Part shown: piece by piece, positions 1-64,000 of the stretch
Layout of the letters: each line of letters opens with the position of its first letter
Position numbering within the stretch: position 1 is the stretch's first letter
Assembly: GCA_004292955.1 (NCBI GenBank)
Contig: RDXX01000009.1
Location: 310,001-374,000, forward strand
Origin: Oscillatoriales cyanobacterium
Lineage (GTDB): Bacteria; Cyanobacteriota; Cyanobacteriia; Cyanobacteriales; Microcoleaceae
Direction: 5' to 3'
Length of the DNA: 64,000 nucleotides
Translations under genes and position numbers: made by a program
Notes under the pieces: model-generated
The model's input: only the letters and a program-made list of their open reading frames with translations
The model's database searches: none
Told to the model about the DNA's origin: nothing

Positions 1-320
1 AAAAATCCGCACTAATTGCACCGTAAGGGCTTTGTTCCAGATAAGTCTGGCGCAAAGCAGACACATTTTCGCAGACAGCTAAAGAATCAGCTTGTAATCC
101 TCCCTCACCAGCCGGAATTAAGATGCGATTAGGATTATCTACGCCTGTAAGGTTACTTGTGAAAGGAACAACAATCACAGAATCGCTAAACTCGTTGCGG
201 ATGTCAGGAGAAACCACAACTACAGGTCTTTTTTTTTGTATCTCCTAACTGACGCAAAGCCCTTGAAAGATAAATCTCTCCTTGTCTGGGATAAGTTGTA
301 GTTATTGAATTAGAGTCCAT
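1..320 (-). pseudogene. MazF/PemK-like toxin, frameshifted and cut by window edge
   Basis: Reading leftward from the ATG at 318-320 gives an N-terminus with PRQGEIYLSRALRQLGD, typical of MazF/PemK endoribonuclease toxins. The frame then meets a run of nine A (minus strand; T at 218-226) and soon stops. If one base of that run is skipped, the protein continues as KKRPVVVVSPDIRNEF, VIVVPFTSNL and RILIPAGEGGLQADS to the window edge, which matches the rest of the MazF core. The ATG overlaps the end of the upstream antitoxin gene by 11 nt, the usual toxin-antitoxin arrangement. MazF family members cleave RNA at short sequences. The gene is either inactivated, mis-sequenced at a homopolymer, or rescued by slippage on A9; the sequence alone cannot decide. 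Confidence 0.7.
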
Positions 321-564
321 CGGCGTTCCATGCTTCCTCTATCTGTTCTTCTACAAAATCAAACCACTCTTTTTCATCCTGAATATCTTCTTGACTGCGG
401 TTGAGATAAAATTTCCGCAATTTATCTTCTATTTGCTTGGCGTACCAGAGACGGAGAGCTTGTTCGATCGCCTCCGTCCAATTATCGGTAAGCTGGTCTA
501 TTTTATCAGCAAACTCGGCATCAAGGGCGACCAACACTTCTCGCTTTTGAGTAGAATTTGACAC
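310..564 (-). CDS. MazE/RHH-like antitoxin of a MazF pair
   Basis: An 84-residue acidic protein. I chose the GTG start at 562-564 because a GGAG ribosome-binding site lies about 7 nt upstream; a longer reading without such a site adds an unlikely hydrophobic leader. The N-terminal part (REVLVALDAEFADKIDQL, then TEAIEQALRLWY) fits a short strand followed by two helices, as in ribbon-helix-helix DNA-binding antitoxins. The C-terminal half is strongly acidic (QEDIQDEKEWFDFVEEQIEEAW), as expected for a segment that wraps a basic toxin. Its stop overlaps the ATG of the MazF-like gene by 11 nt, so the two would be translationally coupled. The family assignment rests on context and general shape, not on a diagnostic motif. 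Confidence 0.65.
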   Translation of the reverse strand: MSNSTQKREVLVALDAEFADKIDQLTDNWTEAIEQALRLWYAKQIEDKLRKFYLNRSQEDIQDEKEWFDFVEEQIEEAWNADGL

Positions 565-668
565 GTTCGTTCTCCTTGCCAATTCAAATAAAAAAATGAC
601 TGCTAACTGTTGACTGGCGACTAATATCATTGGTTGTTAGTTATTGGTTATTAGCAGCATCACACGAG

Positions 669-716
669 TAACAAATAACAAATAACAAATAACAAATAAC
701 TAACAACTAACAACTG
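669..716. repeat. AACAAAT tandem heptamer tract
   Basis: Four to five tandem copies of a 7-nt unit (AACAAAT), followed by degenerate AACAACT units. It lies between the antitoxin gene and the end of the next minus-strand gene. This is one of many heptameric STRR-like tracts in the window. Confidence 0.75.
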
Positions 717-719
717 ACT

Positions 720-2360
720 TTAAAACATCGGCATCAACTGAAGTGGCCCAATTCCTAAGTCTTTAGGAGAAACCCAGCGCACCTCAAACAAAGCGACCAT
801 ATCCTTAAACTGAGGCTGACCGCGAGAAGCACCCATCAACCCTTTAGCAATCACCAAACCGCACCAACCGTTAGTTGATTTACAGCGGCGCTCCCACTTT
901 TTGCGAGCTTCCTGATGCACCGGGTCGTTTTCATTAAACTCGCCAAACAAATACAATTCCCCATTTTTTGTTTGCAAAATACCCAAGTCGTATTGCTCGT
1001 CTTGAAAAGGATCTTCGCCCGGATTAAAACAAATTGCCTTCACCCCTCCAGCTTCTTTCAAATCTTGAATCATAGTTTTAGCCTTGGGATTGGAAGTTTG
1101 AATCATCACTACAGGCAAACCATCCCCGGCGGTATTAATATCGACTTCTGCACCTTCGTGAAACTGGACACTTCCGCGTAGAAAATCTACCGTTTCCCAA
1201 GGTACGACACCCAGACTCAAGAATGAATTTTGCGGCACCAAATCGTCCCGCAGCCGTGGCATTTCAAATTCATCATCCTCATCGTCATCGTCATCGCCCA
1301 GCATCTGTAATAATTCGTCTGACACCTCAGGCATCGTCGAAACTTTAACCGATACCTGTTGAATTTCTCCATCAGACTGCGGAACAGGGATGCGGTAGCG
1401 ACTGTTGAGAGCGGGAAATGTGTCTGCTGCCAATTTCCGGCGGCCGTTGTGGAAAAAGCGGTGGAATGCTTCGAGAGCAACTAACATCGTCAGGGCTTCT
1501 TCTTCGTAAAGAATCGATCGCAATCCTTCTAAAGGATGCAGGTTGCCAAAATTCGGTTCAATTTCCGATGGAGGCAAATCGGCTAAATCAATTTCGTCAT
1601 CGTCATCCTCATCAAGCTCGCCGGCGCTTTCAAAGGTGAGAAACAAACAGTCTTGCCCTAAAAAAGCCTGTTCTAAATCTTCAAAAGAGTCATCGTTGAC
1701 AACTCGCTCTCGAAACCGCTTCAAGGATTCTAGAGATCGGTACAGCAAAACTCCGTAATCCATTCTCCCTTGGCCCAATACGGATACGTAGAGGCTGGCG
1801 ACATCCCACTGATTGATTTCAATAGATATAATTTGATGTTCGCTCAAAGTCCGCCACGGAGCATCGTGCCAAATTTGAGCGGCTTTTTCCATTAGCACTT
1901 CGGCGTACTCAGGCGGTAATTCGGGAGGCCGATTCACAGCGACCTCTTCCATGCCCCGAAAGATTTCATCAATTAAGGGCAATTCCGGTACGTAGTCAAT
2001 GGAAATACCTAAATCTTGAAGTATTCCCCGCAGGTAAAATTGAATTTCTCGATTTTTGACTACGATTTTTTGGGGGCGGACTGCGGGGGCCGGACTTTGG
2101 GGATGTTCCATTGCCCGCAGGAGAGCGCGGACGATCGCCTCTGGGCCCGCATCTGGGCCTACCATGTCCATTGCTCTGACGATGCCTTCAGAGCCGTCCA
2201 CCCAGAGAATACACTCGCCACCAGCTTCTGGATCGTCGTCGTCCTCTAGCATCATGTGCGAGTCAGCATTTGATAACGGTCGGCGGTCGCCCTCCCACAC
2301 GCTGGGAATTTGAGGTAAGTTTTGTAGCCGACGAAGAGTAGAGCGATTCAGCGCTGCCAT
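720..2360 (-). CDS. Conserved acidic cyanobacterial protein (DUF6930-like)
   Basis: A 546-residue cytoplasmic protein if started at the ATG at 2358-2360 (MAALNRSTLRRLQNL); a GTG 13 codons upstream is also possible. There is no signal peptide or membrane segment. Acidic runs are conspicuous: LEDDDDPEAGG near the N-terminus, ELDEDDDDEIDLADL in the middle and GDDDDDEDDEFEMPRL further on. The C-terminal third (from about FLSLGVVPWETVDFLRG) looks like a compact alpha/beta domain with many aromatic residues. I recognise it as a conserved cyanobacterial hypothetical, probably of the DUF6930 group, but that label is from memory. I see no catalytic motif and propose no function. A long STRR block follows its 5' end. 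Confidence 0.6.
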   Translation of the reverse strand: MAALNRSTLRRLQNLPQIPSVWEGDRRPLSNADSHMMLEDDDDPEAGGECILWVDGSEGIVRAMDMVGPDAGPEAIVRALLRAMEHPQSPAPAVRPQKIVVKNREIQFYLRGILQDLGISIDYVPELPLIDEIFRGMEEVAVNRPPELPPEYAEVLMEKAAQIWHDAPWRTLSEHQIISIEINQWDVASLYVSVLGQGRMDYGVLLYRSLESLKRFRERVVNDDSFEDLEQAFLGQDCLFLTFESAGELDEDDDDEIDLADLPPSEIEPNFGNLHPLEGLRSILYEEEALTMLVALEAFHRFFHNGRRKLAADTFPALNSRYRIPVPQSDGEIQQVSVKVSTMPEVSDELLQMLGDDDDDEDDEFEMPRLRDDLVPQNSFLSLGVVPWETVDFLRGSVQFHEGAEVDINTAGDGLPVVMIQTSNPKAKTMIQDLKEAGGVKAICFNPGEDPFQDEQYDLGILQTKNGELYLFGEFNENDPVHQEARKKWERRCKSTNGWCGLVIAKGLMGASRGQPQFKDMVALFEVRWVSPKDLGIGPLQLMPMF

Positions 2361-2513
2361 AGAGTAAGCCCGTTGGGTGAAGCATTGTTGCGGTGCCACA
2401 AAGGGTCAACCGCTGCTTCTCAATCATAAACCCTATAGGGGGAGAGGACATCAAGCTTGGAAATGAGGTCTCACCGTAATTAAAAATTTCCGGCTAAAAA
2501 TTCTGCCTTCAAC

Positions 2514-2632
2514 GTTCAGTTGACAGTTGACAGTTGACAGTTGACAGTTGACTCCGAAAGCAGTTGGCAGTTGGCAGTTGGCAGTTGGCAGTTGGCAGTT
2601 GGCAGTTGGCAGTTGGCAGTTGGCAGTTGGCA
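2514..2632. repeat. STRR block: CAGTTGA then CAGTTGG heptamers
   Basis: Two adjacent heptamer arrays: about five CAGTTGA units (2517-2551), then about ten CAGTTGG units (2561-2632). They differ by one base per unit. This matches the short tandemly repeated repetitive sequences known from filamentous cyanobacteria. Confidence 0.9.
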
Positions 2633-2722
2633 GGAAAGTAGGTGACTGACTGATGACTGATACTGATAACGTTCGCTCTTCGGGGACGCTCGCACTAATT
2701 AATGACTGATGACTAATGACTT

Positions 2723-2768
2723 CTTCCCTCTTCCTTCTTCCCTCTTCCTTCTTCCTTCTTCCTTCCCT
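2723..2768. repeat. CTTCCTT/CTTCCCT heptamer tract
   Basis: A pyrimidine-only tandem of 7-nt units (CTTCCCT, CTTCCTT) just upstream of the Fe-S carrier gene. A TACAAT hexamer, a possible -10 element, follows at about 2769-2775. Confidence 0.7.
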
Positions 2769-2829
2769 GTACAATGGAGGTATAAGATTAAACTCTTAAC
2801 ATTCGACAGTCTCAGGAGTTCGACAGATT

Positions 2830-3183
2830 ATGACTCAAGCGATTTCCCAACAGCGGGGCATTCAAATGACGGACTCTGCTGTTCGTCAAGTTTTAGCTCT
2901 TCGAGAAAAACAAGGTAAAGACCTCTGCTTGCGCGTAGGGGTGCGGCAGGGCGGCTGTTCTGGTATGTCTTACGTGATGGATTTCGCAGACCCCAGCACT
3001 GTGAAATCTGACGATGAAGTGTTCGACTACGAGGGTTTTCAGGTAGTGTGCGATCGCAAGAGCATTCTTTATCTCTACGGTTTGGTGCTCGACTTCAGCG
3101 ATTCGATGATCGGCGGTGGCTTTAAGTTCACCAACCCCAACGCTACTCAAACTTGTGGCTGCGGCAGTTCTTTTTCTGCTTAA
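2830..3183 (+). CDS. sufA: A-type iron-sulfur cluster carrier (IscA/SufA/HesB family)
   Basis: A 117-residue protein of the usual length for A-type carriers, which hold and deliver Fe-S clusters to apoproteins in the cytoplasm. The three conserved cysteines are visible: Cys43 in GGCSGMSY, and Cys109 and Cys111 in the C-terminal CGCGSSF. The ITLTxxA-like start of the family appears as IQMTDSAVRQVLAL. An AGGAG sequence lies about 13 nt before the ATG. The gene stands alone on the plus strand, downstream of STRR tracts and upstream of a TPR gene. I use sufA for the family member usual in cyanobacteria; the IscA/SufA distinction cannot be made from one gene. A separate scaffold-like Nfu gene is at 58884-59123. 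Confidence 0.88.
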   Translation: MTQAISQQRGIQMTDSAVRQVLALREKQGKDLCLRVGVRQGGCSGMSYVMDFADPSTVKSDDEVFDYEGFQVVCDRKSILYLYGLVLDFSDSMIGGGFKFTNPNATQTCGCGSSFSA

Positions 3184-3342
3184 ATGGGAAAATTGCTTGG
3201 GGCATGGGTATGGGCATTGGTAATTGGTCTCCAGCTAATTGCTGACAATCGCGATCGACAATTAGCCTCGGATGCGCTTCCTTTGTCCCGCACCCCATGC
3301 TTTCGAGCAATCTAAAATCTAAAATCCAAAATCCAAAATCGA

Positions 3343-3759
3343 ATGACCCCTGAAGAAATGTTTAAAGACGGTTTCGATCGCTACCAAGCTGGCGAAGCCC
3401 CTGCTAATCTGATCCCCGTGTTCAAAGAATTGTGCGAGAAATCTCCCAAAAATGGCAATGCCTGGGCTAGCCTCGCGTGGCTCTACCTTTTGGAAAATAA
3501 ACCCGGATCGGCTCAAAAAGCAGCGAAAACAGCGGTTAAATTGAACCCTCACGACGCCCAAGCTCGCATCAACCTAGCAGTCGCGATTCTGGATCTCAAA
3601 GAAAAAGGGGTGCGCCCCCACGTAGAAGTTGCTCAGCAACTCCTGATGGCTTCCGAAGAGTTGTTAGAGGAAGTTACAAAAAATTTTGAAGAAGGATTAA
3701 GCCGCAAACCGGACTGGAAGAGTCTCGCCCGCGTGAAACAGTGGCTTCTGGAAGCGTAA
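3343..3759 (+). CDS. Small TPR-repeat protein
   Basis: A 138-residue soluble protein built of helical repeats. The clearest tetratricopeptide units are NGNAWASLAWLYLLENKPGSAQKAAKTAVKLNP and the following DAQARINLAVAILDL, with the usual spacing of Trp/Ala/Leu/Pro positions. The C-terminus (KPDWKSLARVKQWLLEA) ends in another amphipathic helix. There is no signal peptide. TPR proteins mediate protein-protein contacts; the partner is not evident. The start ATG at 3343 directly follows an AAATCTA/AAATCCA heptamer tract, and no strong ribosome-binding site is visible. The gene lies 160 nt after the A-type carrier on the same strand, too far to assume co-transcription. Confidence 0.7.
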   Translation: MTPEEMFKDGFDRYQAGEAPANLIPVFKELCEKSPKNGNAWASLAWLYLLENKPGSAQKAAKTAVKLNPHDAQARINLAVAILDLKEKGVRPHVEVAQQLLMASEELLEEVTKNFEEGLSRKPDWKSLARVKQWLLEA

Positions 3760-3957
3760 GCCCCCAAACAATGTCGATTTGGGGGTGGGGATCAAGGAAA
3801 TCGGGTTTGTGGTTTATTACGATCTCGTAATAAATCAATAAATAACTTTATGGAAAACTCAGGAAGTCAGTGCTAGTATTTGAAAACTTAGACGATCGAC
3901 AAACCGGCACAGCGGTTTTCAGACTTGACTACCATAAATACTAGGAGTTGTAAGAAC

Positions 3958-4155
3958 ATGAGCACTGACAGCCACGTTAACATCAAACCAGCAACCCGCA
4001 ACCACAAAGGTTTCTTTATTCAGCCTGCTTCTTACAAATTGATGAGCATCGATAAATCCGGCTGGGCCTTGATTTGCATGGACAAAGCAGTTTGTCATTA
4101 TGTAGATCCTGATGACTTGCAATTGCCGAATAAGTCGGGAATGTCTGAAGGTTAA
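3958..4155 (+). CDS. Small conserved hypothetical protein (65 aa)
   Basis: The ATG at 3958 is preceded by TAGGAGTTGTAAGAAC, giving an AGGAG about 10 nt upstream, so I prefer it to an in-frame start 11 codons earlier. The 65-residue product (MSTDSHVNIKPATRNHKGFF, then a stretch with GWALICMDKAVCHYVDPDDL) has no membrane segment. It resembles small cyanobacterial proteins of unknown function. A strong hairpin with a T9 tract follows 41 nt after the stop, which supports a short monocistronic transcript and argues that this is a real gene. Confidence 0.6.
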   Translation: MSTDSHVNIKPATRNHKGFFIQPASYKLMSIDKSGWALICMDKAVCHYVDPDDLQLPNKSGMSEG

Positions 4156-4196
4156 TCCAGAAGTTTTGAGAGACATTAAAATGCTTTATTTGAGTA

Positions 4197-4231
4197 GCTG
4201 CCCTCCCTGGAGAGGCAGCAACTTTTTTTTT
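4197..4231 (+). terminator. Rho-independent terminator
   Basis: A hairpin with GCTGCC (4197-4202) pairing with GGCAGC (4214-4219), reinforced by CTCC/GGAG in the loop, followed by nine T (4223-4231). It sits 41 nt after the stop of the 65-aa gene. Confidence 0.85.
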
Positions 4232-4270
4232 GTCAGTTGTCAGTTGTCAGTTGTCAGTTGTCAGTTGTCA
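4232..4270. repeat. STRR, TCAGTTG heptamers
   Basis: Five tandem copies of TCAGTTG directly after the terminator T tract. Confidence 0.85.
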
Positions 4271-4316
4271 TTAGTCCTGCCGTCGGGCAGTCATCAGTCA
4301 TCAGTCAGAAGTGTAC

Positions 4317-4449
4317 TAGATCTAACCCAATACAGTTCACTTAAGACAGTACACCAGGAAAAACGATTTGACAAACAGACCCTGCGATTGCTTCGCGAAG
4401 ACGCTCGCAATGACAAAAAACGTTAAGTAAACCGTATTGAGATCTAACC
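4317..4449. mobile_element. MITE-like element with ~27-bp terminal inverted repeats
   Basis: The left end (4317-4345) reads TAGATCTAACCCAATACAGT then TCACTTAAG. The reverse complement of the right end (4421-4449) reads TAGATCTCAATACGGT then TTACTTAAC. They match except for a 3-base gap and a few substitutions. The 75-bp interior has no coding potential but carries a GCGATTGCTTCG...CGCAATGACA motif that recurs near 31580. The size (133 bp) and TIRs fit a miniature inverted-repeat transposable element. No transposase is present. Confidence 0.6.
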
Positions 4450-4508
4450 AATGTAAGGAAGTTCGGCAACGGGTTGTGTAGCGGATGTAACGGATAGAAT
4501 TCCCAATA

Positions 4509-4632
4509 ACCGATTACCGATTACCGATTACCGATTACCAATTACCAATTACCAATTACCAATTACCAATTACCAATTACCAATTACCAATTCCCAATTC
4601 CCGATTACCAATTACCAATTCCCAATTCCCCA
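4509..4632. repeat. ACCGATT/ACCAATT heptamer array
   Basis: About seventeen tandem 7-nt units, first ACCGATT, then mostly ACCAATT, with some CCCAATT variants near the end. The phase is constant at 7 nt throughout. Confidence 0.9.
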
Positions 4633-4676
4633 TCGCCTAATTGCTAGATTTGATAGAAAAATTACAAATTACCGAT

Positions 4677-4780
4677 TACCAAGAATAATGGGTTTAAAGC
4701 CTCCTCGTTCGAGGAGGAAATAAAACAAAATTATTCACTGTTTCAATCCTGTTCCTTCTAGGTAGAGGTCGATCTCAAAC
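4677..4780 (-). repeat. Composite hairpin repeat, copy 1
   Basis: Read on the minus strand it runs CCTCTACCTAGAAGGAACAG, then GATTGAAAC, a TTTTATTTC stretch, a CCTCCTCG/CGAGGAGG hairpin, then CTTTAAACCC and TTCTTGGTAAT. The same order of blocks occurs at 25431-25535 and 58601-58696. It lies inside a segment bounded by a 32-bp direct repeat (4622-4653 and 4815-4846). Confidence 0.7.
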
Positions 4781-4813
4781 TGTCAACTGTCAACTGTCAA
4801 CTGTCAACTGTTG
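4779..4813. repeat. STRR, TCAACTG heptamers
   Basis: Five tandem TCAACTG units abutting the composite repeat on one side and the 32-bp direct repeat at the end of the DUF3352 gene on the other. Confidence 0.85.
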
Positions 4814-4829
4814 ACCAATTCCCGATCGC

Positions 4830-6461
4830 CTAATTGCTAGATTTGAAGGCAAAAAGCAGATCGAGCTGAGCAGTTGTCGGTTCTGTCGAAGTTGTGGCTA
4901 CGCTGACTCCTCGGAGAGAATTGAGCACTTCAGCAACGGGCGGCGAAACTAAATTGGGCTGTACAGCGAGCAAATAACGGTTCGCCCATGACATGGTTTT
5001 TTCCATATCTATATAAAAGTAACCTTGGTTCGCCTGCGGTACAGCAGTGGCGATCGCCTGAAAACTCGGACTGCTGCTTAATGGTTGCGGTGGCGCTGTG
5101 GTGATGACATCAACTAAAGGGCCGCCGAAGGCAACAAATACAGAATTTTCATTCAGCCAACCGTGCCCGAATAAGGTTCCTTGTTGCGGTATTTGCCACT
5201 CTGTAACCTCTTTTCCCTGGACTTGTCTGGGGGCGACGCTGACTGTAGGATTGCTTTTGGCGATCGCATCGAGTTTTTTGAGGGTTGCTTCGGCTGCGGG
5301 GCGATCGCTCGTTTCAAAAATCATCGCCGCCCCCATCCCCAACTGAGACAAAATACCTTGATCCGAACCGATCGCCCCGATCGCAAATTCCCCATTCATC
5401 CAGCCAAAAACATCACGATCGGCATCCAAATCCAAGCGTTTAAAACTACTTCTCACCTGCTGAATGCCCCTGTCAACTTCCGGGCTATCTTTTGCCTCTG
5501 CCGTCGCCTGCAACCAAATGCGATCGAGTCCCTTACCCCCTACTAAAGCAATGGTTTCACCGGGAAATCTGGGCAACAATTTCGATCCGACTGGCGGCTT
5601 TTGCTGTCCGAATTTAGGATCTAACCGAGCGATAGTTTTCACCCTCAATCCCGAACTGTCGGCCCCTATTCCCGCTACCAAAGACTTGACTTGTTTAAAC
5701 TGTGAAAGCACTGTCGAAGGCAATTGAAAATCATCGGGCAAATTAGTTTTTAATTGCTCGATTGCAGCAGGATAATCAGCAATGTAAATAGTTGCGATCG
5801 GATTCGGTACGCCAGCACTCTCTGCAAAAAACTTAGTTGTACTCTTTTCGGTGGCGAGGGAGGGCTGTCCTTTAAAAGTATCGATCGCCATTTCCACAGG
5901 CTTTCTCAAAGGAGCCATCACTAATTGATCGTCCAACAAAGCCACACTGTAGCGCTTGCCCGTTGGCTCTGCAATCTCAGAAATTTTAACTCCTTTATAC
6001 TCAGTTTCTTGAGTTGTGGCACCTTCCTGAGATTTTAATTTATTAGCAAAATTCCAAGCACTAATTTTATTTTTGACACTGACTACAACGAGCAGTTTAG
6101 GAGGCTCTGTTTTAGCGGTAGCATCTGGGGGTAACAAAGCCACCATCACGCCCCCCAGCCAGGGCTTTAAGTCTCTCTCAAAGTCGATTTGAGTGCCTGC
6201 CAAGCTTTGTTCTTGAAAGGCCTTCAAACCCGCACCGACCAACTTTTGAGCGCCCGGGGTGCCGAATTGCTGCAACTGTGACAGTGCTTGGGGATTGGGG
6301 GAGATGAAGGCGGCCATCATTGCTTCGTCGGGTACAACTTTGGCGCTGTCTTGGGGGTTGGAGACTTGTTGGCTCAAACCGTGGAAGTAAAGGTACACCG
6401 CGGCGCTACCTGCTGCAATGATGGCGGCAGCAATTAGAAGCTTTGGTTTTTTTGCAGGCAT
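4830..6461 (-). CDS. DUF3352 family membrane-anchored protein
   Basis: A 543-residue protein with one N-terminal hydrophobic segment after a lysine-rich start (MPAKKPKLLIAAAIIAAGSA), so probably anchored with the bulk outside the cytoplasm. The body begins VVPDEAMMAAFISPNPQALSQL, typical of cyanobacterial DUF3352 proteins, and runs through repeated alpha/beta segments such as LLVVVSVKNK, KRYSVALLDDQLVMAP and TIALVGGKGLDRIWLQA. No catalytic signature is visible and the function of the family is unknown. The last codons and stop (4830-4846) are part of a 32-bp sequence that is repeated at 4622-4653. The gene is transcribed divergently from the epimerase-like gene at 6611, with about 150 nt between starts. 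Confidence 0.8.
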   Translation of the reverse strand: MPAKKPKLLIAAAIIAAGSAAVYLYFHGLSQQVSNPQDSAKVVPDEAMMAAFISPNPQALSQLQQFGTPGAQKLVGAGLKAFQEQSLAGTQIDFERDLKPWLGGVMVALLPPDATAKTEPPKLLVVVSVKNKISAWNFANKLKSQEGATTQETEYKGVKISEIAEPTGKRYSVALLDDQLVMAPLRKPVEMAIDTFKGQPSLATEKSTTKFFAESAGVPNPIATIYIADYPAAIEQLKTNLPDDFQLPSTVLSQFKQVKSLVAGIGADSSGLRVKTIARLDPKFGQQKPPVGSKLLPRFPGETIALVGGKGLDRIWLQATAEAKDSPEVDRGIQQVRSSFKRLDLDADRDVFGWMNGEFAIGAIGSDQGILSQLGMGAAMIFETSDRPAAEATLKKLDAIAKSNPTVSVAPRQVQGKEVTEWQIPQQGTLFGHGWLNENSVFVAFGGPLVDVITTAPPQPLSSSPSFQAIATAVPQANQGYFYIDMEKTMSWANRYLLAVQPNLVSPPVAEVLNSLRGVSVATTSTEPTTAQLDLLFAFKSSN

Positions 6462-6610
6462 TGTTTTCGATCCTAGCGTCCTTTATCAGTTTAATGAAAA
6501 TCCACTGGGCTTGTGGGGAGCCGATCGAACTAGCTATTTATTTTTATAGAATTTAAAACGGGTTTGGGCGATCGTGTAAACTGCTGTTGAGATGAAGTGC
6601 GGGAAGAAAT

Positions 6611-7537
6611 ATGAAAGTAGCGATCGCGGGAGCAACGGGATTTGTAGGTAGCCGGCTGGTGGAGAAGCTGCAAGCAGCCGGACATCAAGTGGTGGTTTTG
6701 AGTAGAGATGCGGCGAAAGCTGGGCGAGTTTTCCCAGCTTCGGCTTATCCGAATTTGGAAGTTGTCGCCTACACTCCGGCGGAGTCTGGTGATTGGCAAA
6801 ATTCGATCGCGGGCTGCGACGCTGTGGTTAATTTAGCTGGGGTGCCGATTGCGGAGGAAAGGTGGACGGAGGCGCGCCAGCAAGCGATTCTCGACAGTCG
6901 CAGATTGACGACGGCAAAATTGGTAGAGGCGATCGTCAATGCTAATCCTAAACCATCGGTGTTTGTGAGCGCATCGGCGATCGGCTATTACGGAACCAGC
7001 GAAACCGCTGAGTTTGACGAAAGCAGCCCTGCGGGAAACGATTTTTTAGCAGCAGTTTGCAAAGACTGGGAAGCTGCGGCCCAACCTGCCAAAAATGCAG
7101 GCACAAGGCTAGCAATTTTGCGGCTGGGAATAGTTTTGGGAATGGGAGGCGCGCTAGCAAAAATGCTGCCACCTTTTAAACTATTTGCAGGCGGCCCAAT
7201 TGGCACAGGAAAACAGTGGTTTTCTTGGATTCACCGCGAGGATGTGGTTGATTTAATTTTGTATTCTTTGCAAAATTCGCAAGTTCAAGGCGTTTTGAAT
7301 GCGACAGCACCGAATCCAGTGCGGATGAATGAATTGTGCCAAACTTTAGGGGAAGTTTTAAGTCGGCCTTCTTGGTTGCCGGTGCCAGGTTTTGCTTTAG
7401 AAATGCTGTTGGGAGACGGCGCTAAAGTTGTTTTGGAAGGGCAGAAAGTTTTGCCGAAACAAACTTTGGCTAGCGGTTTTCAATATCAGTATCCGATGCT
7501 GAAGTTGGCTCTAGAAGAGATTTTGGCTGGTAATTAA
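6611..7537 (+). CDS. TIGR01777-type SDR/epimerase-like protein (YfcH family)
   Basis: A 308-residue NAD(P)-binding Rossmann protein of the extended short-chain dehydrogenase type. The N-terminal MKVAIAGATGFVGSRL contains the dinucleotide glycine motif GATGFVG (residues 7-13). Residues around SASAIGYYG hold the SDR tyrosine, and GMGGALAKMLPPFKLFAGGP with WFSWIHREDVV is characteristic of the TIGR01777/YfcH group. A C-terminal DUF1731-like segment (PVRMNELCQTLG to YQYPMLKLALEEIL) completes the family length. Cyanobacterial and chloroplast homologues are known (the plant relative is linked to cell or plastid division), but the reaction is not established. The gene is monocistronic and divergent from the DUF3352 gene. 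Confidence 0.85.
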   Translation: MKVAIAGATGFVGSRLVEKLQAAGHQVVVLSRDAAKAGRVFPASAYPNLEVVAYTPAESGDWQNSIAGCDAVVNLAGVPIAEERWTEARQQAILDSRRLTTAKLVEAIVNANPKPSVFVSASAIGYYGTSETAEFDESSPAGNDFLAAVCKDWEAAAQPAKNAGTRLAILRLGIVLGMGGALAKMLPPFKLFAGGPIGTGKQWFSWIHREDVVDLILYSLQNSQVQGVLNATAPNPVRMNELCQTLGEVLSRPSWLPVPGFALEMLLGDGAKVVLEGQKVLPKQTLASGFQYQYPMLKLALEEILAGN

Positions 7538-7675
7538 ATCCTGCATTTTTAGATATCCCTCGTTCCCCGGCTCTTCTGCCTGGGAACGCATATCCAAAGG
7601 CTATGCCTCGTTCCTTCAAATAAATCATCCCACTCAACAATCAATCACATCAACTACCAACAATCGATTAATTCC

Positions 7676-7725
7676 AGTCGGTTTTAACCGACTTAAGCTA
7701 TGAGGCAGGGGTTTAAACCCCTGCC
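7676..7725. repeat. Two perfect palindromes
   Basis: AGTCGGTTTTAACCGACT (18 bp, 7676-7693) and, 10 bp on, a 22-bp palindrome at 7704-7725 centred on GGGGTTTAAACCCC. Both are dispersed cyanobacterial palindromes by appearance. A CTCGTTCCC...GGGAACG-type segment precedes them at about 7559-7616. Confidence 0.75.
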
Positions 7726-7786
7726 GGACTGCGGAACTGACGGACAGGCCGACTGAAATTTTACCAAAATAGAATCGGAATTTACT

Positions 7787-9441
7787 ATGCCAGAACCACA
7801 AGCAAACCAACCAATTATTTGCACTAGCTTTGGCGAATGGTGCTTTCACAAAAATAGTCTTTCAAAAGAAGCGAAACATACAGTTGAAGTGCTGTTAAAA
7901 AGAGCAGGAACTTCTTACTGTTATAAAGCTGAGCGAATCCTGTCAAATAGAACTTCTCTGAGTTTTGTAAGCGATCGGATATCAGACCTCACAGCCCTGC
8001 TATTTCTGACCGATTTGATCGATCTGAATCTGGAAAACAATCAAATATCAGACTTAACACCCCTGCAATCTTTAACCAATTTGACAACGCTGTGTCTCAA
8101 CACAAATCAAATATCAGACTTAACACCCCTGCAATCTATTTGACAACGCTGTGTCTCAACACAAATCAAATATCAGACTTAACACCCCTGCAATCTCTGA
8201 GGAATTTGACTCATCTGGGCCTGAGCAACAATCAAATATCAGACTTAACACCCCTTCAATCTCTGAGGAATTTGACTTATCTGGGGCTGGGCAACAATCA
8301 AATATCAGACTTAACACCCCTGCAATCTCTGACCAATTTGACTTATCTGAATCTGGACAACAATCAAATATCAGACTTAATACCACTGCAATATCTGACA
8401 AAATTAAATTATTTGAAGCTGGAAAAAAATCAGCTTCCAGACTCAACACCCCTGCAATCTCTGTGGAAAGTTACCGTCAATTCTACAGAGCGAGTCGATC
8501 GCACTCGTGCCGCAGCAGCGATCGAATTTGCTTACGCCACTCTCGGCAAGACTTGCCCAAAAATTATTTTTTGTGCGAGTCCTCACTCCGCCATAGCACA
8601 ATTGAAAAGTTTGGAATTTCTAACTAATAAAACTGATTTATTTGTGTGTTTTTATCAACAGATAAAATCAGCCTGTCGGCTTTTTTACTGCATGAAAAGT
8701 CGTGTGAGTATTTCAGGAATTAGATGGGAGGGGCAGCTCGAACAAGAATTGCGACGAGATATTTCGGACTATTTGAACTATTCAACGTCGATATTTACTT
8801 GGAATTCTGTTATGAATTCTCTGTTGAAGACCATCTACATAGCTGACTTTTGTGTGTCTGTAATTAAAATTTTTATCAACCCCGATGCACAAAAAGCTTT
8901 TGAATGCTTGAAGCAGCTTTTAGTTGAATGCGGGTGGATTTTTGCATTTGAGGATGTCTGCTGCGTGTGCGATCGCCCCTCAAAACTATCCCTCGACAGT
9001 GAAGATCGACTGCACGCAGAAGGAGAAAGTGCGATCGAATTTACCGACGGTTACAAACTCTACTCGTATCACGGAGTAAATTTGCCGGAAAAATACGGAC
9101 AAATACACCCGAATCAGTGGGAAGCACGATGGATTTTAGAGGAAGAAAATGCCGAACTTCGGCGAGCGTTAATTCAGGGAATTGGTTACGCTAGAATTTG
9201 CTCAGAGTTGCAAGCCACAGAATTAGATAGTTGGCAAGAATACACTCTGTTAAAAATAGATTTTGAGGACGATTTCGACGAATCTGGGCAGCCGTTACCA
9301 GTTTTTTTGTTAAAAATGACCTGTCCGAGCACCGGACACATTCATTCGTTGCGAGTGCCTCCTGATGTAGTATCAGCAAAAGAGGCAATTCGCTGGGTAA
9401 ATTGGGACATTGACTCAGAAGAGTTTTCCGTGCAAACTTGA
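7787..9441 (+). pseudogene. Leucine-rich-repeat/DUF6745 protein, frame broken in the LRR array
   Basis: The first frame (ATG 7787) encodes an N-terminal segment, then LRR units of the NQISDLTPLQSLTNLTTLCL type, and stops at 8141-8143. The next frame carries five more 22-residue units and a C-terminal region of about 330 residues. That region holds EFAYATLGKTCPKIIFCASP, FEDVCCVCDRPSKLSLDSE, YHGVNLPEKYG, HPNQWEARWILEEENAE, IQGIGYARICSEL and STGHIHSLRVPPDV, matching the DUF6745 proteins found after LRR arrays in cyanobacteria. The break is precise. The 66-bp unit at about 8041-8106 is followed by a near copy lacking 7 nt (TTAACCA), which shifts the frame. Slippage between almost identical repeats explains it. 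The C-terminal part has no good start of its own. Confidence 0.75.
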
Positions 9442-9510
9442 ATGCAAGCAGCAGAAATACAAGAACCTTAGATTATTTGTTCATTAGGATGATTTCAGGA
9501 AATACGATAT

Positions 9511-10074
9511 ATGGTAGTTGCAGCAAAATCAACGATTTCTCTTGCAGAGTTTTTGCAGTTGCCCGAAACTAAACCAGCAAGCGAGTACATCGACGGTCAA
9601 ATTTATCAAAAACCTATGCCGCAAGGAAAACATAGCCGATTGCAAAAACGATTGCTGGAGGCAATTTCTGAGGTTGGGGAACCTCAAAAGTTAGCCTGTG
9701 CATTTCCCGAATTGCGCTGTACGTTTGGGGGGCGATCGATCGTTCCCGATATTGCTGTTTTTGAGTGGTCTCGCATTCCCGTTGATGAAGATGGAGAAAT
9801 TGCCAACCGCTTTGAAATTCCACCGGATTGGATAATTGAAATTTTGTCACCTGACCAATCTCCAAATCAGGTGATAAAAAAAATAATTTTTTCGATCAAT
9901 CACGGTACTAAATTGGGTTGGTTTGCCGATCCGAGCGATAAATCAGTAATAGTTTTTCAACCGAATCAATTGCCTGAGGTTAAATCAGATACGGATATTT
10001 TACCTGTTCTTAGCGTGTTGGGCGATTGGCAGTTATCCGCAGCCGAGTTGTTTAATTGGTTGAAAATTAATTGA
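9511..10074 (+). CDS. Uma2 (DUF820) family PD-(D/E)XK-like protein
   Basis: A 187-residue protein with the Uma2 pattern: the FLQLPETKPASEYIDGQIYQ opening, MPQGKHSRLQKRLLEAI, and the nuclease-like core with PDIAVFEWSRIP followed by PPDWIIEILSPDQS. The Asp of PDIAVFEW and the Glu of IEILSP are the presumed metal ligands. The basic residue usual after SPDQS is represented by KK in QVIKKIIF. The C-terminus (GDWQLSAAELFNWLKIN) is also standard. Uma2 genes are greatly expanded in cyanobacteria, and their nuclease role is predicted by fold only. The start ATG is 69 nt after the broken LRR gene; no shared operon is implied. Two other diverged members lie at 18015-18602 and 28034-28630. Confidence 0.82.
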   Translation: MVVAAKSTISLAEFLQLPETKPASEYIDGQIYQKPMPQGKHSRLQKRLLEAISEVGEPQKLACAFPELRCTFGGRSIVPDIAVFEWSRIPVDEDGEIANRFEIPPDWIIEILSPDQSPNQVIKKIIFSINHGTKLGWFADPSDKSVIVFQPNQLPEVKSDTDILPVLSVLGDWQLSAAELFNWLKIN

Positions 10075-10303
10075 TTTAATACGAATTTAAAAAAGTCTTG
10101 CTAGAATCATCAATCTTAGACCAATTCTTAACAGTGGCAGATCCCCGCGCAGGACACGGCAGTGCCGTTTCCCTACAGAAAACTGATATCTTTGCCAAAA
10201 ACTTAATCCATAAAACACTAATCAACATTGGCCCTGTGCCACTTAAAATGGTGGAATGCACAAACCATCAATTTAGGAAAAACTGTTAATAAGATAAGAA
10301 AGA
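10075..10303. other. Intergenic region with a dispersed palindrome
   Basis: No gene is recognisable. A CACGGCAGTGCCGT palindrome near 10157-10170, followed by TTCCCTACAGA, resembles a dispersed cyanobacterial repeat. A degraded relative (CAATGCCACGTCCCTACAGA) lies near 44578-44600. Confidence 0.5.
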
Positions 10304-10329
10304 AGCCCGCCTTCAGTCAAAGGTGGGCT
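10304..10329 (-). terminator. Hairpin, probable terminator of the transporter operon
   Basis: AGCCCGCCTT (10304-10313) pairs with AAGGTGGGCT (10320-10329) around a 6-nt loop, with one G-U pair. On the minus strand it is followed by TCTTTCTTATC, which is U-rich in RNA; the plus strand has no T tract. It lies about 220 nt beyond the end of the cmpD-like gene. Confidence 0.5.
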
Positions 10330-10549
10330 AAATTCATGCCAGCTTACAGACAGCTAGGCAATCGGGTCTCTTAGCCGATTGACGTAAAAGTTGAGAAAAA
10401 GATCCAAATCTTCCGGAAAAACTTATCCTCAACAATTAAGCTCCAGTTTACCCAAGCAGATCGGGAAAATTTCGCACACAGCGATGTTTCCCTGCAAGTG
10501 GGGAAATGCTGGAGCTTTATTTTGCCAGCAATCCCCAATCTCCAAGGGT

Positions 10550-11395
10550 TTAAGCGTCGTGATCGTGAGCGAAGCGGCGGAAGAGGAAGTCTAGGGCGTA
10601 GTTCCGCAGGTTGTAGTATTCGGGATCTTCCATCATTTGTACCCGATCGCGCGGACGTGGGAAAGGAATCTCCAAAACCTCGCCAATCGTTGCTGATGGG
10701 CCGTTAGTCATCATCACGAGTCGATCGGCCAAAAACAGCGCTTCGTCAATATCGTGAGTAATCATCAACACTGTACAGCGGTGATCGTTCCAGATTTTCA
10801 GCAATTCTTCCTGCAATTCTTCCTTAGTAATTGCGTCGAGAGCACCAAAGGGTTCGTCCAAAATCAGCACCTTGGGACGAATTGCTAAGGCGCGGGCGAT
10901 GGAAACCCGTTGTTTCATACCGCCGGAAATTTGCGGAGGTCTTTTCTCAGCAGCTTCTGTCAGTCCCACCATTGCCAAATGATCTTTGACGATCGCATTT
11001 TTTTCGGCTTTCGACTTCTCGGGAAATACAGCGTTAACGGCAATGTAAACGTTTTCAAACACAGTCCGCCAAGGCAGTAAAGCGTAACCTTGAAACACTA
11101 CCATGCGATCGGGGCCTGGCTTTTCGATCCGCTGCCCGTTAATCGACACGGTGCCTTCGCTGGGATGGCTAAAACCGGACACCATATTTAACAGTGTTGA
11201 TTTGCCGCAGCCGGAGTGTCCGATCAGAGTAATAAACTCTCCCTCAGCTACGGTCAAGTTAACGTTTTCTAATGCTCTGTAACCGTTTGGATATACTTTA
11301 TAAACATTGTCCATCACCAAAAAAGGCTGGCGGCGATCGTTTGGTTGCTGGCTCTGGGTTTTGGTGTTTGTCTGGTTGACAGCAGTATTAATCAT
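10550..11395 (-). CDS. cmpD: ABC transporter ATPase, CmpD/NrtD type
   Basis: A 281-residue ATP-binding subunit. Walker A GHSGCGKST is at residues 59-67, the signature is ISGGMKQRVSIARA, Walker B is VLILDEPFGALDA, and the switch histidine is in MITHDIDEA. The C-terminus (DPEYYNLRNYALDFLFRRFAHDHDA) is the one usual for NrtD and CmpD. It would form the second ATPase half beside the fused CmpC at the inner membrane. It is last of four genes in the order A-B-C-D, but separated from cmpC by 355 nt that hold a hairpin. The name follows from the binding protein, whose residues favour bicarbonate; NrtD and CmpD cannot be told apart by this subunit alone. Confidence 0.75.
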   Translation of the reverse strand: MINTAVNQTNTKTQSQQPNDRRQPFLVMDNVYKVYPNGYRALENVNLTVAEGEFITLIGHSGCGKSTLLNMVSGFSHPSEGTVSINGQRIEKPGPDRMVVFQGYALLPWRTVFENVYIAVNAVFPEKSKAEKNAIVKDHLAMVGLTEAAEKRPPQISGGMKQRVSIARALAIRPKVLILDEPFGALDAITKEELQEELLKIWNDHRCTVLMITHDIDEALFLADRLVMMTNGPSATIGEVLEIPFPRPRDRVQMMEDPEYYNLRNYALDFLFRRFAHDHDA

Positions 11396-11750
11396 GGGTT
11401 TGAGAAGCCGTTAGTAGGTGATTAGCGATAGCAAATAATGGAGTTTTGAATGGTGAGCTGCGAGTCGAGACTGTAGATTTTCGAGTTCCCTGTATATTTT
11501 CAGTATTGAGTTTAAATTGCAAGACTTTTGCATCAATTATATAATTGTGCCGCTTCGCTCTCAACAATGCAATCAATCGCTGTGATTTCTGATTCCTCTT
11601 GTCTGACTTGTGAGTTGATAAGTCTTTGACAGGGGCGATCGAGAACTAAGCAATTTTTTCACCTTTTGATACCTCAAAACTCGCAGAGCACCATTAGACA
11701 TTTGGCCGGTGGAAAGCATTCCACCGGCTGGGGCGGACACTCAACAGATC
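11396..11750. other. cmpC-cmpD intergenic gap with a hairpin
   Basis: A 355-nt gap inside the presumed operon. The only clear structure is a perfect 10-bp stem, GCCGGTGGAA (11705-11714) with TTCCACCGGC (11719-11728), 4-nt loop, just after the cmpC stop. No T tract follows on the minus strand, so it may stabilise or process the mRNA rather than terminate it. The rest shows nothing. Confidence 0.6.
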
Positions 11751-13751
11751 CTAAGCAGCTCTGCGGCCCGAATCCAGAATCACTTCAGCCATCGTGTAAT
11801 CGCGTTTAATCGCTAGATTGTTGAGATAGCCGATCGGATCTTCAGCATTAAACACCGAGCCATCAAACAAGCGGAGAGAACCCCGAGTGTAAGTAATATC
11901 AGACATTCCCAGCTCGCGCGCTGCTGTACTGAAGGGGCCGACTCGCACCACCCGTTCCAGAATTTCTACCCAGTTGCGGGGGAAGACTGTATCGCCCCAA
12001 CGCGCCATCTGTACCATGTGCCACAACTGTTCGGTACGGCTTGGGCGGTTCACCCCGTCGCCGGCGAACAAGTGGTGAGCGTATTCCCGCATCGGAGTAT
12101 CAAGATCGCAAGCAGTAGATTTGGAATCGCCAATTTGGATGTAACTCTTGTCAGTAGCGACGTACTCCCGTCCCGCCACAATTTCGGAAACTTCTTGAGC
12201 GTGGGCCGGATCGCTGCAATAGTGACAAGCTTCTAGCAAAGCTTTCACTAGAGCAATGTGAGTGTTGGGGTAAGCATTCGCCCAGTCTTCCCGAACTCCC
12301 AGAATTTTTGCCGGGTGTCCAGGCCACAGTTCCAAATCCGTAGCCACGGTAAAGCCGACTCCTTCCATCGCCGCGCGCAAGTTCCAAGGTTCGCCGACGC
12401 AGAAACCGTCAATCGTCCCACCTTGCAAGTCCACAATCATCTGGGCTGGAGGGATGTTTTTCAGTGAAACATCATGATCTGGGTCAATTCCGCCGGAAGC
12501 CAGCCAGTAGCGCAGCAGCAGGTTGTGCATCGATGAAGGGTGAACGATGCCCATGCGGTGAGTTTGGGCGGGGGTTCTGTGCAGCATTTCTTTGAAATCT
12601 GCCAGAGTGTAGATTCCTTGGTCGTAGAAGCGACGGGCCAGGGTAATTCCGTTGCCGTTGCGGCTCATGGTGAGGGCTGTAACGGTTGCTATGGGCTTCT
12701 CTTGGTGGCCTCCTAAGCTCAACCACGCTGCCATCCCAGAGGGCATTTGGGCTGCGTCTAGGTATCCGGCGGCGATGCCGTCTACGATGCCGCGCCAGCT
12801 TGTTTCGCGCACGAGATGCACTTCATCGAGGCCGTGTTTGGCAAATAAGCCTTTTTCTTTGGCGATCGCGAGGGGAGCGCAGGCTGCCAGGGGGATAAAG
12901 CCGAGTTCGAGGTTGACTTTTTCTAGGCCGTGGCGGGCGATCGCCGGTACTTTCCGCGCGCGCAGTTTTTTCACCCGTTTCTGCTGGTTGAGGAAGTAAA
13001 TCATTTCGCTCCGCAGCGCGTAGTAGCTGGGGTGCGAGACTACTTCCATACGTACCCGGGGGCGGGGGATGTCTACTTCGAGGATGCCGCCAATTTTCGA
13101 TTCTGGGCCGTTGGTGAGCATGACGATGCGATCGCTCAGCAGCACCGCTTCATCTACGTCGTGCGTTACCATCAAGGCGCTAATTTCGTACTCTTGGCAG
13201 ATTTCCATCAACTTTTCTTGCAAGTTGCCGCGAGTCAAAGCGTCTAGGGCGCCGAATGGTTCGTCTAAGAGTAACAGTTTGGGACGCAGGGCTAGGGCAC
13301 GGGCGATCGCCACGCGCTGTTTTTGTCCGCCTGATAGTAGTGCCGGTTGCTTCTCGGCGTGGGGGCCCAAGCCCACCATGTCAATGTGTTTTTGGATGAT
13401 GTCGAGGCGCTCGGCTTTAGCTAAGCCGCTCATTACTGAGTCTACGGCCAGGGTGATGTTTTCTCTGACTGTCCGCCAAGGTAGCAGCGAATAGTTTTGG
13501 AACACCACCATGCGATCGGGGCCCGGCTGAGTGATTCTTTGTCCGTCGATCGTCACCAATCCTTCTGTGGGCAGATCCAAACCTGCCACCATATTTAGCA
13601 GAGTGGATTTGCCACAACCCGAGTGTCCGACTAAGGAGATAAATTCTCCTTTTTTAATTTCTAAGTCGATCCCTTTGAGGGCTACGTATGTACCGCCGTC
13701 TGTTAAATTAAATGTTTTTCCGACTTGTTCTACCGCAATCAAAACTGACAT
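11751..13751 (-). CDS. cmpC: ABC transporter ATPase fused to a solute-binding domain, CmpC/NrtC type
   Basis: A 666-residue fusion. Residues 1-255 are an ATPase: Walker A GHSGCGKST (42-50), signature LSGGQKQRVA (139-148), Walker B LLLLDEP (159-165), switch MVTHDVDEA. From about residue 275 (LEKVNLELGFIPLAACAPLA) to the end it resembles the CmpA/NrtA binding protein but without a signal peptide, so it lies in the cytoplasm. In NrtC this domain is known to act as a regulator sensing the intracellular substrate. In this domain His409 (HPSSMHNLLLRYW) and Lys482 (GHPAKILGVREDW) stand where the cmpA product has Gln and Glu. The gene starts at the ATG at 13749-13751. It is preceded by a 403-nt gap with repeats. 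Confidence 0.82.
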   Translation of the reverse strand: MSVLIAVEQVGKTFNLTDGGTYVALKGIDLEIKKGEFISLVGHSGCGKSTLLNMVAGLDLPTEGLVTIDGQRITQPGPDRMVVFQNYSLLPWRTVRENITLAVDSVMSGLAKAERLDIIQKHIDMVGLGPHAEKQPALLSGGQKQRVAIARALALRPKLLLLDEPFGALDALTRGNLQEKLMEICQEYEISALMVTHDVDEAVLLSDRIVMLTNGPESKIGGILEVDIPRPRVRMEVVSHPSYYALRSEMIYFLNQQKRVKKLRARKVPAIARHGLEKVNLELGFIPLAACAPLAIAKEKGLFAKHGLDEVHLVRETSWRGIVDGIAAGYLDAAQMPSGMAAWLSLGGHQEKPIATVTALTMSRNGNGITLARRFYDQGIYTLADFKEMLHRTPAQTHRMGIVHPSSMHNLLLRYWLASGGIDPDHDVSLKNIPPAQMIVDLQGGTIDGFCVGEPWNLRAAMEGVGFTVATDLELWPGHPAKILGVREDWANAYPNTHIALVKALLEACHYCSDPAHAQEVSEIVAGREYVATDKSYIQIGDSKSTACDLDTPMREYAHHLFAGDGVNRPSRTEQLWHMVQMARWGDTVFPRNWVEILERVVRVGPFSTAARELGMSDITYTRGSLRLFDGSVFNAEDPIGYLNNLAIKRDYTMAEVILDSGRRAA

Positions 13752-13859
13752 GGTTTTCTTGCCTTTTTTGTAGGTTTGTCCTTGATTTTTCGATTATTTT
13801 TGACTGTTGACCGTTAGCTTTTATATTATGCCGATCGCCCAACTGCAATAATAATATTG

Positions 13860-13921
13860 GTTCGTAGTGAGGACTTCAGTTCTATTCTTTTAAAAAGCTG
13901 AGGACTGAAGTTCTGCTACTC
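13860..13921. repeat. GAGGACT-family palindrome, diverged copy
   Basis: TTCGTAGTGAGGACTTCAGT at one end and GAGGACTGAAGTTCTGCTAC at the other form an imperfect hairpin about 60 nt long. Better copies are at 24120-24171 and 55742-55948. It lies in the gap between cmpB and cmpC. A second hairpin, GAGGCTCTGCCTCG...CCGAGGCAGATCCTC, follows at about 13964-14002. Confidence 0.7.
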
Positions 13922-14053
13922 CTTTAACTCGTTATCAGGCACAGCCTGGTAACACATAATCAGGAGGCTCTGCCTCGATTTTCCAGCCGAGGCAGATCCT
14001 CTTGGATATGGGTTCCCAGTTATTTTACCGGACTTGATATTAGCTTTTAGCTA

Positions 14054-14152
14054 ACAACTGTCAACTGTCAACTGTCAACTGTCAACTGTCAACTGTCAAC
14101 TGTCAACTATCAACCGTCAACTGTCAACTGTCAACTGTCAACTATCAACTGT
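14054..14152. repeat. STRR, TCAACTG heptamers
   Basis: About fourteen tandem TCAACTG units with a few variants (TCAACCG, TCAACTA). It ends only a few bases before the stop codon of the permease gene and so sits within the presumed operon transcript. Confidence 0.9.
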
Positions 14153-14154
14153 TT

Positions 14155-15000
14155 TTATTTGCCTTGAGAGGGAGCAATTTTTTGCTGCAACCATGCCATC
14201 AGGCGATCGAGCATCAAACCAACAGCCCCAATGTAGAACACCGCCAAGAGAATTTCACTGATGTAGTTTTGCTGGTAAGCATTCCAAATAAAGAAGCCAA
14301 TACCTGTAATCCCGGACATCACGATTTCCGCTGCAATAATCGCCAGCCAAGCCAAACCGATCGCAATTCTCAATCCGGTGAAGATATAAGGAAGCGCCGA
14401 CGGAAACAAGATATTGATGTAATATTCCTTCTGAGTAAGTTGCAGCACTTTCGCCACGTTGTTGTAATCGTCAGGAATTTGACGAACACCTTCAGCCGTG
14501 TTGATTAAAATCGGCCAAACAGAGGTAATGAAAATCACGAACAAAGCAGCCGGTTCGTTTTGTTGAAGTGCAGCCAGGGCGATCGGTACCCAAGCCAAAG
14601 GTGCTACCATCCGCAAAAACTGGAAAATCGGGTCTAAAGCCTTGTTCAGGAAGGGATTCGTACCTACCACAACTCCCATGCTAATGCCCACAGCGGCCGC
14701 GAGAGTGTAGCCTTTTGCTACCCGTTCCAAACTAGCCATAGTCTGCCAAAATAAGCCGACTCCGTAGGTTTTGGAGTTCATGAAAGGATACATCAACAAA
14801 ATCCGCGTCCGTTCGTCAGTCCAAACGCTAGTTGGGGGTGGCAACTTGATGATTCCTGTACCCGACAGGAATTGCCAAATTAGCAGGAACCCTAAAAGTC
14901 CTAAAATTGGCGGCAATATATTTGACGAATTCTTTTTCCAAAACTCGCCAAGAACTCCTTGGACATCGACTCCGCCTCTCCGATTTGTGCTGACAGCCAT
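14155..15000 (-). CDS. cmpB: ABC transporter permease, CmpB/NrtB type
   Basis: A 281-residue integral membrane protein with about six hydrophobic segments (for example ILGLLGFLLIWQFLSG, LAAAVGISMGVVVGTN, PAALFVIFITSVWPILI, LLAVFYIGAVGLMLDRLM). The EAA-type cytoplasmic loop is seen around INILFPSALPYIFTGLRIAIG, which contacts the ATPases. The motif IGLAWLAIIAAEIVMSGITG is typical of the nitrate/bicarbonate/taurine permease family. The stop lies within 3 nt of an STRR tract, and the start is 190 nt from the end of the binding-protein gene, with another STRR between. The permease itself does not distinguish bicarbonate from nitrate. Confidence 0.8.
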   Translation of the reverse strand: MAVSTNRRGGVDVQGVLGEFWKKNSSNILPPILGLLGFLLIWQFLSGTGIIKLPPPTSVWTDERTRILLMYPFMNSKTYGVGLFWQTMASLERVAKGYTLAAAVGISMGVVVGTNPFLNKALDPIFQFLRMVAPLAWVPIALAALQQNEPAALFVIFITSVWPILINTAEGVRQIPDDYNNVAKVLQLTQKEYYINILFPSALPYIFTGLRIAIGLAWLAIIAAEIVMSGITGIGFFIWNAYQQNYISEILLAVFYIGAVGLMLDRLMAWLQQKIAPSQGK

Positions 15001-15145
15001 CTTGCTAATCTCCTGTGTTTCTGCTGTTTTTTTTCGAGACTTAAGTTATGCGAAGCTTTTACCAACTAACAATGGTCTCGCATCCCCACGGAAGCGGATT
15101 GTTTTTAGAACGAGGTTTAAATCGCACGCTTCTAAAAACTGTGTT

Positions 15146-15182
15146 GTCAACTGTCAACTGTCAACTGTCAACTGTCAACTGT
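15146..15182. repeat. STRR, TCAACTG heptamers
   Basis: Five tandem TCAACTG units between the binding-protein and permease genes, 8 nt from the cmpA stop. Confidence 0.88.
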
Positions 15183-15190
15183 TTAACCCA

Positions 15191-16588
15191 TCACGCTTTT
15201 TTAATTGCCAGACTCTTGATGTAATCTTCGGGCTTGTCCGGGTTGAATTCTTTGCCGTCGAAGAACTTCTCAACACCACGAGTCGATTTTGCCGGAATGT
15301 CAGCTTCAGCAACTCCGGCTAATTTAGCCGCAGCTTTCCACAAATCTCCTCGGTTGACTTTATCGATGATTGTCTTAGAATCTGCCAAGGTTTTTGTTGG
15401 CAAGAAACCCCAGCGGACGCTTTCGGTTAAGAACCACAAATCGTGGCTCTTGTAGGGATAGGAAACGTTGCCGACTCCATCATTCCAGTACAGCGTACTC
15501 ATTTTGAAGTCGTTGATTTCGGGCTTGCCGTCGCCCATGATATACTTGCCTTCATAAGGAGGAAGCAACACTCCAGGAGCTACGTCAAAGAAGTTTTTGC
15601 CAGAAACAATCGACACCAATTCCGCACGATTTTCTGGTTTGTCGCACCACTGCTGCGCTTCAATTATTCCTGCTAACAGCGCTTCGGTAGCTTTGGGGTG
15701 TTTGTCTACCCAGTCGCCGCGAATTGCGAGGTATTCTTCTGGATGTCCTTTCCACATTTCGGCAGTTAAAGCGGACAAGAAGCCAATTTTTTCTTTGACA
15801 ATCCGTAGGGGCCAGGGGTCACCTGTACTGAAACCGTCCATGCTGCCGGTTTTCATGTTGGCCACGGTTTGGGCCGCCGGTACTGTTAGCAACTCGACAT
15901 CTACGTCGGGATTGATGCCGTTAGCTGCTAGCCAGTAGCGAATCCATAAATCTTGGTTGGCTTTGGGAAAAGTGTAGGCTGCTTTGAAGGGCGTACCTGC
16001 TTTCTTGAGTCCGAGGATGTAGTCTTGGGCGGATTTTTCTAGTTTGAGTCCGAGGCCTTTACCTTCGTGTTTGGCAGCGATCGCAATTCCATTTCCCTGA
16101 GTGTTTAGCTGTAACAGCACGTACATCGGGATGCCGGCTTTATTCTTGGTGATCAGGCCTTTGCTAATCAAGTATGGCATCGGCATTTGCCACTGCCCGC
16201 CATCTATACCACCGCCTGCTGAGCCGATTTCTACGTTGTCTCGGGCCGAACCCCAGTTGGCTTGTTTGGCGACTTTGACATCTACCATGCCGTATTTGGC
16301 AAAGAAGCCTTTTTCTTGGGCAATAATTAAAGGCGCTGATTCGACGATCGGGATATATCCCAATGTAATCTTCGTGCTTTCGATGCCTTCTACTCTTTTC
16401 TCGTTGGCCACAGCAACTGCTGATGTGGCAGCAGGGGCTCCTCCAGCCCCACCAGCACCACCATCAGCAGTTCCACCGGGTTCGGGGGGATTTCCCAAAC
16501 AGCCTTTGAGCAGTATGGAACTGACGGCAGATGCACCTGCTGTAACTATAAATTTGCGCCGAGAAAAATTTTCTGAAAATTTGGTCAT
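15191..16588 (-). CDS. cmpA: Bicarbonate-type solute-binding lipoprotein (CmpA)
   Basis: A 465-residue lipoprotein: twin arginine SRRKF (Arg10-Arg11), hydrophobic stretch, and lipobox ILLKGC with Cys30, then a Gly/Ala-rich linker. The binding domain starts at [18 protein letters not shown]. Published structures of Synechocystis NrtA and CmpA show that His and Lys contacts to nitrate in NrtA are replaced by Gln and Glu in CmpA, which binds bicarbonate with calcium. Here the equivalent positions are Gln212 ([13 protein letters not shown]) and Glu285 ([13 protein letters not shown]), and [13 protein letters not shown] is also CmpA-like. I therefore call it cmpA. No nirA or narB gene is adjacent, which agrees with a bicarbonate operon. 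No LysR-type regulator gene is next to it, but a perfect inverted repeat lies about 130 nt upstream. Confidence 0.78.
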
Positions 16589-16715
16589 AGCCTAGCCTCG
16601 CTCCAATACATAATCTTCTGTAACGACATCACTGAAGTTTATCAAAGCACTTTATTGCTGTTCGCTAAATTCGGCTTAGAGAACTGTTTTAAGCGCAGGT
16701 TGGCAGTAAGGATGA

Positions 16716-16742
16716 AAAAACTTATGGTAACAATAAGTTTTT
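16716..16742. promoter_or_regulatory. Perfect 10-bp inverted repeat upstream of cmpA
   Basis: AAAAACTTAT (16716-16725), 7-nt spacer GGTAACA, ATAAGTTTTT (16733-16742). It contains a T-N11-A symmetry within TTATGGTAACAATAA, of the kind bound by LysR-type regulators such as CmpR. It lies about 130 nt upstream of the cmpA start. An A/T-flanked terminator hairpin is an alternative reading. Confidence 0.45.
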
Positions 16743-17432
16743 ATGATATCCCTGCTGATTTGACTCTTTTGATTAACTCAATATTGCGATCGGCCAAGTT
16801 GTGTTAACTCGCCAAAAGCGAGTTCTACATTTAATTGGCTTGTTTATTCAGTTTACCGTACTCTTGCTGTGATTATAAAACAAATATTAAATTTAAATGA
16901 TAAGTATATGTTGTAGGATGTTGCGTTTTATTAAGTAGTCCTTGGTGTGGCCCGATGGTTTCACCGATCGCCCATATTTGACAAAAAACTTGCGCTGTAA
17001 GCTTTTGGGCAGTTACCAGCAGCCGGTCTTCTCATTTTTATCAAGGATTTTGCAAATCTCATACTTTTGGTATGTTGACATAATTTTAAAAATGTTATAT
17101 AAGCGGTTGAGTATCTGCCTCCACGAGCGATCGCCCGTGGAGGCGGTGGGACTATATGAGAAAAAAATGAGAAAAAAATGAGAAAAAAAATTAAGTTTTG
17201 AGTAGAAAGCTGAGTAGTAGCCGTAGGGCAGGTCGCACCCACTCGACTTCGTTACTTAATTAAACATAAAATATGGAACGCTAAAAAGCTTGCTGTATAT
17301 TTCTTCTGACTTGTAAATTCTGACTTCTTGCTTCAGCAGACTTCTATTTAACGATCAAAATTTGAACCGTCTTACCATCGAAAATTCCCTCTAAGTATCG
17401 TATGGTGGGCAAGACACGATTAACTTTTAATT
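16743..17432. other. Long AT-rich intergenic region
   Basis: No convincing gene. A hairpin GCCTCCACG...CGTGGAGGC (17117-17144) has a HIP1-like octamer in its loop. Three tandem ATGAGAAAAAA-type units follow at about 17156-17192. The remainder shows nothing recognisable. Confidence 0.55.
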
Positions 17433-17850
17433 ATGAAGCTCACAAAAGGTGCAGCAATCAGACTAACAATTCTATTTATTTTGCTCGGAATAGGTGGTGC
17501 TTATTCATGGCAAATCATGACAAATCCGGCTTCTTTATAACAAGCTAAAACGCAATCTAAATCTTTAGTAACAATTTATGTAAAAGGCAATTATATTGAA
17601 GCCTTTATCTGGTTGTGCTTTGCTATTGGTTTCGCTCTTGATGCCGTAAAAACATCAGAAAAAACCAGAATTTATCGCCTGATTACCACCATATTTTTTT
17701 ATTGTTTGGTTGCTCAGATATTGTCGAAGCACAAACTGGCGCGTGGTGGAGTCCTTGGTGGTTATTTGTTTGGAAAGTTTCTTGTGTTTATCTATGACGA
17801 TCTTATTGTGGGTTTATTTGCGCGATCGCGCCATTTCTACTAAACCATAA
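17433..17850 (+). pseudogene. Decayed small membrane-protein gene
   Basis: The ATG at 17433 opens MKLTKGAAIRLTILFILLGI, a hydrophobic N-terminus, but an in-frame TAA occurs at 17538. The same frame resumes with QAKTQSKSLVTIYVKGNY and FIWLCFAIGFALDAVK, a second membrane segment. After TTIFF the best protein-like reading moves to another frame (EAQTGAWWSPWWLFVWKV) and then to a third (SMTILLWVYLRDRAIS, stop 17848-17850). One stop and two frameshifts in an otherwise coherent three-segment membrane protein indicate a pseudogene. I do not recognise the family. Confidence 0.5.
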
Positions 17851-17865
17851 ATTGTCGGTTCGCTA

Positions 17866-17942
17866 AGAGGGGCGGGTTTACGAGATGCTGAGTTTTAAAC
17901 ATAGATGGTTGGTAAAAACCGCTTCTACGATCGCGCAAATTA
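17866..17942. repeat. Dispersed palindromic repeat, copy A (diverged)
   Basis: AGAGGGGCGGGTTTACGAGA at the left, then TGGTTGGTAAAAACCGC near the right. The left arm is intact and the right arm is degraded compared with the copy at 19661-19738. The pairing of GGGGCGGGTTTAC with GTAAAACCCGCCCC suggests a folded RNA or REP-like element. Confidence 0.7.
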
Positions 17943-18014
17943 TCTTGTGATTAATTGTAGCAAGCAAGAAGGAAAATTGGAGGCAGAGCCTGGGAACGAG
18001 TAAACAGTTAGCAT

Positions 18015-18602
18015 TCAATGCAAGCTATTAAAAAATTCTCGAACCGCAGCGGGCTGATTATCTGGCTGAACGAAGCTAGCCAGTAAAGTCAAATCGAGTT
18101 CGGGGAAAAATTCGCTCTTCTCGCATTTTTGATACGTGCCACTTTGCGATCGATAAAGCGAGAATTGCCCATCTTGCCAAAACCAAACTTCAGACACATT
18201 TAAACCTAAATATACCTGTAATTTATCGATGCCACCGCTAGTCACAATAACTTCGATCGCAAAATCTGGAATATCCTTTAATTCCCCGACACAATAGCAC
18301 TCATCGGGTTCTAATCCCCTGGCTTCTGCTTCGTTGCGATAGGTGGTAGAACCGCAACCATGTAGATCCAAATCTTTAGCAAGGGCATAGGTTTCCAAAA
18401 GGCGACCGATGGTTGTTTTTTCGCGTTCGTGTCTGGGAGATAGGGTCATAACTTCAAGCAGTCCTTGGCAATAGGTGAGGCGTAGTCCCGGTACGTCTTC
18501 GAGAACAGAATCAATGGTGAGATAGTCCTGCCAACTGATGCCTCGTAGAATCAGGCGTTGTTCGGTTTGAGTATCGAGTTTTTCGACAAGATTTGTGTTC
18601 AT
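18015..18602 (-). CDS. Uma2 (DUF820) family protein
   Basis: A 195-residue protein from the ATG at 18600-18602 (MNTNLVEKLDTQTEQRLIL); an earlier ATG nine codons upstream is possible. The Uma2 core is present: ISWQDYLTIDSVLEDVPGLR, VMTLSPRHEREKTTIGRLLETYA, the PD-(D/E)XK-like pair in KDIPDFAIEVIVTSGGIDKL, and VSEVWFWQDGQFSLYR. It belongs to the subgroup with the GCGSTTYRNEAEARGLEPDE segment, unlike the two other Uma2 genes in the window, so the three are not recent duplicates. Nuclease activity is only predicted from the fold. It is a single gene with an AT-rich upstream region. Confidence 0.82.
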   Translation of the reverse strand: MNTNLVEKLDTQTEQRLILRGISWQDYLTIDSVLEDVPGLRLTYCQGLLEVMTLSPRHEREKTTIGRLLETYALAKDLDLHGCGSTTYRNEAEARGLEPDECYCVGELKDIPDFAIEVIVTSGGIDKLQVYLGLNVSEVWFWQDGQFSLYRSQSGTYQKCEKSEFFPELDLTLLASFVQPDNQPAAVREFFNSLH

Positions 18603-18769
18603 AGTTGAGCGGCGTTCTATGTTGATCATATTATAGACTAAATTGATTTAAACTGCGTAAATTACAGTCTAAGCTAACTCATAAATTAAATGTTAAAAGT
18701 TTACAATTTATGTAAAATATATAAGACTTATGCATGGACTGCGATCGTAAATCGTCTTCAATTACTTTA

Positions 18770-19552
18770 TTATGGTAAGTTTTTTGCTGTAATTTCTAAT
18801 CTTGTTTCTTCACTTAAAATTAAACCGCTTTGGTTGGGAGGATTGCGTTCCATATAAGCATTTACTAAATCCTCAATGAAAATATCGTAAATTTCTGGAG
18901 GTATCCGAGAAGTCAAAGAAAGCCAATCTTTTTCAATTCGTTGCTTTACTTCTCTTTTGCTTCGAGCGGAAATCGAATAGGATACAACTTCTACGCTATT
19001 TGTACAGAATCCCACCTTTGTTAATATTTCTCTATATTCGCTAGACAAATAATACCCATAACGAAATTTTTTTAATTCTTGCCACTTACTATGCAGCAGT
19101 AATTCTTGCGCTATAAACTGAATAGAAGTGGGAGAGCCTTCACCTAAAAGCGATAGTAAAATTTTACCTGAAGGCTTGAGCGCTTTTTTAAACCTTGTTA
19201 GTACGGGAATATGATCGTGGATATAATGAAGAGCCTCGAAAGAAACGATAATATCGAACGACATTTCAAATTCAAGGTTTCTCGCATCGCCTAACTGAAA
19301 GTCTAGATTCGGGTAATTTTCCCGATCGAACTTACTCTTAGCAAACTCTATAATTTCTGGAAAACAATCAATACCCACAACATAGCCTTGGGGCAAATAT
19401 TGGGAAATTTCTGCTGTTATTCTACCGTCTCCACATCCCACATCTAGAATTTTTTCATCTCCTCGCAATTGGAGTTCTGATATTAAATGCTTAATGCGAA
19501 AATGAAAGTAAAAAGGGTTATTGTAGTAAGATGCTATAGAAGATGGATACAT
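18770..19552 (-). CDS. Class I SAM-dependent methyltransferase
   Basis: A 260-residue cytoplasmic protein. Motif I is ILDVGCGDGRITAEI (about residues 35-49); the acidic residue ending the second strand is the Asp in YVVGIDCFPEII; motif IV is FDIIVSFEALHYI; and the post-motif region is KALKPSGKILLSLLGEG. The length and the LHYI segment resemble the trans-aconitate methyltransferase-like branch, but the substrate cannot be read from the sequence. The C-terminal half (IEKDWLSLTSRIPPEIYDIF) is helical and likely forms the substrate cap. It is a single gene between a Uma2 gene and the P-type ATPase, all on the minus strand with gaps, so no operon is assumed. Confidence 0.78.
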   Translation of the reverse strand: MYPSSIASYYNNPFYFHFRIKHLISELQLRGDEKILDVGCGDGRITAEISQYLPQGYVVGIDCFPEIIEFAKSKFDRENYPNLDFQLGDARNLEFEMSFDIIVSFEALHYIHDHIPVLTRFKKALKPSGKILLSLLGEGSPTSIQFIAQELLLHSKWQELKKFRYGYYLSSEYREILTKVGFCTNSVEVVSYSISARSKREVKQRIEKDWLSLTSRIPPEIYDIFIEDLVNAYMERNPPNQSGLILSEETRLEITAKNLP

Positions 19553-19660
19553 AGCTAAAAAATATTAATTGCAGATTATTCGCTCGCTTTCAACTACAAA
19601 AAGTATATCACACCTGTTGCATTACTGCACAGCTCTTTAACATTTCGTCATAATCGAGCC

Positions 19661-19738
19661 AGAGGGGCGGGTTTACGAGATGCTTAGTTTTTAACAATTA
19701 TGGTTGGTAAAACCCGCCCCTACCCGATCGCAAATTAT
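19661..19738. repeat. Dispersed palindromic repeat, copy B
   Basis: AGAGGGGCGGGTTTACGAGA to TGGTAAAACCCGCCCCTAC: the arms pair over about 14 bp (GGGGCGGGTTTAC with GTAAAACCCGCCCC) around a 40-nt middle. It is about 80 percent identical to 17866-17942. Confidence 0.75.
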
Positions 19739-19773
19739 ACAAAAACGAATCAACCGGAATTGATATAAAACCG

Positions 19774-19806
19774 AGAAACCGGGGTTCTTCAAGAAACCCG
19801 GTTTCT
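19774..19806 (-). terminator. AGAAACCGGG palindrome downstream of the P-type ATPase
   Basis: AGAAACCGGGGTTCTT (from 19774) and AAGAAACCCGGTTTCT (to 19806) form a long hairpin 16 nt after the ATPase stop on the minus strand. It is followed there by GGTTTTAT. It may work as a terminator, but the same AGAAACCCGGTTTCT palindrome recurs at 50955-50969, so it is also a dispersed repeat. Confidence 0.45.
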
Positions 19807-19821
19807 GAAAGCCCGGTACTG

Positions 19822-22590
19822 TTAATTGGGCGGATCGAAGCGGTTGACAGATAGCGCAACACCAATCATGGGTAACGCGACGCCGAAGCAAATCAGCCAC
19901 TGATCTAGGTTCATTGGAGCTGTCTCGAAGATGCGATTGATAAACGGAGAATTAGCAAAGATAATCTGCAAAATTACAGCTACGACAATGCCGACACCGA
20001 GGGCGGGAGCTCCGCTAACTTTTTCCTGAGAACCGCTAAATTTAGCCATCAAAGAAGGTAACAATTGGCTGAGACTCAGTAGGTAAAAAATTCTGCCCAT
20101 TACTAAAGCTTGAATCGCCATTGTTCGGGCTAGTGGCAAAGTTCCCCAATCGGCTTGACGCACCCATTCAAACATTCCGAAAATTATTGTCCAATTGTAC
20201 AGAGAAATAGCTAAGATGCGTTTGATCCGATTTTCAGTCAGGAAAGGTTCGTTGACTGGGCGCGGCTGCTGTTTCATCACTCCGGGAGACTTGGGCTCGA
20301 AAGCAAGGGGCACAGTCATGGTGATCGAGTTGAGCATATTCAGCCAGAGGATTTGTAGCGACAAAATCGGCAATTCTCGGCCGAGTAGAGTGCTGAGCAA
20401 AATTGTCATTGATTCTCCGCCGTTGACTGGGAGAATGAAGCTGATGGATTTAAGTAGGTTTTTGTAGACCGATCGCCCTTCTTCTACCGCAGATTCGATC
20501 GACGCAAAGTTATCATCGGTCAAAATCATGTCGGCGGCTTCTTTGGAAACCTCGGTACCGCTACCCATGGCGATGCCGATATCCGCTTGTTTCAGGGCGG
20601 GGGCGTCGTTAACGCCGTCTCCTGTCATCGCGACAATTTCGCCTTTTTGCTGCAAAGCTTCTACGAGGCGCAGTTTTTGTTCTGGGGCGACGCGCGCAAA
20701 AACTGAGCCGGCTTCTACGGCTTCGGCGAGGGCATTTTTGTCCATGGCGGCGAGTTGGGCGCCGGTGTAGGCTACAAGTTCTCTATTGTGTTTGGTTTTG
20801 CGGAATCCCATGCGGCGGGCGATCGCCCTGGCGGTAGCGATGTGATCGCCGGTAATCATTTTAACTTGGATGCCGGCGGTTTGGCAGGCTTGGACGGCGG
20901 CGATCGCAGAGGCCCGCGGCGGGTCGATCATGCCTTGGAGTCCGAGGAAAACTAGCCCTGATTCTACGTCTGAGTGAGCAACGGATCCCTGTTCGTGGGG
21001 AACGATTTTTTTAGCAAAAGCTAGGACGCGCAAGCCTTGATCGGCCATTGCATCGACTTGGTGGTGGATTTGCTGGCGATCGACTTCTGTCGAATTTCCT
21101 TCAGTGTCGAGACTGGAACCGCAGCGGGTGAGAATTGATTCGACGGAACCTTTGACATACAAAATTTTGTCGCTTGTCGGAGTTCGATGCAGTGTCGCCA
21201 TGTATTGAAACTGAGATTCAAAGGGAATTGAATCGAGGCGCGGCATGGATTTTTCCAAGACTTGCTGGCTGAGTTCTGCTTTTTTACCTGCTGCAATTAA
21301 AGCTCCTTCTGTCGGATCGCCGACGACAATCCAATCGTTATCTTTGAATTCTAAGTGAGAGTCGTTGCAGATCATTCCGGCTTGCAAACATTCTTGCAAA
21401 GCTGGAGATTGATTGACACTAATTGGTAGTTGGTTGAGTTCAATGTCGCCTTCTGGACTGTAACCTGTACCTGTAACGGAGTAGGATTTGCCACCAGAAT
21501 AGATTTCTTGCACTGTCATCTGATTTTCTGTCAAAGTTCCGGTTTTGTCAGAACAAATGACTGTGGCGCCGCCGAGGGTTTCTACTGCGGGGAGTTTGCG
21601 GACGATCGCGTGTTTGGCGGCCATCCGGGAAACACCGACGGCGAGGGTGACGGTAATGACGGCGGGGAGGCCTTCGGGGATGGCGCCGACGATGAGGGCG
21701 ACTGCTGGTTCGACTGCTTCTTTAAAGGCTGAAACTCCGGCTGGGACTGGTCGCCCTAAACGCACTGCAAAGGTCAAGGTTGCCATTGCGAGGACAAATA
21801 GCAGCCAGTTTTGACTGAATTGATTAAATTTGCGGGTGAGGGGCGTGGTGAGGTCGATGTGGCGATCGAGCAATTGGGAGATTTTGCCGGTTTCGGTTTT
21901 ATTGGCGATCGCAATTACGATACCGCTACCTTGGCCGAAGGTAACGAAACTGCCAGCATAGGCCATGTTATCGCGTTCTGCGAGCGGCGTTTCTTCTGGC
22001 AAAACCAAGTTTCCCGCCTGTCCGAGTTGTTTTTCAACAGCAACGGATTCGCCTGTAAGTCCAGATTCATCTATTTGCAAGTCGCGGACTTTCACTAAGC
22101 GCAAATCGGCGGGTACTTTGTCACCGGAAGTCAGGGTTACTAAGTCGCCCACAACAAGTTCTTTTGAGGGAACTCTTAATTTCTTGCCACCTCGAATGAC
22201 TGTGGCTTCTGTGGTAACAGCTTTAGCTAGGGCATCGATTTTTTTCTCAGCCCCAGCTTCTTGGATGAAACTGATAATAGCGTTGGTAGTTGTTACGCCC
22301 CAAATTACGCTGGCATTCAGCCATTCTCCAATCAGTGCTTTGATTAAACCGGCACTCAGTAAGATTATCAGGAGGGGTTGGTTAAATTGCAGTATAAATT
22401 TTAACCAGGCTGGTTTCCCTGCTTTAACTGTTAGTTCGTTTGGCCCGAATTTTTGTTGGCGACTGGCTGCTTCTGCTGGATCGATACCGTTTTCCAGATT
22501 GGTTTCTAATTGAGTTGCAACTTTGGATCTTTCTAAGTAGTGCCAATATTGCTCTGCTACGTCTACATCGTTGGCGGCTTTTGCTGGCAT
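19822..22590 (-). CDS. Calcium-type P2 P-type ATPase (PacL-like)
   Basis: A 922-residue cation pump from the ATG at 22588-22590, chosen because AGGA lies 9 nt upstream; an earlier in-frame start adds an unrelated 36-residue leader. Domain order is standard. A cytoplasmic N-terminus with [17 protein letters not shown] is followed by TM1-2, then the actuator with [14 protein letters not shown]4 carries [15 protein letters not shown], the Ca2+-site motif of P2 ATPases. The phosphorylation motif [16 protein letters not shown], the nucleotide domain ([15 protein letters not shown]) and the hinge [18 protein letters not shown] come next, and a six-helix C-terminal bundle ends the protein. It would export Ca2+ or Mn2+ from the cytoplasm; the exact ion is inference. 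It is convergent with nothing nearby and probably monocistronic. Confidence 0.87.
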
Positions 22591-23072
22591 AATTTTTCCT
22601 GGATTTTTGTTGTTTGGCGAGCTTTCTTTTATCGATATTGAATCAGCGCGCTCAATACAACTCCTCGCTCGTTGGAGCGTGAATATATTGAGCGACAATA
22701 GGGTTGATTAATTGTTTGAAGGCGTTTTGACTTCAATCTATCTTACAGCAGATGTGTCTGTCTTTGCCAATTGGTTTGGGAAATTCTTTTCGGTGCTAAA
22801 TCTTTTTTGGGAGTTTTCCGAACAGGTAAAAAAAGCTACTCAACTTCTTGACAGATGGCAAGTTTTAGGTTGTATAGATTCCTGAACAATTTAGCATAAA
22901 CAGTTTGATTTCCGTACTCTGTAACTGTCAACTATCCACTGGTATATGTCTTCCTTGTCTTGTTTATTTGGCAGTTTTCTGCTGTGAGATTTTCCGATTC
23001 TGCGATTCCTCCACGGGCGATCGCGAGTGCGCGCGTGTTACAACCTAGGCTAAGGAACAAAATTGTGATCTC
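22591..23072. other. Divergent promoter region between the ATPase and C39-like genes
   Basis: About 480 nt containing both promoters. A degenerate HIP1 (GCGATCGCGAGTGCGCGCGT) lies near 23018-23037. I see no coding sequence, tandem repeat or strong hairpin here. Confidence 0.5.
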
Positions 23073-24095
23073 ATGGAAATAGTGGTAACGCTGCTGCTGG
23101 GTTCGGCGCTGTTTGTCTGGGGAATGCGCGCAGGAAAGGCGTTAGTGCGATCGGGAGTGACGGCTAACGATCTGTTTAAGGGCCGAAACTCGATCGCCCT
23201 GCTGTTTTTGGGTTTTTACTTTGGCTTGCTGCTGCTGGCGTTAAATCTGCCTCAAATGCCTGTTTTGCCGATCGAGTGGCGATTCCATGGGATGCGAGTA
23301 ACTTGGACTCTGCTGCGGGTGATGCTGATGGGAGTCTGCGGTATTGGGTTTACTGTAAGTTGGTTGACGGCGCGATCGCAAGTAATCGCAGTAATTTTAA
23401 TTGGCTTGTTGGGATTGGGAGGATTTACAAGCGCTGAATCCTATTTTTTGGAGCCAATTTACGCTGATTTAATCGATAATTTGCAGCCAAACGGTGTATT
23501 TCGGCAAACATCTAGCAGCAGTTGTGCACCGGCGGCGCTAGCAACCGTGTTGAGGCGTTGGGGAATCGAGGCGACGGAATCAAGCGTAGCGCGTTTGGCG
23601 GGCACAAGTCTCTTGGGTACTTCGATGCCACAATTGATTGTAGCAGCGAGGGCTTTGGGTGTAAGTGCAGTGGAACTGCGGCCGACTTGGGAGCAAATTC
23701 AGCAAATTAATCGCCCTGGAGTGTTATCGGTTTGGCTGTTTGACGGCCCTCGGAAGTTACCGCACGCCGTGGCTTTGCTGGGAATGAATGACAGTGTAGC
23801 AGCGATTGGAGATCCGGCGCGGGGCAGGATTTTCTATTTAGACAGGGCGACTTTTGCCATGATTTGGCGGGAGGAGTACGTGCCGATTTTTCGTGCTACG
23901 GATATGTTGTTAAGTGACAAACAGGCTGTTGATTATTTGACTAAGTTAGGATATAATTCTGGTAATTTGCCAGCAGACATCGAGCGATTTCAAACAGACA
24001 AAAAAATGAAAGTCAGCGGCAAATTAGATAGAATGACTGAGTTAATGTTGAGCGGCCCTTTCTTGGAAGGAGTGCCGAGATTGGATGGAAAATAG
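23073..24095 (+). CDS. Membrane-anchored C39-like peptidase with peptidoglycan-binding end
   Basis: A 340-residue protein. Residues 1-120 hold four hydrophobic segments. Residues about 140-265 match the C39/bacteriocin-processing papain-like fold. The nucleophile is Cys151 in SSSSCAPAALATVLRRWG, then come His231 (KLPHAVALLG) and Asp247 (GDPARG). The C-terminus (LTKLGYNSGNLPADIERFQT, then DKKMKVSGKLDRMTELML) resembles a peptidoglycan-binding 1 domain. It is not fused to an ABC transporter as classical C39 exporters are, so its substrate is unknown. A stand-alone envelope peptidase is my inference. It is divergent from the Ca2+-type ATPase. Confidence 0.75.
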   Translation: MEIVVTLLLGSALFVWGMRAGKALVRSGVTANDLFKGRNSIALLFLGFYFGLLLLALNLPQMPVLPIEWRFHGMRVTWTLLRVMLMGVCGIGFTVSWLTARSQVIAVILIGLLGLGGFTSAESYFLEPIYADLIDNLQPNGVFRQTSSSSCAPAALATVLRRWGIEATESSVARLAGTSLLGTSMPQLIVAARALGVSAVELRPTWEQIQQINRPGVLSVWLFDGPRKLPHAVALLGMNDSVAAIGDPARGRIFYLDRATFAMIWREEYVPIFRATDMLLSDKQAVDYLTKLGYNSGNLPADIERFQTDKKMKVSGKLDRMTELMLSGPFLEGVPRLDGK

Positions 24096-24119
24096 TTATA
24101 AAAAATACCGCGCTCAAGT

Positions 24120-24171
24120 TTGTAGTGAGGACTTCAGTCCTCTTAAGTTTTTGAGGACTGAAATCCTCACG
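24120..24171. repeat. GAGGACT-family palindrome
   Basis: TTGTAGTGAGGACTTCAGTC on the left and GAGGACTGAAATCCTCAC on the right form a hairpin with a short loop, 25 nt after the stop of the C39-like gene. Confidence 0.8.
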
Positions 24172-24339
24172 AAAAACCCGGGCTTTTAGCGCTCTTTCCT
24201 AATATTATAAAGAGCGCTGAAGCGCAACTACGTACCTAATTTGTCTAACGACAATAAAACCACCCTGTTTTTTAAGGGGGGGGGTTAGGGGAATCGGTTT
24301 TCAGTTAAGCGTATTGTATCATAGCATTCATCAAATATC

Positions 24340-25383
24340 TCACAAACAAATACCAGCCCAACTATCAATTGACTGAGTAGATTTAACCACATTCATCCCC
24401 GCCTGCGCGAATCTTAAAAAAGCCGCATCTGCTTGTTCAGTAAAATCAACAACACCAGGAACAACCACCGGCGAAGTACAATCTTCCAACAAATAAACCT
24501 TCCTAGCCAACATAGAATCCCGCGCCACAATGTCAGTCAACAAATCATCAATCGTCCAAGCAACACAATGACTCTTCGCTTGTCCCGCAATAATTACCGC
24601 ATCAAACTCTAACAACTTATCAATAAACCCAGCATTTTTATGAGCAATCGGATTTCCGTCGGCCCCATCTAAGACTTCCGGCTGCAAAACCGAATAGTTT
24701 TCAGTTAAGGGATTCCCACCTTTAATCTCAAAAAGTGCTTGACTGTGGCGCGCCATACTGTGAAAAAATATCGCTTCTTCCACCGCAGAAACCAGGGCGT
24801 GTCCAATCCCACCCAGCATCGAGTGATACGGCCAAATTGTCAAGGGAAATTTGCCATTGTCGCTGAGTTTCTGTACGTAGTGAAGGCAGTGTTTTTGTAG
24901 TTCCGCATAATTCCCACCCGCGATGCTATCGGCGACGGCTGGGTTGACTTTCCAAATTCCTTGCTGCACATCTTCCAGAGTAATTAATGTGGCGGCGGGA
25001 ATGGGGTTTTCGCCTGCATCATCGATCCAAAATATGGGATGAAAAATTTGCATGGCGGTGTGCGTATCCATTGTCGGCGCAATCGTGGTAATTGCGTTTA
25101 AGTTGCGGTAGATGAATTCGCATAGGCGCAGGTTGTCATCAACAGCACCGCTACCGGAACGCCCGCCGACAAATAGTTCAAATTCCGGTACGCAAAATGT
25201 ATTTTGGGCATCAATTATTAGCAAACAAATTCGCTTTTCGTCGCTAGCTGCTGGCTGAATACTATGTTTTAAAGCCCAATTATTAGCTTCATTCGCTCTT
25301 TCTTGATAGGGAACTCGCCAGATTTGACTGATTTTATGGGCATCGAAATATTCTGGAATTGGGAGTTGTGTTTTTGTGGTCAT
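24340..25383 (-). CDS. Isochorismatase/nicotinamidase-like cysteine hydrolase
   Basis: A 347-residue protein from the ATG at 25381-25383. The isochorismatase fold is shown by ICLLIIDAQNTFC, with the catalytic Asp, and by VIIAGQAKSHCVAWTIDDLL, with the nucleophilic Cys. KVYLLEDCTSPVV is the usual strand after it. It is longer than ordinary nicotinamidases (about 200 residues) because of an N-terminal extension (PEYFDAHKISQIWRVPYQER) and a middle insert around FPLTIWPYHSMLGGIGHALV that still contains the family WPxH element. The substrate is not known; nicotinamide or a related amide is a guess from the family. It is divergent from the TVP38-type gene, with an STRR and a composite repeat between the two starts. 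Confidence 0.75.
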   Translation of the reverse strand: MTTKTQLPIPEYFDAHKISQIWRVPYQERANEANNWALKHSIQPAASDEKRICLLIIDAQNTFCVPEFELFVGGRSGSGAVDDNLRLCEFIYRNLNAITTIAPTMDTHTAMQIFHPIFWIDDAGENPIPAATLITLEDVQQGIWKVNPAVADSIAGGNYAELQKHCLHYVQKLSDNGKFPLTIWPYHSMLGGIGHALVSAVEEAIFFHSMARHSQALFEIKGGNPLTENYSVLQPEVLDGADGNPIAHKNAGFIDKLLEFDAVIIAGQAKSHCVAWTIDDLLTDIVARDSMLARKVYLLEDCTSPVVVPGVVDFTEQADAAFLRFAQAGMNVVKSTQSIDSWAGICL

Positions 25384-25396
25384 GGTTGATATGTTC

Positions 25397-25432
25397 AACA
25401 GTTGACAGTTGACAGTTGACAGTTGACAGTTT
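25397..25432. repeat. STRR, CAGTTGA heptamers
   Basis: Five tandem CAGTTGA units directly adjoining the composite hairpin repeat, as at 4779-4813. Confidence 0.85.
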
Positions 25433-25535
25433 GAGAGCTACCTCTACCTAGAAGGAAGAGGATTGGAGTAATGAATATTCTGATTTTAATTTCTCCCTCA
25501 AGGGGAGAGGCTTTCAACCAATTCTTTCTGGTAAG
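25431..25535 (+). repeat. Composite hairpin repeat, copy 2
   Basis: Blocks in order: CCTCTACCTAGAAGGAAGAG, GATTGGAGTAATGAATAT, TTTTAATTTCTCCCTC/GGGGAGAGG hairpin, CTTTCAACCAATTCTTTCTG, GTAA. It is homologous to 58601-58696 (same strand) and 4677-4780 (opposite strand). Confidence 0.75.
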
Positions 25536-25583
25536 TTAACAACTGCTATATAATGCTGGTATCTATTTATTTATCGGTCAATT

Positions 25584-26315
25584 ATGGAGCCAGAAGCAAG
25601 TCAGATTTCTAGCAGCTATACTTTTAAAAGCAGATTGTTGTTTTTGTCGATCGCCCTTGCAGTCCCTCTGTTAATTGTAGCAACTAGATCCGCCTACGTT
25701 CAAGGACTGTTAAGAGCTGTTTTAATCCAAATCGAGCATTTAGGCGTCTGGGGCCCGATCGCCTTTATCGCTACCTACAACTTCGCTACGATACTATTTA
25801 TACCTGGTTCCGTGCTGACCTTGGGAGGCGGCGTGCTGTTTGGGCTGTGGTGGGGCTCGATATACGTGTTAATCGCCGCCACCCTAGGGGCGACCTTTGC
25901 TTTTCTGATCGGGCGATACCTGTCGCGCGATCGCGTGGTAAAATATATGGAAGCTCACCCAAAGTTTCAAGCCCTCGATCGCGCCGTTGCTAAAGAAGGA
26001 TTAAAAATAGTCTTTTTAACTCGTCTTTGTCCTTTATTTCCGTTCAATTTATTGAATTACGCTTTGGGGATTACTCAGGTTTCTTTGAAAGATTATGTAT
26101 TAGGTTCCTCCGGCATGATTCCGGGAACCGTGATGTACGTTTACTCAGGTTCTTTGGTAGGAAATATTGCTGCTATATGTACGGTAAATCAGCCTGCAAA
26201 TCCTCAAGCCGAACTTGTAAAATGGTTGATTAATACCATCAGTTTTACGGCTGCTGTCGCCGTCACCGTCTATATAACTAGGATTGCTCGCAAAGCTTTA
26301 GATGAAACTATTTAA
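25584..26315 (+). CDS. TVP38/TMEM64 (DedA-like) membrane protein
   Basis: A 243-residue membrane protein with about five hydrophobic segments. The SNARE-associated/VTT domain is clear: FIATYNFATILFIPGSVLTL, GGGVLFGLWWGSIYVLIAAT, the GATFAFLIGRYLSRD motif, and FLTRLCPLFPFNLLNYALGI followed by SGMIPGTVMYVYSGSLVGN. Relatives of this domain are implicated in lipid scrambling and membrane homeostasis. The gene ends 16 nt before the ATG of the flavin disulfide oxidoreductase, so the two are probably co-transcribed. This pairing is common in bacteria, where the oxidoreductase follows a TVP38 gene; the shared role is unknown. Confidence 0.85.
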   Translation: MEPEASQISSSYTFKSRLLFLSIALAVPLLIVATRSAYVQGLLRAVLIQIEHLGVWGPIAFIATYNFATILFIPGSVLTLGGGVLFGLWWGSIYVLIAATLGATFAFLIGRYLSRDRVVKYMEAHPKFQALDRAVAKEGLKIVFLTRLCPLFPFNLLNYALGITQVSLKDYVLGSSGMIPGTVMYVYSGSLVGNIAAICTVNQPANPQAELVKWLINTISFTAAVAVTVYITRIARKALDETI

Positions 26316-26331
26316 TTAGGAAGATTTGCTC

Positions 26332-27867
26332 ATGTCGCAGTCAAAAGTCGATCGCGTAACAGTCCCCCCGATGGACGAATACAACCAAAAATTAGTCTCC
26401 TACTTGCATCCGCCGGATTGGGTAAACCCGCAGCCCGCTAGCAGCTACAACTTAGTAGTAATTGGCGCCGGGCCCGCCGGATTAATTGTGGCTGCGGGCG
26501 CCGCAGGTTTGGGTGCGAAAGTTGCTTTGATTGAAAAACATTTGATGGGTGGCGACTGTTTGAATGTCGGTTGTGTCCCGTCAAAGGCTTTAATTCGATC
26601 GGCCCGCGCTGTCGGCGATATCTGGAATGCGAGTAAATTTGGTGTTAATGTTCCTAACAGTGCAGAAGTGGATTTTGCTGCTGTGATGGAACGGCTGCGC
26701 CGGATTAGGGCGGGAATCAGCGATGTCGATTCAGTCGATCGCTACCAGCACAAATTAGGAGTCGATGTTTTCTTAGGTTCCGGTAGTTTTACTAGCAATT
26801 CTACCATAGAAGTTGCAGGTCAAACTCTTAAATTCAAAAAAGCAGTAATTACCACAGGCGCAAGGGCGCTAGAACCGCAAATTCCCGGTTTGAAGGAAGC
26901 TGGATATTTGACAAATGAAACTGTATTTAACCTCACAGAAAAACCTCAGCGTTTGGCGGTAATTGGCGGTGGGCCGATCGGCTGCGAATTAGCCCAATCT
27001 TTTCGGCGCCTGGGTTGCAAAGTCGTGTTGCTGCACAAAAATGCTCAGATTTTGGACAAGGAAGATGTCGATGCTGCTACCATTGTGCAGGAAGCTTTTG
27101 TCAGGGAAGATATTCAATTAATTTTAGACTCAAAAATAGAGCGCGTTGAACAAACAAATGCAGGCAAAGTAGTTTATTATCAATCTCAAGGTAAGGAAGC
27201 GTCGGTAACGGTAGATGAGATTATTGTCAGCGTAGGGCGATCGCCAAACGTGGAAGGATTGAACCTAGAAACTGTCGGCGTGGAGTACGATACAGAAAAA
27301 GGCGTCTTTGTCAACGACAATTTGCAAACAACCAATCCCCGCATTTACGCCGCCGGTGACATTTGTATGAAGGATAAATTTACCCATGCTGCTGATTTTG
27401 CCGCCAGAATGGTCATCCAAAACACCCTATTTTTCGGGCGCAAAAAGCTCAGCGCCTTGACGATACCTTGGTGTACTTATACTAGCCCAGAGGTGGCGCG
27501 CGTCGGAATGGGCGATCGAGAATTGCAAGCCGCGGGGATTGATGTCGATACGTTTTTGATTCCTTTCGATACAGTCGATAGAGCAATTATAGATGGTGAA
27601 GATGAAGGTTTTGTGAAAATTCACGTCAAGAAAGGCAGCGATAAAATATTAGGTGCAACTATTGTGGCGCGACACGCGGGAGATATGATTAGCGAGATTA
27701 CTTTAGCAATGGTAAACAATATTGGTTTAGGAAAGATTGCTAGTGTCATTCATCCGTATCCGACGCAAGCCGAAGCAATTCGGAAAGCAGGAGATGCTTA
27801 CAATCGTACTCGCTTGACTCCGTTTGTAAAAAATTTGTTCAATAAATGGCTGGCTTGGACGCGGTAA
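26332..27867 (+). CDS. FAD-dependent pyridine nucleotide-disulfide oxidoreductase (MerA-like)
   Basis: A 511-residue protein from the ATG at 26332, with AGGA 11 nt upstream. An N-terminal 38-residue extension precedes the FAD site VVIGAGPAG (residues 42-50). The redox-active pair is Cys76-Cys81 in GGDCLNVGCVPSKALIRSAR. The NAD(P) site is LAVIGGGPIGCEL, the second FAD element is IYAAGDICMKDKFTH, and the dimerisation domain has HPYPTQAEAIRKAGDAY. These are the features of the mercuric reductase/lipoamide dehydrogenase family. It lacks the N-terminal HMA domain and the C-terminal Cys-Cys of true MerA, so mercury reduction is unlikely. It is the second gene of a two-gene unit with the TVP38-type protein. 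Confidence 0.87.
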   Translation: MSQSKVDRVTVPPMDEYNQKLVSYLHPPDWVNPQPASSYNLVVIGAGPAGLIVAAGAAGLGAKVALIEKHLMGGDCLNVGCVPSKALIRSARAVGDIWNASKFGVNVPNSAEVDFAAVMERLRRIRAGISDVDSVDRYQHKLGVDVFLGSGSFTSNSTIEVAGQTLKFKKAVITTGARALEPQIPGLKEAGYLTNETVFNLTEKPQRLAVIGGGPIGCELAQSFRRLGCKVVLLHKNAQILDKEDVDAATIVQEAFVREDIQLILDSKIERVEQTNAGKVVYYQSQGKEASVTVDEIIVSVGRSPNVEGLNLETVGVEYDTEKGVFVNDNLQTTNPRIYAAGDICMKDKFTHAADFAARMVIQNTLFFGRKKLSALTIPWCTYTSPEVARVGMGDRELQAAGIDVDTFLIPFDTVDRAIIDGEDEGFVKIHVKKGSDKILGATIVARHAGDMISEITLAMVNNIGLGKIASVIHPYPTQAEAIRKAGDAYNRTRLTPFVKNLFNKWLAWTR

Positions 27868-27905
27868 AAAATGCCATTATAATTTACGCACAAATTGTAT
27901 CTAAT

Positions 27906-28007
27906 CTTGTGGGATGGGCTTCTAGCCCGTCCGAAACATAAAAGTTAAAGGTGAAACAAATTATGTATGTTGATGTTTCTTGTGGGATGGGCTTCTAGCC
28001 CGTCCCG
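27906..28007. repeat. Two direct copies of a GGGATGGGCTTCTAGCCC hairpin
   Basis: CTTGTGGGATGGGCTTCTAG then CCCGTCC occurs at 27906-27932 and at 27979-28006, about 73 nt apart. Each can fold through GGGCTTCTAGCCC. They lie after the oxidoreductase stop and before the convergent Uma2 gene and may terminate both. Confidence 0.7.
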
Positions 28008-28033
28008 AATATGCAATTTAAATGTGAAATAGC

Positions 28034-28630
28034 CTATTTTTCAGTTTCTGTTTCCGTTTCTATTTCAAAAGTAACACCTTCATACAAAAGTTCGATCGCC
28101 AATTCAAATTCAATGCTTGACAAAGTTACAATCTCTCCAGCACTATAAGAATAGTAAAGCCACATTTTACCCTCACCCCGACAGTAACGTTCAACGGAGA
28201 TTTTTTCAGAATCAATCAAGATATACTCTTGTAAAGTCGGAATTTTCAGGTAAGCCGTGAATTTTTCATCCCGATCCTTACCACTTGTACCGGGCGAGAG
28301 AACTTCCACAATTAGTTTCGGATGTTGAATAAACTTGCGCGCATTCATATCTTCAGGATCGCAACTAACTATCACATCCGGGTAATAGTAACGGCTGCGA
28401 GGACTGACTTGCAATTTAACATCTGACACGTTCGCGCGACAACCTCTAGAACGCAGATGAGGGCGCACAGCCGTGTAAAAATTAAGTGCAAGATCGTTAT
28501 GGGGAATTGTACCGCCAGTCATCGCAAAGACTTCGCCGTTGACATATTCGTAGCGAATGTCTTGTTGCGCTTCCCATTCGAGATATTCCTCGAAGGTCAT
28601 CCTTGGGGGTTGTTGGGGAATAGCTATCAT
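28034..28630 (-). CDS. Uma2 (DUF820) family protein
   Basis: A 198-residue protein of the common Uma2 subgroup: MTFEEYLEWEAQQDIRYEYV, NGEVFAMTGGTIPHNDLALN, and a core with YYPDVIVSCDPED and PKLIVEVLSPGTSGKDRDEKF, where Asp, Glu and Lys form the presumed nuclease site. LKIPTLQEYILIDSEKISVE follows, as usual. The C-terminus is unusually rich in alternating Glu/Thr (FEIETETETEK). The ATG is 15-20 nt from an STRR. It is a single gene, convergent with the oxidoreductase. The nuclease function is inferred from the fold; many genomic copies of Uma2 are normal for cyanobacteria. Confidence 0.85.
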   Translation of the reverse strand: MIAIPQQPPRMTFEEYLEWEAQQDIRYEYVNGEVFAMTGGTIPHNDLALNFYTAVRPHLRSRGCRANVSDVKLQVSPRSRYYYPDVIVSCDPEDMNARKFIQHPKLIVEVLSPGTSGKDRDEKFTAYLKIPTLQEYILIDSEKISVERYCRGEGKMWLYYSYSAGEIVTLSSIEFELAIELLYEGVTFEIETETETEK

Positions 28631-28631
28631 A

Positions 28632-28666
28632 TTGACAGTTGACAGTTGACAGTTGACAGTTGACAG
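28632..28666. repeat. STRR, CAGTTGA heptamers
   Basis: Five tandem CAGTTGA units immediately upstream of the Uma2 start codon. Confidence 0.85.
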
Positions 28667-28741
28667 GTAAAATTTGGATTCAATCTTACTTCGATTGTAG
28701 CATCACGGCCAGGGCGATTTATCGCCCGAATCCATCCTTCG

Positions 28742-29590
28742 TTAAAAATCCCCTTCATCTACTTGAAATACAGTCAATCCCAACGATCGCCACATATCAA
28801 CCACCTGCTGGCGATCGTCCAATACAAACTTAACATTATATTGCCCTGCAATCTGCTGCCGATAGATTTCCTCCTTCATAATCGCATCCTTCCTCATATC
28901 CCCAGTTTTCCGCATATAGAGACCTGCATAATTCACCTCGTATTGCCGCAACCATTGTTCAGTCTGAGGTTGACAGTCATCGGTTCTGCCCGATACTACG
29001 ATAATATTAACGCTAGACTGCCACTTGCGGATGGTATCTAGGACAGGCTGATTCGGTAAATCGCGATCGCACTTTGAAGCATCAAAAGGATTTCTACCAT
29101 TGAGAAGCGCTAATGTACCGTCCATATCTACAAGAATTGCATCCGGCAAATCCGGGTTATATTCCGGCGGCGCAACCGGAACCCGCACGTACTTATTGTA
29201 CATCTTCATTATCACATCTTTACCCACCGAATTAAGTCTTTTCAAATCCCGTTTAATACACTCCTCCACCGGAACTTGCAGGAAAGAATCATTAACTTCA
29301 ACGATGGCTTTACCCTTAACCAACTCTTTGATATGTTCGATATGCGGCCCGAAATTAGTATCGTCCACAATCACGTGCTTGCCACTTTCCAAAGCCATCA
29401 GAATAATCGTATCTCTCAACTGCACAATAAACTTTTCATTCGCCGGAGACCAATGAGAAGCGTGAGCCATTTCTCGAAGTAAATCTTTATTGCTACGCAC
29501 CCATCTTGCAGGTTCAGACAGCAGCAATTCTCTCGCAAATAGAGATTTTCCAGAAGCAGGTAAGCCGACAAGTACAATAACTCTTTTCAT
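28742..29590 (-). CDS. T4-type polynucleotide 5'-kinase / 3'-phosphatase
   Basis: A 282-residue two-domain enzyme from the ATG at 29588-29590. The kinase domain has the P-loop GLPASGKS (residues 9-16) and VRSNKDLLRE with Asp36 and Arg39. These match the active-site Asp and Arg of phage T4 Pnkp, which bind the 5'-OH and 3'-phosphate ends. The second domain is a HAD phosphatase: DMDGTLAL (155-162), VVSGRTDD (198-205) and FVLDDRQQVVDMW (255-267). The order, kinase then phosphatase, is that of T4 Pnkp, which heals broken RNA ends for ligation. The gene lies 106 nt downstream of an Rnl1-like RNA ligase on the same strand, so a shared RNA repair role is well supported. Two hairpins lie between them. 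Confidence 0.85.
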   Translation of the reverse strand: MKRVIVLVGLPASGKSLFARELLLSEPARWVRSNKDLLREMAHASHWSPANEKFIVQLRDTIILMALESGKHVIVDDTNFGPHIEHIKELVKGKAIVEVNDSFLQVPVEECIKRDLKRLNSVGKDVIMKMYNKYVRVPVAPPEYNPDLPDAILVDMDGTLALLNGRNPFDASKCDRDLPNQPVLDTIRKWQSSVNIIVVSGRTDDCQPQTEQWLRQYEVNYAGLYMRKTGDMRKDAIMKEEIYRQQIAGQYNVKFVLDDRQQVVDMWRSLGLTVFQVDEGDF

Positions 29591-29634
29591 AGTAATGGGT
29601 AATGGATAATTGGTAATTTGCAACTTAATTCTTT

Positions 29635-29682
29635 AGTCCGCGGAGGCGGACTTTGTTTGTGTAGTAGCGGTTTCAACCGCCG
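29635..29682. repeat. Two hairpins between RNA ligase and kinase genes
   Basis: AGTCCGCGGAGGCGGACT (29635-29652; 7-bp stem, GGAG loop) and GCGGTTTCAACCGC (29667-29680). They look like a dispersed cyanobacterial palindrome and interrupt a presumed operon. Confidence 0.75.
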
Positions 29683-29696
29683 ATTCTCTGCGAACC

Positions 29697-30782
29697 TCAC
29701 AAACCTAAATTGATATAATCTAAACCCAATAACTCCTCTATCTTATGAATCGTAACATCGCGGAGAGCTTCTTTCACTCCCGCAACCCTGCGAGCCCGCA
29801 AAGAAAACAAAATCCCAGAATATGGCAAATGCTTCACAGCTAACGCAAAATCTTTCTGCACTTCGATAGATTCGTGCTGTCTGTAAACCTCCTCGATTTC
29901 TTGAACTAACAATTCATATTTACTCTTAACTTTTTGATACAAGTCAATCCACTCGGGAAAATAAGCTAAAAACTCTTCTCCTTCATTAGTCAAAACAATT
30001 TCGATCATCCGCCGCGTCGAAAACCCTTCGCGAAGGTGGGAAATCGCCACATATTGCGGAGACTTAACCTTAACTCGGTTGAAGTTAGCATCGCAGATAA
30101 TATACCCTTCTAAATCCATTGGATCTAAATGTTGAGCTGCTTCGATAACTTCTTTCCAGCTAGTTAAAGGATACGAATTGACTACTTTCCAGACATATCT
30201 GTTTGCCCAGAAAAGGGGATCTGTTTCTCGCAAGGTTTCAGTATTGCGAACCCCGTGCAGCACGATATCATTGTTTTTTTGCTGAACAACTATTCTATTA
30301 TAAGGTGTCATCAACTCAAAGATAAAACACTCATCGGTTGCTTCCGGTAATTCATAGCCCAATTCTTTCCAGACTTTCCAAAACAGTTCGGCAAAGCTAA
30401 ATCCAAAACCATTAACTTCACCCGCTGCATCGGGAGTGCCGCTAGATTGCACTCTCCATTCTCCCTGATAAAAATACAGTACAGTCAGAGAACCGTCTAA
30501 CTTTTCATAAACTTTGGCGTGACTCCAATCAATCGCTGTGGCGTGGCCTTCCCCGTAATTAAAAAATTTGTCGTAGGGATAAGAAACTATTTCCCAGTTT
30601 TGAGATGAATCTAAAATAATACCTCGACACTGCTGGACTATTTTTTCGCCCAGCGGGGATTCTATCTGCGAGTATTTCAGGCAGACTAGATGAGGATATT
30701 GGCGGTGGCGGGTAACTTTGATATGATAAGTTTCGCACAAAGTTTCTAATCCGTGCTGGCGTAAATACTCTTGCAGTTCCAC
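29697..30782 (-). CDS. T4 Rnl1-like RNA ligase
   Basis: A 361-residue nucleotidyltransferase. Motif I is EKLDGS with the adenylated Lys94; an upstream CRG (residues 52-54) supplies the conserved Arg. Motif IIIa is FIFELM (153-158), motif IV is LEGYII (224-229) and motif V is VKVK (237-240). A helical C-terminal region of about 120 residues follows, in the position of the tRNA-specific domain of T4 Rnl1. The family joins 3'-OH and 5'-phosphate RNA ends using ATP. The next gene downstream on the strand is a T4-like end-healing kinase-phosphatase, so together they could restore RNAs, probably tRNAs, cut by anticodon nucleases or toxins. The RNA target is inference. The gene is divergent from an exported-protein gene. 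Confidence 0.85.
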   Translation of the reverse strand: MELQEYLRQHGLETLCETYHIKVTRHRQYPHLVCLKYSQIESPLGEKIVQQCRGIILDSSQNWEIVSYPYDKFFNYGEGHATAIDWSHAKVYEKLDGSLTVLYFYQGEWRVQSSGTPDAAGEVNGFGFSFAELFWKVWKELGYELPEATDECFIFELMTPYNRIVVQQKNNDIVLHGVRNTETLRETDPLFWANRYVWKVVNSYPLTSWKEVIEAAQHLDPMDLEGYIICDANFNRVKVKSPQYVAISHLREGFSTRRMIEIVLTNEGEEFLAYFPEWIDLYQKVKSKYELLVQEIEEVYRQHESIEVQKDFALAVKHLPYSGILFSLRARRVAGVKEALRDVTIHKIEELLGLDYINLGL

Positions 30783-30974
30783 GTTTGACTCCTAAATTAC
30801 TCGCCTTCTCTATTTTATCGGAAATTGCATATTTCCGTGCATTTGTAAAGAAAATTTAAACTTGCTTTTTTCCTGAATGCCTGTTGTGGCTTTTGTATTT
30901 GGGAGTTGTGTTGTAAATTAAGTGAACACGCTTGGGTGCCAAACTGGACTGTTTCGACATTGAGGACGAAAATA

Positions 30975-31535
30975 GTGAACAATAAATTATTACTTTTGGC
31001 GACTTCTGCGTGCGTATTGACTGCTTTAGTACCTGTATCGCAAGTTTTCGGTGCGGGCAAGTTGCCGCAGATGCTGGCGGAAACAAAGCCTGTTGCTAAA
31101 GCTGATGCTGCCGTGCCTGTAAGTGAAATTTTGCCAAAGTTAAAAGGCAAAACGCAAGTACCTATTTTTATCCCCAGCTTGGTTCCTGTTTCGCAGAAAC
31201 TTTACTATCGAACCCAAAGTAAACCCGACAGCTATATTGTTTCTATGGAGTTTACAGCAGATTGCAAAGGTACGGGCGCTTGCACTTTTGGGGAAATTAG
31301 AGGTCAAAAAGGTGGTGAGTTTTCTACTAAAATGGAAGGGGTAACTAAGACATTAAAAACTGTTCAACTTGCGGGCGGAGTGAAAGGAAATTTTCACGAC
31401 GGTTGCGGGGCTTACTGTACGGCTAATCTTGAGTGGAAAACTCAGGGTTTTATGTATACTCTAGCCATTAGAAATGGAGGTGAAGCAGATTTAATTAAGA
31501 TTGCAAATTCTGCTATTCAAGCTGGTAAACGCTAA
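30975..31535 (+). CDS. Exported protein, paralogue of the next gene
   Basis: A 186-residue protein. I chose the GTG at 30975 because GAGG lies about 9 nt upstream and a signal peptide then follows at once (VNNKLLLLATSACVLTALVPVSQVFGAG). The mature domain starts VSEILPKLKGKTQVPIFIPS and ends IKIANSAIQAGKR. It aligns along its whole length with the C-terminal half of the product of 31694-32698. Shared elements are KGKTxVPxFxPS, GACTFG, LAGGxKG and the pair of cysteines in CGAYC. Four conserved cysteines could form two disulfides outside the cytoplasm. I do not recognise a named family and propose no function. Confidence 0.7.
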   Translation: MNNKLLLLATSACVLTALVPVSQVFGAGKLPQMLAETKPVAKADAAVPVSEILPKLKGKTQVPIFIPSLVPVSQKLYYRTQSKPDSYIVSMEFTADCKGTGACTFGEIRGQKGGEFSTKMEGVTKTLKTVQLAGGVKGNFHDGCGAYCTANLEWKTQGFMYTLAIRNGGEADLIKIANSAIQAGKR

Positions 31536-31693
31536 GATAATTTGCGATTTTGTAGAGAAACGAAGCAATTTTAGTCCTGGCGATTGCTTCGTTCCTCGCA
31601 ATGACAGAGAATATTATATATTTTGGGAGCCTTGAAACCAGTTAAGCTGGGGAAGCAAGAGAGAATGGTTGTGATGTCTACAGGGAAATCAGG

Positions 31694-32698
31694 ATGAGGG
31701 GAAAAGGACTATTTTGGGCGATTTTTGCTGGTGTGGTGACTGCTTTGCCGATCGCACTTTTGACGCCCAACTCCGCGTTAGCACGTCCAGAAGTGTCTGT
31801 GACAGAAATTCGCTGGTTTAATTATACTTCCAAAGATGGCTGGCAATCCATCCAATTTATTGTGCCCGATCGCAATACTGCACAATCTACCAGCAGCCGC
31901 AAGCTGCGCCCCTACGACGTTCATCTTGCCAAGATGTTCGAGATTTCGCGTTTTTTGTGCGATCGCGATCGCACTTCTGAAGGTTACAATTGGTCTTACC
32001 AAGCCGAAAATGGCAACATTGACATGGGAATCTTCAAAATTAGCTGCGAGAAAGCCCGTTCCACCGCCATAACTTACGGATTAGGCAAACTCGAAAATAC
32101 AGTCATTCGCCGCAACTTCGATCAAAAAGACGGCCGCCCTTCTCTTGCAGTTGTAAAATATTCAATTCCCACTCTGAACGTTGCTAAAAATAGAGTTTTA
32201 CAGTGGAGAGATTATGTCCAAAAGTTTCCCCCAATCCCCAATAAGTCAGGTACAAATCAAGCTAAAACTCGTTTTCCTGTAAGTAACATTTTTGGGCAAA
32301 TCAAAGGCAAAACACGAGTACCAGTTTTTCTGCCGAGTATGCTTCCTCTATCGGATACTCAGCAACTTGATTTTGATATCAAAGCTGGCTCCCACGGCTA
32401 CATTGTTGGAATGTATTTCGGCAAAGGATGTCGCGGGGGAGCCTGTACTTTCGGCACAATTGAAGCGAAAAGAGATGAACCGATTTCGCCTCCTTCGCAA
32501 TTGCCGAGAGATACTTACAGAAGTATTGAATTAGCAGGCGGAATGAAGGGAACTTATTTCAATAGTTGCGGTAATTACTGCATTGCTTCTGTTGAGTGGC
32601 AAAGGCTGGGGGTGTTGTATCGAGTAAGTCTCAAAAACGGACGGCAGTCAGATGTTGTTGCGATGGTAAATTCTGCACTTCAAGCAGGACAACGTTAA
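31694..32698 (+). CDS. Exported protein with a C-terminal domain paralogous to its neighbour
   Basis: A 334-residue protein with a signal peptide (MRGKGLFWAIFAGVVTALPI, ending near ALA-RPE). The N-terminal half (VTEIRWFNYTSKDGWQSIQF, then CDRDRTSEGYNWSYQAENG) is unique in this window. The C-terminal half begins VSNIFGQIKGKTRVPVFLPS and matches the preceding protein: GACTFGTI, ELAGGMKGTYFNSCGNYC and VNSALQAGQR. The two genes are in tandem, about 160 nt apart, with a dispersed GCGATTGCTTCG...CGCAATGACA repeat between. A duplication followed by gain or loss of the N-terminal half is likely. The function is unknown; an extracellular or periplasmic location is inferred from the signal peptide. Confidence 0.72.
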   Translation: MRGKGLFWAIFAGVVTALPIALLTPNSALARPEVSVTEIRWFNYTSKDGWQSIQFIVPDRNTAQSTSSRKLRPYDVHLAKMFEISRFLCDRDRTSEGYNWSYQAENGNIDMGIFKISCEKARSTAITYGLGKLENTVIRRNFDQKDGRPSLAVVKYSIPTLNVAKNRVLQWRDYVQKFPPIPNKSGTNQAKTRFPVSNIFGQIKGKTRVPVFLPSMLPLSDTQQLDFDIKAGSHGYIVGMYFGKGCRGGACTFGTIEAKRDEPISPPSQLPRDTYRSIELAGGMKGTYFNSCGNYCIASVEWQRLGVLYRVSLKNGRQSDVVAMVNSALQAGQR

Positions 32699-32768
32699 TA
32701 CTATTTTCGATTTTCGATTTTCGATTCCATTTGATGTACAATTTAATTGTACCTAAAAAACTAATAAG

Positions 32769-33005
32769 ATGCCTGCGATTAGCGTTGAAGAAGCCAAGCA
32801 GAGTCTGCAAGATATCTTGGAAAAGGTGGCAAAAGGAGAAGAAGTGACAATCGTACAGGAGGGCAAAGTAGTAGCTCGTGTAGTCCCGCCCCTATCCAAG
32901 GAGCAGCGGTTAGCTAGGCGTAAAGCATTCCGAAACTCCATTAATGTCAAGGGCGAACCCCTGAGCGCAACAGTCATTAGGCTAAGGGAGGAAGCACGGT
33001 ATTGA
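32769..33005 (+). CDS. Phd/YefM-type antitoxin
   Basis: A 78-residue protein. The opening PAISVEEAKQSLQDILEKVA, then KGEEVTIVQEGKVVARVVPP, is the Phd/YefM DNA-binding fold (beta-strand plus helix, then the beta hairpin with GKVVARVVP). The C-terminal tail (LSKEQRLARRKAFRNSINVK) would bind the toxin. The stop TGA at 33003-33005 overlaps the TTG start of the PIN-domain gene (33002-33004), giving tight translational coupling. Such antitoxins neutralise the toxin and repress their own operon. The short AT-rich gap upstream, with TTTTCGA direct repeats near 32702-32724, probably holds the promoter. Confidence 0.88.
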   Translation: MPAISVEEAKQSLQDILEKVAKGEEVTIVQEGKVVARVVPPLSKEQRLARRKAFRNSINVKGEPLSATVIRLREEARY

Positions 33006-33439
33006 TTTATATAGATACCAGCGTTCTTGTCCCCTTCTATTTACCAGAAGCTCTCAGCGATGCTGTTGATGAATTACTGAGGATTGAAGACAAACCTGCA
33101 CTAAGTCAATTAGTTGAGGTGGAATTGTTTTCAGCAATTGCCCGCAAATTGCGAATGAGAGAAATTTCTGCTGAAGAGGCAAGACAAATAGCGCTCGATT
33201 TTCAAACTGACTTGGATGAAAATTTTTATACTCGCATCCCGTTAGAGCCCATTCATTACAATTTAGCTCGCGATTGGATTAGTCGCTTTGAAGTACCGTT
33301 GCGTACTTTAGATGCACTACATTTAGCAGTAGCAAGTTCTAATCAGTTGCTTTTGGTTACTGGCGATGAGGCTCTGGCTCGCAGTGCTCAGACTTTAGGA
33401 ATTGAAGTTCAGTTATTGATTGCTGTAACTGAGAGCTAA
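33002..33439 (+). CDS. VapC-type PIN-domain toxin
   Basis: A 145-residue PIN-domain ribonuclease. It begins MIYIDTSVLVPFYLPE with the first catalytic Asp; a Glu in SQLVEVELFSAIARKL provides the second acid; and LRTLDALHLAVA and LVTGDEALARSAQTLG contain the last two. The start is a TTG within the antitoxin stop region (TATTGATT), so it relies on coupling to the antitoxin. VapC toxins cut specific RNAs, often tRNA anticodon loops or rRNA. The pairing with a Phd-type rather than VapB-type antitoxin is common. It lies about 2 kb from the RNA kinase/ligase genes. Confidence 0.87.
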   Translation: MIYIDTSVLVPFYLPEALSDAVDELLRIEDKPALSQLVEVELFSAIARKLRMREISAEEARQIALDFQTDLDENFYTRIPLEPIHYNLARDWISRFEVPLRTLDALHLAVASSNQLLLVTGDEALARSAQTLGIEVQLLIAVTES

Positions 33440-33788
33440 AAGTTCGATCGCAATTACATCGCCCTTTTCCCCTCCTGTCTATATTTCTCTCTCCAAATCC
33501 CGCCACCTTTGAGCTAACTCTGCCGCCGGCTTCTACCGCGTTCATCCGCATTAACTCTAGGAAAATCATACATCCTCGGCTGCCTTTGGCTCGAAATGCC
33601 GATCGACTCAAGCCACCCAAGCCAACGCAAAATTGGAAACACCCTTAAAGCTCGCTGCTGCCGATCAATATCTGGTATTACTATTTTATCGCCCGAATTG
33701 TCCCAACCAGCAATTAAAGTCCCCACCTGCGGTACGCTAGATCAGGTGAATATACTGGCTCATTTCAAGCTATCCTGCGATCGATCTT
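33440..33788. other. Intergenic region before hemC
   Basis: About 350 nt with no supported gene or repeat. It probably contains the hemC promoter. Confidence 0.5.
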
Positions 33789-34760
33789 ATGTCCCCAACC
33801 ACATCTGCCCCTTCCCGAACCGTCCGCATCGGTTCCCGCAAAAGCCAACTCGCCCTCGTTCAAACCCACTGGGTGCAAGCAGAATTACAGAAACGCTTCC
33901 CGCAACACACTTTTGAAGTCCACACCATGTCCACCCAAGGGGACATAATTCTTGATGTCGCCCTCGCTAAAATCGGCGACAAAGGACTTTTCACCAAAGA
34001 ATTAGAAACGGGAATGCTGAACCGTGAAACGGACTTTGCCGTGCATTCCCTCAAAGATTTACCGACCAACTTACCCGAAGGTTTAATATTAGGATGTGTC
34101 ACCGAACGGGAAAATCCCGCTGACGCCCTGGTAGTTCACTCCAAGCACAAAGACAAGCAACTTGACACCCTCCCCGAAGGTGCAGTAATCGGCACTTCTT
34201 CCCTCCGTAGGCTGGCTCAACTGCGGCACCATTTCCCTCATTTTGTATTCAAAGATATTCGCGGCAATCTCAATACTCGACTCGCTAAATTAGATGATGG
34301 CGGTTACGACGCGATTATTTTAGCAGTTGCCGGACTCGAAAGATTGGGAATGGGCGATCGCATCCACCAAGTTATCGATCCTGAAATCTCCCTCCACGCC
34401 GTCGGACAAGGTGCTTTGGGCATCGAATGCCGCGCCGGAGATCCAGAAATCCTGGAAGTTATTAAAGCTCTCGAACACTCCGAAACCGCCCAAAGATGTC
34501 ATGCTGAACGCGCATTTCTGCGGGAATTAGAAGGCGGCTGTCAAGTACCCATTGGCGTCAATACCAATATAGAAAACGGTCAATTAACATTAACTGGAAT
34601 GGTATCCAGTCTCGACGGCCAGCGATTCGTCAAAGATACTGTTTCCGGCGCAGCCGAGACTGCTGAAATGCTGGGAATAGACCTCGCTCACCGCCTGCGC
34701 GCCCAGGGAGCGAGTGTTATTTTAGAGGAAATCTTTGTCGAAGTTCAACGCGGTTCATAA
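33789..34760 (+). CDS. hemC: Hydroxymethylbilane synthase (porphobilinogen deaminase)
   Basis: A 323-residue enzyme of tetrapyrrole synthesis that polymerises four porphobilinogen units into hydroxymethylbilane, feeding heme, chlorophyll and bilin pathways. Diagnostic features: [20 protein letters not shown] near the N-terminus; Asp90 in [11 protein letters not shown], the catalytic Asp; [13 protein letters not shown] and [14 protein letters not shown], the cofactor-binding arginines; and Cys251 in [10 protein letters not shown], which carries the dipyrromethane cofactor. The length is normal. It is monocistronic here; the next gene starts about 340 nt later. The first nine residues are probably a non-conserved extension. 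Confidence 0.96.
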
Positions 34761-35104
34761 ATGCGATCGACATCTGTTTTTCACGGCTTTGAGACGCGAT
34801 TTATCGCATTTGGTAAAATAAAAATAACTGGCGGTTCGCTTTTGTTTTGACAGGTACAATAGCAGTCTGATTGTAGATTTTAGATGGTGATTTTAAATAA
34901 AATTGCCAAATTCACAAATATCTGACTAATTTAGGATGCTCCGCAGGATGTTGAGAAGCCCGGTTTATGGATAGATACCTTGCTGTAAAGCCCAGGATTT
35001 TTCGTAGCAACTGGGTTTCTTTGCATCAGCCCTATCATTGTCAATATACAATCCAAAATCTCCAATCAAACATCGACAATAAATCAACAACCTATTTCAG
35101 GGAA
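34761..35104. other. Intergenic region between hemC and a Deg-like protease
   Basis: About 345 nt. No gene, tandem repeat or strong hairpin is evident. An in-frame reading from 34967 exists, but its 46 residues do not look like protein. Confidence 0.5.
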
Positions 35105-35944
35105 ATGCAAAATATGAGCGCTCAGGAAACTCAATTAAAGCTAGAATTGGCAAAAGTTCAGCAACTTTATCGCAAAATGCAGGCAGATCGGAAAGCTTTG
35201 CAGCAGCAATTGAAAGAGTTTAAAACTCAGACAGGAAACTTTTCCGATGTCGTCGAGCAAGTCTTGCCTTCCGTAGTTTCAGTTTACGTGATGGATTGGG
35301 ATACAGGAGAAGAAATTTCTTCCGGGAGCGGCTTTTTTGTATCTCCTGACGTAATTGTCACTAACTATCACGTTATCGAAGATATTGCCGATGAAGATTA
35401 CTTCTACGAGGAAGATGAAGTCGAACAGGTTTTAGTGGAAACTTACGACGGAAAGTTGAGAATGGCAGAGGTGGTATTTACAGGTAATGCGGAAGAGGAT
35501 TTAGCATTGCTGTTGATTACTGGTTTTATCATCGATCCGGCAACAGGGGAACAAGTGGAGTCTCCCGAAGAATATCCTCCCCTAGAATTGTCTTTTGATG
35601 TCAAAGTGGGCGATCGGGTAATTGCTGTGGGCAATCCTATGGGACAGTTTGCTGCAACTGTAACTCAAGGTATTATTAGTGCAATTCGCGAACCGGAAGA
35701 GTATGAGGTGGGCGAGGATGATGAGGATGAGATTGCCGAGGTTAAGGTGTTGCAAACGGATGCGGCGATTAATCCGGGAAATTCGGGCGGCCCGTTGATT
35801 AATATGGCCGGTCAAGTTGTTGGGGTGAACACGTGGGGATTGGAAGATGCTGATACTATTAATTTGGCGATCGCCTCCGTTGCATTGGATGACTTCTTGG
35901 CTGGATTTGAAGAAACTTTTGAGGGTGAACCTGATGAGGAATAG
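35105..35944 (+). CDS. Trypsin-like (Deg-type) serine protease without PDZ domain
   Basis: A 279-residue protein from the ATG at 35105 (MQNMSAQETQLKLELAKVQQ), preceded by AGGG; the ATG at 35114 is an alternative. Residues 1-45 are a predicted coiled coil. There is no signal peptide or membrane segment, so it is probably cytoplasmic. The triad is visible: His in VIVTNYHVIED, Asp in NAEEDLALLLI, and Ser in INPGNSGGPLINM. Long acidic inserts interrupt the fold: DEDYFYEEDEVEQV after the His strand and EEYEVGEDDEDEIAEVK before the Ser strand. The C-terminus ends in EEPDEE-like acid. No PDZ domain follows, unlike HtrA/DegP. Its targets are unknown. Confidence 0.82.
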   Translation: MQNMSAQETQLKLELAKVQQLYRKMQADRKALQQQLKEFKTQTGNFSDVVEQVLPSVVSVYVMDWDTGEEISSGSGFFVSPDVIVTNYHVIEDIADEDYFYEEDEVEQVLVETYDGKLRMAEVVFTGNAEEDLALLLITGFIIDPATGEQVESPEEYPPLELSFDVKVGDRVIAVGNPMGQFAATVTQGIISAIREPEEYEVGEDDEDEIAEVKVLQTDAAINPGNSGGPLINMAGQVVGVNTWGLEDADTINLAIASVALDDFLAGFEETFEGEPDEE

Positions 35945-36241
35945 TCGCTAGTTGTCGGTAATCTGTGATTCGGGCGATCGCACTTTTTGTGAAAAGATGT
36001 GAAAAGGGCGATCGGCTCAAACGACGGTTCAAGCAAATAGTAGGTTTTTTGCGATCGTCTTAGGTTTTGGGAGAGATGTACCGTCTCCCTGATATTCTTC
36101 AACTAAAAGCTCTAATACTTTAATCATACATAGCGATCGCCCTTCTCCCAAAAAAGCGATCGCCCTCCCTCCCATACATTCACAGCGATCGCCCTTACAC
36201 ACAAAAAAGCCGTCCTTCTAGCGATGAGTATTGGATATTTA
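35945..36241. other. Intergenic HIP1 cluster
   Basis: Four or more GCGATCGC/GGGCGATC sites occur at about 30-40 nt intervals between 35970 and 36200, several followed by CCTTC or CCCTCCC. This is a much higher density than in coding DNA. No gene is present. Confidence 0.7.
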
Positions 36242-36490
36242 TTATGCGGCCTCGGTCAAAGTTCTGACACGCAAAACTTCATTAGACATTAACGGTTCAA
36301 TTTCCGACTCAGCTAAAGTAATTACAGCTATAGTTTCACCTAAAGCATTAAAAACTTCAAGACTGTAGCCATCCTCATCGGGGTGGGGATGATGCTCAAC
36401 AATAGTGGCAATATCTCCTCGACAGAGTTTGTACTTGGGTACATCGGTTCGTAATGCTACTCTTTTAAACAAGGGAAATTTCATTTTCAT
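36242..36490 (-). CDS. DUF4926 small protein, possible antitoxin-like gene
   Basis: An 80-82 residue protein. AAGGAG lies 3 nt before the first ATG (36488-36490) and 9 nt before the second (36482-36484), so the second is the better start. The sequence FPLFKRVALRTDVPKYKLCR, GDIATIVEHHPHPDEDGYSL, EVFNALGETIAVITL is the DUF4926 pattern: a small beta barrel built around a GD.A.IVE element. DUF4926 genes are abundant in cyanobacteria beside toxin-antitoxin-like genes. The role is not established. It is divergent from the BrnT-like gene at 36569, sharing an 80-nt promoter region. Confidence 0.78.
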   Translation of the reverse strand: MKMKFPLFKRVALRTDVPKYKLCRGDIATIVEHHPHPDEDGYSLEVFNALGETIAVITLAESEIEPLMSNEVLRVRTLTEAA

Positions 36491-36568
36491 AGCTCCTTAT
36501 ACATCACATTGCCAATTTTTATGCTATATTTGATTGGGGTTCATCTGTTTAATAAAAATAATTAATGT

Positions 36569-36847
36569 ATGAATTTGCGCTTTTATATCGATCCTGAAAC
36601 TGATTTACCTCATATCTATGAGCATGGAGTTAATGAGGTAGAAGTTGAGGATATACTGAGAAAGCCAGGTGAGGATCGTTTGGGGCGCGAAGGTACGCGG
36701 GTAGCTATTGGTCAAACTATAGATGGTCGTTATCTTAAGATCGTTTACGTTCCTGAACCTGAGTCATATAGCGCTTTTGTTATAACAGCGTATGAGTTAA
36801 CAGGTAAACCTTTGAGTGCTTATAAACGCCGACAACGTGGTAGGTAA
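36569..36847 (+). CDS. BrnT/DUF4258-like small toxin candidate
   Basis: A 92-residue basic protein: MNLRFYIDPETDLPHIYEHG, VNEVEVEDILRKPGEDRLGR, then QTIDGRYLKIVYVPEPES and a basic tail YKRRQRGR. The order helix - E..IL..P - G.T..GRYL.V.Y resembles the BrnT/DUF4258 RNase-toxin fold. It ends 2 nt before the ATG of a small acidic gene, as toxin-first modules of this type often do. Toxicity is inferred from layout and fold resemblance; I cannot see decisive catalytic residues. Confidence 0.6.
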   Translation: MNLRFYIDPETDLPHIYEHGVNEVEVEDILRKPGEDRLGREGTRVAIGQTIDGRYLKIVYVPEPESYSAFVITAYELTGKPLSAYKRRQRGR

Positions 36848-36849
36848 AT

Positions 36850-37056
36850 ATGGCAACACAAAATCAATTTCCCTTGAGTTGGGATGAAAAACGAGTGCGC
36901 CAAACGATCGAACATTACGATCGACAGTCAGAAGATGAAGCAGTAGCAGAAGATGAAGCAGCGTTTGACAATAAAGATCAAGCGTTTGTCCAAATTCCTT
37001 TGGAGTTATTACCGTTAGTTAGAGAGTTAATCGCTAAACATTATGCCAGTGTTTAA
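36850..37056 (+). CDS. Small acidic antitoxin candidate
   Basis: A 68-residue protein with an acidic middle (RQSEDEAVAEDEAAFDNKDQ) and a C-terminal helix (IPLELLPLVRELIAKHYASV). It starts 2 nt after the stop of the BrnT-like gene, so the two are surely co-transcribed. Such small acidic partners of DUF4258/BrnT-like genes are usually antitoxins. It lacks a recognisable DNA-binding motif. The family name is unknown to me. Confidence 0.58.
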   Translation: MATQNQFPLSWDEKRVRQTIEHYDRQSEDEAVAEDEAAFDNKDQAFVQIPLELLPLVRELIAKHYASV

Positions 37057-37154
37057 GACCAGATAAATAAAGGCGATCGCCCTTTTTTACCACAGATAAA
37101 CGCGCATAGAATAAGGGCGATCGCACCTCACAAAAGAAAATGGAAATTTTAATT

Positions 37155-37370
37155 ATGCCAATTGCACAACTATTTCCTCTGCTTAGTAATTTATCTCGTG
37201 TGGATAAATTAAGAGTAATAGAATTTTTGGTCTCTGAGTTAGCAAAAGAAGAAGGTTTGGCTAACTTAGAGTCGAAAGATAATTATTTTGAGATGTTGCA
37301 TAATTCCGATGAAGGAGCACGTCAATTAGCACAGTTTTTAGAGGAACAAAAGCAACTGCAAAATGCTTAA
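37155..37370 (+). CDS. Small hypothetical protein, partner of retropepsin-like gene
   Basis: A 71-residue helical protein from the ATG at 37155 (MPIAQLFPLLSNLSRVDKLR); a start five codons earlier is possible. It continues VIEFLVSELAKEEGLANLES and ends RQLAQFLEEQKQLQNA, acidic and without membrane segments. Its last 8 nt overlap the start of the retropepsin-like gene, so the two are translationally coupled. Similar short helical proteins upstream of small aspartyl-protease-like genes are frequent in cyanobacteria; I know of no described function. A toxin-antitoxin-like or regulator/protease relation is only a hypothesis. Confidence 0.6.
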   Translation: MPIAQLFPLLSNLSRVDKLRVIEFLVSELAKEEGLANLESKDNYFEMLHNSDEGARQLAQFLEEQKQLQNA

Positions 37371-37785
37371 TGGTGAAAAATACTCTTTTGCCTCTAAATT
37401 CGATCGCTTTGGCGAGGTATCTTATGCGCCTTATTTACCGATAATATTAAGCTATCGAAACCAGTCAATTGAAATGATGGGGTTGTTGGATACGGGGGCA
37501 AGTATGAATGTTTTGCCTTATGAAATTGGGTTACAATTAGGGGCAGTTTGGGATGAACAAACTTTTATTATTTCTTTGTCGGGAAATCTGGCAAATATCG
37601 AGGCTAGGGCTTTGTTGTTGTCAGGGACAGTCAGCAGGTTTGCACCAGTTAACTTGGCTTTTGCTTGGACTAGACAAAGAAATATGCCGCTCATTTTAGG
37701 AAGGTTAAATTTTTTGGCAGAGTTTGATGTTTGTTTTTATGTATCTGAACTAGGATTTGAAATTGCACCTAAGCAATCTCACTAA
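37363..37785 (+). CDS. Retropepsin-like aspartyl protease
   Basis: A 140-residue protein with the retropepsin active-site motif LLDTGASMNVLP (Asp in DTGAS) and a second conserved strand PLILGRLNFLAEFDV, the usual Ile-Leu-Gly flap-side element. One such chain would need to dimerise to build a two-Asp site. There is no signal peptide. The start overlaps the upstream helical gene by 8 nt. The peptide substrate is unknown; the partner gene could encode it or regulate the enzyme. A bidirectional HIP1-built terminator follows. Confidence 0.78.
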   Translation: MLNGEKYSFASKFDRFGEVSYAPYLPIILSYRNQSIEMMGLLDTGASMNVLPYEIGLQLGAVWDEQTFIISLSGNLANIEARALLLSGTVSRFAPVNLAFAWTRQRNMPLILGRLNFLAEFDVCFYVSELGFEIAPKQSH

Positions 37786-37817
37786 TAGGTGGTTATAAGC
37801 GATCGCCCTTCCACACA

Positions 37818-37865
37818 AAAGAGCGATCGCCTCATAATATCTTTAGGGGCGATCGCTCTTTTTTT
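37818..37865. terminator. Bidirectional terminator built from two HIP1 sites
   Basis: AAAGAGCGATCGCC (37818-37831) pairs perfectly over 14 bp with GGCGATCGCTCTTT (37848-37861), 16-nt loop, followed by T7 (37859-37865). The complementary A run gives U's on the other strand. It lies between the convergent retropepsin-like (+) and von Willebrand D (-) genes. Confidence 0.8.
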
Positions 37866-37893
37866 GAAAGGGGATTAAAAGATCGATCGCGAA

Positions 37894-40479
37894 TTAGAAG
37901 GGTAAAGGAATCGGAATCGGAACGCGATTACGAATTTCTTGTTCAACTCGTTGCTTAACTTCGTTTTTAAGGATGTTAGCAGCAACACTGGCAAGGCTGA
38001 CATCGCCACTGGCCGCCACATCAAATAAACATCCTTCTAGGCGTTCGTTTGGTACTTCAGCTTTACGACAAGTTTCTTCCGCAAGTTGTACGGCTTGGGG
38101 GGCAAGCATCCGCAAGATTACAAAACCATTAGGAAAGGATTTTTTCGTGAAGCTATCGGTATTTTTGCCAGCGGGATAATCAAACAGCGATTCTGTTTGG
38201 GAAATCCGCCAACTATCGCCAAATTGCCGATGAATGGAGTCTAAAAAAGCTTCGGTCAGTGGGTCGAGTGGAATAGGAATCCAGCGGCTAACATCAAAGT
38301 TACTTAATACCGATCGGGCAATGTTCATCGCTTCTTTATTTTCTGCAATGACGCGACCATCACGAGTCATAAAGTCGTCTGAGAGGTTGCCGTTGAAGTT
38401 GCCGAGTAAACCTTCAAGTTGACCGCGATCGCCTTCGGTTACGCCCGGTGTCACTTCAACAAGCTTGTTAAAAATCTTCACACTTACTTGCTCACCACTG
38501 GGCCACTGCACGAGGTAGCTGCCACTGCCCGTGCGAGCAACAAAGCCACCACCGGATAGGTTTTGTTTTTCCCCTGAAATGGTTTTGCCGTTAACGCGCA
38601 AGGGATCTTGAGTGTTGTTATCAGGGAAATCTTGGGAATAGATGGCGACGCGATCGTTGCCGACTCGCATAGCGGCGGCGATATTTATTCCCAGTGATGA
38701 GCTCGATCCATAGGGGGCTTCACGAACTTGTACCTCGAATCGTTTGTCTTTCGATCGGGTTAGGACAAATTCACCGATTGCGTGGTGATCGTATTTTTGA
38801 CCGTCAAAGCTTGTGAGATGTGGATCGCCCCAAGAAGAAGCTGTTTTAAGTTGACCTGTGGGTTGTTGTGTAGTTTGTTGAGGTTGCTGTGGGGAACTGT
38901 CTGGGAAAAGAGCGCGGGCAATTCGATCTCTAATAGATTTACAAACCGTTGGATTGTCGCGACAATATTCGTATGCTGTAAAAGCTAAATCAGCAATCAT
39001 CAACGGCACTGCAAAACGACCAGCGACTCGCAGTGCCAGACGAGAGCCACGCGCAATCAGTCCCAGTAATTTACTGGATTTTGATAAAGCTCGAGAAGCA
39101 CGAGTGGCAATCTTAGACAGATTACGTGGAGGACAAAAGATATTTGATCCCACTTTTATTGATGAAATTTGAGATGCAGGACTTGCAATCTCGGACAGAT
39201 TATGTGAAACAGATAAGACTTTTACTCCAACGCTTTTAATTTCAGCCCTGGCTTGAGGGCAAGGATTATTGCCTCCTCTTTTTCGCAATTGCTCTTGCAC
39301 GCTAGGACTAGGTTTGTTACCTTTGTTAAGTCGGTTCTTAGCAGATTCTTCCTGTTCTGCGAGTTTCTGCTTATCTAGTTGCTCTTTGTCGCTTTCACTT
39401 GACCCGGTATTTGTGTCTCTGCCAGCTTGAGAACGTCGAACCTCCGAATTATTAAGGTTCGGATTCCCTGTAACCTCGAAGGTACGTGGACTTGATGTGT
39501 TATTGTTGGTCAACTTAAATGTATCACTTGAGGTAACATTTTTGGTAACATCCTTCAATTCTACATTTTTTGAAAGATTACCAGTTTTAGCCAGAGGTTG
39601 CTGATTTTGATTGTTAGGTATGTTTGGACTCCCAGGTTTTATATTATTATTATCGACCTGAATAAAATTACTTCTTGTTGGAAAAATTGTCTTGGATTGA
39701 ACGGTTTTTAGACGTAATAGGCTGGAGGCTACAGGACGATTACTTCGCGTTGAAATGGCTTTCCCATCAGCGATTTTCTCAGACATGAAGTAAATCGCCT
39801 CTCCAGAATCTTTATCCTTGATTTCACCCCATACAGCCGCGCCATCTTGACTTTCGGCAGTTTCAACAATTAAGCCTTCATCTTCAATAATAGTTGTTTC
39901 TTGCAACGGAAGATGTTTCAGATTCGGAGATAATTTATGTCCACTTACACAGTCTTCATCGCAAAATTCAGCCACAAGACCTTCTTCTGTCTCGGTAACT
40001 TTTACAGGTGTCGAATAAAATAACGACTCCGGGCTAGAGTCTGCATAATAGCTGGTGATAAAAGTTCCTGTAAGTTCTTGTAATGAAATATTATTTGATG
40101 GCGCTGCTGGATTAACAGGGTTTTGATCGCGATTATCAAAATCAGGACGCACCGGCTGATTCGGTCCCGGATCTTGAGGAAACGGCGGCGCCTGCGGATT
40201 ACTCCCAGGCCGCACACTCGGTGCATCATCAAACTCCCCCGGATCTCGCTGCACCAACCAATCCGAAATATTCCTTTCCACAGCAGGGGGAGTCGCCGCC
40301 ACCACCCGATCGGACGAATTAACTAAATTCACTGTACAAACTGTAGAATTAAAACTAAAAACTGTACAAAGTGCAGCCGATAAAGCTCGATTGATAAACG
40401 TACCAGGATCCAGCAAAGCACTCATTAAAACTGCAAAAAAACTGACAATACCCAGAGCCAAAATACGAATACGACGCAT
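37894..40479 (-). CDS. Large exported protein with von Willebrand D domain
   Basis: An 861-residue protein with an N-terminal hydrophobic signal (ILALGIVSFFAVLMSALLDP). A proline-rich segment follows at residues 86-125 (PGSNPQAPPFPQDPGPNQPV). A region around 130-260 contains a CDEDC pair. A long Asn/Ser/Lys-rich linker (280-400) and two segments rich in Ser/Arg (420-520) come next. The VWD domain starts at SSWGDPHLTSFDGQKYDHHA (548-567) and includes GLLGNFNGNLSDDF (689-703), the position of GLCGNxNG in animal proteins, with Leu for Cys. The C-terminus (FDVAASGDVSLASVAANI) resembles the tail after many VWD domains. It is last of six minus-strand exported-protein genes; surface attachment or adhesion is inference. 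Confidence 0.75.
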   Translation of the reverse strand: MRRIRILALGIVSFFAVLMSALLDPGTFINRALSAALCTVFSFNSTVCTVNLVNSSDRVVAATPPAVERNISDWLVQRDPGEFDDAPSVRPGSNPQAPPFPQDPGPNQPVRPDFDNRDQNPVNPAAPSNNISLQELTGTFITSYYADSSPESLFYSTPVKVTETEEGLVAEFCDEDCVSGHKLSPNLKHLPLQETTIIEDEGLIVETAESQDGAAVWGEIKDKDSGEAIYFMSEKIADGKAISTRSNRPVASSLLRLKTVQSKTIFPTRSNFIQVDNNNIKPGSPNIPNNQNQQPLAKTGNLSKNVELKDVTKNVTSSDTFKLTNNNTSSPRTFEVTGNPNLNNSEVRRSQAGRDTNTGSSESDKEQLDKQKLAEQEESAKNRLNKGNKPSPSVQEQLRKRGGNNPCPQARAEIKSVGVKVLSVSHNLSEIASPASQISSIKVGSNIFCPPRNLSKIATRASRALSKSSKLLGLIARGSRLALRVAGRFAVPLMIADLAFTAYEYCRDNPTVCKSIRDRIARALFPDSSPQQPQQTTQQPTGQLKTASSWGDPHLTSFDGQKYDHHAIGEFVLTRSKDKRFEVQVREAPYGSSSSLGINIAAAMRVGNDRVAIYSQDFPDNNTQDPLRVNGKTISGEKQNLSGGGFVARTGSGSYLVQWPSGEQVSVKIFNKLVEVTPGVTEGDRGQLEGLLGNFNGNLSDDFMTRDGRVIAENKEAMNIARSVLSNFDVSRWIPIPLDPLTEAFLDSIHRQFGDSWRISQTESLFDYPAGKNTDSFTKKSFPNGFVILRMLAPQAVQLAEETCRKAEVPNERLEGCLFDVAASGDVSLASVAANILKNEVKQRVEQEIRNRVPIPIPLPF

Positions 40480-40507
40480 AATTCACCTCAACTCAATGAT
40501 TCAATGA

Positions 40508-41044
40508 CTACTGAACAATAGTGACTAGAGTACCTACCTTTACCTGAGAAAATAATTCCTCTGCATCCTGGCTATACATCCGCAAACAGCCGTGAGAAAT
40601 AGCCTGTCCCACTGTTTGTGGCTGGTTGGTGCTGTGAAAGCCATACCAAATTCGACCTTCAGTAGAAAACCCAATCCAGTAACTACCTAGCGGATTTGCC
40701 GGATCGCCGGCTGGGACAATTTGACCCGTCAATGGATTCATCCAAATTGGGTCGCGAACCATCTGAACAACGCTAAAAGTTCCAGTAGGTGTTTCCCATC
40801 CAGCTTTGCCAATACCTAGCGGGTATTTTTTAACCTCAACTGCACCCCGGTAAACTGTCACTTGGCGACGACTAAGACTGACTTCTAGGCGAGTTTCCTG
40901 ATTAACTGGCGGTTGCAATTCAAGAGATAGCCCTCTCACTTGAGCCAACACAATAGGTTGGTGGCTAACAATTAAACCTGTGGCTGCTGTCCACAAAACT
41001 ACCCAACTTGAGAGTGACGTGAAAATCTTAAACATCTTGTACAT
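40508..41044 (-). CDS. L,D-transpeptidase (YkuD family)
   Basis: About 178 residues from the ATG at 41042-41044; starts 7 codons earlier or 3 codons later are possible. A hydrophobic signal (FTSLSSWVVLWTAATGLIVS) precedes the YkuD domain: LEVSLSRRQVTVYRGAVEVK, PLGIGKAGWETPTGTFSV, and the active site HGCLRMYSQDAEELF with the catalytic Cys and the usual His/Gly. WYGFHSTNQPQTVGQAISHG is also typical. The enzyme would act on peptidoglycan stem peptides in the periplasm or attach proteins to them. It sits 28 nt upstream of the von Willebrand D gene and 5 nt after the 198-residue exported protein gene, so it is inside the operon-like block. Confidence 0.85.
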   Translation of the reverse strand: MYKMFKIFTSLSSWVVLWTAATGLIVSHQPIVLAQVRGLSLELQPPVNQETRLEVSLSRRQVTVYRGAVEVKKYPLGIGKAGWETPTGTFSVVQMVRDPIWMNPLTGQIVPAGDPANPLGSYWIGFSTEGRIWYGFHSTNQPQTVGQAISHGCLRMYSQDAEELFSQVKVGTLVTIVQ

Positions 41045-41049
41045 AAGCA

Positions 41050-41646
41050 CTACCAACCACCACAAACCAGTTGAGAATTAGGAGGAAGGCGAGGGTAAGG
41101 CGATTGTCGCTCCATTGTGAAAGGAATTGTCACTTTACTGCGATCGGGCTTGCCATCCGAGAAGGCAATCTGACCGTTGATTTTGAAACCGCGATCGCTA
41201 ATATCGCCCGTTAATTGTCCGTTGCCAAATCGCAAAGGTATGCTGCTAGTAATCTGCTCTCCCAAACGCTGTCCTTTACCTAAACCGCTGCTATTTTGAT
41301 AAAAACCAGAAATTGAGAGGTTATCTCCATCCTCAGTAATTTCTACCATCGCAGTATAAGGTTGTCCTCCGGCAAAAAATCCCGATTCAGGGTTGTATCC
41401 AAAATCTGTAGGCGAACTAAATTTCCACTTACCAGTAACAGGACAAGTAACCCTTGCATTAGATGTCGAGGGCGATGGAGCGTTTGAATTGCCATTAGGA
41501 TTATTAAACTCAGGGCGGATAATATTAGGCCCCGGATCTTCAGGATACGGCGGTGCTTGTCCATTGCTAGCAACAGACAGCGTATTTCCAACTGTAACAA
41601 AAATAAAAATTCCCCAATTAATAAATCGAAATCGAATCCTACCCAT
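41050..41646 (-). CDS. Exported protein of unknown function
   Basis: A 198-residue protein with a signal peptide (MGRIRFRFINWGIFIFVTVG, then NTLSVASNGQ). Just after it is QAPPYPEDPGPNIIRPEFNN, nearly the same as QAPPFPQDPGPNQPVRPDFD in the von Willebrand D protein of this block. The rest (CPVTGKWKFSSPTDFGYNPE, VEITEDGDNLSISGFYQN, PLRFGNGQLTGDISDRGFKI) looks like a beta-rich ligand-binding or lipocalin-like fold, with one Cys near each end. I do not recognise the family. It is 5 nt upstream of the L,D-transpeptidase gene. Confidence 0.65.
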   Translation of the reverse strand: MGRIRFRFINWGIFIFVTVGNTLSVASNGQAPPYPEDPGPNIIRPEFNNPNGNSNAPSPSTSNARVTCPVTGKWKFSSPTDFGYNPESGFFAGGQPYTAMVEITEDGDNLSISGFYQNSSGLGKGQRLGEQITSSIPLRFGNGQLTGDISDRGFKINGQIAFSDGKPDRSKVTIPFTMERQSPYPRLPPNSQLVCGGW

Positions 41647-41751
41647 AACTTACCTCACAGATTGAGCAGTTAAGATTACCGAAACAAGTCCAGAACCTTC
41701 AAGTAAATCAGAAGCGCGATCGCTCTCAATAAAAGCGATCGCCCTCACGCC

Positions 41752-42657
41752 CTAAAACGGCAAAATCCTCCGAATACCCCGTTGAATCACATCTTTAACA
41801 ATATTTTTACCAAAATCTCCAAACCAACCCTGAGCCTCCCCAGGCTTTACCTCTTCCGCATCCACATTAGCTGGCGGTTTATTATCAATTTTAAAAGCAG
41901 ATTTATCTATCCCCACCTGCGACATCATCCCCACAAAAGTATTAATCGGAATCGCTGAATTAAACCCCGTTTTCGCCTCTCCCGTATTTTGTCCACTCTC
42001 ATTTTGAACTGCTATAAGACCGTCAGTATCTCCCTGTCCGTGAATACCAATCACTCGACCACTAACATCAAAAACAGGCCCGCCACTCATTCCCCGCCGC
42101 GTCACCGCAGCATAACGCATCGTATATCCTTGATCGTTACTTGACCGGACATTAGTAACTTGCCCATTGGTAAACTGATATTCTCGTTCTTGACTCCCCA
42201 CACCCGCAGGTAAAGGATATCCCGAAATATAAACCCCCGATCCAATCGTTGCTTCATCGGAATTGCTAATCGGTGCAACGGAATATTCTTCGTCACTTTC
42301 AAATACCACAACTGCTAAATCCGGCCCGCTCTCATTATTCCGCAAACCCTTGACATCCGTCACCTTATGCTCTTTCCCCTTAGAAGTCCGAATCATAAAT
42401 TCAGTATTAGGATTTTTCACGACATGATTTGCCGTTAGCACCGTGTATGTTTTACCTTTCTTAGTAATAATTACTCCAGAACCACTATCTCCTGGACTCA
42501 GGATATTGTTGATCTGTACTGTAGTGGGAACTGCTATTTGAGCGACTTCTTTAGCAGTTTTTGCCATGACAGGCTGGCTAATCACAATTGCTGCAACTGT
42601 TGCGGTTCCTGCTACGATCGCCGGAACATAATTAAAACGAGAAACTCCGAAATTCAT
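41752..42657 (-). CDS. Exported trypsin-like serine protease
   Basis: A 301-residue protein from the ATG at 42655-42657 (MNFGVSRFNYVPAIVAGTAT), chosen because GGGAG lies upstream; the longer reading runs into repeat DNA. The signal sequence ends near QPVMA. The chymotrypsin-like triad is: His in YTVLTANHVVKNP, Asp in NESGPDLAVVVFES, Ser in RRGMSGGPVFDVSGRVIG. The C-terminal stretch (NTFVGMMSQVGIDKSAFKID) follows the protease domain. No PDZ domain. It is paralogous to the adjacent upstream protease (42823-43605): the same order of VLTxxHVV, DLAxVxF and GMSGGPxF. Its substrate is unknown; co-location with COP23 and VWD proteins suggests work at the cell envelope. Confidence 0.82.
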   Translation of the reverse strand: MNFGVSRFNYVPAIVAGTATVAAIVISQPVMAKTAKEVAQIAVPTTVQINNILSPGDSGSGVIITKKGKTYTVLTANHVVKNPNTEFMIRTSKGKEHKVTDVKGLRNNESGPDLAVVVFESDEEYSVAPISNSDEATIGSGVYISGYPLPAGVGSQEREYQFTNGQVTNVRSSNDQGYTMRYAAVTRRGMSGGPVFDVSGRVIGIHGQGDTDGLIAVQNESGQNTGEAKTGFNSAIPINTFVGMMSQVGIDKSAFKIDNKPPANVDAEEVKPGEAQGWFGDFGKNIVKDVIQRGIRRILPF

Positions 42658-42719
42658 AAATAACTCCCTTGATAATCTGAAACAAAATGTCAAATAATGG
42701 CGTACAAGTTCTAAATTTT

Positions 42720-42826
42720 GTAGGGCAATCCCTCCGTGGTTGCCCCAAATTTCGGGGATTTTGTAGGGGCAATCCCCCCGTGGTTGCCCCAAATTTAAGG
42801 GCGCGCACGGGGGGCACCGCCCCTAC
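42720..42826. repeat. GTAGGGGCAATCCCCCCGTG repeats, two direct copies
   Basis: GTAGGGCAATCCCTCCGTGG then TTGCCCC (from 42720) and GTAGGGGCAATCCCCCCGTG then GTTGCCCC (from 42763). Each can fold by pairing GGGGCAA with TTGCCCC. A GGGGCACCGCCCCTAC tail follows and runs into the end of the upstream protease gene. It separates the two protease genes. Confidence 0.8.
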
Positions 42827-43605
42827 AAAGAAACTCGCGCATAACGCAAATAGGTACTAATCGGAATTCCCCAACTAGAATTAACCATGAGTTCCAACAT
42901 TGCTCCCGATGGCTCAGTTCCATCCTCAAAGGCATAAATTCCAAAATCTGGATCGCCGTTCTTCATCCGACCATTAATCCCAATTAAAAGCCCCCGATCG
43001 TTAAAAATTGGCCCGCCGCTCATCCCTACAGCAATATCATTTGTGTATCCCAAACGATATCCTTGAGCGAGGGATTTTGGTGGCAGCACCGATACAGCAC
43101 CTTGGGTAAATCTAAATGCCCGAATTCCTTGCTCGAAAGTAGTTGTTAAACTGCGGCCCCGATACATCGGAAATCCGGCGGCAAATACGGGTTCTCCTAC
43201 TCTTAATAAATCAGTGCTAATTTGGGCGACTTGATAGGTGTTGGAACTGCGAAATTGGACGATCGCCAAATCGGCATTTCCCAACTGTCTCGGAGCACCC
43301 AGCAGCCGATAACGCTCACCGTCCGGGGCGATCGCGGTATGCTGCTGGCTGAAACCGACAACGTGCCAATTTGTCAGCACCGTGTAAACTTGACCCTGCC
43401 GCTGGACGATCGCCCCGGAACCTGAAGCATCAGGCGTTAAAATACGTACCGTCGTTAGCTTTGCCAACCTTTCAACATCGGCATTTTGAGCATCAGTAAC
43501 GGGAGAATTTGCGCTAACTGGTTGGGCAATAACGCTGCAACTAGCTGGAAAAATACTCAGCACAACCGCACAAACTCCCGTCAGTCCCAGTCTTCGCAAA
43601 TTCAT
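42823..43605 (-). CDS. Exported trypsin-like serine protease
   Basis: A 260-residue protein from the ATG at 43603-43605 (MNLRRLGLTGVCAVVLSIFP), with AAGG about 5 nt upstream and a signal peptide ending near SCSVIAQ. The triad is His in YTVLTNWHVVG, Asp in LGNADLAIVQF and Ser in IAVGMSGGPIFNDRGLLIG. The start is only 4 nt after the COP23 stop, so the two genes are translationally linked. It resembles the next protease (41752-42657), from which a repeat-filled 165-nt gap divides it. The last codons overlap a dispersed repeat. The substrate is unknown. Confidence 0.83.
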   Translation of the reverse strand: MNLRRLGLTGVCAVVLSIFPASCSVIAQPVSANSPVTDAQNADVERLAKLTTVRILTPDASGSGAIVQRQGQVYTVLTNWHVVGFSQQHTAIAPDGERYRLLGAPRQLGNADLAIVQFRSSNTYQVAQISTDLLRVGEPVFAAGFPMYRGRSLTTTFEQGIRAFRFTQGAVSVLPPKSLAQGYRLGYTNDIAVGMSGGPIFNDRGLLIGINGRMKNGDPDFGIYAFEDGTEPSGAMLELMVNSSWGIPISTYLRYARVSL

Positions 43606-43609
43606 CACC

Positions 43610-44233
43610 TTAAAGCTCCCGCGATCCGGCACCAGTGCTCGGTTGGGTGGGGGCTACTCGCGGTTGCCCTGATGCGGGTTTTGGCGCAGCTACGGGCGCG
43701 ATCGTACTTCCCTCGTCCCCCAACCTGCCGCTGACATCAATGAACGGAATACTGTCTTTGCTTTCAGACAGAGAAGGCGCACCCGCTTGTCCCTCCCGCC
43801 AAGCCAAGAGATTATTCAGTGTTTTCACTGCATCTTGATTCGGTTTCAGTGTAAATATCAATCCTTGGCAGCGGCCATTTACTTGGCTGGCAGTGCAAAC
43901 CACTCGCTGTCCGTTCATTAGCCCTACAGTGATGAACTTAAGCTCTTTGTTACTGCGGAAAGTTTCCAGGCGACTGCTCACCTCGCGACAACGAGTCGCA
44001 GGATCGTACCCAGCACCGGAGAAATCATTAGAAACCCACCGAATCCAAGGTTCTCGATTTCCCTGTACGTTTTGATACATCGTAATCGGCACACCGCTTG
44101 AATTGTCGCACCAAAAACCGCGCTGTCCCGGTGCCGGTTGACTTTGAGCGGGTTTAGCGCTTAAAGATACGCTGCTAAGGGCGATCGCGATCGCCCCTAC
44201 TGTCAAAGCAGTCATTGATTGCCATTTGCTCAT
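43610..44233 (-). CDS. COP23-domain exported protein
   Basis: A 207-residue protein with a signal peptide (MSKWQSMTALTVGAIAIALS, then SVSLSAKPAQSQ). The domain has FWCDNSSGVPITMYQN, then PWIRWVSNDFSGAGYDPATR, CREVSSRLETF, FITVGLMNGQRVVCTASQVN and GRCQGLIFTLKPNQDAVKTL. This is the pattern of COP23, first described as a circadian-oscillating membrane protein of cyanobacteria. Four cysteines are conserved. A Pro/Ala-rich C-terminal tail follows. It is the first of six same-strand exported-protein genes and overlaps nothing; the next gene starts 4 nt later. The function of COP23 is not known. Confidence 0.8.
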   Translation of the reverse strand: MSKWQSMTALTVGAIAIALSSVSLSAKPAQSQPAPGQRGFWCDNSSGVPITMYQNVQGNREPWIRWVSNDFSGAGYDPATRCREVSSRLETFRSNKELKFITVGLMNGQRVVCTASQVNGRCQGLIFTLKPNQDAVKTLNNLLAWREGQAGAPSLSESKDSIPFIDVSGRLGDEGSTIAPVAAPKPASGQPRVAPTQPSTGAGSREL

Positions 44234-44663
44234 GATTATTAACTTCTCTCAAAAAACTAATTATTTGCCAATAAACAACAAGCCGGAAAAGTGACAAATG
44301 CGATCGCACGGATCGCCTGCTGCCATTTCCCCAGCCCCGCGAAACTCACATCCGTCACAGACTAGGTTTTATGTCACCTATATTCAGTTGATTCAAACTT
44401 TAATGCTGTCAGCCCTCACAGCCGTACAGTCTAGATGCACTTTAGGGTTGAAAAACCCTAAAATGATATTTTACATCATTCTCTTCTATTTATCAATACC
44501 CCAATGCAAAAATTTTATTAGCGATCGCCCTCGGTTGAAAAACCCCATTTATTTAGCAGATCCCGGTAAGGAAACAGCAATGCCACGTCCCTACAGATAT
44601 CGCGTAAAATCTAGCTGTTAGCGTGTTTAACCTGACGGATTAGCGTAATAGCCCGATCGCACT
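44234..44663. other. Intergenic region upstream of the exported-protein block
   Basis: No gene is convincing. A degraded dispersed repeat (CAATGCCACGTCCCTACAGA) lies near 44578-44600, and a short AGGGTTGAAAAACCCT hairpin near 44448-44463. The promoter of the COP23-led block should lie at the left of this stretch. Confidence 0.5.
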
Positions 44664-44984
44664 TTACCTTCTCGACTTCCACTCCTCAACATCTTCATCA
44701 GTAATAAAATACCGATAATGAGTCGAACCCTTAACAGTAGTTACCCGAATCAAATTTTTCTTCTCCCTCTCACTCTCAATAGTCACCTCTCCAAACCCAG
44801 TTTTTTCCCAAGTTTCCGACAGAATGTCCTCGATTTTATCAAAAACCAGATTAATCGGATTATCCCTACTTTCTCGCCCCGATCGCATATCTGTTTCCAC
44901 CTTCTGACTGGACTTAGATTTACTATTACTGTCTCCCGCTTTCTCAGCCCGATCGCCCGCAGCATCATTTGACACAAACCCCAT
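44664..44984 (-). CDS. Small hypothetical protein (106 aa)
   Basis: A soluble protein with a polar, disordered-looking N-terminus (NDAAGDRAEKAGDSNSKSKS) and a compact C-terminal part (INLVFDKIEDILSETWEKTG, FGEVTIESEREKKNLIRVTT, VKGSTHYRYFITDEDVEEWK). The last part has a strand-strand-helix look. I do not recognise a family. Regular protein-like composition in the C-terminal half is the main support. Confidence 0.5.
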   Translation of the reverse strand: MGFVSNDAAGDRAEKAGDSNSKSKSSQKVETDMRSGRESRDNPINLVFDKIEDILSETWEKTGFGEVTIESEREKKNLIRVTTVKGSTHYRYFITDEDVEEWKSRR

Positions 44985-45431
44985 AGCTTTTTCCTCCCCA
45001 AACTTCAGCTTCTATAGGTATTTAGGAAAAAGCCTTCTATTTTTACGCATATTGGCAGGTTTTGTAACAATAATTTACACCATCGCCCCCAGCGCCATTC
45101 ATACATAGTCAGGTACAATACGTGCGATCGCAATCAGTACGTCCGCCATTAGCAATTCCCAGTATTTGTATCGGAATTATCAAAACATATCTTATCTACC
45201 AGAAACTCCATACTTCCTACCTCTAAGGTCGATTTGAGACTAGAGATTTGAGACAAGAAATTTGAGATTTCCTTCACAGCCTCTACTAAATGCTTGAACC
45301 GAGCACTAAAAAAATTGCTTAACCATCGACAATAGAGATTTATACTTGTTTTTTGGACGGCACGTTAACATTGTGTCCCTCGCCATTTAAACTTGATCTA
45401 GCCTAACTATCCCAAGGAACACAAAAAAATA
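44985..45431. other. Upstream region of glgA
   Basis: About 450 nt with no gene. A GAGACTAGAGATTTGAGACA type heptamer-like tract occurs near 45235-45268. AAGGAA lies 11 nt before the glgA start as a likely ribosome-binding site. Confidence 0.5.
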
Positions 45432-46859
45432 ATGCGAATTTTATTTGTATCCGCCGAAGCAGCACCCCTAGCCAAAGTGGGCGGTATGGGCGATGTCGTC
45501 GGCGCTTTGCCTAAATTTCTGCGCCGCATGGGTCACGATGTCCGCATCTTCATGCCCTACTACGGCTTCGTCCCCGACAAAATGGACGTTCCCAAAAAAC
45601 CTGTTTGGAATGGGGCGGCCATGTTCCAAAGCTTCTCCGTCTTTGAAACTCTTTTGCCGGGAACCGATGTACCTTTATACTTATTGCAACATCCATCTTT
45701 CTTACCACGCCGGGTTTACGGCGGCGTCGATGAAGATTGGCGGTTCACTTTCTTTGCCAATGCTGCCGCTGAATTTGCCTGGAATCACTGGAAACCACAA
45801 ATTATGCACTGTCACGACTGGCATACGGGGATGATACCTGTTTGGATGAAGCAAGACCCCGATATCAGCACAGTTTTTACTATTCACAATTTAGCTTATC
45901 AAGGGCCGTGGCGCTGGCGTTTGGATCAGATGACTTGGTGCCCTTGGTATATGCAAGGTCACAATACAATGGCTGCGGCTGTACAGTTTGCCGATCGCGT
46001 AAATACAGTTTCGCCCACCTACGCCGAACAAATCAAAACCCCAGCCTATGGGGAAACTTTGGAAGGTTTGCTATCTTTCCTCGGCGGCAAAGTATCAGGT
46101 ATTTTGAACGGAATTGATACAGAATCTTACAACCCAGAAACTGACAAGTACCTCCACCAACAATTCAGTGTTGATACTATTGACAAGCGCCCAGTTAACA
46201 AAATTGCGCTGCAAGAAGAAGTCGGTTTGGAAGTGAATAAAAATGCCCTGTTAATCGGCATGGTGACGCGGCTAGTAGAACAGAAGGGGCTGGATTTGAT
46301 CATTCAAATGCTCGATCGCTTCATGGCCTATACCGACGCTCAGTTTATTGTACTCGGAACTGGCGATCGCTACTACGAAACCCAACTCTGGCAAATGACC
46401 GCCCGCTATCCCGGCCGAATGTCCACCCAATTACTCTACAACGACGCCCTCTCCCGCCGCATTTACGCAGGCTGCGACACCTTCCTGATGCCCAGCCGTT
46501 TCGAGCCCTGCGGCATCAGCCAAATGCTCGCCCTCCGCTACGGTTGCGTCCCAATGGTGCGCCGCACCGGCGGTTTAGTCGATACTGTATCTCACAACGA
46601 CCCGATTAATGATACCGGCACAGGTTACTGTTTCGATCGCTACGAACCCCTCGACTTATTCACCTGCATGATCCGAACATGGGAAGGTTTCCGCTACAAA
46701 GATAAGTGGAAAGAACTGCAAAAGCGCGGCATGAAAGAAGATTTTGGCTGGGACATTTCTGCCAGAAAATATGTCAACTTGTACAGCGAAATTCTCGGCA
46801 TCTCACCAGACGAAATCGCACCGGAACCGGAAACCGAATTAATCATTGGTAAAGGTTAA
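45432..46859 (+). CDS. glgA: Glycogen synthase
   Basis: A 475-residue GT5 glycosyltransferase that extends alpha-1,4-glucan from ADP-glucose. The N-terminus [20 protein letters not shown] contains the KVGGMGD motif that binds ADP-glucose. [19 protein letters not shown] and [20 protein letters not shown] are family landmarks, and [20 protein letters not shown] with [11 protein letters not shown] forms the C-terminal catalytic region with the conserved Glu and Cys. The length is normal for bacterial GlgA; cyanobacteria often have two forms and I cannot tell which this is. It is a single gene, followed by a 61-bp palindromic element. A GH57 alpha-glucan enzyme lies 9 kb away. Confidence 0.95.
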
Positions 46860-46870
46860 TCTCTTTCTTT

Positions 46871-46931
46871 GTAGGGTGCGTCAGGCGTTATTGTCGCTTT
46901 AATGAGTAGGATATTTGCTGACGCACCCTAC
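46871..46931. repeat. 61-bp element with perfect 14-bp terminal inverted repeats
   Basis: GTAGGGTGCGTCAG (46871-46884) and CTGACGCACCCTAC (46918-46931) bound a 33-nt core. It lies 11 nt after the glgA stop. It resembles a widespread GTAGGGTGCGTC palindromic repeat and may also act as terminator. Confidence 0.8.
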
Positions 46932-46970
46932 AGTAACTGTAATAGTGAAGTTGATTCACGTCCGCATCAT

Positions 46971-47031
46971 CACCAATTACCAATTACCAATTACCAATGC
47001 CCAATGCCCAATGCCCAATGCCCAATTCCCA
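46971..47031. repeat. ACCAATT then CCCAATG heptamer tract
   Basis: Three or four ACCAATT units followed by four CCCAATG units and CCCAATT. It ends at the stop codon of the DUF1824 gene. Confidence 0.85.
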
Positions 47032-47032
47032 A

Positions 47033-47461
47033 TTAATCAACAAATACATCCAAAGGTAAATGACCGTAAGTCCCGCTAACTCCACCTTCTTCAGAAGATT
47101 GGCACGATACTAACACGCCCCGATAAGTTCCAGGATAGCCATCAACATAATACGAACCCTTCAAAGTATTGAACTTAATATAAACCGAACCAGTAAATGC
47201 AGCAAAAGCGCTTGGATCTAAAACAGGATCATATCCCAAAGCCTTCAAATAAGTTGCTAAAGCTGCAAAACCCTCATCCGTCGAAGTCGCGCAAACTCCC
47301 AGCATTTGGTAATCCGACAAACTTGCTACCAGCAAAATCGCTTCACGCAGCGCCTGTTTTTCCAGCGGCGATGCTACAGATTGCATATCCAGACAAGTGA
47401 AATCTTTGAGGATTTGCTGTGCTGCTTCTACAGTTAGGGTAGTCGGGTTTTGAGTAGACAT
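47033..47461 (-). CDS. DUF1824 family protein
   Basis: A 142-residue protein from the ATG at 47459-47461 (MSTQNPTTLTVEAAQQILKD); a TTG 7 codons upstream is possible. The family pattern is clear: ILKDFTCLDMQSVASPLEKQ, ALREAILLVASLSDYQMLGV, CATSTDEGFAALATYLKALG, YDPVLDPSAFAAFTGSVYIK and YYVDGYPGTYRGVLVSCQSS. DUF1824 is confined to cyanobacteria and plastid-bearing relatives and has no known reaction. There is no signal peptide. A heptamer tract adjoins its stop codon. Confidence 0.85.
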   Translation of the reverse strand: MSTQNPTTLTVEAAQQILKDFTCLDMQSVASPLEKQALREAILLVASLSDYQMLGVCATSTDEGFAALATYLKALGYDPVLDPSAFAAFTGSVYIKFNTLKGSYYVDGYPGTYRGVLVSCQSSEEGGVSGTYGHLPLDVFVD

Positions 47462-47824
47462 CAATTGCTCTGATATTTCCAAAAAGTACGATCGACACTC
47501 GGGTATTCGTCAGTCGATTTTAGATTTTAGATTTTAGATTTTAGATTGACTCCATAGATGAATCTGGGAGATCCAACCAAAGTCTAAATTTGGGGAATCT
47601 TTACGACTCCTGTCAAGGGCTTGCATCCCTATCCAGGTGAGGTCAACGGATTTCTGCCATTGCAACCCTCGATCGACAGCCGTAACACTCGCGCCAGCCC
47701 CGATTATAACGCATTTTGGGTTCTCGGAAGCATTTTGGGCGATCGGCTTACGGCATCCACACTCTACCTAGATTCCAAAGAAATACCAAAAAAAATGTCA
47801 AGTTAGCTGAATTTGCCTCTATTA
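47462..47824. other. Divergent intergenic region, DUF1824 to deacetylase
   Basis: Contains a TTTTAGA heptamer run (about 47517-47547). Nothing else was recognised; both promoters must lie here. Confidence 0.5.
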
Positions 47825-48799
47825 ATGGTAGAGGTAAAAAGCACACAACTTGGTAAAGAAAGTATGAGCTTCGAGCAATTGTTAGAAAACATAAAATTCC
47901 TGGAAAATTTTCTTTTTAGACTGCTACACAAAGTCAAACTGATTTACTTATTGGTGATATTTGCCATCAGTATAGGTATTTCTGGCTGGACAGTAGAATC
48001 TAACTTCACCAGAATCCCTATAATCGGTTTTCACAACATTGTAGACACTCGCAATCCCGCCGACTTACCACCTCGGAGGCTCGCTTTTCCCACTAACTAC
48101 ACCAAACAAGACTTGTCAGTATTTTTAGAATATCTAATTAAAGAAAACTATTGGTTTTTATCATCTCAAGACTTGTACGTATACTTTATTGACAAGTCGC
48201 AGCCAATACCCGCTAAAAATCTCGGTCAAAAACCAATCATGATAACCTTTGACGACGGCTACAAAGGCGTTCATGAAAATGCACTTCCAATATTAGAAAA
48301 GTTGTCTGTAACCAACAAAGAAAAGGGTAAATTTGTGTTATTTGTCAACCCTCACTTTTTAGGTATTGATATGGGCAAAGATTTTTTAGCACACACTACT
48401 TGCAACGATTTAAGAGATGGATATCAAAAAGGTTTTTATGACATTCAGTCACACGGTTTTACTCACAAAGACTTAACTAAGGTGAGCGGAAAAGAATTAG
48501 AATTTGAAATTGCAAAATCTAAGTTAGAGTTGAGAAAATGTCTGGGGGATTTAGACAAAAATAAAGTTATCGGCGCTCACATCGCCTATCCCTACGGCGC
48601 ATCAGACTCGGAAGTGGAAGATATTTTGCCTAAATATCATTTAAGTGGCTTTTTGTACAATGACCATTTATTTAGAGTAAACCGACTGGAAAATAACTAC
48701 CGCATCTCTCGCATCACTGTCGATAAAAATACGTCGCCTACAGATTTAATTAGGATAGCCAAAAGAGCTTCTACTTTGAGAAAGAAAGAGTGGCTTTAG
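47825..48799 (+). CDS. Polysaccharide deacetylase family protein
   Basis: About 324 residues from the ATG at 47825; the ATG at 47864 (MSFEQLLENIKF) is as likely. One membrane segment (VKLIYLLVIFAISIGISGWT) near the N-terminus is followed by the NodB-type domain. Motif 1 is KPIMITFDDGYKGVHENALP with the catalytic base and metal Asp. Motif 2 is DIQSHGFTHKDL with the metal histidines, and IAYPYGASDSEVEDIL is motif 3. The domain removes acetyl groups from polysaccharides such as peptidoglycan or exopolysaccharide; the substrate is not evident. The anchor and outward-facing domain imply action in the envelope. It is a single gene, followed by a MITE-like element. Confidence 0.82.
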   Translation: MVEVKSTQLGKESMSFEQLLENIKFLENFLFRLLHKVKLIYLLVIFAISIGISGWTVESNFTRIPIIGFHNIVDTRNPADLPPRRLAFPTNYTKQDLSVFLEYLIKENYWFLSSQDLYVYFIDKSQPIPAKNLGQKPIMITFDDGYKGVHENALPILEKLSVTNKEKGKFVLFVNPHFLGIDMGKDFLAHTTCNDLRDGYQKGFYDIQSHGFTHKDLTKVSGKELEFEIAKSKLELRKCLGDLDKNKVIGAHIAYPYGASDSEVEDILPKYHLSGFLYNDHLFRVNRLENNYRISRITVDKNTSPTDLIRIAKRASTLRKKEWL

Positions 48800-48895
48800 G
48801 CAGCATTTCGGGTTTTTATATCTCTTTGATTGGGCGAGTTGATGTATCCCCAGAGCCACTGAGGCGCGCGTCTATTGTGTCATCTGGAAAACAAA

Positions 48896-48992
48896 CTATA
48901 GCGGTTCTTAATCGTGGTTAGGTATCCCCGATGCCCTGTTTGGCCGATGCCCCATGCCCATGAGTACCTCATCTTTCTGAGAAAGGCTATAG
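48896..48992. mobile_element. MITE-like element with TATAGC ends, copy 1
   Basis: CTATAGCGGTTCTTAATCG at the left, and ACCTCATCTTTCTGAGAAAG then GCTATAG at the right. The ends are imperfect inverted repeats of about 20 bp, and the right end is nearly identical to that of 61880-61987. No coding content. Confidence 0.65.
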
Positions 48993-49016
48993 TAGTTTTT
49001 ACCGGTGTTTTCACGT

Positions 49017-49787
49017 TTAGATCAGTCCGCGTTTTTTCAGCTTTGCTAGCGCATCTTCAGCCGCATTTTTCTCAGCATCTTTCTTGCTTTTACCTTTACC
49101 TTCTCCATAGGATTTGTCTCCAACATAAACTTGAGCGAGAAATTCGGGCTGATGGGGCGTTCCTCCTGCTTGGACTGTCACGTATTTGGGCGGAGTCGTG
49201 TCACCGTTGGCTTGTACCCATTCTTGAAAGCGGTTTTTCGAGTCTACAGTCGATCGCGTTTCCACCACATTGTCGGGAACAGAATCAAACATTTGCCATA
49301 CAAACTCACGAACTTTGTCCATATTTTCGGTGTCGAGATAGTAAGCGCCAATGAATGCTTCAAAGGTGCTGCTGAGCAAATTTGGATTAGTAATTCCACC
49401 TTCTCGATAAGCTCCTTTGCCGAGCCGCATTTTTAAGTCTAAACTGATTTCAGTAGCAAATCTGGCTAATTGTTTTTCATCTACCAATGCAGAACGTCGG
49501 CGAGTCATTTGATCTTCTCCCATTTCTGGGTGACGCTGATAGAGATATTCGCCGCTGAGAAATGTCAGCAAAGCATCGCCGAGAAATTCTAAGCGTTCGT
49601 TGTCTGCTTCGCGGAATGTGGGGTTTTCGTTGACGTAGGAACGGTGGGTTAGTGCTTGGCGCAGCAGTTTTTCATTGTTGAATTGGGGAATCGTTATTTG
49701 GAGTTCTTGTGTTTGATTAGTTGATGGCATGGGAGTTTGATAATTGTTATTGATTTTGGAGTTTCTTGTTGTTATGTTGGCGGACAT
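49017..49787 (-). CDS. rnc: Ribonuclease III
   Basis: A 256-residue double-strand RNA endonuclease; a later ATG at 49728-49730 would remove 19 poorly conserved residues. The catalytic domain has NERLEFLGDALLTFLSGEYL, the RNase III signature with the conserved acids, and STFEAFIGAYYLDTENMDKV, with the second acidic pair. The C-terminal dsRNA-binding domain spans KNRFQEWVQANGDTTPPKYV to KDAEKNAAEDALAKLKKRGL. It processes rRNA precursors and structured mRNAs. A NYN-domain RNase gene lies 93 nt upstream on the same strand, so the two may be co-transcribed. Confidence 0.94.
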   Translation of the reverse strand: MSANITTRNSKINNNYQTPMPSTNQTQELQITIPQFNNEKLLRQALTHRSYVNENPTFREADNERLEFLGDALLTFLSGEYLYQRHPEMGEDQMTRRRSALVDEKQLARFATEISLDLKMRLGKGAYREGGITNPNLLSSTFEAFIGAYYLDTENMDKVREFVWQMFDSVPDNVVETRSTVDSKNRFQEWVQANGDTTPPKYVTVQAGGTPHQPEFLAQVYVGDKSYGEGKGKSKKDAEKNAAEDALAKLKKRGLI

Positions 49788-49880
49788 GAAAGAGCCGCAG
49801 ATGGCGGTTGGTTTGGAGAATTTAGTTTATCAAATAAACTAGATTTTTGCTATCTGCGGCGGGGTAAATGTCGAGGTTGT

Positions 49881-50378
49881 TTATGCTGTGACTTTGTAAG
49901 TCTCGATCGACTTTGGCAATTCATCGATCAAGTAAAATCTATCTGCAAGCTTTTTGAGATTGTGACTATCATTACCTTTGCGGGCAACAATTATTACCTT
50001 CTTCCCCTTTTCATGCAGCTTCTGAATCAAAATCTCACCGTAGCCGTCTCCAGAGACAATAATAAATGTGTGTGGGTATAGGCTACTTGAAGCCTCACTA
50101 AAGCAGTCTGCTGACAAATGAAAGTCTACAGCATTTTTAATGTTTTGGGATACATGAAAACATTCAAAATTTTGAGAGCGCAAATTTACTTGTGCTGCCT
50201 TATTTTGTTGTTGCCAATTATCGTAAACTTTGCGGTTAACTACATATCCAAATTTATTAGCCAAGAGCAATAAATCTGGGGATAGTTTTAAGGTTGGGAT
50301 GTTTTGATAATCCCAATAAATGGAAACTAAAGCTTGCTGTTGGTAGATTAATCCATTTGAGGTTCGATGAGTGTCCAT
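49881..50378 (-). CDS. NYN-domain (PIN-like) RNase candidate
   Basis: About 165 residues from the ATG at 50376-50378, with AGGA 11 nt upstream; a longer reading carries an unlikely Cys-rich leader. The NYN fold acids are visible: Asp in LVSIYWDYQNIP, Asp in KNAVDFHLSADCF, and Asp in TFIIVSGDGYGEILIQKLHE. KKVIIVARKGNDSHNLKKLA is the usual next strand and helix, and DRFYLIDELPKS the last strand. NYN proteins are predicted or known RNases and some act in RNA decay. It precedes rnc on the same strand. Its upstream region contains a 200-bp palindromic element. Confidence 0.75.
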   Translation of the reverse strand: MDTHRTSNGLIYQQQALVSIYWDYQNIPTLKLSPDLLLLANKFGYVVNRKVYDNWQQQNKAAQVNLRSQNFECFHVSQNIKNAVDFHLSADCFSEASSSLYPHTFIIVSGDGYGEILIQKLHEKGKKVIIVARKGNDSHNLKKLADRFYLIDELPKSIETYKVTA

Positions 50379-50530
50379 TTGAGTAATTCCTAAAATTTGG
50401 TGGGCTGGACAGCCTCGACATATCACGCATCTAGCATTAATGGAGTGTTGTCTGTGGATTTGCTCAAAAATGAACATCTCGGCACAAGACAATCTGTTAC
50501 CATAAAACACTTTGATTTTGTAGGGATTTG

Positions 50531-50730
50531 ATTAGCGTCTTAGCTACAGGGTTGATAGAACTGTAACGAGCTTAGTAGCAGCCCGTTGAAGGGAAATCTA
50601 ACTCTATAATGTTTCGATTTATGTCAAGCTTGTATTAACTTGTTAAAACGACATTAGACTTAATTTCCGCTCAACGGGATTCTAGAAACTTGCTACAGTT
50701 CTATCAACCGTGCAGCTAAGACGACTCAAT
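50531..50730. mobile_element. ~200-bp near-palindromic element
   Basis: The left arm CGTCTTAGCTACAGGGTTGA, TAGAACTGTA (from 50536), then AGCCCGTTGAAGGGAAAT. The right arm read backwards gives CGTCTTAGCTGCACGGTTGA, TAGAACTGTA, then ATCCCGTTGAGCGGAAAT. The arms match over about 70 nt each, with a 45-nt AT-rich centre. A MITE, or an RNA that folds into one long hairpin, fits. No open reading frame lies within. Confidence 0.7.
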
Positions 50731-50903
50731 CAACATTCCTTAATTTTGAATGCGATATTTAGTTTTAGCTCTGCCTTTAATCTAGCTTTTTGAATTTTTG
50801 ATGTCAAGTATTTAGTAAAAATTATTTTTCTGACATTCTTAGACCTCTGAGCAATATTTTCGTGAACCTGACACCGATCGCAAGTTACGCGCTTGCGACA
50901 AGA

Positions 50904-50971
50904 GTGAAACCCCGTTTCTACGAGATTTGGCGACTACTCACAGAACATATCGGGAGAAACCCGGTTTCTCA
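50904..50971. repeat. AGAAACCCGGTTTCT-family dispersed repeat
   Basis: GTGAAACCCCGTTTCTACGA at the left, and GGGAGAAACCCGGTTTCTCA at the right; both ends contain the GAAACC(C)GGTTTC palindrome. A related palindrome lies at 19774-19806. Confidence 0.65.
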
Positions 50972-51042
50972 CCCCCGTGCGATCGCCCACAAGCCCCTCT
51001 ACACGTCGATTCATCCTGCTGACAAGCAGCATTTGAAAAATA

Positions 51043-51060
51043 AATGTAAAAATATGTTGC
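51043..51060 (-). promoter_or_regulatory. HLR1-like box upstream of hli
   Basis: On the minus strand: GCAACATATTTTTACATT, which agrees at 16 of 18 positions with the HLR1 consensus (two TTACA half-sites 5-6 nt apart) bound by RpaB in high-light-responsive promoters. It lies about 65 nt before the hli start codon. The opposite orientation and the two mismatches keep this tentative. Confidence 0.4.
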
Positions 51061-51123
51061 AATGTTTCTTTCGCTATGTTAAGTTTAGTTACATAAGGTT
51101 GAAATACAACGAGGTTTATGGTC

Positions 51124-51267
51124 ATGGAAAACAAAGACGCAAAAGTAGGCTTCACCGAGTTCGCTGAAACCTGGAACGGTCGTTTGGCAATGCTAGGCTT
51201 TGCGATCGGCTTAGCTACCGAATTCCTCACCGGTCAAGGCATTCTCTCTCAAATCGGTTTGATGTAA
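51124..51267 (+). CDS. hli: High-light-inducible one-helix protein (Hlip/SCP)
   Basis: A 47-residue protein, MENKDAKVGFTEFAETWNGR, then LAMLGFAIGLATEFLTGQGI and LSQIGLM. It carries the chlorophyll-binding motif E-x-x-N-G-R-L-A-M-L-G-F (ETWNGRLAMLGF) within its single thylakoid membrane helix. Hlips bind chlorophyll and carotenoid and protect photosystem assembly under strong light. The ATG at 51124 has GAGG 9 nt upstream; a nearer ATG at 51118 would be only 3 nt from it. A perfect terminator hairpin follows and an HLR1-like box precedes, both consistent with a short light-stress transcript. Confidence 0.92.
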   Translation: MENKDAKVGFTEFAETWNGRLAMLGFAIGLATEFLTGQGILSQIGLM

Positions 51268-51345
51268 TCAGCTTAACTCCATACAAGAGCTGTAATTTGT
51301 GGGGGCGATCGACCCCCTTACAAGTGCGATCGCCCGCACGCAAAT

Positions 51346-51380
51346 AAGTCCCTTCACTCACAGTGAAGGGACTTTTGCAT
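51346..51380 (+). terminator. Rho-independent terminator of hli
   Basis: AAGTCCCTTCACT (51346-51358) pairs perfectly with AGTGAAGGGACTT (51362-51374) around a 3-nt loop, followed by TTGCATTTTTT. It lies 79 nt after the hli stop. Confidence 0.88.
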
Positions 51381-51462
51381 TTTTTATTAAAAAGTCAAAC
51401 CGATGGCACAATCAAAAAACTTTTTCGTCTCAATATTTATCGTCAGTCAAACTCGATCTTTC

Positions 51463-51675
51463 CTAAGCAATTCCTACTGAATCCAAAATTCTCGCTTTAG
51501 GAGTCAAACCAGTAAGCTTCACCAAGCCTTCTTGTTTGTGAGTCCGCAGGCTGTTACCTAAAATCATCTCCGACAGATCCGGCATTTCCTGCCAGCAGCG
51601 CGAGCAGAACCAATAAACGCGATTGTGGCGAGCGTGGCGTAACAATTGAGAGGAGCAACAAGGGCAACTATTCAT
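51463..51675 (-). CDS. Small zinc-ribbon-like protein (70 aa)
   Basis: The protein begins MNSCPCCSSQLLRHARHNRV and continues YWFCSRCWQEMPDLSEMILG. CPCC and CSRC, 17-18 residues apart, make a four-cysteine zinc ribbon. The second half (KLTGLTPKARILDSVGIA) is not structured by any motif I know. It is common as a small cyanobacterial protein, and the function is unknown. The ATG at 51673-51675 follows an AAGAAGGT-like sequence on the minus strand, a moderate ribosome-binding site. Confidence 0.68.
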   Translation of the reverse strand: MNSCPCCSSQLLRHARHNRVYWFCSRCWQEMPDLSEMILGNSLRTHKQEGLVKLTGLTPKARILDSVGIA

Positions 51676-51782
51676 GATATTTTAAACCTTCTTTAAGATA
51701 TGGATCGATAAACCAATTGATTACAGAGATTGAGGAATGCCGCTGTATCTCTACTCCAGGCACAACAATAAAAAAGCTCTTT

Positions 51783-52001
51783 TCACTCCAAACTTTGAGC
51801 GTCTGACAAGTAGCACTTTTGGATGCCCAACAGCAACACCACAATTAGAACCTGAACGCCCCAAGGAGCCCAAGAGAAACCCCAAATAAAACAACCCAGT
51901 CCGGCCAAAGCCACAAGAACAAAAATATCTTGAGAGGTTTGCCAGTAAATCCAGACGGCTGCCAGAGAAACTATCAGTAGCAAAATGTAAGCTGAGGGCA
52001 T
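51783..52001 (-). CDS. Small two-helix membrane protein
   Basis: A 72-residue protein from the ATG at 51999-52001, preceded by TTGGGAG (GGGAG about 12 nt upstream). Two hydrophobic segments dominate: AYILLLIVSLAAVWIYW and the long DIFVLVALAGLGCFIWGFSW followed by GVQVLIVVLLLG. The C-terminus is QKCYLSDAQSLE. A much longer upstream reading lacks a good start. I do not recognise the family; a small thylakoid or plasma membrane protein is all the sequence shows. Confidence 0.55.
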   Translation of the reverse strand: MPSAYILLLIVSLAAVWIYWQTSQDIFVLVALAGLGCFIWGFSWAPWGVQVLIVVLLLGIQKCYLSDAQSLE

Positions 52002-52213
52002 AGTCGTCTTCTCCCAAGGTTTCCGCCAACAGTCAGGATCGATTCCTGACGATGTGCTTAAATTAAAACTTAAACCTGAAGAACTTATGAAGATAAGTAA
52101 GTTGTTACAAAAAAAAATATAATTCTGCCCGATTATATTCAGCCTAAAAACCGAGCAGAAATAATTTGTTTTTTTGGTTAGAGATTTCACAGATTTTAAG
52201 GCGCACAATCGAC

Positions 52214-52606
52214 CTATGCTTCCTGCCAGCCCAGAGCTTCAGCCACCTGAGCAGCCAAAGCCATCGGTTCAAAAGGCTTAGCAATCACACTCACTACCCC
52301 CAAATCTGCGAACATCCGCCTGTCGCTAGCGAGAGCCTTAGCCGTCAATAAAATTACCGGAATGTGCTGGGTAGCATGATTAGCTTGTAACTGTTTAAAA
52401 GTAGTAGGCCCGTCTTGGTCGGGCATCATCACGTCGAGGAGAATAGCATCAGGCTGTTCGGCAAGAGCCTTAGCCATACCCTCGCGACCAGAACTTGCGG
52501 TCAGGACTTCCCAGCCCCCCACCACCTCAAGACTGACTTGAGCCACTTCCCGAATATCTTCCGCATCGTCAATAACCAAGATGCGTTTGGCAGTCAAAAT
52601 TAACAT
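52214..52606 (-). CDS. Single-domain response regulator (CheY-like)
   Basis: A 130-residue receiver: acidic pocket RILVIDDAEDIREVAQ, phosphorylation site in AILLDVMMPDQDGPTTFKQL (Asp after LL), Thr/Ala in VILLTAKALASDRRM, and the Lys in SVIAKPFEPMALAAQV. There is no output domain, so it acts by protein contact or as a phosphorelay member. It lies about 500 nt downstream of a large hybrid-like PAS histidine kinase on the same strand, its likely partner by position. The gap holds no terminator that I can see. The first residues (MLILTAKR) start at the ATG at 52604-52606. Confidence 0.9.
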   Translation of the reverse strand: MLILTAKRILVIDDAEDIREVAQVSLEVVGGWEVLTASSGREGMAKALAEQPDAILLDVMMPDQDGPTTFKQLQANHATQHIPVILLTAKALASDRRMFADLGVVSVIAKPFEPMALAAQVAEALGWQEA

Positions 52607-53108
52607 CTTTTTTAAGAATCAGAACTGATCACAGACTAGAGGCGAAATGTGAATGTTTTGTAAAGCAAACTTTTTTACCGATCGGACTTTACAGTAAAGC
52701 TGCAAAACTGTACAGAAGAATGAAGTTCGGCAACGAGCAATGTACGGGATGTAACGGATGGAAGGAAGAAGGAAATCTTTCCTTCTTCCTCGCGATAGAA
52801 GCTATCTAGCGCAAGGGTTTCAGCAATTAAGAACGTCCTAACCGCCTTGGCCGTTGCTATACAACGGAGTCCCCAAAAATCCGCTGTTCGATCGACAATC
52901 GCGATTTTGCCCGTCCCTGCCTGTATAATCCGTCTTTGCCAAAAATGACTGGCCCGGACGCACTTCAGACGCCTCGAAAGCTGGTTTTTTAGCGTTTCTG
53001 CTGCCTGCAACCCAGTCTTTTGGTAAAAAAGCCTGGTTTCTGCATCCAGGATGGTATGAAAATTTTTGCATTAATATTTTTTCATTAGTCATGGCTAATG
53101 CAATTTAC
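52607..53108. other. Intergenic region between kinase and response regulator
   Basis: No gene. A dispersed motif GAAGTTCGGCAACG...GTACGGGATGTAACGGATG (about 52728-52760) also occurs near 4457-4497. A GGAAGAAGG/TTTCCTTCTTCC hairpin lies near 52761-52789. Confidence 0.55.
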
Positions 53109-55682
53109 CTAATGGGGAATATCATCTCCCTCCCCCATAACTGGCAGACGTAAGAAAAAAGTGCTGCCCTCCCCCAAAATGCTCTCCACCCAAATCCGGC
53201 CCCCGTGCTGCTGCACGATACTGCGACAAATAGCCAGCCCCAAACCAGTACCTCCTTTTTGGCGACAATCAGAAGCATCAACCTGTTGAAAGCGCTCAAA
53301 GACCATCTCTAGCTTGTCCGCCGGAATGCCGCGTCCTTGGTCTTTAACCGCAATCAGGATTTCCGAACTCACGGGTAAGTGCGGATTGGTGGCAGTCTCG
53401 GGAGACAACAAACAAGGAGACGACACTGACTTCAACTCAGCTTTTTCTGCCAAATCCGGATGCTCGATCGACTCACCGCTCAGCCAAATCGTAGCACCTG
53501 CGGGCGAAAATTTTATAGCATTGCTGAGCAAATTTGTCAATGCCTGAATTAGCCGATCGGGAACAGCGAGCAATTGCGCCCTCACAGGTCTCACAGACAG
53601 AGTAACTCCTGCCTGCTGGGCCATTCCCTGCATCTCGTCAGCCGCCTGCAACATCAGATCCGCGACATTGCAAGTTTGTTTGATGGCAGTGCTGTAATTA
53701 GAATCCATGCGCTCTAAATCCAGGATGTCGTTGATCAAGCGCACTAACCGGTCAGTATTAGCTATCGCAATCTCCAGCATCCGCTTGGCTTTCTGGGGGT
53801 GAGCCTCAAGCAGGCCGCTGTTGAGGAGACCGAGTGCCCCGTGAATCGAAGTCATGGGCGTCCGCAGTTCGTGGCTGATAACAGATATGAATTCATCTTT
53901 CATGTGCTCGACCGCAAGCTGATCGGTGATATCTTTAAAAGTCACCACAGCGCCAATAATTTCGCCTTGTTCTCGCATCGGAGCGACAACGTACTCAACT
54001 GGAAAACTGCTGCCGTCTTGCCGACAAAAAACCTCATCCGTGACACGCCGAACCTCTCCGTCTCTCAAGGTGTCTAAAATTTGAGAACATACTGGGTTCG
54101 AGAGTTTTCCCGTGGTTGGTGTGGCGCCCTCGGGGGCAAGTTGAGAGCCGGAATTGATATCTGTTGCAGGTGACATTTGCTCGTTAGCGCAGCCCTCGAA
54201 GAGGATCGCCTTCGAGCATTCTGCCTGCGAACGGTGTAAGCTTTCAGACAAAGGTCGATCGATCCATTGCTTCGATTCGCAACCAGCCATTCTCACCGCC
54301 GCCGGATTGACAAAAGTTACTTTTCCCTGTTTGTCCAACCCGCAAATTCCTTCTGCTGCGGAGAACAAAATCATTTCTGTTTGGTGGCGGAGTTGTTCGA
54401 GAGCTTTTTGAACTCGCTTGCTATCGGTGATGTCGCGAGCGATAGTTGAAATGCCCGTTACTGCTCCTGTGGCGTCTTTAATCGGAGAAATCGTCAGAGA
54501 CACATCTATCTGTTCGCCGTCTTTACGCAAGTGTACGGTTTCGTAATGGTCGATCGTAGTTCCAGCCCGAATATTTTCCAGAATTTGGGGGATTTCCTTG
54601 GGGCGTTCGGGAATTGCTAAAATCTCGATCGACTGTCCCTTGACTTCCTGCGCGCAGTAGCCGTAAATCTTCTCGGCTCCTGCATTCCAGCTCTGAATTG
54701 TCCCGGCGAGGGTTTTGCCCACGATGCCGTCGTCGGAAGACTCGACAATCGACGCCAAGCGCACGAGTTCATCTCTAGCTTGCTTGTATTCAGTAATGTC
54801 GCGGCCCAGTATCACGATACTTTTACGTCTGCCGTCGGCATGAAATACGGGTACTTTAATTACATCGTAGATTTTTACAGTACCGTTCGATCGGGGAACC
54901 ACTTCTTCTCCCCTACAAAGAGTACCTTTTTCCCACGCTGCTCGATCGCTCACCTCGCAAGCCTGTAGAGCCTCCCCGTAAAAACTGCTGAGTTTTCCTA
55001 ACTGAGTATCTGTGAGGCTCCGGTAGTTATCTGCTGATAGCTCAAACAATTCCAATATTGCTTGATTTGCCTCCTGCCACCTGCCCTCGCCATCTTTAAA
55101 GCAGACAATATCTGGCATGGCATTCATCAGCGATTCGAGATAGGAGTTTTCTTGGAGTGCAGCTTCTACCTCTCCCCGCTTGGCGATTTCCCGTTGCAAA
55201 TTTTCGTTTGCCGTTTGCAGCGAGTCGATCAACAAACTTTCTGTAAAAGTGCGTTCTTTAATTACTTGTTGAAGTCTGTGGAGTTCTAACGATAGCTGCC
55301 TGCGAGCTAACAAATTTTCTACGCGCAAGTGCAGTTGGCTGGCATCTATGGGACTTACTATCAAATCATCAATTCTGCCTTCGAGTTGTTTGGAACTCAG
55401 CAAAAACTGCTGCTCGGAAAGAGTCGGCGTTTGGGAATTTATCAATAGCAAAAACGGTAAAAAACTAGGCTCCACCGCAGTTTTTAATGTTTCAACCATG
55501 TGCCCGATACGATCGAAGTTTGCCTCGTCGAGAATGCACAAGTCAAAAGCTATTTTTGGAAGAATAAATTCTGAGTTTGGTTCGGAAGTCCAATCGAGTA
55601 GCATCACCTCATGCTCAGTGTTGAGGTGTGCGATCTGCAAGGGTTGTTGGTAGCGATCGAGCGAGAGCAAAATGCGGCTCAT
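53109..55682 (-). CDS. PAS-domain histidine kinase with pseudo-receiver N-terminus
   Basis: An 857-residue sensor from the ATG at 55680-55682 (MSRILLSLDRYQQPLQIAHL); ATGs at 55734-55736 and upstream are possible. Residues about 1-135 look like a degenerate receiver. A coiled segment (LIDSLQTANENLQREIAKRG) is followed by three PAS regions: SLMNAMPDIVCFKDGEGRWQ, RLASIVESSDDGIVGKTLAG and ILFSAAEGICGLDKQGKVTF. The DHp box is FISVISHELRTPMTSIHGAL with the phospho-His. The ATPase has LTNLLSNAIKFSP, VKDQGRGIPADKLEMVFERF and KGGTGLGLAICRSIVQQHGG. There is no membrane segment. The signal is unknown; the CheY-like gene at 52214 is the likely target. Three palindromic repeats lie just upstream. Confidence 0.85.
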   Translation of the reverse strand: MSRILLSLDRYQQPLQIAHLNTEHEVMLLDWTSEPNSEFILPKIAFDLCILDEANFDRIGHMVETLKTAVEPSFLPFLLLINSQTPTLSEQQFLLSSKQLEGRIDDLIVSPIDASQLHLRVENLLARRQLSLELHRLQQVIKERTFTESLLIDSLQTANENLQREIAKRGEVEAALQENSYLESLMNAMPDIVCFKDGEGRWQEANQAILELFELSADNYRSLTDTQLGKLSSFYGEALQACEVSDRAAWEKGTLCRGEEVVPRSNGTVKIYDVIKVPVFHADGRRKSIVILGRDITEYKQARDELVRLASIVESSDDGIVGKTLAGTIQSWNAGAEKIYGYCAQEVKGQSIEILAIPERPKEIPQILENIRAGTTIDHYETVHLRKDGEQIDVSLTISPIKDATGAVTGISTIARDITDSKRVQKALEQLRHQTEMILFSAAEGICGLDKQGKVTFVNPAAVRMAGCESKQWIDRPLSESLHRSQAECSKAILFEGCANEQMSPATDINSGSQLAPEGATPTTGKLSNPVCSQILDTLRDGEVRRVTDEVFCRQDGSSFPVEYVVAPMREQGEIIGAVVTFKDITDQLAVEHMKDEFISVISHELRTPMTSIHGALGLLNSGLLEAHPQKAKRMLEIAIANTDRLVRLINDILDLERMDSNYSTAIKQTCNVADLMLQAADEMQGMAQQAGVTLSVRPVRAQLLAVPDRLIQALTNLLSNAIKFSPAGATIWLSGESIEHPDLAEKAELKSVSSPCLLSPETATNPHLPVSSEILIAVKDQGRGIPADKLEMVFERFQQVDASDCRQKGGTGLGLAICRSIVQQHGGRIWVESILGEGSTFFLRLPVMGEGDDIPH

Positions 55683-55741
55683 TAGTTTGATGATTTCCCA
55701 ATGACTAATGATTAGATGTCCAGTAAATTCACCCATTATTA

Positions 55742-55948
55742 GGTTTGTAGTGAGGACTTCAGTCCTCAAAAAACAGAGGACTGAATTCCTTACTACGAAC
55801 CAATTTTCTAGCGCAGGTTTGTAATGAGGACTTTAGTCCTCAAAAAACAGAGGACTGAAGTCCTGACTACAAACCTATTTTATAGCAGGTTTGTAGTTAA
55901 GACTTCAGTCCTCAAAAAACAGAGGACTGAATTCCTGACTACAAACCT
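55742..55948. repeat. Array of three GAGGACT palindromes
   Basis: Three hairpin copies at 55742-55801, 55815-55876 and 55887-55948. Each runs from GGTTTGTAGTGAGGACTTCA, loop CAAAAAACAG, to GAGGACTGAATTCCT...TACAAACC. Spacers are ATTTTCTAGCGC and ATTTTATAGC. The period is about 72 nt. The array is in the 5' region of the PAS kinase. Confidence 0.85.
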
Positions 55949-56030
55949 ATTTTATAGCGCTCGATCGACCGGACGCGATCGGACTAATGACTGATGACTA
56001 ATGACGCCAGGACTCATGACTCATGACTCT

Positions 56031-58277
56031 TTAAGGCATTCCAATTCCAATCAAAGCATCTTCCGGCAGACAGCTAGAGTAGCGCTCCCCGGACGATAAA
56101 ACCGCAATCAGCCTCATTTGCCAGTCTGGCATAATGTGCAAATCCGCCCAGGGCACTGCTATCTCCAAACATTTATCCAATCCCACTTGGGCCCGGCTGA
56201 GGCGGGGCTGCCACTCATCGCCCTCTCCTGCTTCGTGAAACCCAATCGATTTCGTCAGCAAATTAATCTCTAACTGATGGTGGAAGCGATAGTTGATGGG
56301 TGCTTCATCGGGCAAACCTGACAGCGGAATCAAGCTGTTGTGCATCGTGCGATCGGGATAAAACCAGAACAAGTTTAACTCCGGCGGGCAATCAATGCCC
56401 GGCCGCACCCCAGCATTGAAGTCGGCGCGAAGGTAAAAATTCAAGTGATCTACGCCGTACCAAAGCCGCTGAATTGCCGCACTCCGGTGCATCGTACCCC
56501 TTGCTCCCCCAACTTCAATCCGGCCGGCTTTGTCCCAATCCTGTTCGTTGCCGATACCGTCGATAATCGGGTGAATAAAGCTCAGCGGTTGGTGGTCGCC
56601 TTGAACCTCGTGTGCCTCTACTTGTCGCAGCACTTCCGGGGGTACAGGCTCGCCGAGAGCTTCGTAGATTGCTGCTACGTGTTCGCGGAATAGCCGATCG
56701 AACATAGCATCTTGATTCGACGTGTGGCCTTCGCCAAACCACCAGAACCAGTCGGAACCTTCCGCCGCATAAAGCGCTTCCCAAGCTTCGGGATTGCTTT
56801 CTTCCGTGGCCTCTGGATGGTTTGCCAATACTTGTCTCGCCGCCCCTAACAAATCCCAAGCGCGATTTTTGGCAGGATCTCCGATCCAAGTTGTCAGGGA
56901 ACCGTCTACCCAGGAACCGGTATGCAGTTGGGCGGCGGGTATTGTTTCGGTGGCGGGGAATTTGTCGAGAAATTCCGACACTGTGACTAATTGGATATCG
57001 GGATTGTCGCTGAGAGTTTGATAGAGTGATTCTAAGAACGGTTTGCCATCTTGAGGATAGAATTCCCAGCAATTTTCGCCGTCTAGGGCGATCGTCACCA
57101 ACCACGGATTTTCTAAAGATGTGTGGCCGTCGGGTTGTCGGTGTTTGAGAGTTCTGCCGATCGCCTCCAAGTGTCCCACCAAATCCGACGCTGCCTTCTT
57201 CGGTTCCATCGAACCGTAGGTAAAACCAATCAAATCAGACAACCTGTGGTCTCTAAATACGATCGCCAAATCGCCATCAGGAGTTTCTAAACGATAAGGG
57301 CGATATAACAATTCTGGTTCGCAAACATTCCCCGCCCCATCGCGGTGAAAAAAGTGTTTAATTGTCCACCCCAATACCGCCTCATCCGAGACAATCCATT
57401 TAAACCCTTGTTTAGCAATGTAGGGCAAAATTTCCGGGCTAACTGCCTGTTCCGACGGCCACAAACCCCGCGGTTTACAATCAAATCTGTCTTGATACAT
57501 ATCCCAAGATTTTCTCAAATGTCTCGGAATATCTTCAGCCCACTGGAACCTATGTTCTGGCAGTGTCATATTAGGAATCGCTATGCGGCCGCCATTTGTG
57601 TCAGCAAGCAGCGGCAAAATCGGGTGAGTGTAGGGGGTTGTGGACACTTCCAACTGTCCCTCAGCTTGCATTTTACGGTGCTGGGGAATGATTCTGGCGA
57701 GAATTTCTTTTTGTTTTGAATAGATCTTTTTGCGATCGGCCAGATTGAAATTTTGTCCTTGTTTCAGCCACCCTGCAATCTCGGGGTCATCCCAAAACAG
57801 CGGATCGATCCAAGCTAAATTGTGCCACGCCAGCAAGTCACCAAAATCCTGCACTTTCCAGTTTGCCAAGCACCATTGAATCCCTTTTTCCTGCCGCTGA
57901 GTGTAGAGTTGAGCGTACCGGGGATGCGGCTGAATCAGGGTATGGTAGTTGGCATCAAAGAAGTGTTCTAAAATGAACTCTTGTTCAGCGATGTTTAAAG
58001 TTTCTGCTGGCTTGAGAGTTACCGCCAAGTAAGGGTCTAATGCTTTGTCGGCGATGCAGTCTTCTATCTGCAAAATTAAGGACGGAACCAGGTTTACAGT
58101 TTGATGCAGCTTGGGATATTTTGCCAGAATTAGGACTAAATCCAAGTAATCTTTGACTCCGTGCAAGCGCACCCAAGGCAGTCGATACTCGGATGCTCCG
58201 GCGCTAGTGAACGATCTTGATTTGTAGAGGGGTTGGTGTTGGTGCCAAATGAAGGCTACGTAAAGTGGATGAGACAT
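56031..58277 (-). CDS. Glycoside hydrolase family 57 protein
   Basis: A 748-residue protein of GH57, which holds alpha-amylases, amylopullulanases and branching enzymes acting on alpha-glucans. Conserved region 1 is AFIWHQHQPLYK; the nucleophile Glu is in PRGLWPSEQAVSPEILPYIA; the acid/base Asp is in TIALDGENCWEFYPQDGKPF. WIVSDEAVLGWTIK and EGSDWFWWFGEGHTSNQDAM are also usual for the long subgroup of about 750 residues. No signal peptide, so probably cytoplasmic glycogen metabolism. The start ATG at 58275-58277 is followed immediately by MSHPLYVAFIWHQ. It is a single gene; glgA is elsewhere in the window. Confidence 0.88.
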   Translation of the reverse strand: MSHPLYVAFIWHQHQPLYKSRSFTSAGASEYRLPWVRLHGVKDYLDLVLILAKYPKLHQTVNLVPSLILQIEDCIADKALDPYLAVTLKPAETLNIAEQEFILEHFFDANYHTLIQPHPRYAQLYTQRQEKGIQWCLANWKVQDFGDLLAWHNLAWIDPLFWDDPEIAGWLKQGQNFNLADRKKIYSKQKEILARIIPQHRKMQAEGQLEVSTTPYTHPILPLLADTNGGRIAIPNMTLPEHRFQWAEDIPRHLRKSWDMYQDRFDCKPRGLWPSEQAVSPEILPYIAKQGFKWIVSDEAVLGWTIKHFFHRDGAGNVCEPELLYRPYRLETPDGDLAIVFRDHRLSDLIGFTYGSMEPKKAASDLVGHLEAIGRTLKHRQPDGHTSLENPWLVTIALDGENCWEFYPQDGKPFLESLYQTLSDNPDIQLVTVSEFLDKFPATETIPAAQLHTGSWVDGSLTTWIGDPAKNRAWDLLGAARQVLANHPEATEESNPEAWEALYAAEGSDWFWWFGEGHTSNQDAMFDRLFREHVAAIYEALGEPVPPEVLRQVEAHEVQGDHQPLSFIHPIIDGIGNEQDWDKAGRIEVGGARGTMHRSAAIQRLWYGVDHLNFYLRADFNAGVRPGIDCPPELNLFWFYPDRTMHNSLIPLSGLPDEAPINYRFHHQLEINLLTKSIGFHEAGEGDEWQPRLSRAQVGLDKCLEIAVPWADLHIMPDWQMRLIAVLSSGERYSSCLPEDALIGIGMP

Positions 58278-58283
58278 TGATTT

Positions 58284-58370
58284 TGGTAATGGGTAATGGG
58301 TAATGGGTAATTATAATTTGTAATTGGTATTTTGTAATTGGTATTTTGTAATTGGTATTTTGTAATTTTG
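58284..58370. repeat. GGTAATG and TTTTGTAATTGGTA tandem units
   Basis: Three GGTAATG heptamers are followed by four units of a 14-nt repeat (TTTTGTAATTGGTA, twice seven). It lies upstream of the GH57 start. Confidence 0.8.
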
Positions 58371-58600
58371 TCAGGAATGCTTAACTTCTATCTTTAGGGT
58401 GATGAACAGCGCAGATTGTCCCTATTAAGTAGCGCTTCCAACTTCTCAATTGCAGGTTGATGCTGCACACATTACTACCATCGAGTAGCACATAAAACTA
58501 CTTTTTGTATCTAGGGCTTTTATTCAATTGATATTTGACCGCTTGAGGGCGACCTTTAACTCGAAGGAAGAGGATTGGATTCAGTTGACAGTTGACAGCA
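58371..58600. other. Repeat-rich spacer
   Basis: No gene. It ends with a fragment CGAAGGAAGAGGATTGGATT (58562-58581), a partial copy of the start of the composite repeat that follows. Confidence 0.5.
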
Positions 58601-58696
58601 GCCTCTATCTAGAAGGAAGATGATTGGAGTAATGAATCGTCTTGTTTTAATTTCTCCTTAAAATGGACAGGCTTTCAACCAATTCTTTCTGGTAAT
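58601..58696 (+). repeat. Composite hairpin repeat, copy 3
   Basis: GCCTCTATCTAGAAGGAAGA, TGATTGGAGTAATGAATCGT, TTTTAATTTCTCC, GGACAGG, CTTTCAACCAATTCTTTCTG, GTAA. It is the same block order as 25431-25535, with a weakened central hairpin. Confidence 0.75.
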
Positions 58697-58824
58697 AGCG
58701 GTAAAAGCTTTAATAGCCAGTCAACTAGAATTATCTTCATTTCCGTACAGTCATGAATTAACACTCAGGCTGGTAAATTCTGGATTAAAATCACCTGTCG
58801 CTATATAAGGAATTGAAAAAAGGT

Positions 58825-58879
58825 AACAGTCAACCGTTAACAGTCAACTGTCAACTGTCAACTGTCAACTGTCAACTGA
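58825..58879. repeat. STRR, TCAACTG heptamers
   Basis: Degenerate units (ACAGTCA, ACCGTTA), then five TCAACTG units, ending 5 nt before the nfu stop codon. Confidence 0.85.
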
Positions 58880-58883
58880 CTAA

Positions 58884-59123
58884 TTACATTACCTGTTCGA
58901 CTTCAGAAATTTCAGGGATTGCTTCGCGCAGGCGGCGTTCAATGCCCATTCTCAGAGTCATTGTGGAACTCGGACAAGAGCCGCAAGCTCCTTGCAGTCT
59001 CAGGTGTACTACTGGGCCGTCGATTTCTACCAGTTCGACGTTGCCACCATCTGATATCAGGTAGGGGCGCATTTCATCGAGAACTGTTTCGACGTTATCT
59101 CTGGTTAGTGCTAGTGTTGTCAT
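58884..59123 (-). CDS. nfu: Nfu-type iron-sulfur scaffold protein
   Basis: A 79-residue protein from the ATG at 59121-59123 ([20 protein letters not shown]). It consists only of the NifU C-terminal domain: [19 protein letters not shown], then [20 protein letters not shown] with the Cys47-x-x-Cys50 pair that holds the cluster at a dimer interface. [18 protein letters not shown] closes the domain. In cyanobacteria, NfuA of this size is the main scaffold for Fe-S assembly, including photosystem I clusters. It is a single gene; an STRR adjoins its stop. Together with the A-type carrier at 2830 it gives the window two Fe-S assembly genes. Confidence 0.93.
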
Positions 59124-59360
59124 ATTTTGCCTCAAAAATTATTCGTACAATTGACTTAGTTCGATCGTACCGTTACTTGCCGTTAAATGAAGTTGAGTCC
59201 GAGACACTAATCGCAAAACCCGCTTGCTCCAACAAAACGGATTTTGCAATTAATCCTTCCCAGAATGACTGCAACTGTAGGAGAGATTCCCCCACCTGGG
59301 TTGTCATCCATCGTTGCCAAGTCTTTAATCTTCAACGCGCAACTCGAAAAGGGTATAACC

Positions 59361-60011
59361 CTAGACTACTGCTGGTTCTAGCAGTTTGACGTTGGAGTAG
59401 TTAAACTCGGTTGTTGTCAGTTGACCTTTTTCTTTCGATCGCACTACTTGCTTGGTCATGACATAATAGTCGCCTACTTTGTCAAAGGTATCTTCAAATT
59501 CCAGTTCTCTGGTGATTTCGTTGGTTTCGGGGTTGCGAAAAACGGCATCGTAATGACTAGCCAAAGAACCTTCGGGTGTCTCTAAGCTTTTGTGCGTGTC
59601 AATGACGAAAGCCATGCGACCCATCACCCGGCTGACTTGACAAATTGACAGACCTCGGATTTTATAATTCGAGCCCATTGAGTCGCCTTGCACTAAAATA
59701 TCCACAGCGTCGGTACTGTCCTTCTCGCCGAGGGTGAAGCTGTTTTTGCCGTGGGATTTTTCAAATGTCGATCGCTTCCGGTGAGTCACAATATCGCGCA
59801 TTTGAGTGTAAACGCTCTGCTTTACTTCCTCATCGGCAATGCCACTGACTTCCACTGTCATGTCTGGTTTAATGGAAACATGACCCGTATATACTTCGTC
59901 GCCTTGCTTGAGTTCAATATCGGCGCTGTAACCGGGAAAGTTGGCATCCCAGGTGTAACGGTGTTCGTAAGCAGCGCGAAACAAATCGCGAGCGTTGGCT
60001 GGCTCTGTCAT
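59361..60011 (-). CDS. DUF3386 family protein
   Basis: A 216-residue soluble protein: ARDLFRAAYEHRYTWDANFP, GYSADIELKQGDEVYTGHVS, VYTQMRDIVTHRKRSTFEKS, GLSICQVSRVMGRMAFVIDT and DKVGDYYVMTKQVVRSKEKG. It is the cyanobacterial/plant DUF3386 pattern, a beta-rich fold of unknown function. No signal peptide. Its start ATG at 60009-60011 is preceded by AGAGAGA (weak ribosome-binding site). It is a single gene, about 240 nt upstream of nfu on the same strand. Confidence 0.82.
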   Translation of the reverse strand: MTEPANARDLFRAAYEHRYTWDANFPGYSADIELKQGDEVYTGHVSIKPDMTVEVSGIADEEVKQSVYTQMRDIVTHRKRSTFEKSHGKNSFTLGEKDSTDAVDILVQGDSMGSNYKIRGLSICQVSRVMGRMAFVIDTHKSLETPEGSLASHYDAVFRNPETNEITRELEFEDTFDKVGDYYVMTKQVVRSKEKGQLTTTEFNYSNVKLLEPAVV

Positions 60012-60328
60012 AAATCTCTCTTTCTATTTACACCCATCTAGTTTAGCGTAACCGCTCCTGTGCCCTGCATTGACGGCAGGGGCGGGTTGCCGACTCTCGC
60101 AGGTTCCCGAATGGGGTGCTGTCGCTAGGCTATTAACTTTACCGCCACAAAAAATTACTTTCAGTCTCAGTTGCTATGATGTCAAAATAAAGTCACGCAA
60201 TGACTGGTGATTAAGATCGCGATCGATCGCCATACATCACTCTTAGTTATGGGTTATCTTAAAAAAAACTTCTGTCCGCTTTTTAGAGTTTTCACCTGTG
60301 GCAACTATTAGATTCCCTAATTAATAAA
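60012..60328. other. Divergent intergenic region
   Basis: About 315 nt between the DUF3386 and PAS-protein starts. A GCGATCGATCGCC cluster near 60219-60231 is the only feature seen. Confidence 0.5.
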
Positions 60329-61867
60329 ATGCTAGAAACAATTTACAAATACCTAGAAACGTTGCAGGAACAAGTTAAGCATTTACCACCTCCCCAACAG
60401 GCAATTTTAATAAAAACTGTGGAAACTCTGTCAACTTCTTTGCAAGAAATGGCAACCAGCCGCCAGTTTGAAAGTGCGACAAATAACGCGGCAAAGTTAG
60501 TTGAGGCGGAAAATTTAAATCGTCTTTTGGAACGCACTGTCGCCCAGCAAGCGGCGCAACTCAGAAAGCTACAGGAGCAGTTGAACGAAGAAATCAACCA
60601 GCACCGCCGGGATAATAAAGCATTAACTAAAAGCGAAGCCAAACTTCAGGCTGCGCTCCGTAATTCTCCAGATATAATTACTATTGTTGGCTCCGACGGG
60701 CGAGTCCGATATCACAGCGCAGCGCTAGAGAGAGTTTTGGGTTACAAGCCAGAAGAGAGAATTGGCAAGATTCATGGCGAGTTGATCCATCCAGACGATT
60801 TGCTGAGTTGGAAGGCATATTTTGGCAAGTTGCTAGAATTTCCTGGAGTTGGGGCGACAATTGAATATCGCAAACGCCACGCGGACGGTTCTTGGATCTA
60901 CTTGGAGTCGATCGGCAATAGTTTGCTTCACGATTCTAGCGTACAGGGAATTCTGATTGCTTCCCGGGAAATTGAGGGACGCAAGCAAGCAGAAAGCGCA
61001 CTCCTGGAGTCGCAACGGCACTACAAAATTATGTCACAAATTACTTCGGATTTTGCCTATTCTTTCAAGGCACTTCCCAACGGTAACTTTGTTTGTGAGT
61101 GGGTAACGGAAGCTTTGGCGCGCGTGAGCGGTCATCTCCCTGAAGAATTAACTGCCTCGGGCTGGTGGAGTTCAGATATCGTTCACCCTGATGATAGGGA
61201 AATGTTAATTAAACAATTAGAAGGCTGTACTTCTAGAGGTATGGGAGTCAATGAGTATCGAATTGTTAACAAAAATGGTGGTGTGCGCTGGGTGCGGGAC
61301 TGCTGGCAAGCCGTGTGGGACAAAACTGAAGGGCGGGTTGTTCGTTTGTGGGGCGCTTGTCAGGAAATTACCGATCGCAAGCAAGTAGAATTGAAACTGC
61401 AACTCGTTAACAGAGTTTGGCAAGCCCAGATTGCATCGGCGCCGCTGGCGATTAACTGTACCGACAATGACGGCCGCACCCTTGTCTGGAACCGCGCCGC
61501 CGAAGAACTTTTTGGCTGGACTGCTGCTGAGGTTTTGGGTCAACCATTGCCGAATATTCCTGAAGGACAAAAGCAAGATTTTTACGCGCTGCTGAAATCT
61601 GCGGGTAATGGCAAACCGGAAAACGGTTTGGAAGTGTCTTTGCCCAAAAAAGACGGTAGTTCGATCGACCTTTGGCTGTTTGCCGCACCCGTACAAGATG
61701 TAGGCGGCGAGACAGTCGGCAGTATCAACATATTTTCTGACCTTTCAGAACGCAAGCGCATAGAAGATGAGCGCCAAAAACTAGCATCCCTGAAAAATAT
61801 GGAAGAACCTTTTTGGGCCCGCTATGTCAGCCGCCCGCCAACCAAGAAAAAAGATGGGGATAACTAA
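60329..61867 (+). CDS. Triple-PAS protein with N-terminal coiled coil and no output domain
   Basis: A 512-residue soluble protein. Residues 1-105 are helical and probably coiled coil (LLERTVAQQAAQLRKLQEQL). PAS 1 is about 106-215 (ALRNSPDIITIVGSDGRVRY, with GYKPEERIGK and HPDD). PAS 2 is about 225-350 (QITSDFAYSFKALPNGNFVC, with DIVHPDDREML). PAS 3 is about 360-490 (APLAINCTDNDGRTLVWNRA, with LFGWTAAEVLGQPLP). It ends RYVSRPPTKKKDGDN, without kinase, GGDEF or other output. It may be a sensor that signals by contact or a truncated kinase. The ATG at 60329 lacks a clear ribosome-binding site. Confidence 0.8.
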   Translation: MLETIYKYLETLQEQVKHLPPPQQAILIKTVETLSTSLQEMATSRQFESATNNAAKLVEAENLNRLLERTVAQQAAQLRKLQEQLNEEINQHRRDNKALTKSEAKLQAALRNSPDIITIVGSDGRVRYHSAALERVLGYKPEERIGKIHGELIHPDDLLSWKAYFGKLLEFPGVGATIEYRKRHADGSWIYLESIGNSLLHDSSVQGILIASREIEGRKQAESALLESQRHYKIMSQITSDFAYSFKALPNGNFVCEWVTEALARVSGHLPEELTASGWWSSDIVHPDDREMLIKQLEGCTSRGMGVNEYRIVNKNGGVRWVRDCWQAVWDKTEGRVVRLWGACQEITDRKQVELKLQLVNRVWQAQIASAPLAINCTDNDGRTLVWNRAAEELFGWTAAEVLGQPLPNIPEGQKQDFYALLKSAGNGKPENGLEVSLPKKDGSSIDLWLFAAPVQDVGGETVGSINIFSDLSERKRIEDERQKLASLKNMEEPFWARYVSRPPTKKKDGDN

Positions 61868-61879
61868 TTCCCTCAAGCA

Positions 61880-61987
61880 TATAGCGGTTCTCAGAAAGAT
61901 TCGCGGATGTTGTTGGGCTTGGGCCCTCTTGGTTTAAGCGGTTATATAAGCTGTCAGTCATACCTCATCTTTTTGAGAAAGGCTATA
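61880..61987. mobile_element. MITE-like element with TATAGC ends, copy 2
   Basis: The left end is TATAGCGGTTCTCAGAAAGA then T. The reverse complement of the right end is TATAGCCTTTCTCAAAAAGA then T. The two ends match at 18 of 21 positions and enclose an 85-nt interior without coding potential. Related copy at 48896-48992. Confidence 0.7.
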
Positions 61988-62062
61988 AGTTAAAAACACT
62001 AAAAGTCCGAAGCAGCAATCTTCTGCTGGCGATATCATCTCCGGTAAAATAGCCGTTGCAGA

Positions 62063-62120
62063 TTTGTAGTAAGGAAGTCGGTATTCTGAGTTTTATTAGT
62101 ACGGACTTCCTCACTACAAA
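62063..62120. repeat. GAGGACT-family palindrome, diverged
   Basis: TTTGTAGTAAGGAAGTC (62063-62079) and GACTTCCTCACTACAAA (62104-62120) form a 17-bp hairpin with one mismatch and a 24-nt loop. Its outer TTTGTAGT is shared with the array at 55742. Confidence 0.75.
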
Positions 62121-62462
62121 GCTATTCGATCGATCCCACATAATATCATAATAAATACACCCTGATTCTACCTTTATTATTTGCTATGCTGTGTTAGACA
62201 CAACCCTAATGACCTAAAAATAATTTAGTAACCAGCTATCGAAGTTCTTGAAAAAATCTATAGCAATCAGAGCGGATTGGCACAAGATAAAAACTTTTTT
62301 GTCTGGCTAGACTCCTTGTTGAACAAGGATTTAAATTTTTCTAGAACTAGCAAATAAATTAGTATTGCTATATTGCTATATAGATGCAAGTGTCACATTT
62401 TCCAGGCAGAAGACTTGTGTGCCCGATCAATATTCGAGTTTTTGAATGCGGGAATTGCATCT
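62121..62462. other. AT-rich intergenic region
   Basis: About 340 nt. No gene or clear structure; a CTTGTTGAACAAGG hairpin occurs near 62320-62333. The region lies downstream of both flanking genes' coding ends. Confidence 0.45.
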
Positions 62463-63275
62463 TTACTTGTTTAGAGATTTTTGCTGACTCCTCAAAGCAT
62501 CTAACTCTACGTGAGCCTGACAAGCTTTACTTGACTGAATGGAATCTAAGACATTACCAATTACCTTGGAAAGATGGAGAGCCGAACGGTGAGCTTCTTG
62601 GATAAAAGCTCTTTCCTCTATTGGATCGTCGGCCATATCATCTACAGTTAGTTGTAGATAGCCGATGATGTGATTTAGTGGAGTTCGCAGCTCGTGGGAT
62701 GCGGTTGACAAAAACTCTTTTTTAAACTGGGATAGTTCTTTTGTTCGCTGGCTGCGCTCTTGGTAGAGGGTGGCTAGGGCGATCGCACTTCCGACTTGAT
62801 CCGCAACTTCTTCTGCGAATTCGATCTGGTCTTGAGTCCAAGGTCGATCGGCATTACCATCATTCCCTGACAATCCGCCCTCGCACCGGTGCAAGCTAAT
62901 TATGCCATTAGGTTTATCTTGATAAGCGGTAGCGACCACTAGCAGCGAATGCCGTTCAAAAGGATCGTCGGCTCCTAACGATTCTACTACCACCGGTTTT
63001 AGGGTCTCTAGAGCTTGAGTAATATGAGGTGCTGACGTGAGCGAGATTTTCACTCCCAGCATTGGTAGAAATGGTTCTTGGCAGTATTCAGCAGCCACTG
63101 TGACTTGCTGGCTAGAACTTTGATAGGGACAAATGATGCAACGGCTGACACCTAATGTTTGTCCGAGAGAGTTAACTGTTTGTTGCCAAATGGTATCGAG
63201 ATCCAAAGTTCGACGAATCTTTCTGCCAATTTGGAGCAAAAGTTTTTGCGATTGAGCTGATACTTGCTGATTCAT
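62463..63275 (-). CDS. GAF-domain histidine-kinase-like protein lacking the ATPase domain
   Basis: A 270-residue protein from the ATG at 63273-63275, with GAGGG 7 nt upstream. A GAF domain covers about residues 20-175 (TLDLDTIWQQTVNSLGQTLG, VSRCIICPYQSSSQQVTVAA, LLVVATAYQDKPNGIISLHR). It has a helical connector (DQIEFAEEVADQVGSAIALA) and a DHp box FLSTASHELRTPLNHIIGYL with the phospho-His. It then ends after about 60 more residues (HVELDALRSQQKSLNK), with no N, G1 or G2 boxes of the catalytic ATPase. The C-terminus is not followed by such a domain in any frame that I can see. It may act as a phosphotransfer or dimerising partner of another kinase, or be a truncated gene. Confidence 0.8.
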   Translation of the reverse strand: MNQQVSAQSQKLLLQIGRKIRRTLDLDTIWQQTVNSLGQTLGVSRCIICPYQSSSQQVTVAAEYCQEPFLPMLGVKISLTSAPHITQALETLKPVVVESLGADDPFERHSLLVVATAYQDKPNGIISLHRCEGGLSGNDGNADRPWTQDQIEFAEEVADQVGSAIALATLYQERSQRTKELSQFKKEFLSTASHELRTPLNHIIGYLQLTVDDMADDPIEERAFIQEAHRSALHLSKVIGNVLDSIQSSKACQAHVELDALRSQQKSLNK

Positions 63276-64000
63276 AGCAACCCTCTTTCTACTAGACTGG
63301 CAAAAGTCTACCACTCCACCAACACAGCAGAAATTTACTTAATTTGCCAGACGCAAACTGTTCAAATAGAGGTTTGCGTAATTACACTTAAATGTTCCCA
63401 CACTTAGTCAAAAAATACTATCTATTGCAAGGATCTTTACAATATCTTTACAATTCTCACATAAAACTAAGAACGTCAAGTTTTCTTAATATAACTTTAC
63501 AATAGGGCTGTGGAAGTTAAATCAGTCCTATGGGTGGGCATTCAGTTCTGGTAAGGTTAGCGATTTTTTGGGGGGGTTTATTCGCAGGTGTGAGCCGCGA
63601 AGAGACAGAGCGAGATAATCTGTTGTCCTACCCCCCCCAATGCCATTGATGCGAATTCTGCGTGGGTTCGGCAGCGGTGGGGCGATCGGTCTGAGTGGAA
63701 AACACCGAAGGAGGGAGATTGGTGGCGGACAAGGTAAAATTTGATACTGCGACGGGCAATATAACTGTGTTATTATCAAAACCACCAATTATCAATGATT
63801 TTTATGCGCGAATTTGTAATCAGGGATACACCGATCCCGACATAATCAACTGAGTGATATACAAATTTGTAAGTGGTAAGTGGTAATTGGTAAGTGGTAA
63901 GACAACTGGCGAGACACCCAAGTTGAGAACAGCTATAGCTATTTTTTATTTCTTGCTTCTTGCTTATTCCCTCCTTTGGCTGCGGACAAGTTTTGCTTCT
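63276..64000. other. Intergenic region to window end
   Basis: No gene is supported in 725 nt. GGTAAGT-type heptamers (GTAAGTGGTAATTGGTAAGT) are seen at about 63869-63902, followed by a pyrimidine-rich end. Readings on either strand look like shadow frames. Confidence 0.5.

Follow-up and report, generated by a model that had tools for sequence, protein, structure and literature searches.

In the portions of their descriptions considered here (PMC3482391, PMC3150448), polymorphic toxin systems such as CDI/CdiA, Rhs and others combine a constant delivery part with a replaceable C-terminal part, exchange the latter at a defined boundary and show detached C-terminal pieces. Their releasing peptidases include HINT, ZU5, PrsW, caspase, MCF1-SHE-like and PVC metallopeptidase types, and the word 'trypsin' does not occur in the first 300,000 characters of that text (PMC3482391). 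A trypsin-like peptidase does accompany variable effectors in the NTP-dependent conflict systems of multicellular bacteria, most of which, in the corresponding part of the source, are based on components of the MoxR-vWA, STAND or GTPase kind; another trypsin-containing conflict system couples NucA nucleases to trypsins (PMC7159879). Among exported serine proteases, those of the HtrA/Deg type carry a PDZ domain behind the protease domain. COP23 (PF14218) is a circadian oscillating protein of cyanobacteria, and its name refers to its expression. Neither a protease partner nor a cassette of the kind described below is mentioned in the titles and abstract openings of four papers that deal with COP23 and cyanobacteria.

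We analysed a block of genes within a 64,000-nt stretch of the genome of an Oscillatoriales cyanobacterium (hereafter the window). We give about even odds to the reading that this block represents a polymorphic exoprotein cassette. In it, a trio of genes (COP23 and proteases A and B) would serve a cargo protein whose N-terminus is constant and whose C-terminus can be replaced, the trio proteases carrying out its maturation. Like polymorphic toxins as described in the sources above, the cassette has a constant part and a boundary of exchange; detached C-terminal pieces at a few loci may be a further resemblance. It differs from them in having separate exported trypsin-like proteases and a COP23 protein, in lacking an adjacent immunity-type gene and any CDI, Rhs, T6SS or T7SS part recognised by Pfam, and in that several C-termini look adhesive. 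It resembles the NTP-dependent systems in linking trypsin-like peptidases to variable effectors in bacteria of multicellular habit, and differs from them, as far as they are covered above, in that all its parts have predicted export-type N-termini and none is an NTPase.

The six minus-strand genes of the block (37894-44233) are all intact open reading frames with ATG starts (Table 1). Five products match Pfam above cut-off: COP23 (114.1 bits against PF14218, curated cut-off 27), Trypsin_2 (73.5 bits for protease A, 85.8 for protease B), YkuD (81.6 bits) and VWD (61.5 bits, cut-off 22.9, cargo residues 548-708). The intergenic gaps along the block are 4, 165, 105, 5 and 28 nt. An earlier note on this DNA had given the same values except for the third, stated as 94 nt and hence 11 nt off, and had rightly placed a repeat in the 165-nt gap, where two copies of a 35-nt direct repeat are 91% alike. 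It had also assigned N-terminal signals to all six products; by a criterion of hydropathy only (15-residue Kyte-Doolittle mean above 1.6 near the N-terminus), five exceed the threshold and the L,D-transpeptidase (LDT) reaches 1.54. Promoter and terminator matches occur in the block and were given no weight toward a single transcript.

Table 1. Features of the block and its surroundings (positions in the window)
Feature	Position	Strand	Remarks
COP23-family exported protein, cassette gene 1	43610..44233	-	207 aa, ATG, ends ..GSREL
Protease A, exported trypsin-like serine protease	42823..43605	-	260 aa, Trypsin_2
35-nt repeat, two copies, between protease genes	42723..42801	.	Repeat analysis
Protease B, exported trypsin-like serine protease	41752..42657	-	301 aa, C-terminal tail ..QRGIRRILPF
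U, short exported protein, probable cargo-like module, inserted in this lineage	41050..41646	-	198 aa
L,D-transpeptidase of the YkuD family with SHGC, inserted in this lineage	40508..41044	-	178 aa
VWD protein = cargo	37894..40479	-	861 aa
Cargo constant N-module + linker (residues 1-116)	40132..40479	-	Alignments, DNA identity
Cargo beta domain (about residues 134-240)	39760..40080	-	AlphaFold2 model, structure search
Cargo variable C-terminus: VWD + trailing Cys-containing region	37894..38840	-	Pfam, alignment; end ..PIPLPF
Accessory interval, absent from same site in relatives	35987..45336	.	blastn against glgA loci

As judged from gene order, four genes make up the conserved core: COP23, the two proteases (A, then B) and the cargo, which in the window takes the form of the VWD protein. 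This order is found in 21 loci from several genera and families, a recurrence that places it beyond chance. The exported unit proposed in the earlier note thus survives in its core order and in its pairing of two paralogous proteases with a large surface-type protein, and fails as a six-gene combination: the gene-neighbourhood comparison that it had suggested recovers the four-gene core, and among the loci charted only the window genome and one close relative have U and this LDT in the cassette. A single conserved operon of six genes was ruled out because these two are lineage-specific. Nor is VWD a fixed partner, being one of several interchangeable C-termini behind a constant N-terminus.

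Searched with a model of the cargo N-module, 388 genomes of the order yielded matches in 44. We charted 50 of the 52 matches (those in G066 and G323 were left out by the ORF filter), calling strong those of at least 100 bits and searching for the trio within 6.5 kb. A full trio lies upstream of 14 of the 19 strong genes; four have a partial one and one is 325 nt from a contig end. For the 31 weaker genes, the trio is found at nine. Since 27 of the 50 genes (22 below 100 bits and five strong ones) have no full trio in that range, protease genes are not found nearby in every case; the strong exceptions include G242 and G065, with COP23 and no proteases, and G178, with one protease. No trio stands beside the Amidase_2 cargo or the beta-helix cargo (L070, L076). 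Some cassettes seem to be damaged, the cargo frame being broken in G343 and COP23 of G255 containing an internal stop. Several carrier genomes are MAGs; the N-module also occurs in records without a MAG label, namely Planktothrix rubescens PCC7821 and Tychonema sp. BBK16. Judged by contig match, the PCC7821 cargo is followed by a transposase gene.

In the window, the cassette is flanked by a trypsin gene (34967-35944) and glgA (45432-46859). Four genomes carry a cassette at this site with three types of cargo, VWD in the window and G001 and two other types in G277 and G371. In blastn comparisons the cassette is cleanly absent from eight of 14 glgA neighbourhoods of other relatives: in seven, the two flanks lie 35-492 nt from each other, and G200 is without 37890-45362. 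This pattern shows presence or absence of the whole cassette at a fixed site. A phage or plasmid origin was considered and rejected, the N-module having no match in 72,556 plasmid and 50,697 phage records and none confirmed in viral contigs.

Alignments of the N-module show two hydrophobic segments, the motif RVVAAxPP and QAPPFPQDPGPNQPVRPDFDN, and Arg78 and Arg111 are invariant across nine aligned cargos. No Pfam family matches the N-module in the cargos scanned, and its structure model is of low confidence. Residues 1-115 of the window cargo are 90% identical to those of G277 and G371 and are followed by no match; this level, set against 63-64% for COP23 of the same genomes, excludes mere signal-peptide similarity. 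At the DNA level, identity of 91-92% extends down to about 40131-40137, past which the window does not align with either genome until protease B. Among the 105 pairs formed by 15 cargos (the broken one of G343 was omitted; another comparison took 16), residues 1-120 are at least 80% identical in 51. Of these, 15 have sequence in common further on and 36 give no BLAST match past residue 135, including G152/G055, G371/G126 and G126/G255 with N-part identities of 96, 95 and 92%. Even between the window and G001, whose glgA and COP23 are 98.7 and 98.5% identical, cargo residues 251-540 have no match.

The 45 cargo C-termini represent 29 architectures, and because these collapse into six groups by any local similarity, we read the C-termini as modules that are shuffled. 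Cargo type needs 10 changes on a protease-B tree (last 290 residues of 18 proteins, one mixed label 'other') against a mean of 10.2 for shuffled labels, and G250 and G343 have different cargos next to proteases B that are identical over the compared part. What was found is a constant N-terminal part with C-termini exchanged between strains at a defined boundary. Taken together, these comparisons show a constant trio and order, a constant N-module and linker, replacement in place past the linker, and C-terminal types scattered over the cassette ancestries.

Pfam domains above cut-off in the cargos are VWD, Amidase_2, Beta_helix, Peptidase_C1 and Big_5, and most of those scanned have no match. 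Other types were labelled by eye, not from databases: 'hydrolase-type' (HSQG-like), 'PLA2-like' (HDQCC) and 'Ig-type' (a repeat-free, beta-rich look); a sequence search of solved structures with the hydrolase-type cargo gave no match. Over the beta domain of the window cargo, block pLDDT is 60-92 in the AlphaFold2 model. Structure searches with residues 134-240 gave a best Z of 6.8 (rmsd 2.9, 78 aligned), a best Foldseek E of 2.6e-3 and numerous FABP/lipocalin-like barrels with Z near 5, which weakly suggests a calycin/lipocalin-like fold. Scanning genome contigs with the whole VWD protein was uninformative, and further alignments, one of them of the cargo C-terminus, were used solely to identify motifs and chain ends.

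Both proteases retain the catalytic His, Asp and G-x-S-G-G-P motifs, and the LDT retains SHGC. The proteases share the Trypsin_2 domain and these motifs with HtrA/Deg-type proteases and are weakly similar to HtrA models; neither has a PDZ match in Pfam at E ≤ 1. A known anti-phage system was rejected, as PADLOC hits fall solely on the protease domains of these two and on none of the eight other proteins given. A sequence search of solved structures with COP23 found no clear match (best E 0.92), and neither did a fold search with its model reveal one suggesting a role (best Z 3.2, best Foldseek E 0.17); these values are compatible with a known fold.

We propose that the two hydrophobic helices of the N-module deliver the precursor and hold it at the membrane, where proteases A and B, aided by COP23 in the role of cofactor or adaptor, would cut around the conserved linker (the Arg78/Arg111 region). 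We infer cleavage of the cargo by these proteases from the sequences, and proteolytic maturation of a surface protein is a plausible mechanism and the one that we prefer. The cleaved C-terminal part would reach the cell surface or the medium. Recombination within the near-identical N-module/linker DNA may exchange C-termini, and in the window genome, with a cargo bearing VWD, U (with the same linker) and LDT would have been inserted between protease B and cargo.

A strict polymorphic toxin system, with antibacterial C-termini released or delivered to neighbours and the proteases as activators, is an unlikely alternative. The constant-N/variable-C architecture with exchange in place agrees with it, as do C-termini that are potentially harmful enzymes, papain-like on a second, weak N-module gene of G141 and Amidase_2 on a cargo without the trio. 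L055, L059 and a few other loci have C-terminal pieces that stand detached, the one of L059 behind a transposase gene. Against it, no immunity-type gene adjoins the 25 cargo genes of 23 loci (ORFs of at least 70 aa), where no close small partner specific to cargo type was found downstream either; for this reason the cassette is not a classical polymorphic toxin. The next ORF on the same strand is a transposase gene (L059), the cargo's own fragment (L127) or a second N-module gene (L056, L058), and elsewhere lies 97-4463 nt away or is missing from the stretch (L054, L064). In addition, DUF6883 follows two cargos of differing type, VWD and beta-helix C-termini look adhesive, and no Pfam trafficking domain was found among the cargos scanned.

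Somewhat less probable again is a general housekeeping role of COP23 and the proteases, in which the trio stands beside an exoprotein gene by chance and its proteases act on other envelope proteins. COP23 does occur in 58 of 59 family genomes in 1-15 copies, and at other places in the window genome it stands next to related proteases or is fused to them. COP23-protease sets remote from any N-module gene, in that genome among others, count against the reading that we favour. The protease A subtype argues otherwise: within the 59 family genomes, its orthologues (at least 65% identity, E ≤ 1.2e-107; next match 2.8e-72) occur in ten, and all ten have an N-module cargo. In three others (G281, G294, G323) the N-module is only weak and the subtype absent, which counts against the favoured reading. 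The order kept across the 21 loci also speaks against this reading.

In U, a beta-type domain comes after a linker of the kind found in the cargo (QAPPYPEDPGPNIIRPEFNN), and the protein has no Pfam match. It is 41% identical to the window's own VWD gene product over residues 25-93 (E 8e-6), and the two genes have a 45-nt DNA repeat in common (78%). As a cassette gene, U was found among 243 genomes in the window genome and G001 only; it is an insert of this lineage and probably a cargo-like module. Any LDT match is present in 57 of 59 family genomes, at 45-54% identity outside the 92% orthologue, which is confined to G001; the cassette LDT itself is in two of the 59. Neither gene is present in the cassettes that G277 and G371 carry at this site, and LDT is not a constant partner of the cargo. 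An envelope system of six parts, along the lines of the earlier note, with a VWD adhesin that the proteases mature and LDT attaches to peptidoglycan, is improbable. The U, LDT and VWD genes are tightly spaced and are kept in G001, and U and the VWD protein have a linker in common; this system is nevertheless improbable since the two inserts are missing from other charted cassettes as well and the VWD part is replaceable; anchoring would be at most a local addition.

The polymorphic cassette that we favour would pair a constant-N/variable-C exoprotein with maturation proteases of its own. It looks like a system of secreted proteins in filamentous cyanobacteria that changes fast and has not been described, and would add such a system to bloom-forming and mat-forming members of the phylum. 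COP23, a family whose name rests solely on its expression, gains a recurring genetic partner, and the proteases are predicted to have a defined natural substrate class. More tentatively, the cassette could represent an undescribed class of polymorphic exoproteins in which a dedicated periplasmic maturation trio takes any C-terminal module that stands after a single constant N-module and linker, recombination outpaces housekeeping divergence, and strain-level surface interaction proceeds with no immunity gene. If so, COP23 would be a protease partner and the interaction may be recognition of kin or competitors, or escape from phages or grazers. With carriers among named strains, P. rubescens PCC7821 and Tychonema sp. 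BBK16, differences between strains in their surface proteins and in co-existence can be tested directly.

The earlier note described six consecutive exported-protein genes on the minus strand of this 7.29 Mb cyanobacterial genome, and this observation is confirmed: all six ORFs are intact with ATG starts. Pfam recognizes COP23, Trypsin_2 (proteases A and B), YkuD (the L,D-transpeptidase, LDT) and VWD, and finds no match for the remaining protein, U. Catalytic motifs are retained in both proteases and SHGC in LDT. The gaps are 4, 165, 105, 5 and 28 nt, the third, between protease B and U, having previously been given as 94 nt. The reading of the block as a coordinated envelope system is upheld in part; the actual finding goes beyond it and is a swappable exoprotein (the cargo) with a constant, putative maturation trio (COP23, protease A, protease B). 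At the sequence level our results establish the cassette, the constant N-module and linker of its cargo, cargo exchange and variable presence.

With the VWD protein as query, 48 of 243 genomes of the order gave matches, many to the N-terminal part alone (up to residue 244) and others to the VWD part alone. In the neighbourhoods fetched, the same N-terminus is carried by genes with very different C-termini, downstream of COP23 and A-type and B-type proteases. From its basic start, this N-module runs through a hydrophobic helix, the motif xPGTFxNR and another hydrophobic stretch, which contains two cysteines, to RVVAAxPP; the linker QAPPFPQDPGPNxxRPxFDN comes next. A model of it matched 44 of 388 genomes of the order and, at a stricter E, 15 of 388 in an overlapping class sample; 50 of the 52 matches from the order search were charted. 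Microcoleus MAGs, Tychonema sp. BBK16 and Planktothrix rubescens PCC7821 are among the named carriers, and no N-module was found in the plasmid, phage and viral collections searched.

Of the 19 N-module genes with scores of 100 bits or more, 14 are preceded on their own strand by COP23 and two proteases, with U and LDT intervening in the window and genome G001 and a stop within COP23 in G255. Four others have a partial trio (G108, G178, G242, G065), and the last (G360) is 325 nt away from the end of its contig. The trio accompanies 9 of 31 weaker genes and is absent from 22; the link is thus tight for strong N-modules and loose for distant relatives. A protease A orthologue (identity at least 65%) occurs in 10 of the 59 genomes of the window's family, all ten with the N-module; the other family carriers are G360 (strong) and G281, G294 and G323 (weak). 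COP23 is found in 58 of the 59 and is therefore non-specific by itself.

Replacement of the cargo in place is seen at the window's own site, which is flanked by a trypsin-like gene and by glgA; four genomes carry the cassette there (the window's, G001, G277, G371). Cargo residues 1–115 are 87% (G001), 90% (G277) and 90% (G371) identical to the window's. Beyond residue 115 the G277 and G371 cargos do not match it, and their DNA, 91–92% identical as far as about window position 40131–40137 (the linker end), shows no identity from there until protease B. In G001, glgA (98.7%), COP23 (98.5%) and protease A (97%) are nearly identical to the window's; its cargo shows 30% identity over residues 116–250 and 70% in the VWD part, residues 251–540 being unmatched. 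Across 15 cargos, residues 1–120 are at least 80% identical in 51 of 105 pairs, 36 of which have no match past residue 135 (BLAST, E<=1e-3) and 15 of which match further. At other sites, flank-sharing cassettes carry different cargos (loci L060/L125 and L123/L127), and the cargo of L065 differs from the common type of L064 and L066, with flanks common to all three.

C-termini were grouped for 45 of 50 cargos, those in which at least 80 residues remain once the N-module and a margin of 35 residues are taken off. Architecture divides them into 29 groups, any local similarity into 6, as expected from module shuffling. Mapped onto a tree of 18 protease B proteins, the cargo type requires 10 changes (mean for shuffled labels 10.2; as low in 122 of 200 shuffles), a number understated since the label 'other' pools several cargo types. 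G250 and G343 have protease B identical over the compared part and different cargos. Most C-termini have no Pfam match; those recognized are VWD, Peptidase_C1 (on a second, weak N-module gene of G141), and Amidase_2 and Beta_helix, both on trio-less cargos.

Within the window's genus the N-module is present in nine genomes and absent from at least 20. The flanks lie 35–492 nt apart in 7 of 14 glgA neighbourhoods (G264, G033, G260, G273, G317, G285, G288), compared with 9.3 kb in the window, and G200 lacks 37890–45362, its aligned pieces being 89–99% identical to the window. The neighbourhood of G109 stops at a contig end; in five more (G092, G308, G250, G219, G300) the left flank is unmatched, and three of these genomes have the cassette elsewhere. 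Small genes adjoining cassettes with different cargos belong to DUF4926 (six loci), DUF4258-like (four; Pfam below cut-off) and DUF6883 (two) families, and are possibly mobile or toxin–antitoxin pairs.

U carries a cargo-type linker directly after a short signal-like start, is 41% identical to the window's VWD protein over residues 25–93, and shares with that gene a 45-nt stretch, 78% identical. In other genomes, U-like domains belong to large proteins that also contain Calx-beta, cadherin or RTX parts. The cassette LDT is restricted to the window and G001; LDT matches exist in 57 of 59 family genomes, all those outside these two at 45–54% identity. Different exported-type genes occupy the position between protease B and cargo in further genomes: G141 and, judged by sequence, G093 have a DUF4344 putative metallopeptidase there, G003 has a CAP protein and G267 has two genes. 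U and LDT (TRANSPEPTIDASE) therefore look like exchangeable additions.

Unrelated cassette proteins also share C-terminal ends. At the five loci where COP23 ends in W, further proteins have that last residue: protease A, DUF4344, CAP, the papain cargo or inserted genes. The ending ..LPF is common to many protease B proteins and VWD cargos, U ends ..GGW, and 15 of 26 COP23 proteins end REL. Ends in W or F were counted for 40 of the 120 cassette proteins, 7 of the 9 inserted genes and 26 of the 316 other ORFs, a count inflated by homologues.

Coordinates of features in the window and in loci (L) of this and other genomes
Locus	Position	Feature	Remark
Window	37894-44233	Shared C-terminal ends	also L056, L057, L058, L133, L140
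Window	39081-39231	73-nt imperfect direct repeat, 71%	variable middle of VWD gene
Window	36242-36847	Small adjoining genes	
L052	5616-6189	Small adjoining genes	
L060, L120, L125, L127		Small adjoining genes	
L124	10994-11554	Transposase, Y1_Tnp (Pfam)	50-445 nt behind cargo (all four)
L126	11250-11891	Transposase, relative (similarity)	
L068	5972-6520	Transposase, by eye	
L059	11429-12340	Transposase, DDE type (Pfam)	
L064 (G108)	2694-3377	One ORF, COP23 start and protease A end	deletion-like; protease B and cargo retained
L055	4660-5175	Post-VWD piece as separate ORF	no VWD or N-module; ends ..PF or ..RF (all three)
L077	7600-7980	Post-VWD piece	
L078	8711-9070	Post-VWD piece	
L125	8254-9321	CAP-domain protein	few kb from cassette or COP23-protease genes (both)
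L082	7781-8929	CAP-domain protein	C-terminal domain U-like
L072	11416-13906	COP23-protease set, window genome, other contig	no N-module cargo (both); in one set protease joined to second COP23 domain
L073	4826-9282	COP23-protease set, window genome, other contig	

The general design resembles that of polymorphic toxins (PMC3482391, PMC3150448); these have an adjacent immunity gene, which was not found next to 25 cargo genes at 23 loci (ORFs of at least 70 aa). Most of the trypsin-bearing conflict systems considered from PMC7159879 are built on NTPases. In a collection that covers a minority of subscription papers, the cassette is not described in the titles and abstract openings inspected on COP23 and cyanobacteria, polymorphic toxins/CdiA-CT/trypsin, VWD with trypsin-like proteins, cyanobacterial exoproteomes, or constant and variable termini.

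The COP23 model has a block of pLDDT 82–93 (residues 31–140) and no clear match in structure comparison; the cargo beta domain shows weak likeness to calycin barrels, and the N-module model is of low confidence. Arg78 and Arg111 (window protein numbering, linker region) are invariant in nine aligned cargos and would suit putative cleavage by trypsin-like proteases. A fused protease–COP23 protein of 432 aa in the window genome supports a partnership of COP23 with such proteases. We propose that the N-module may deliver the cargo to the membrane, and that proteases A and B, with COP23 as their putative partner, would cut near the linker and release the variable part.
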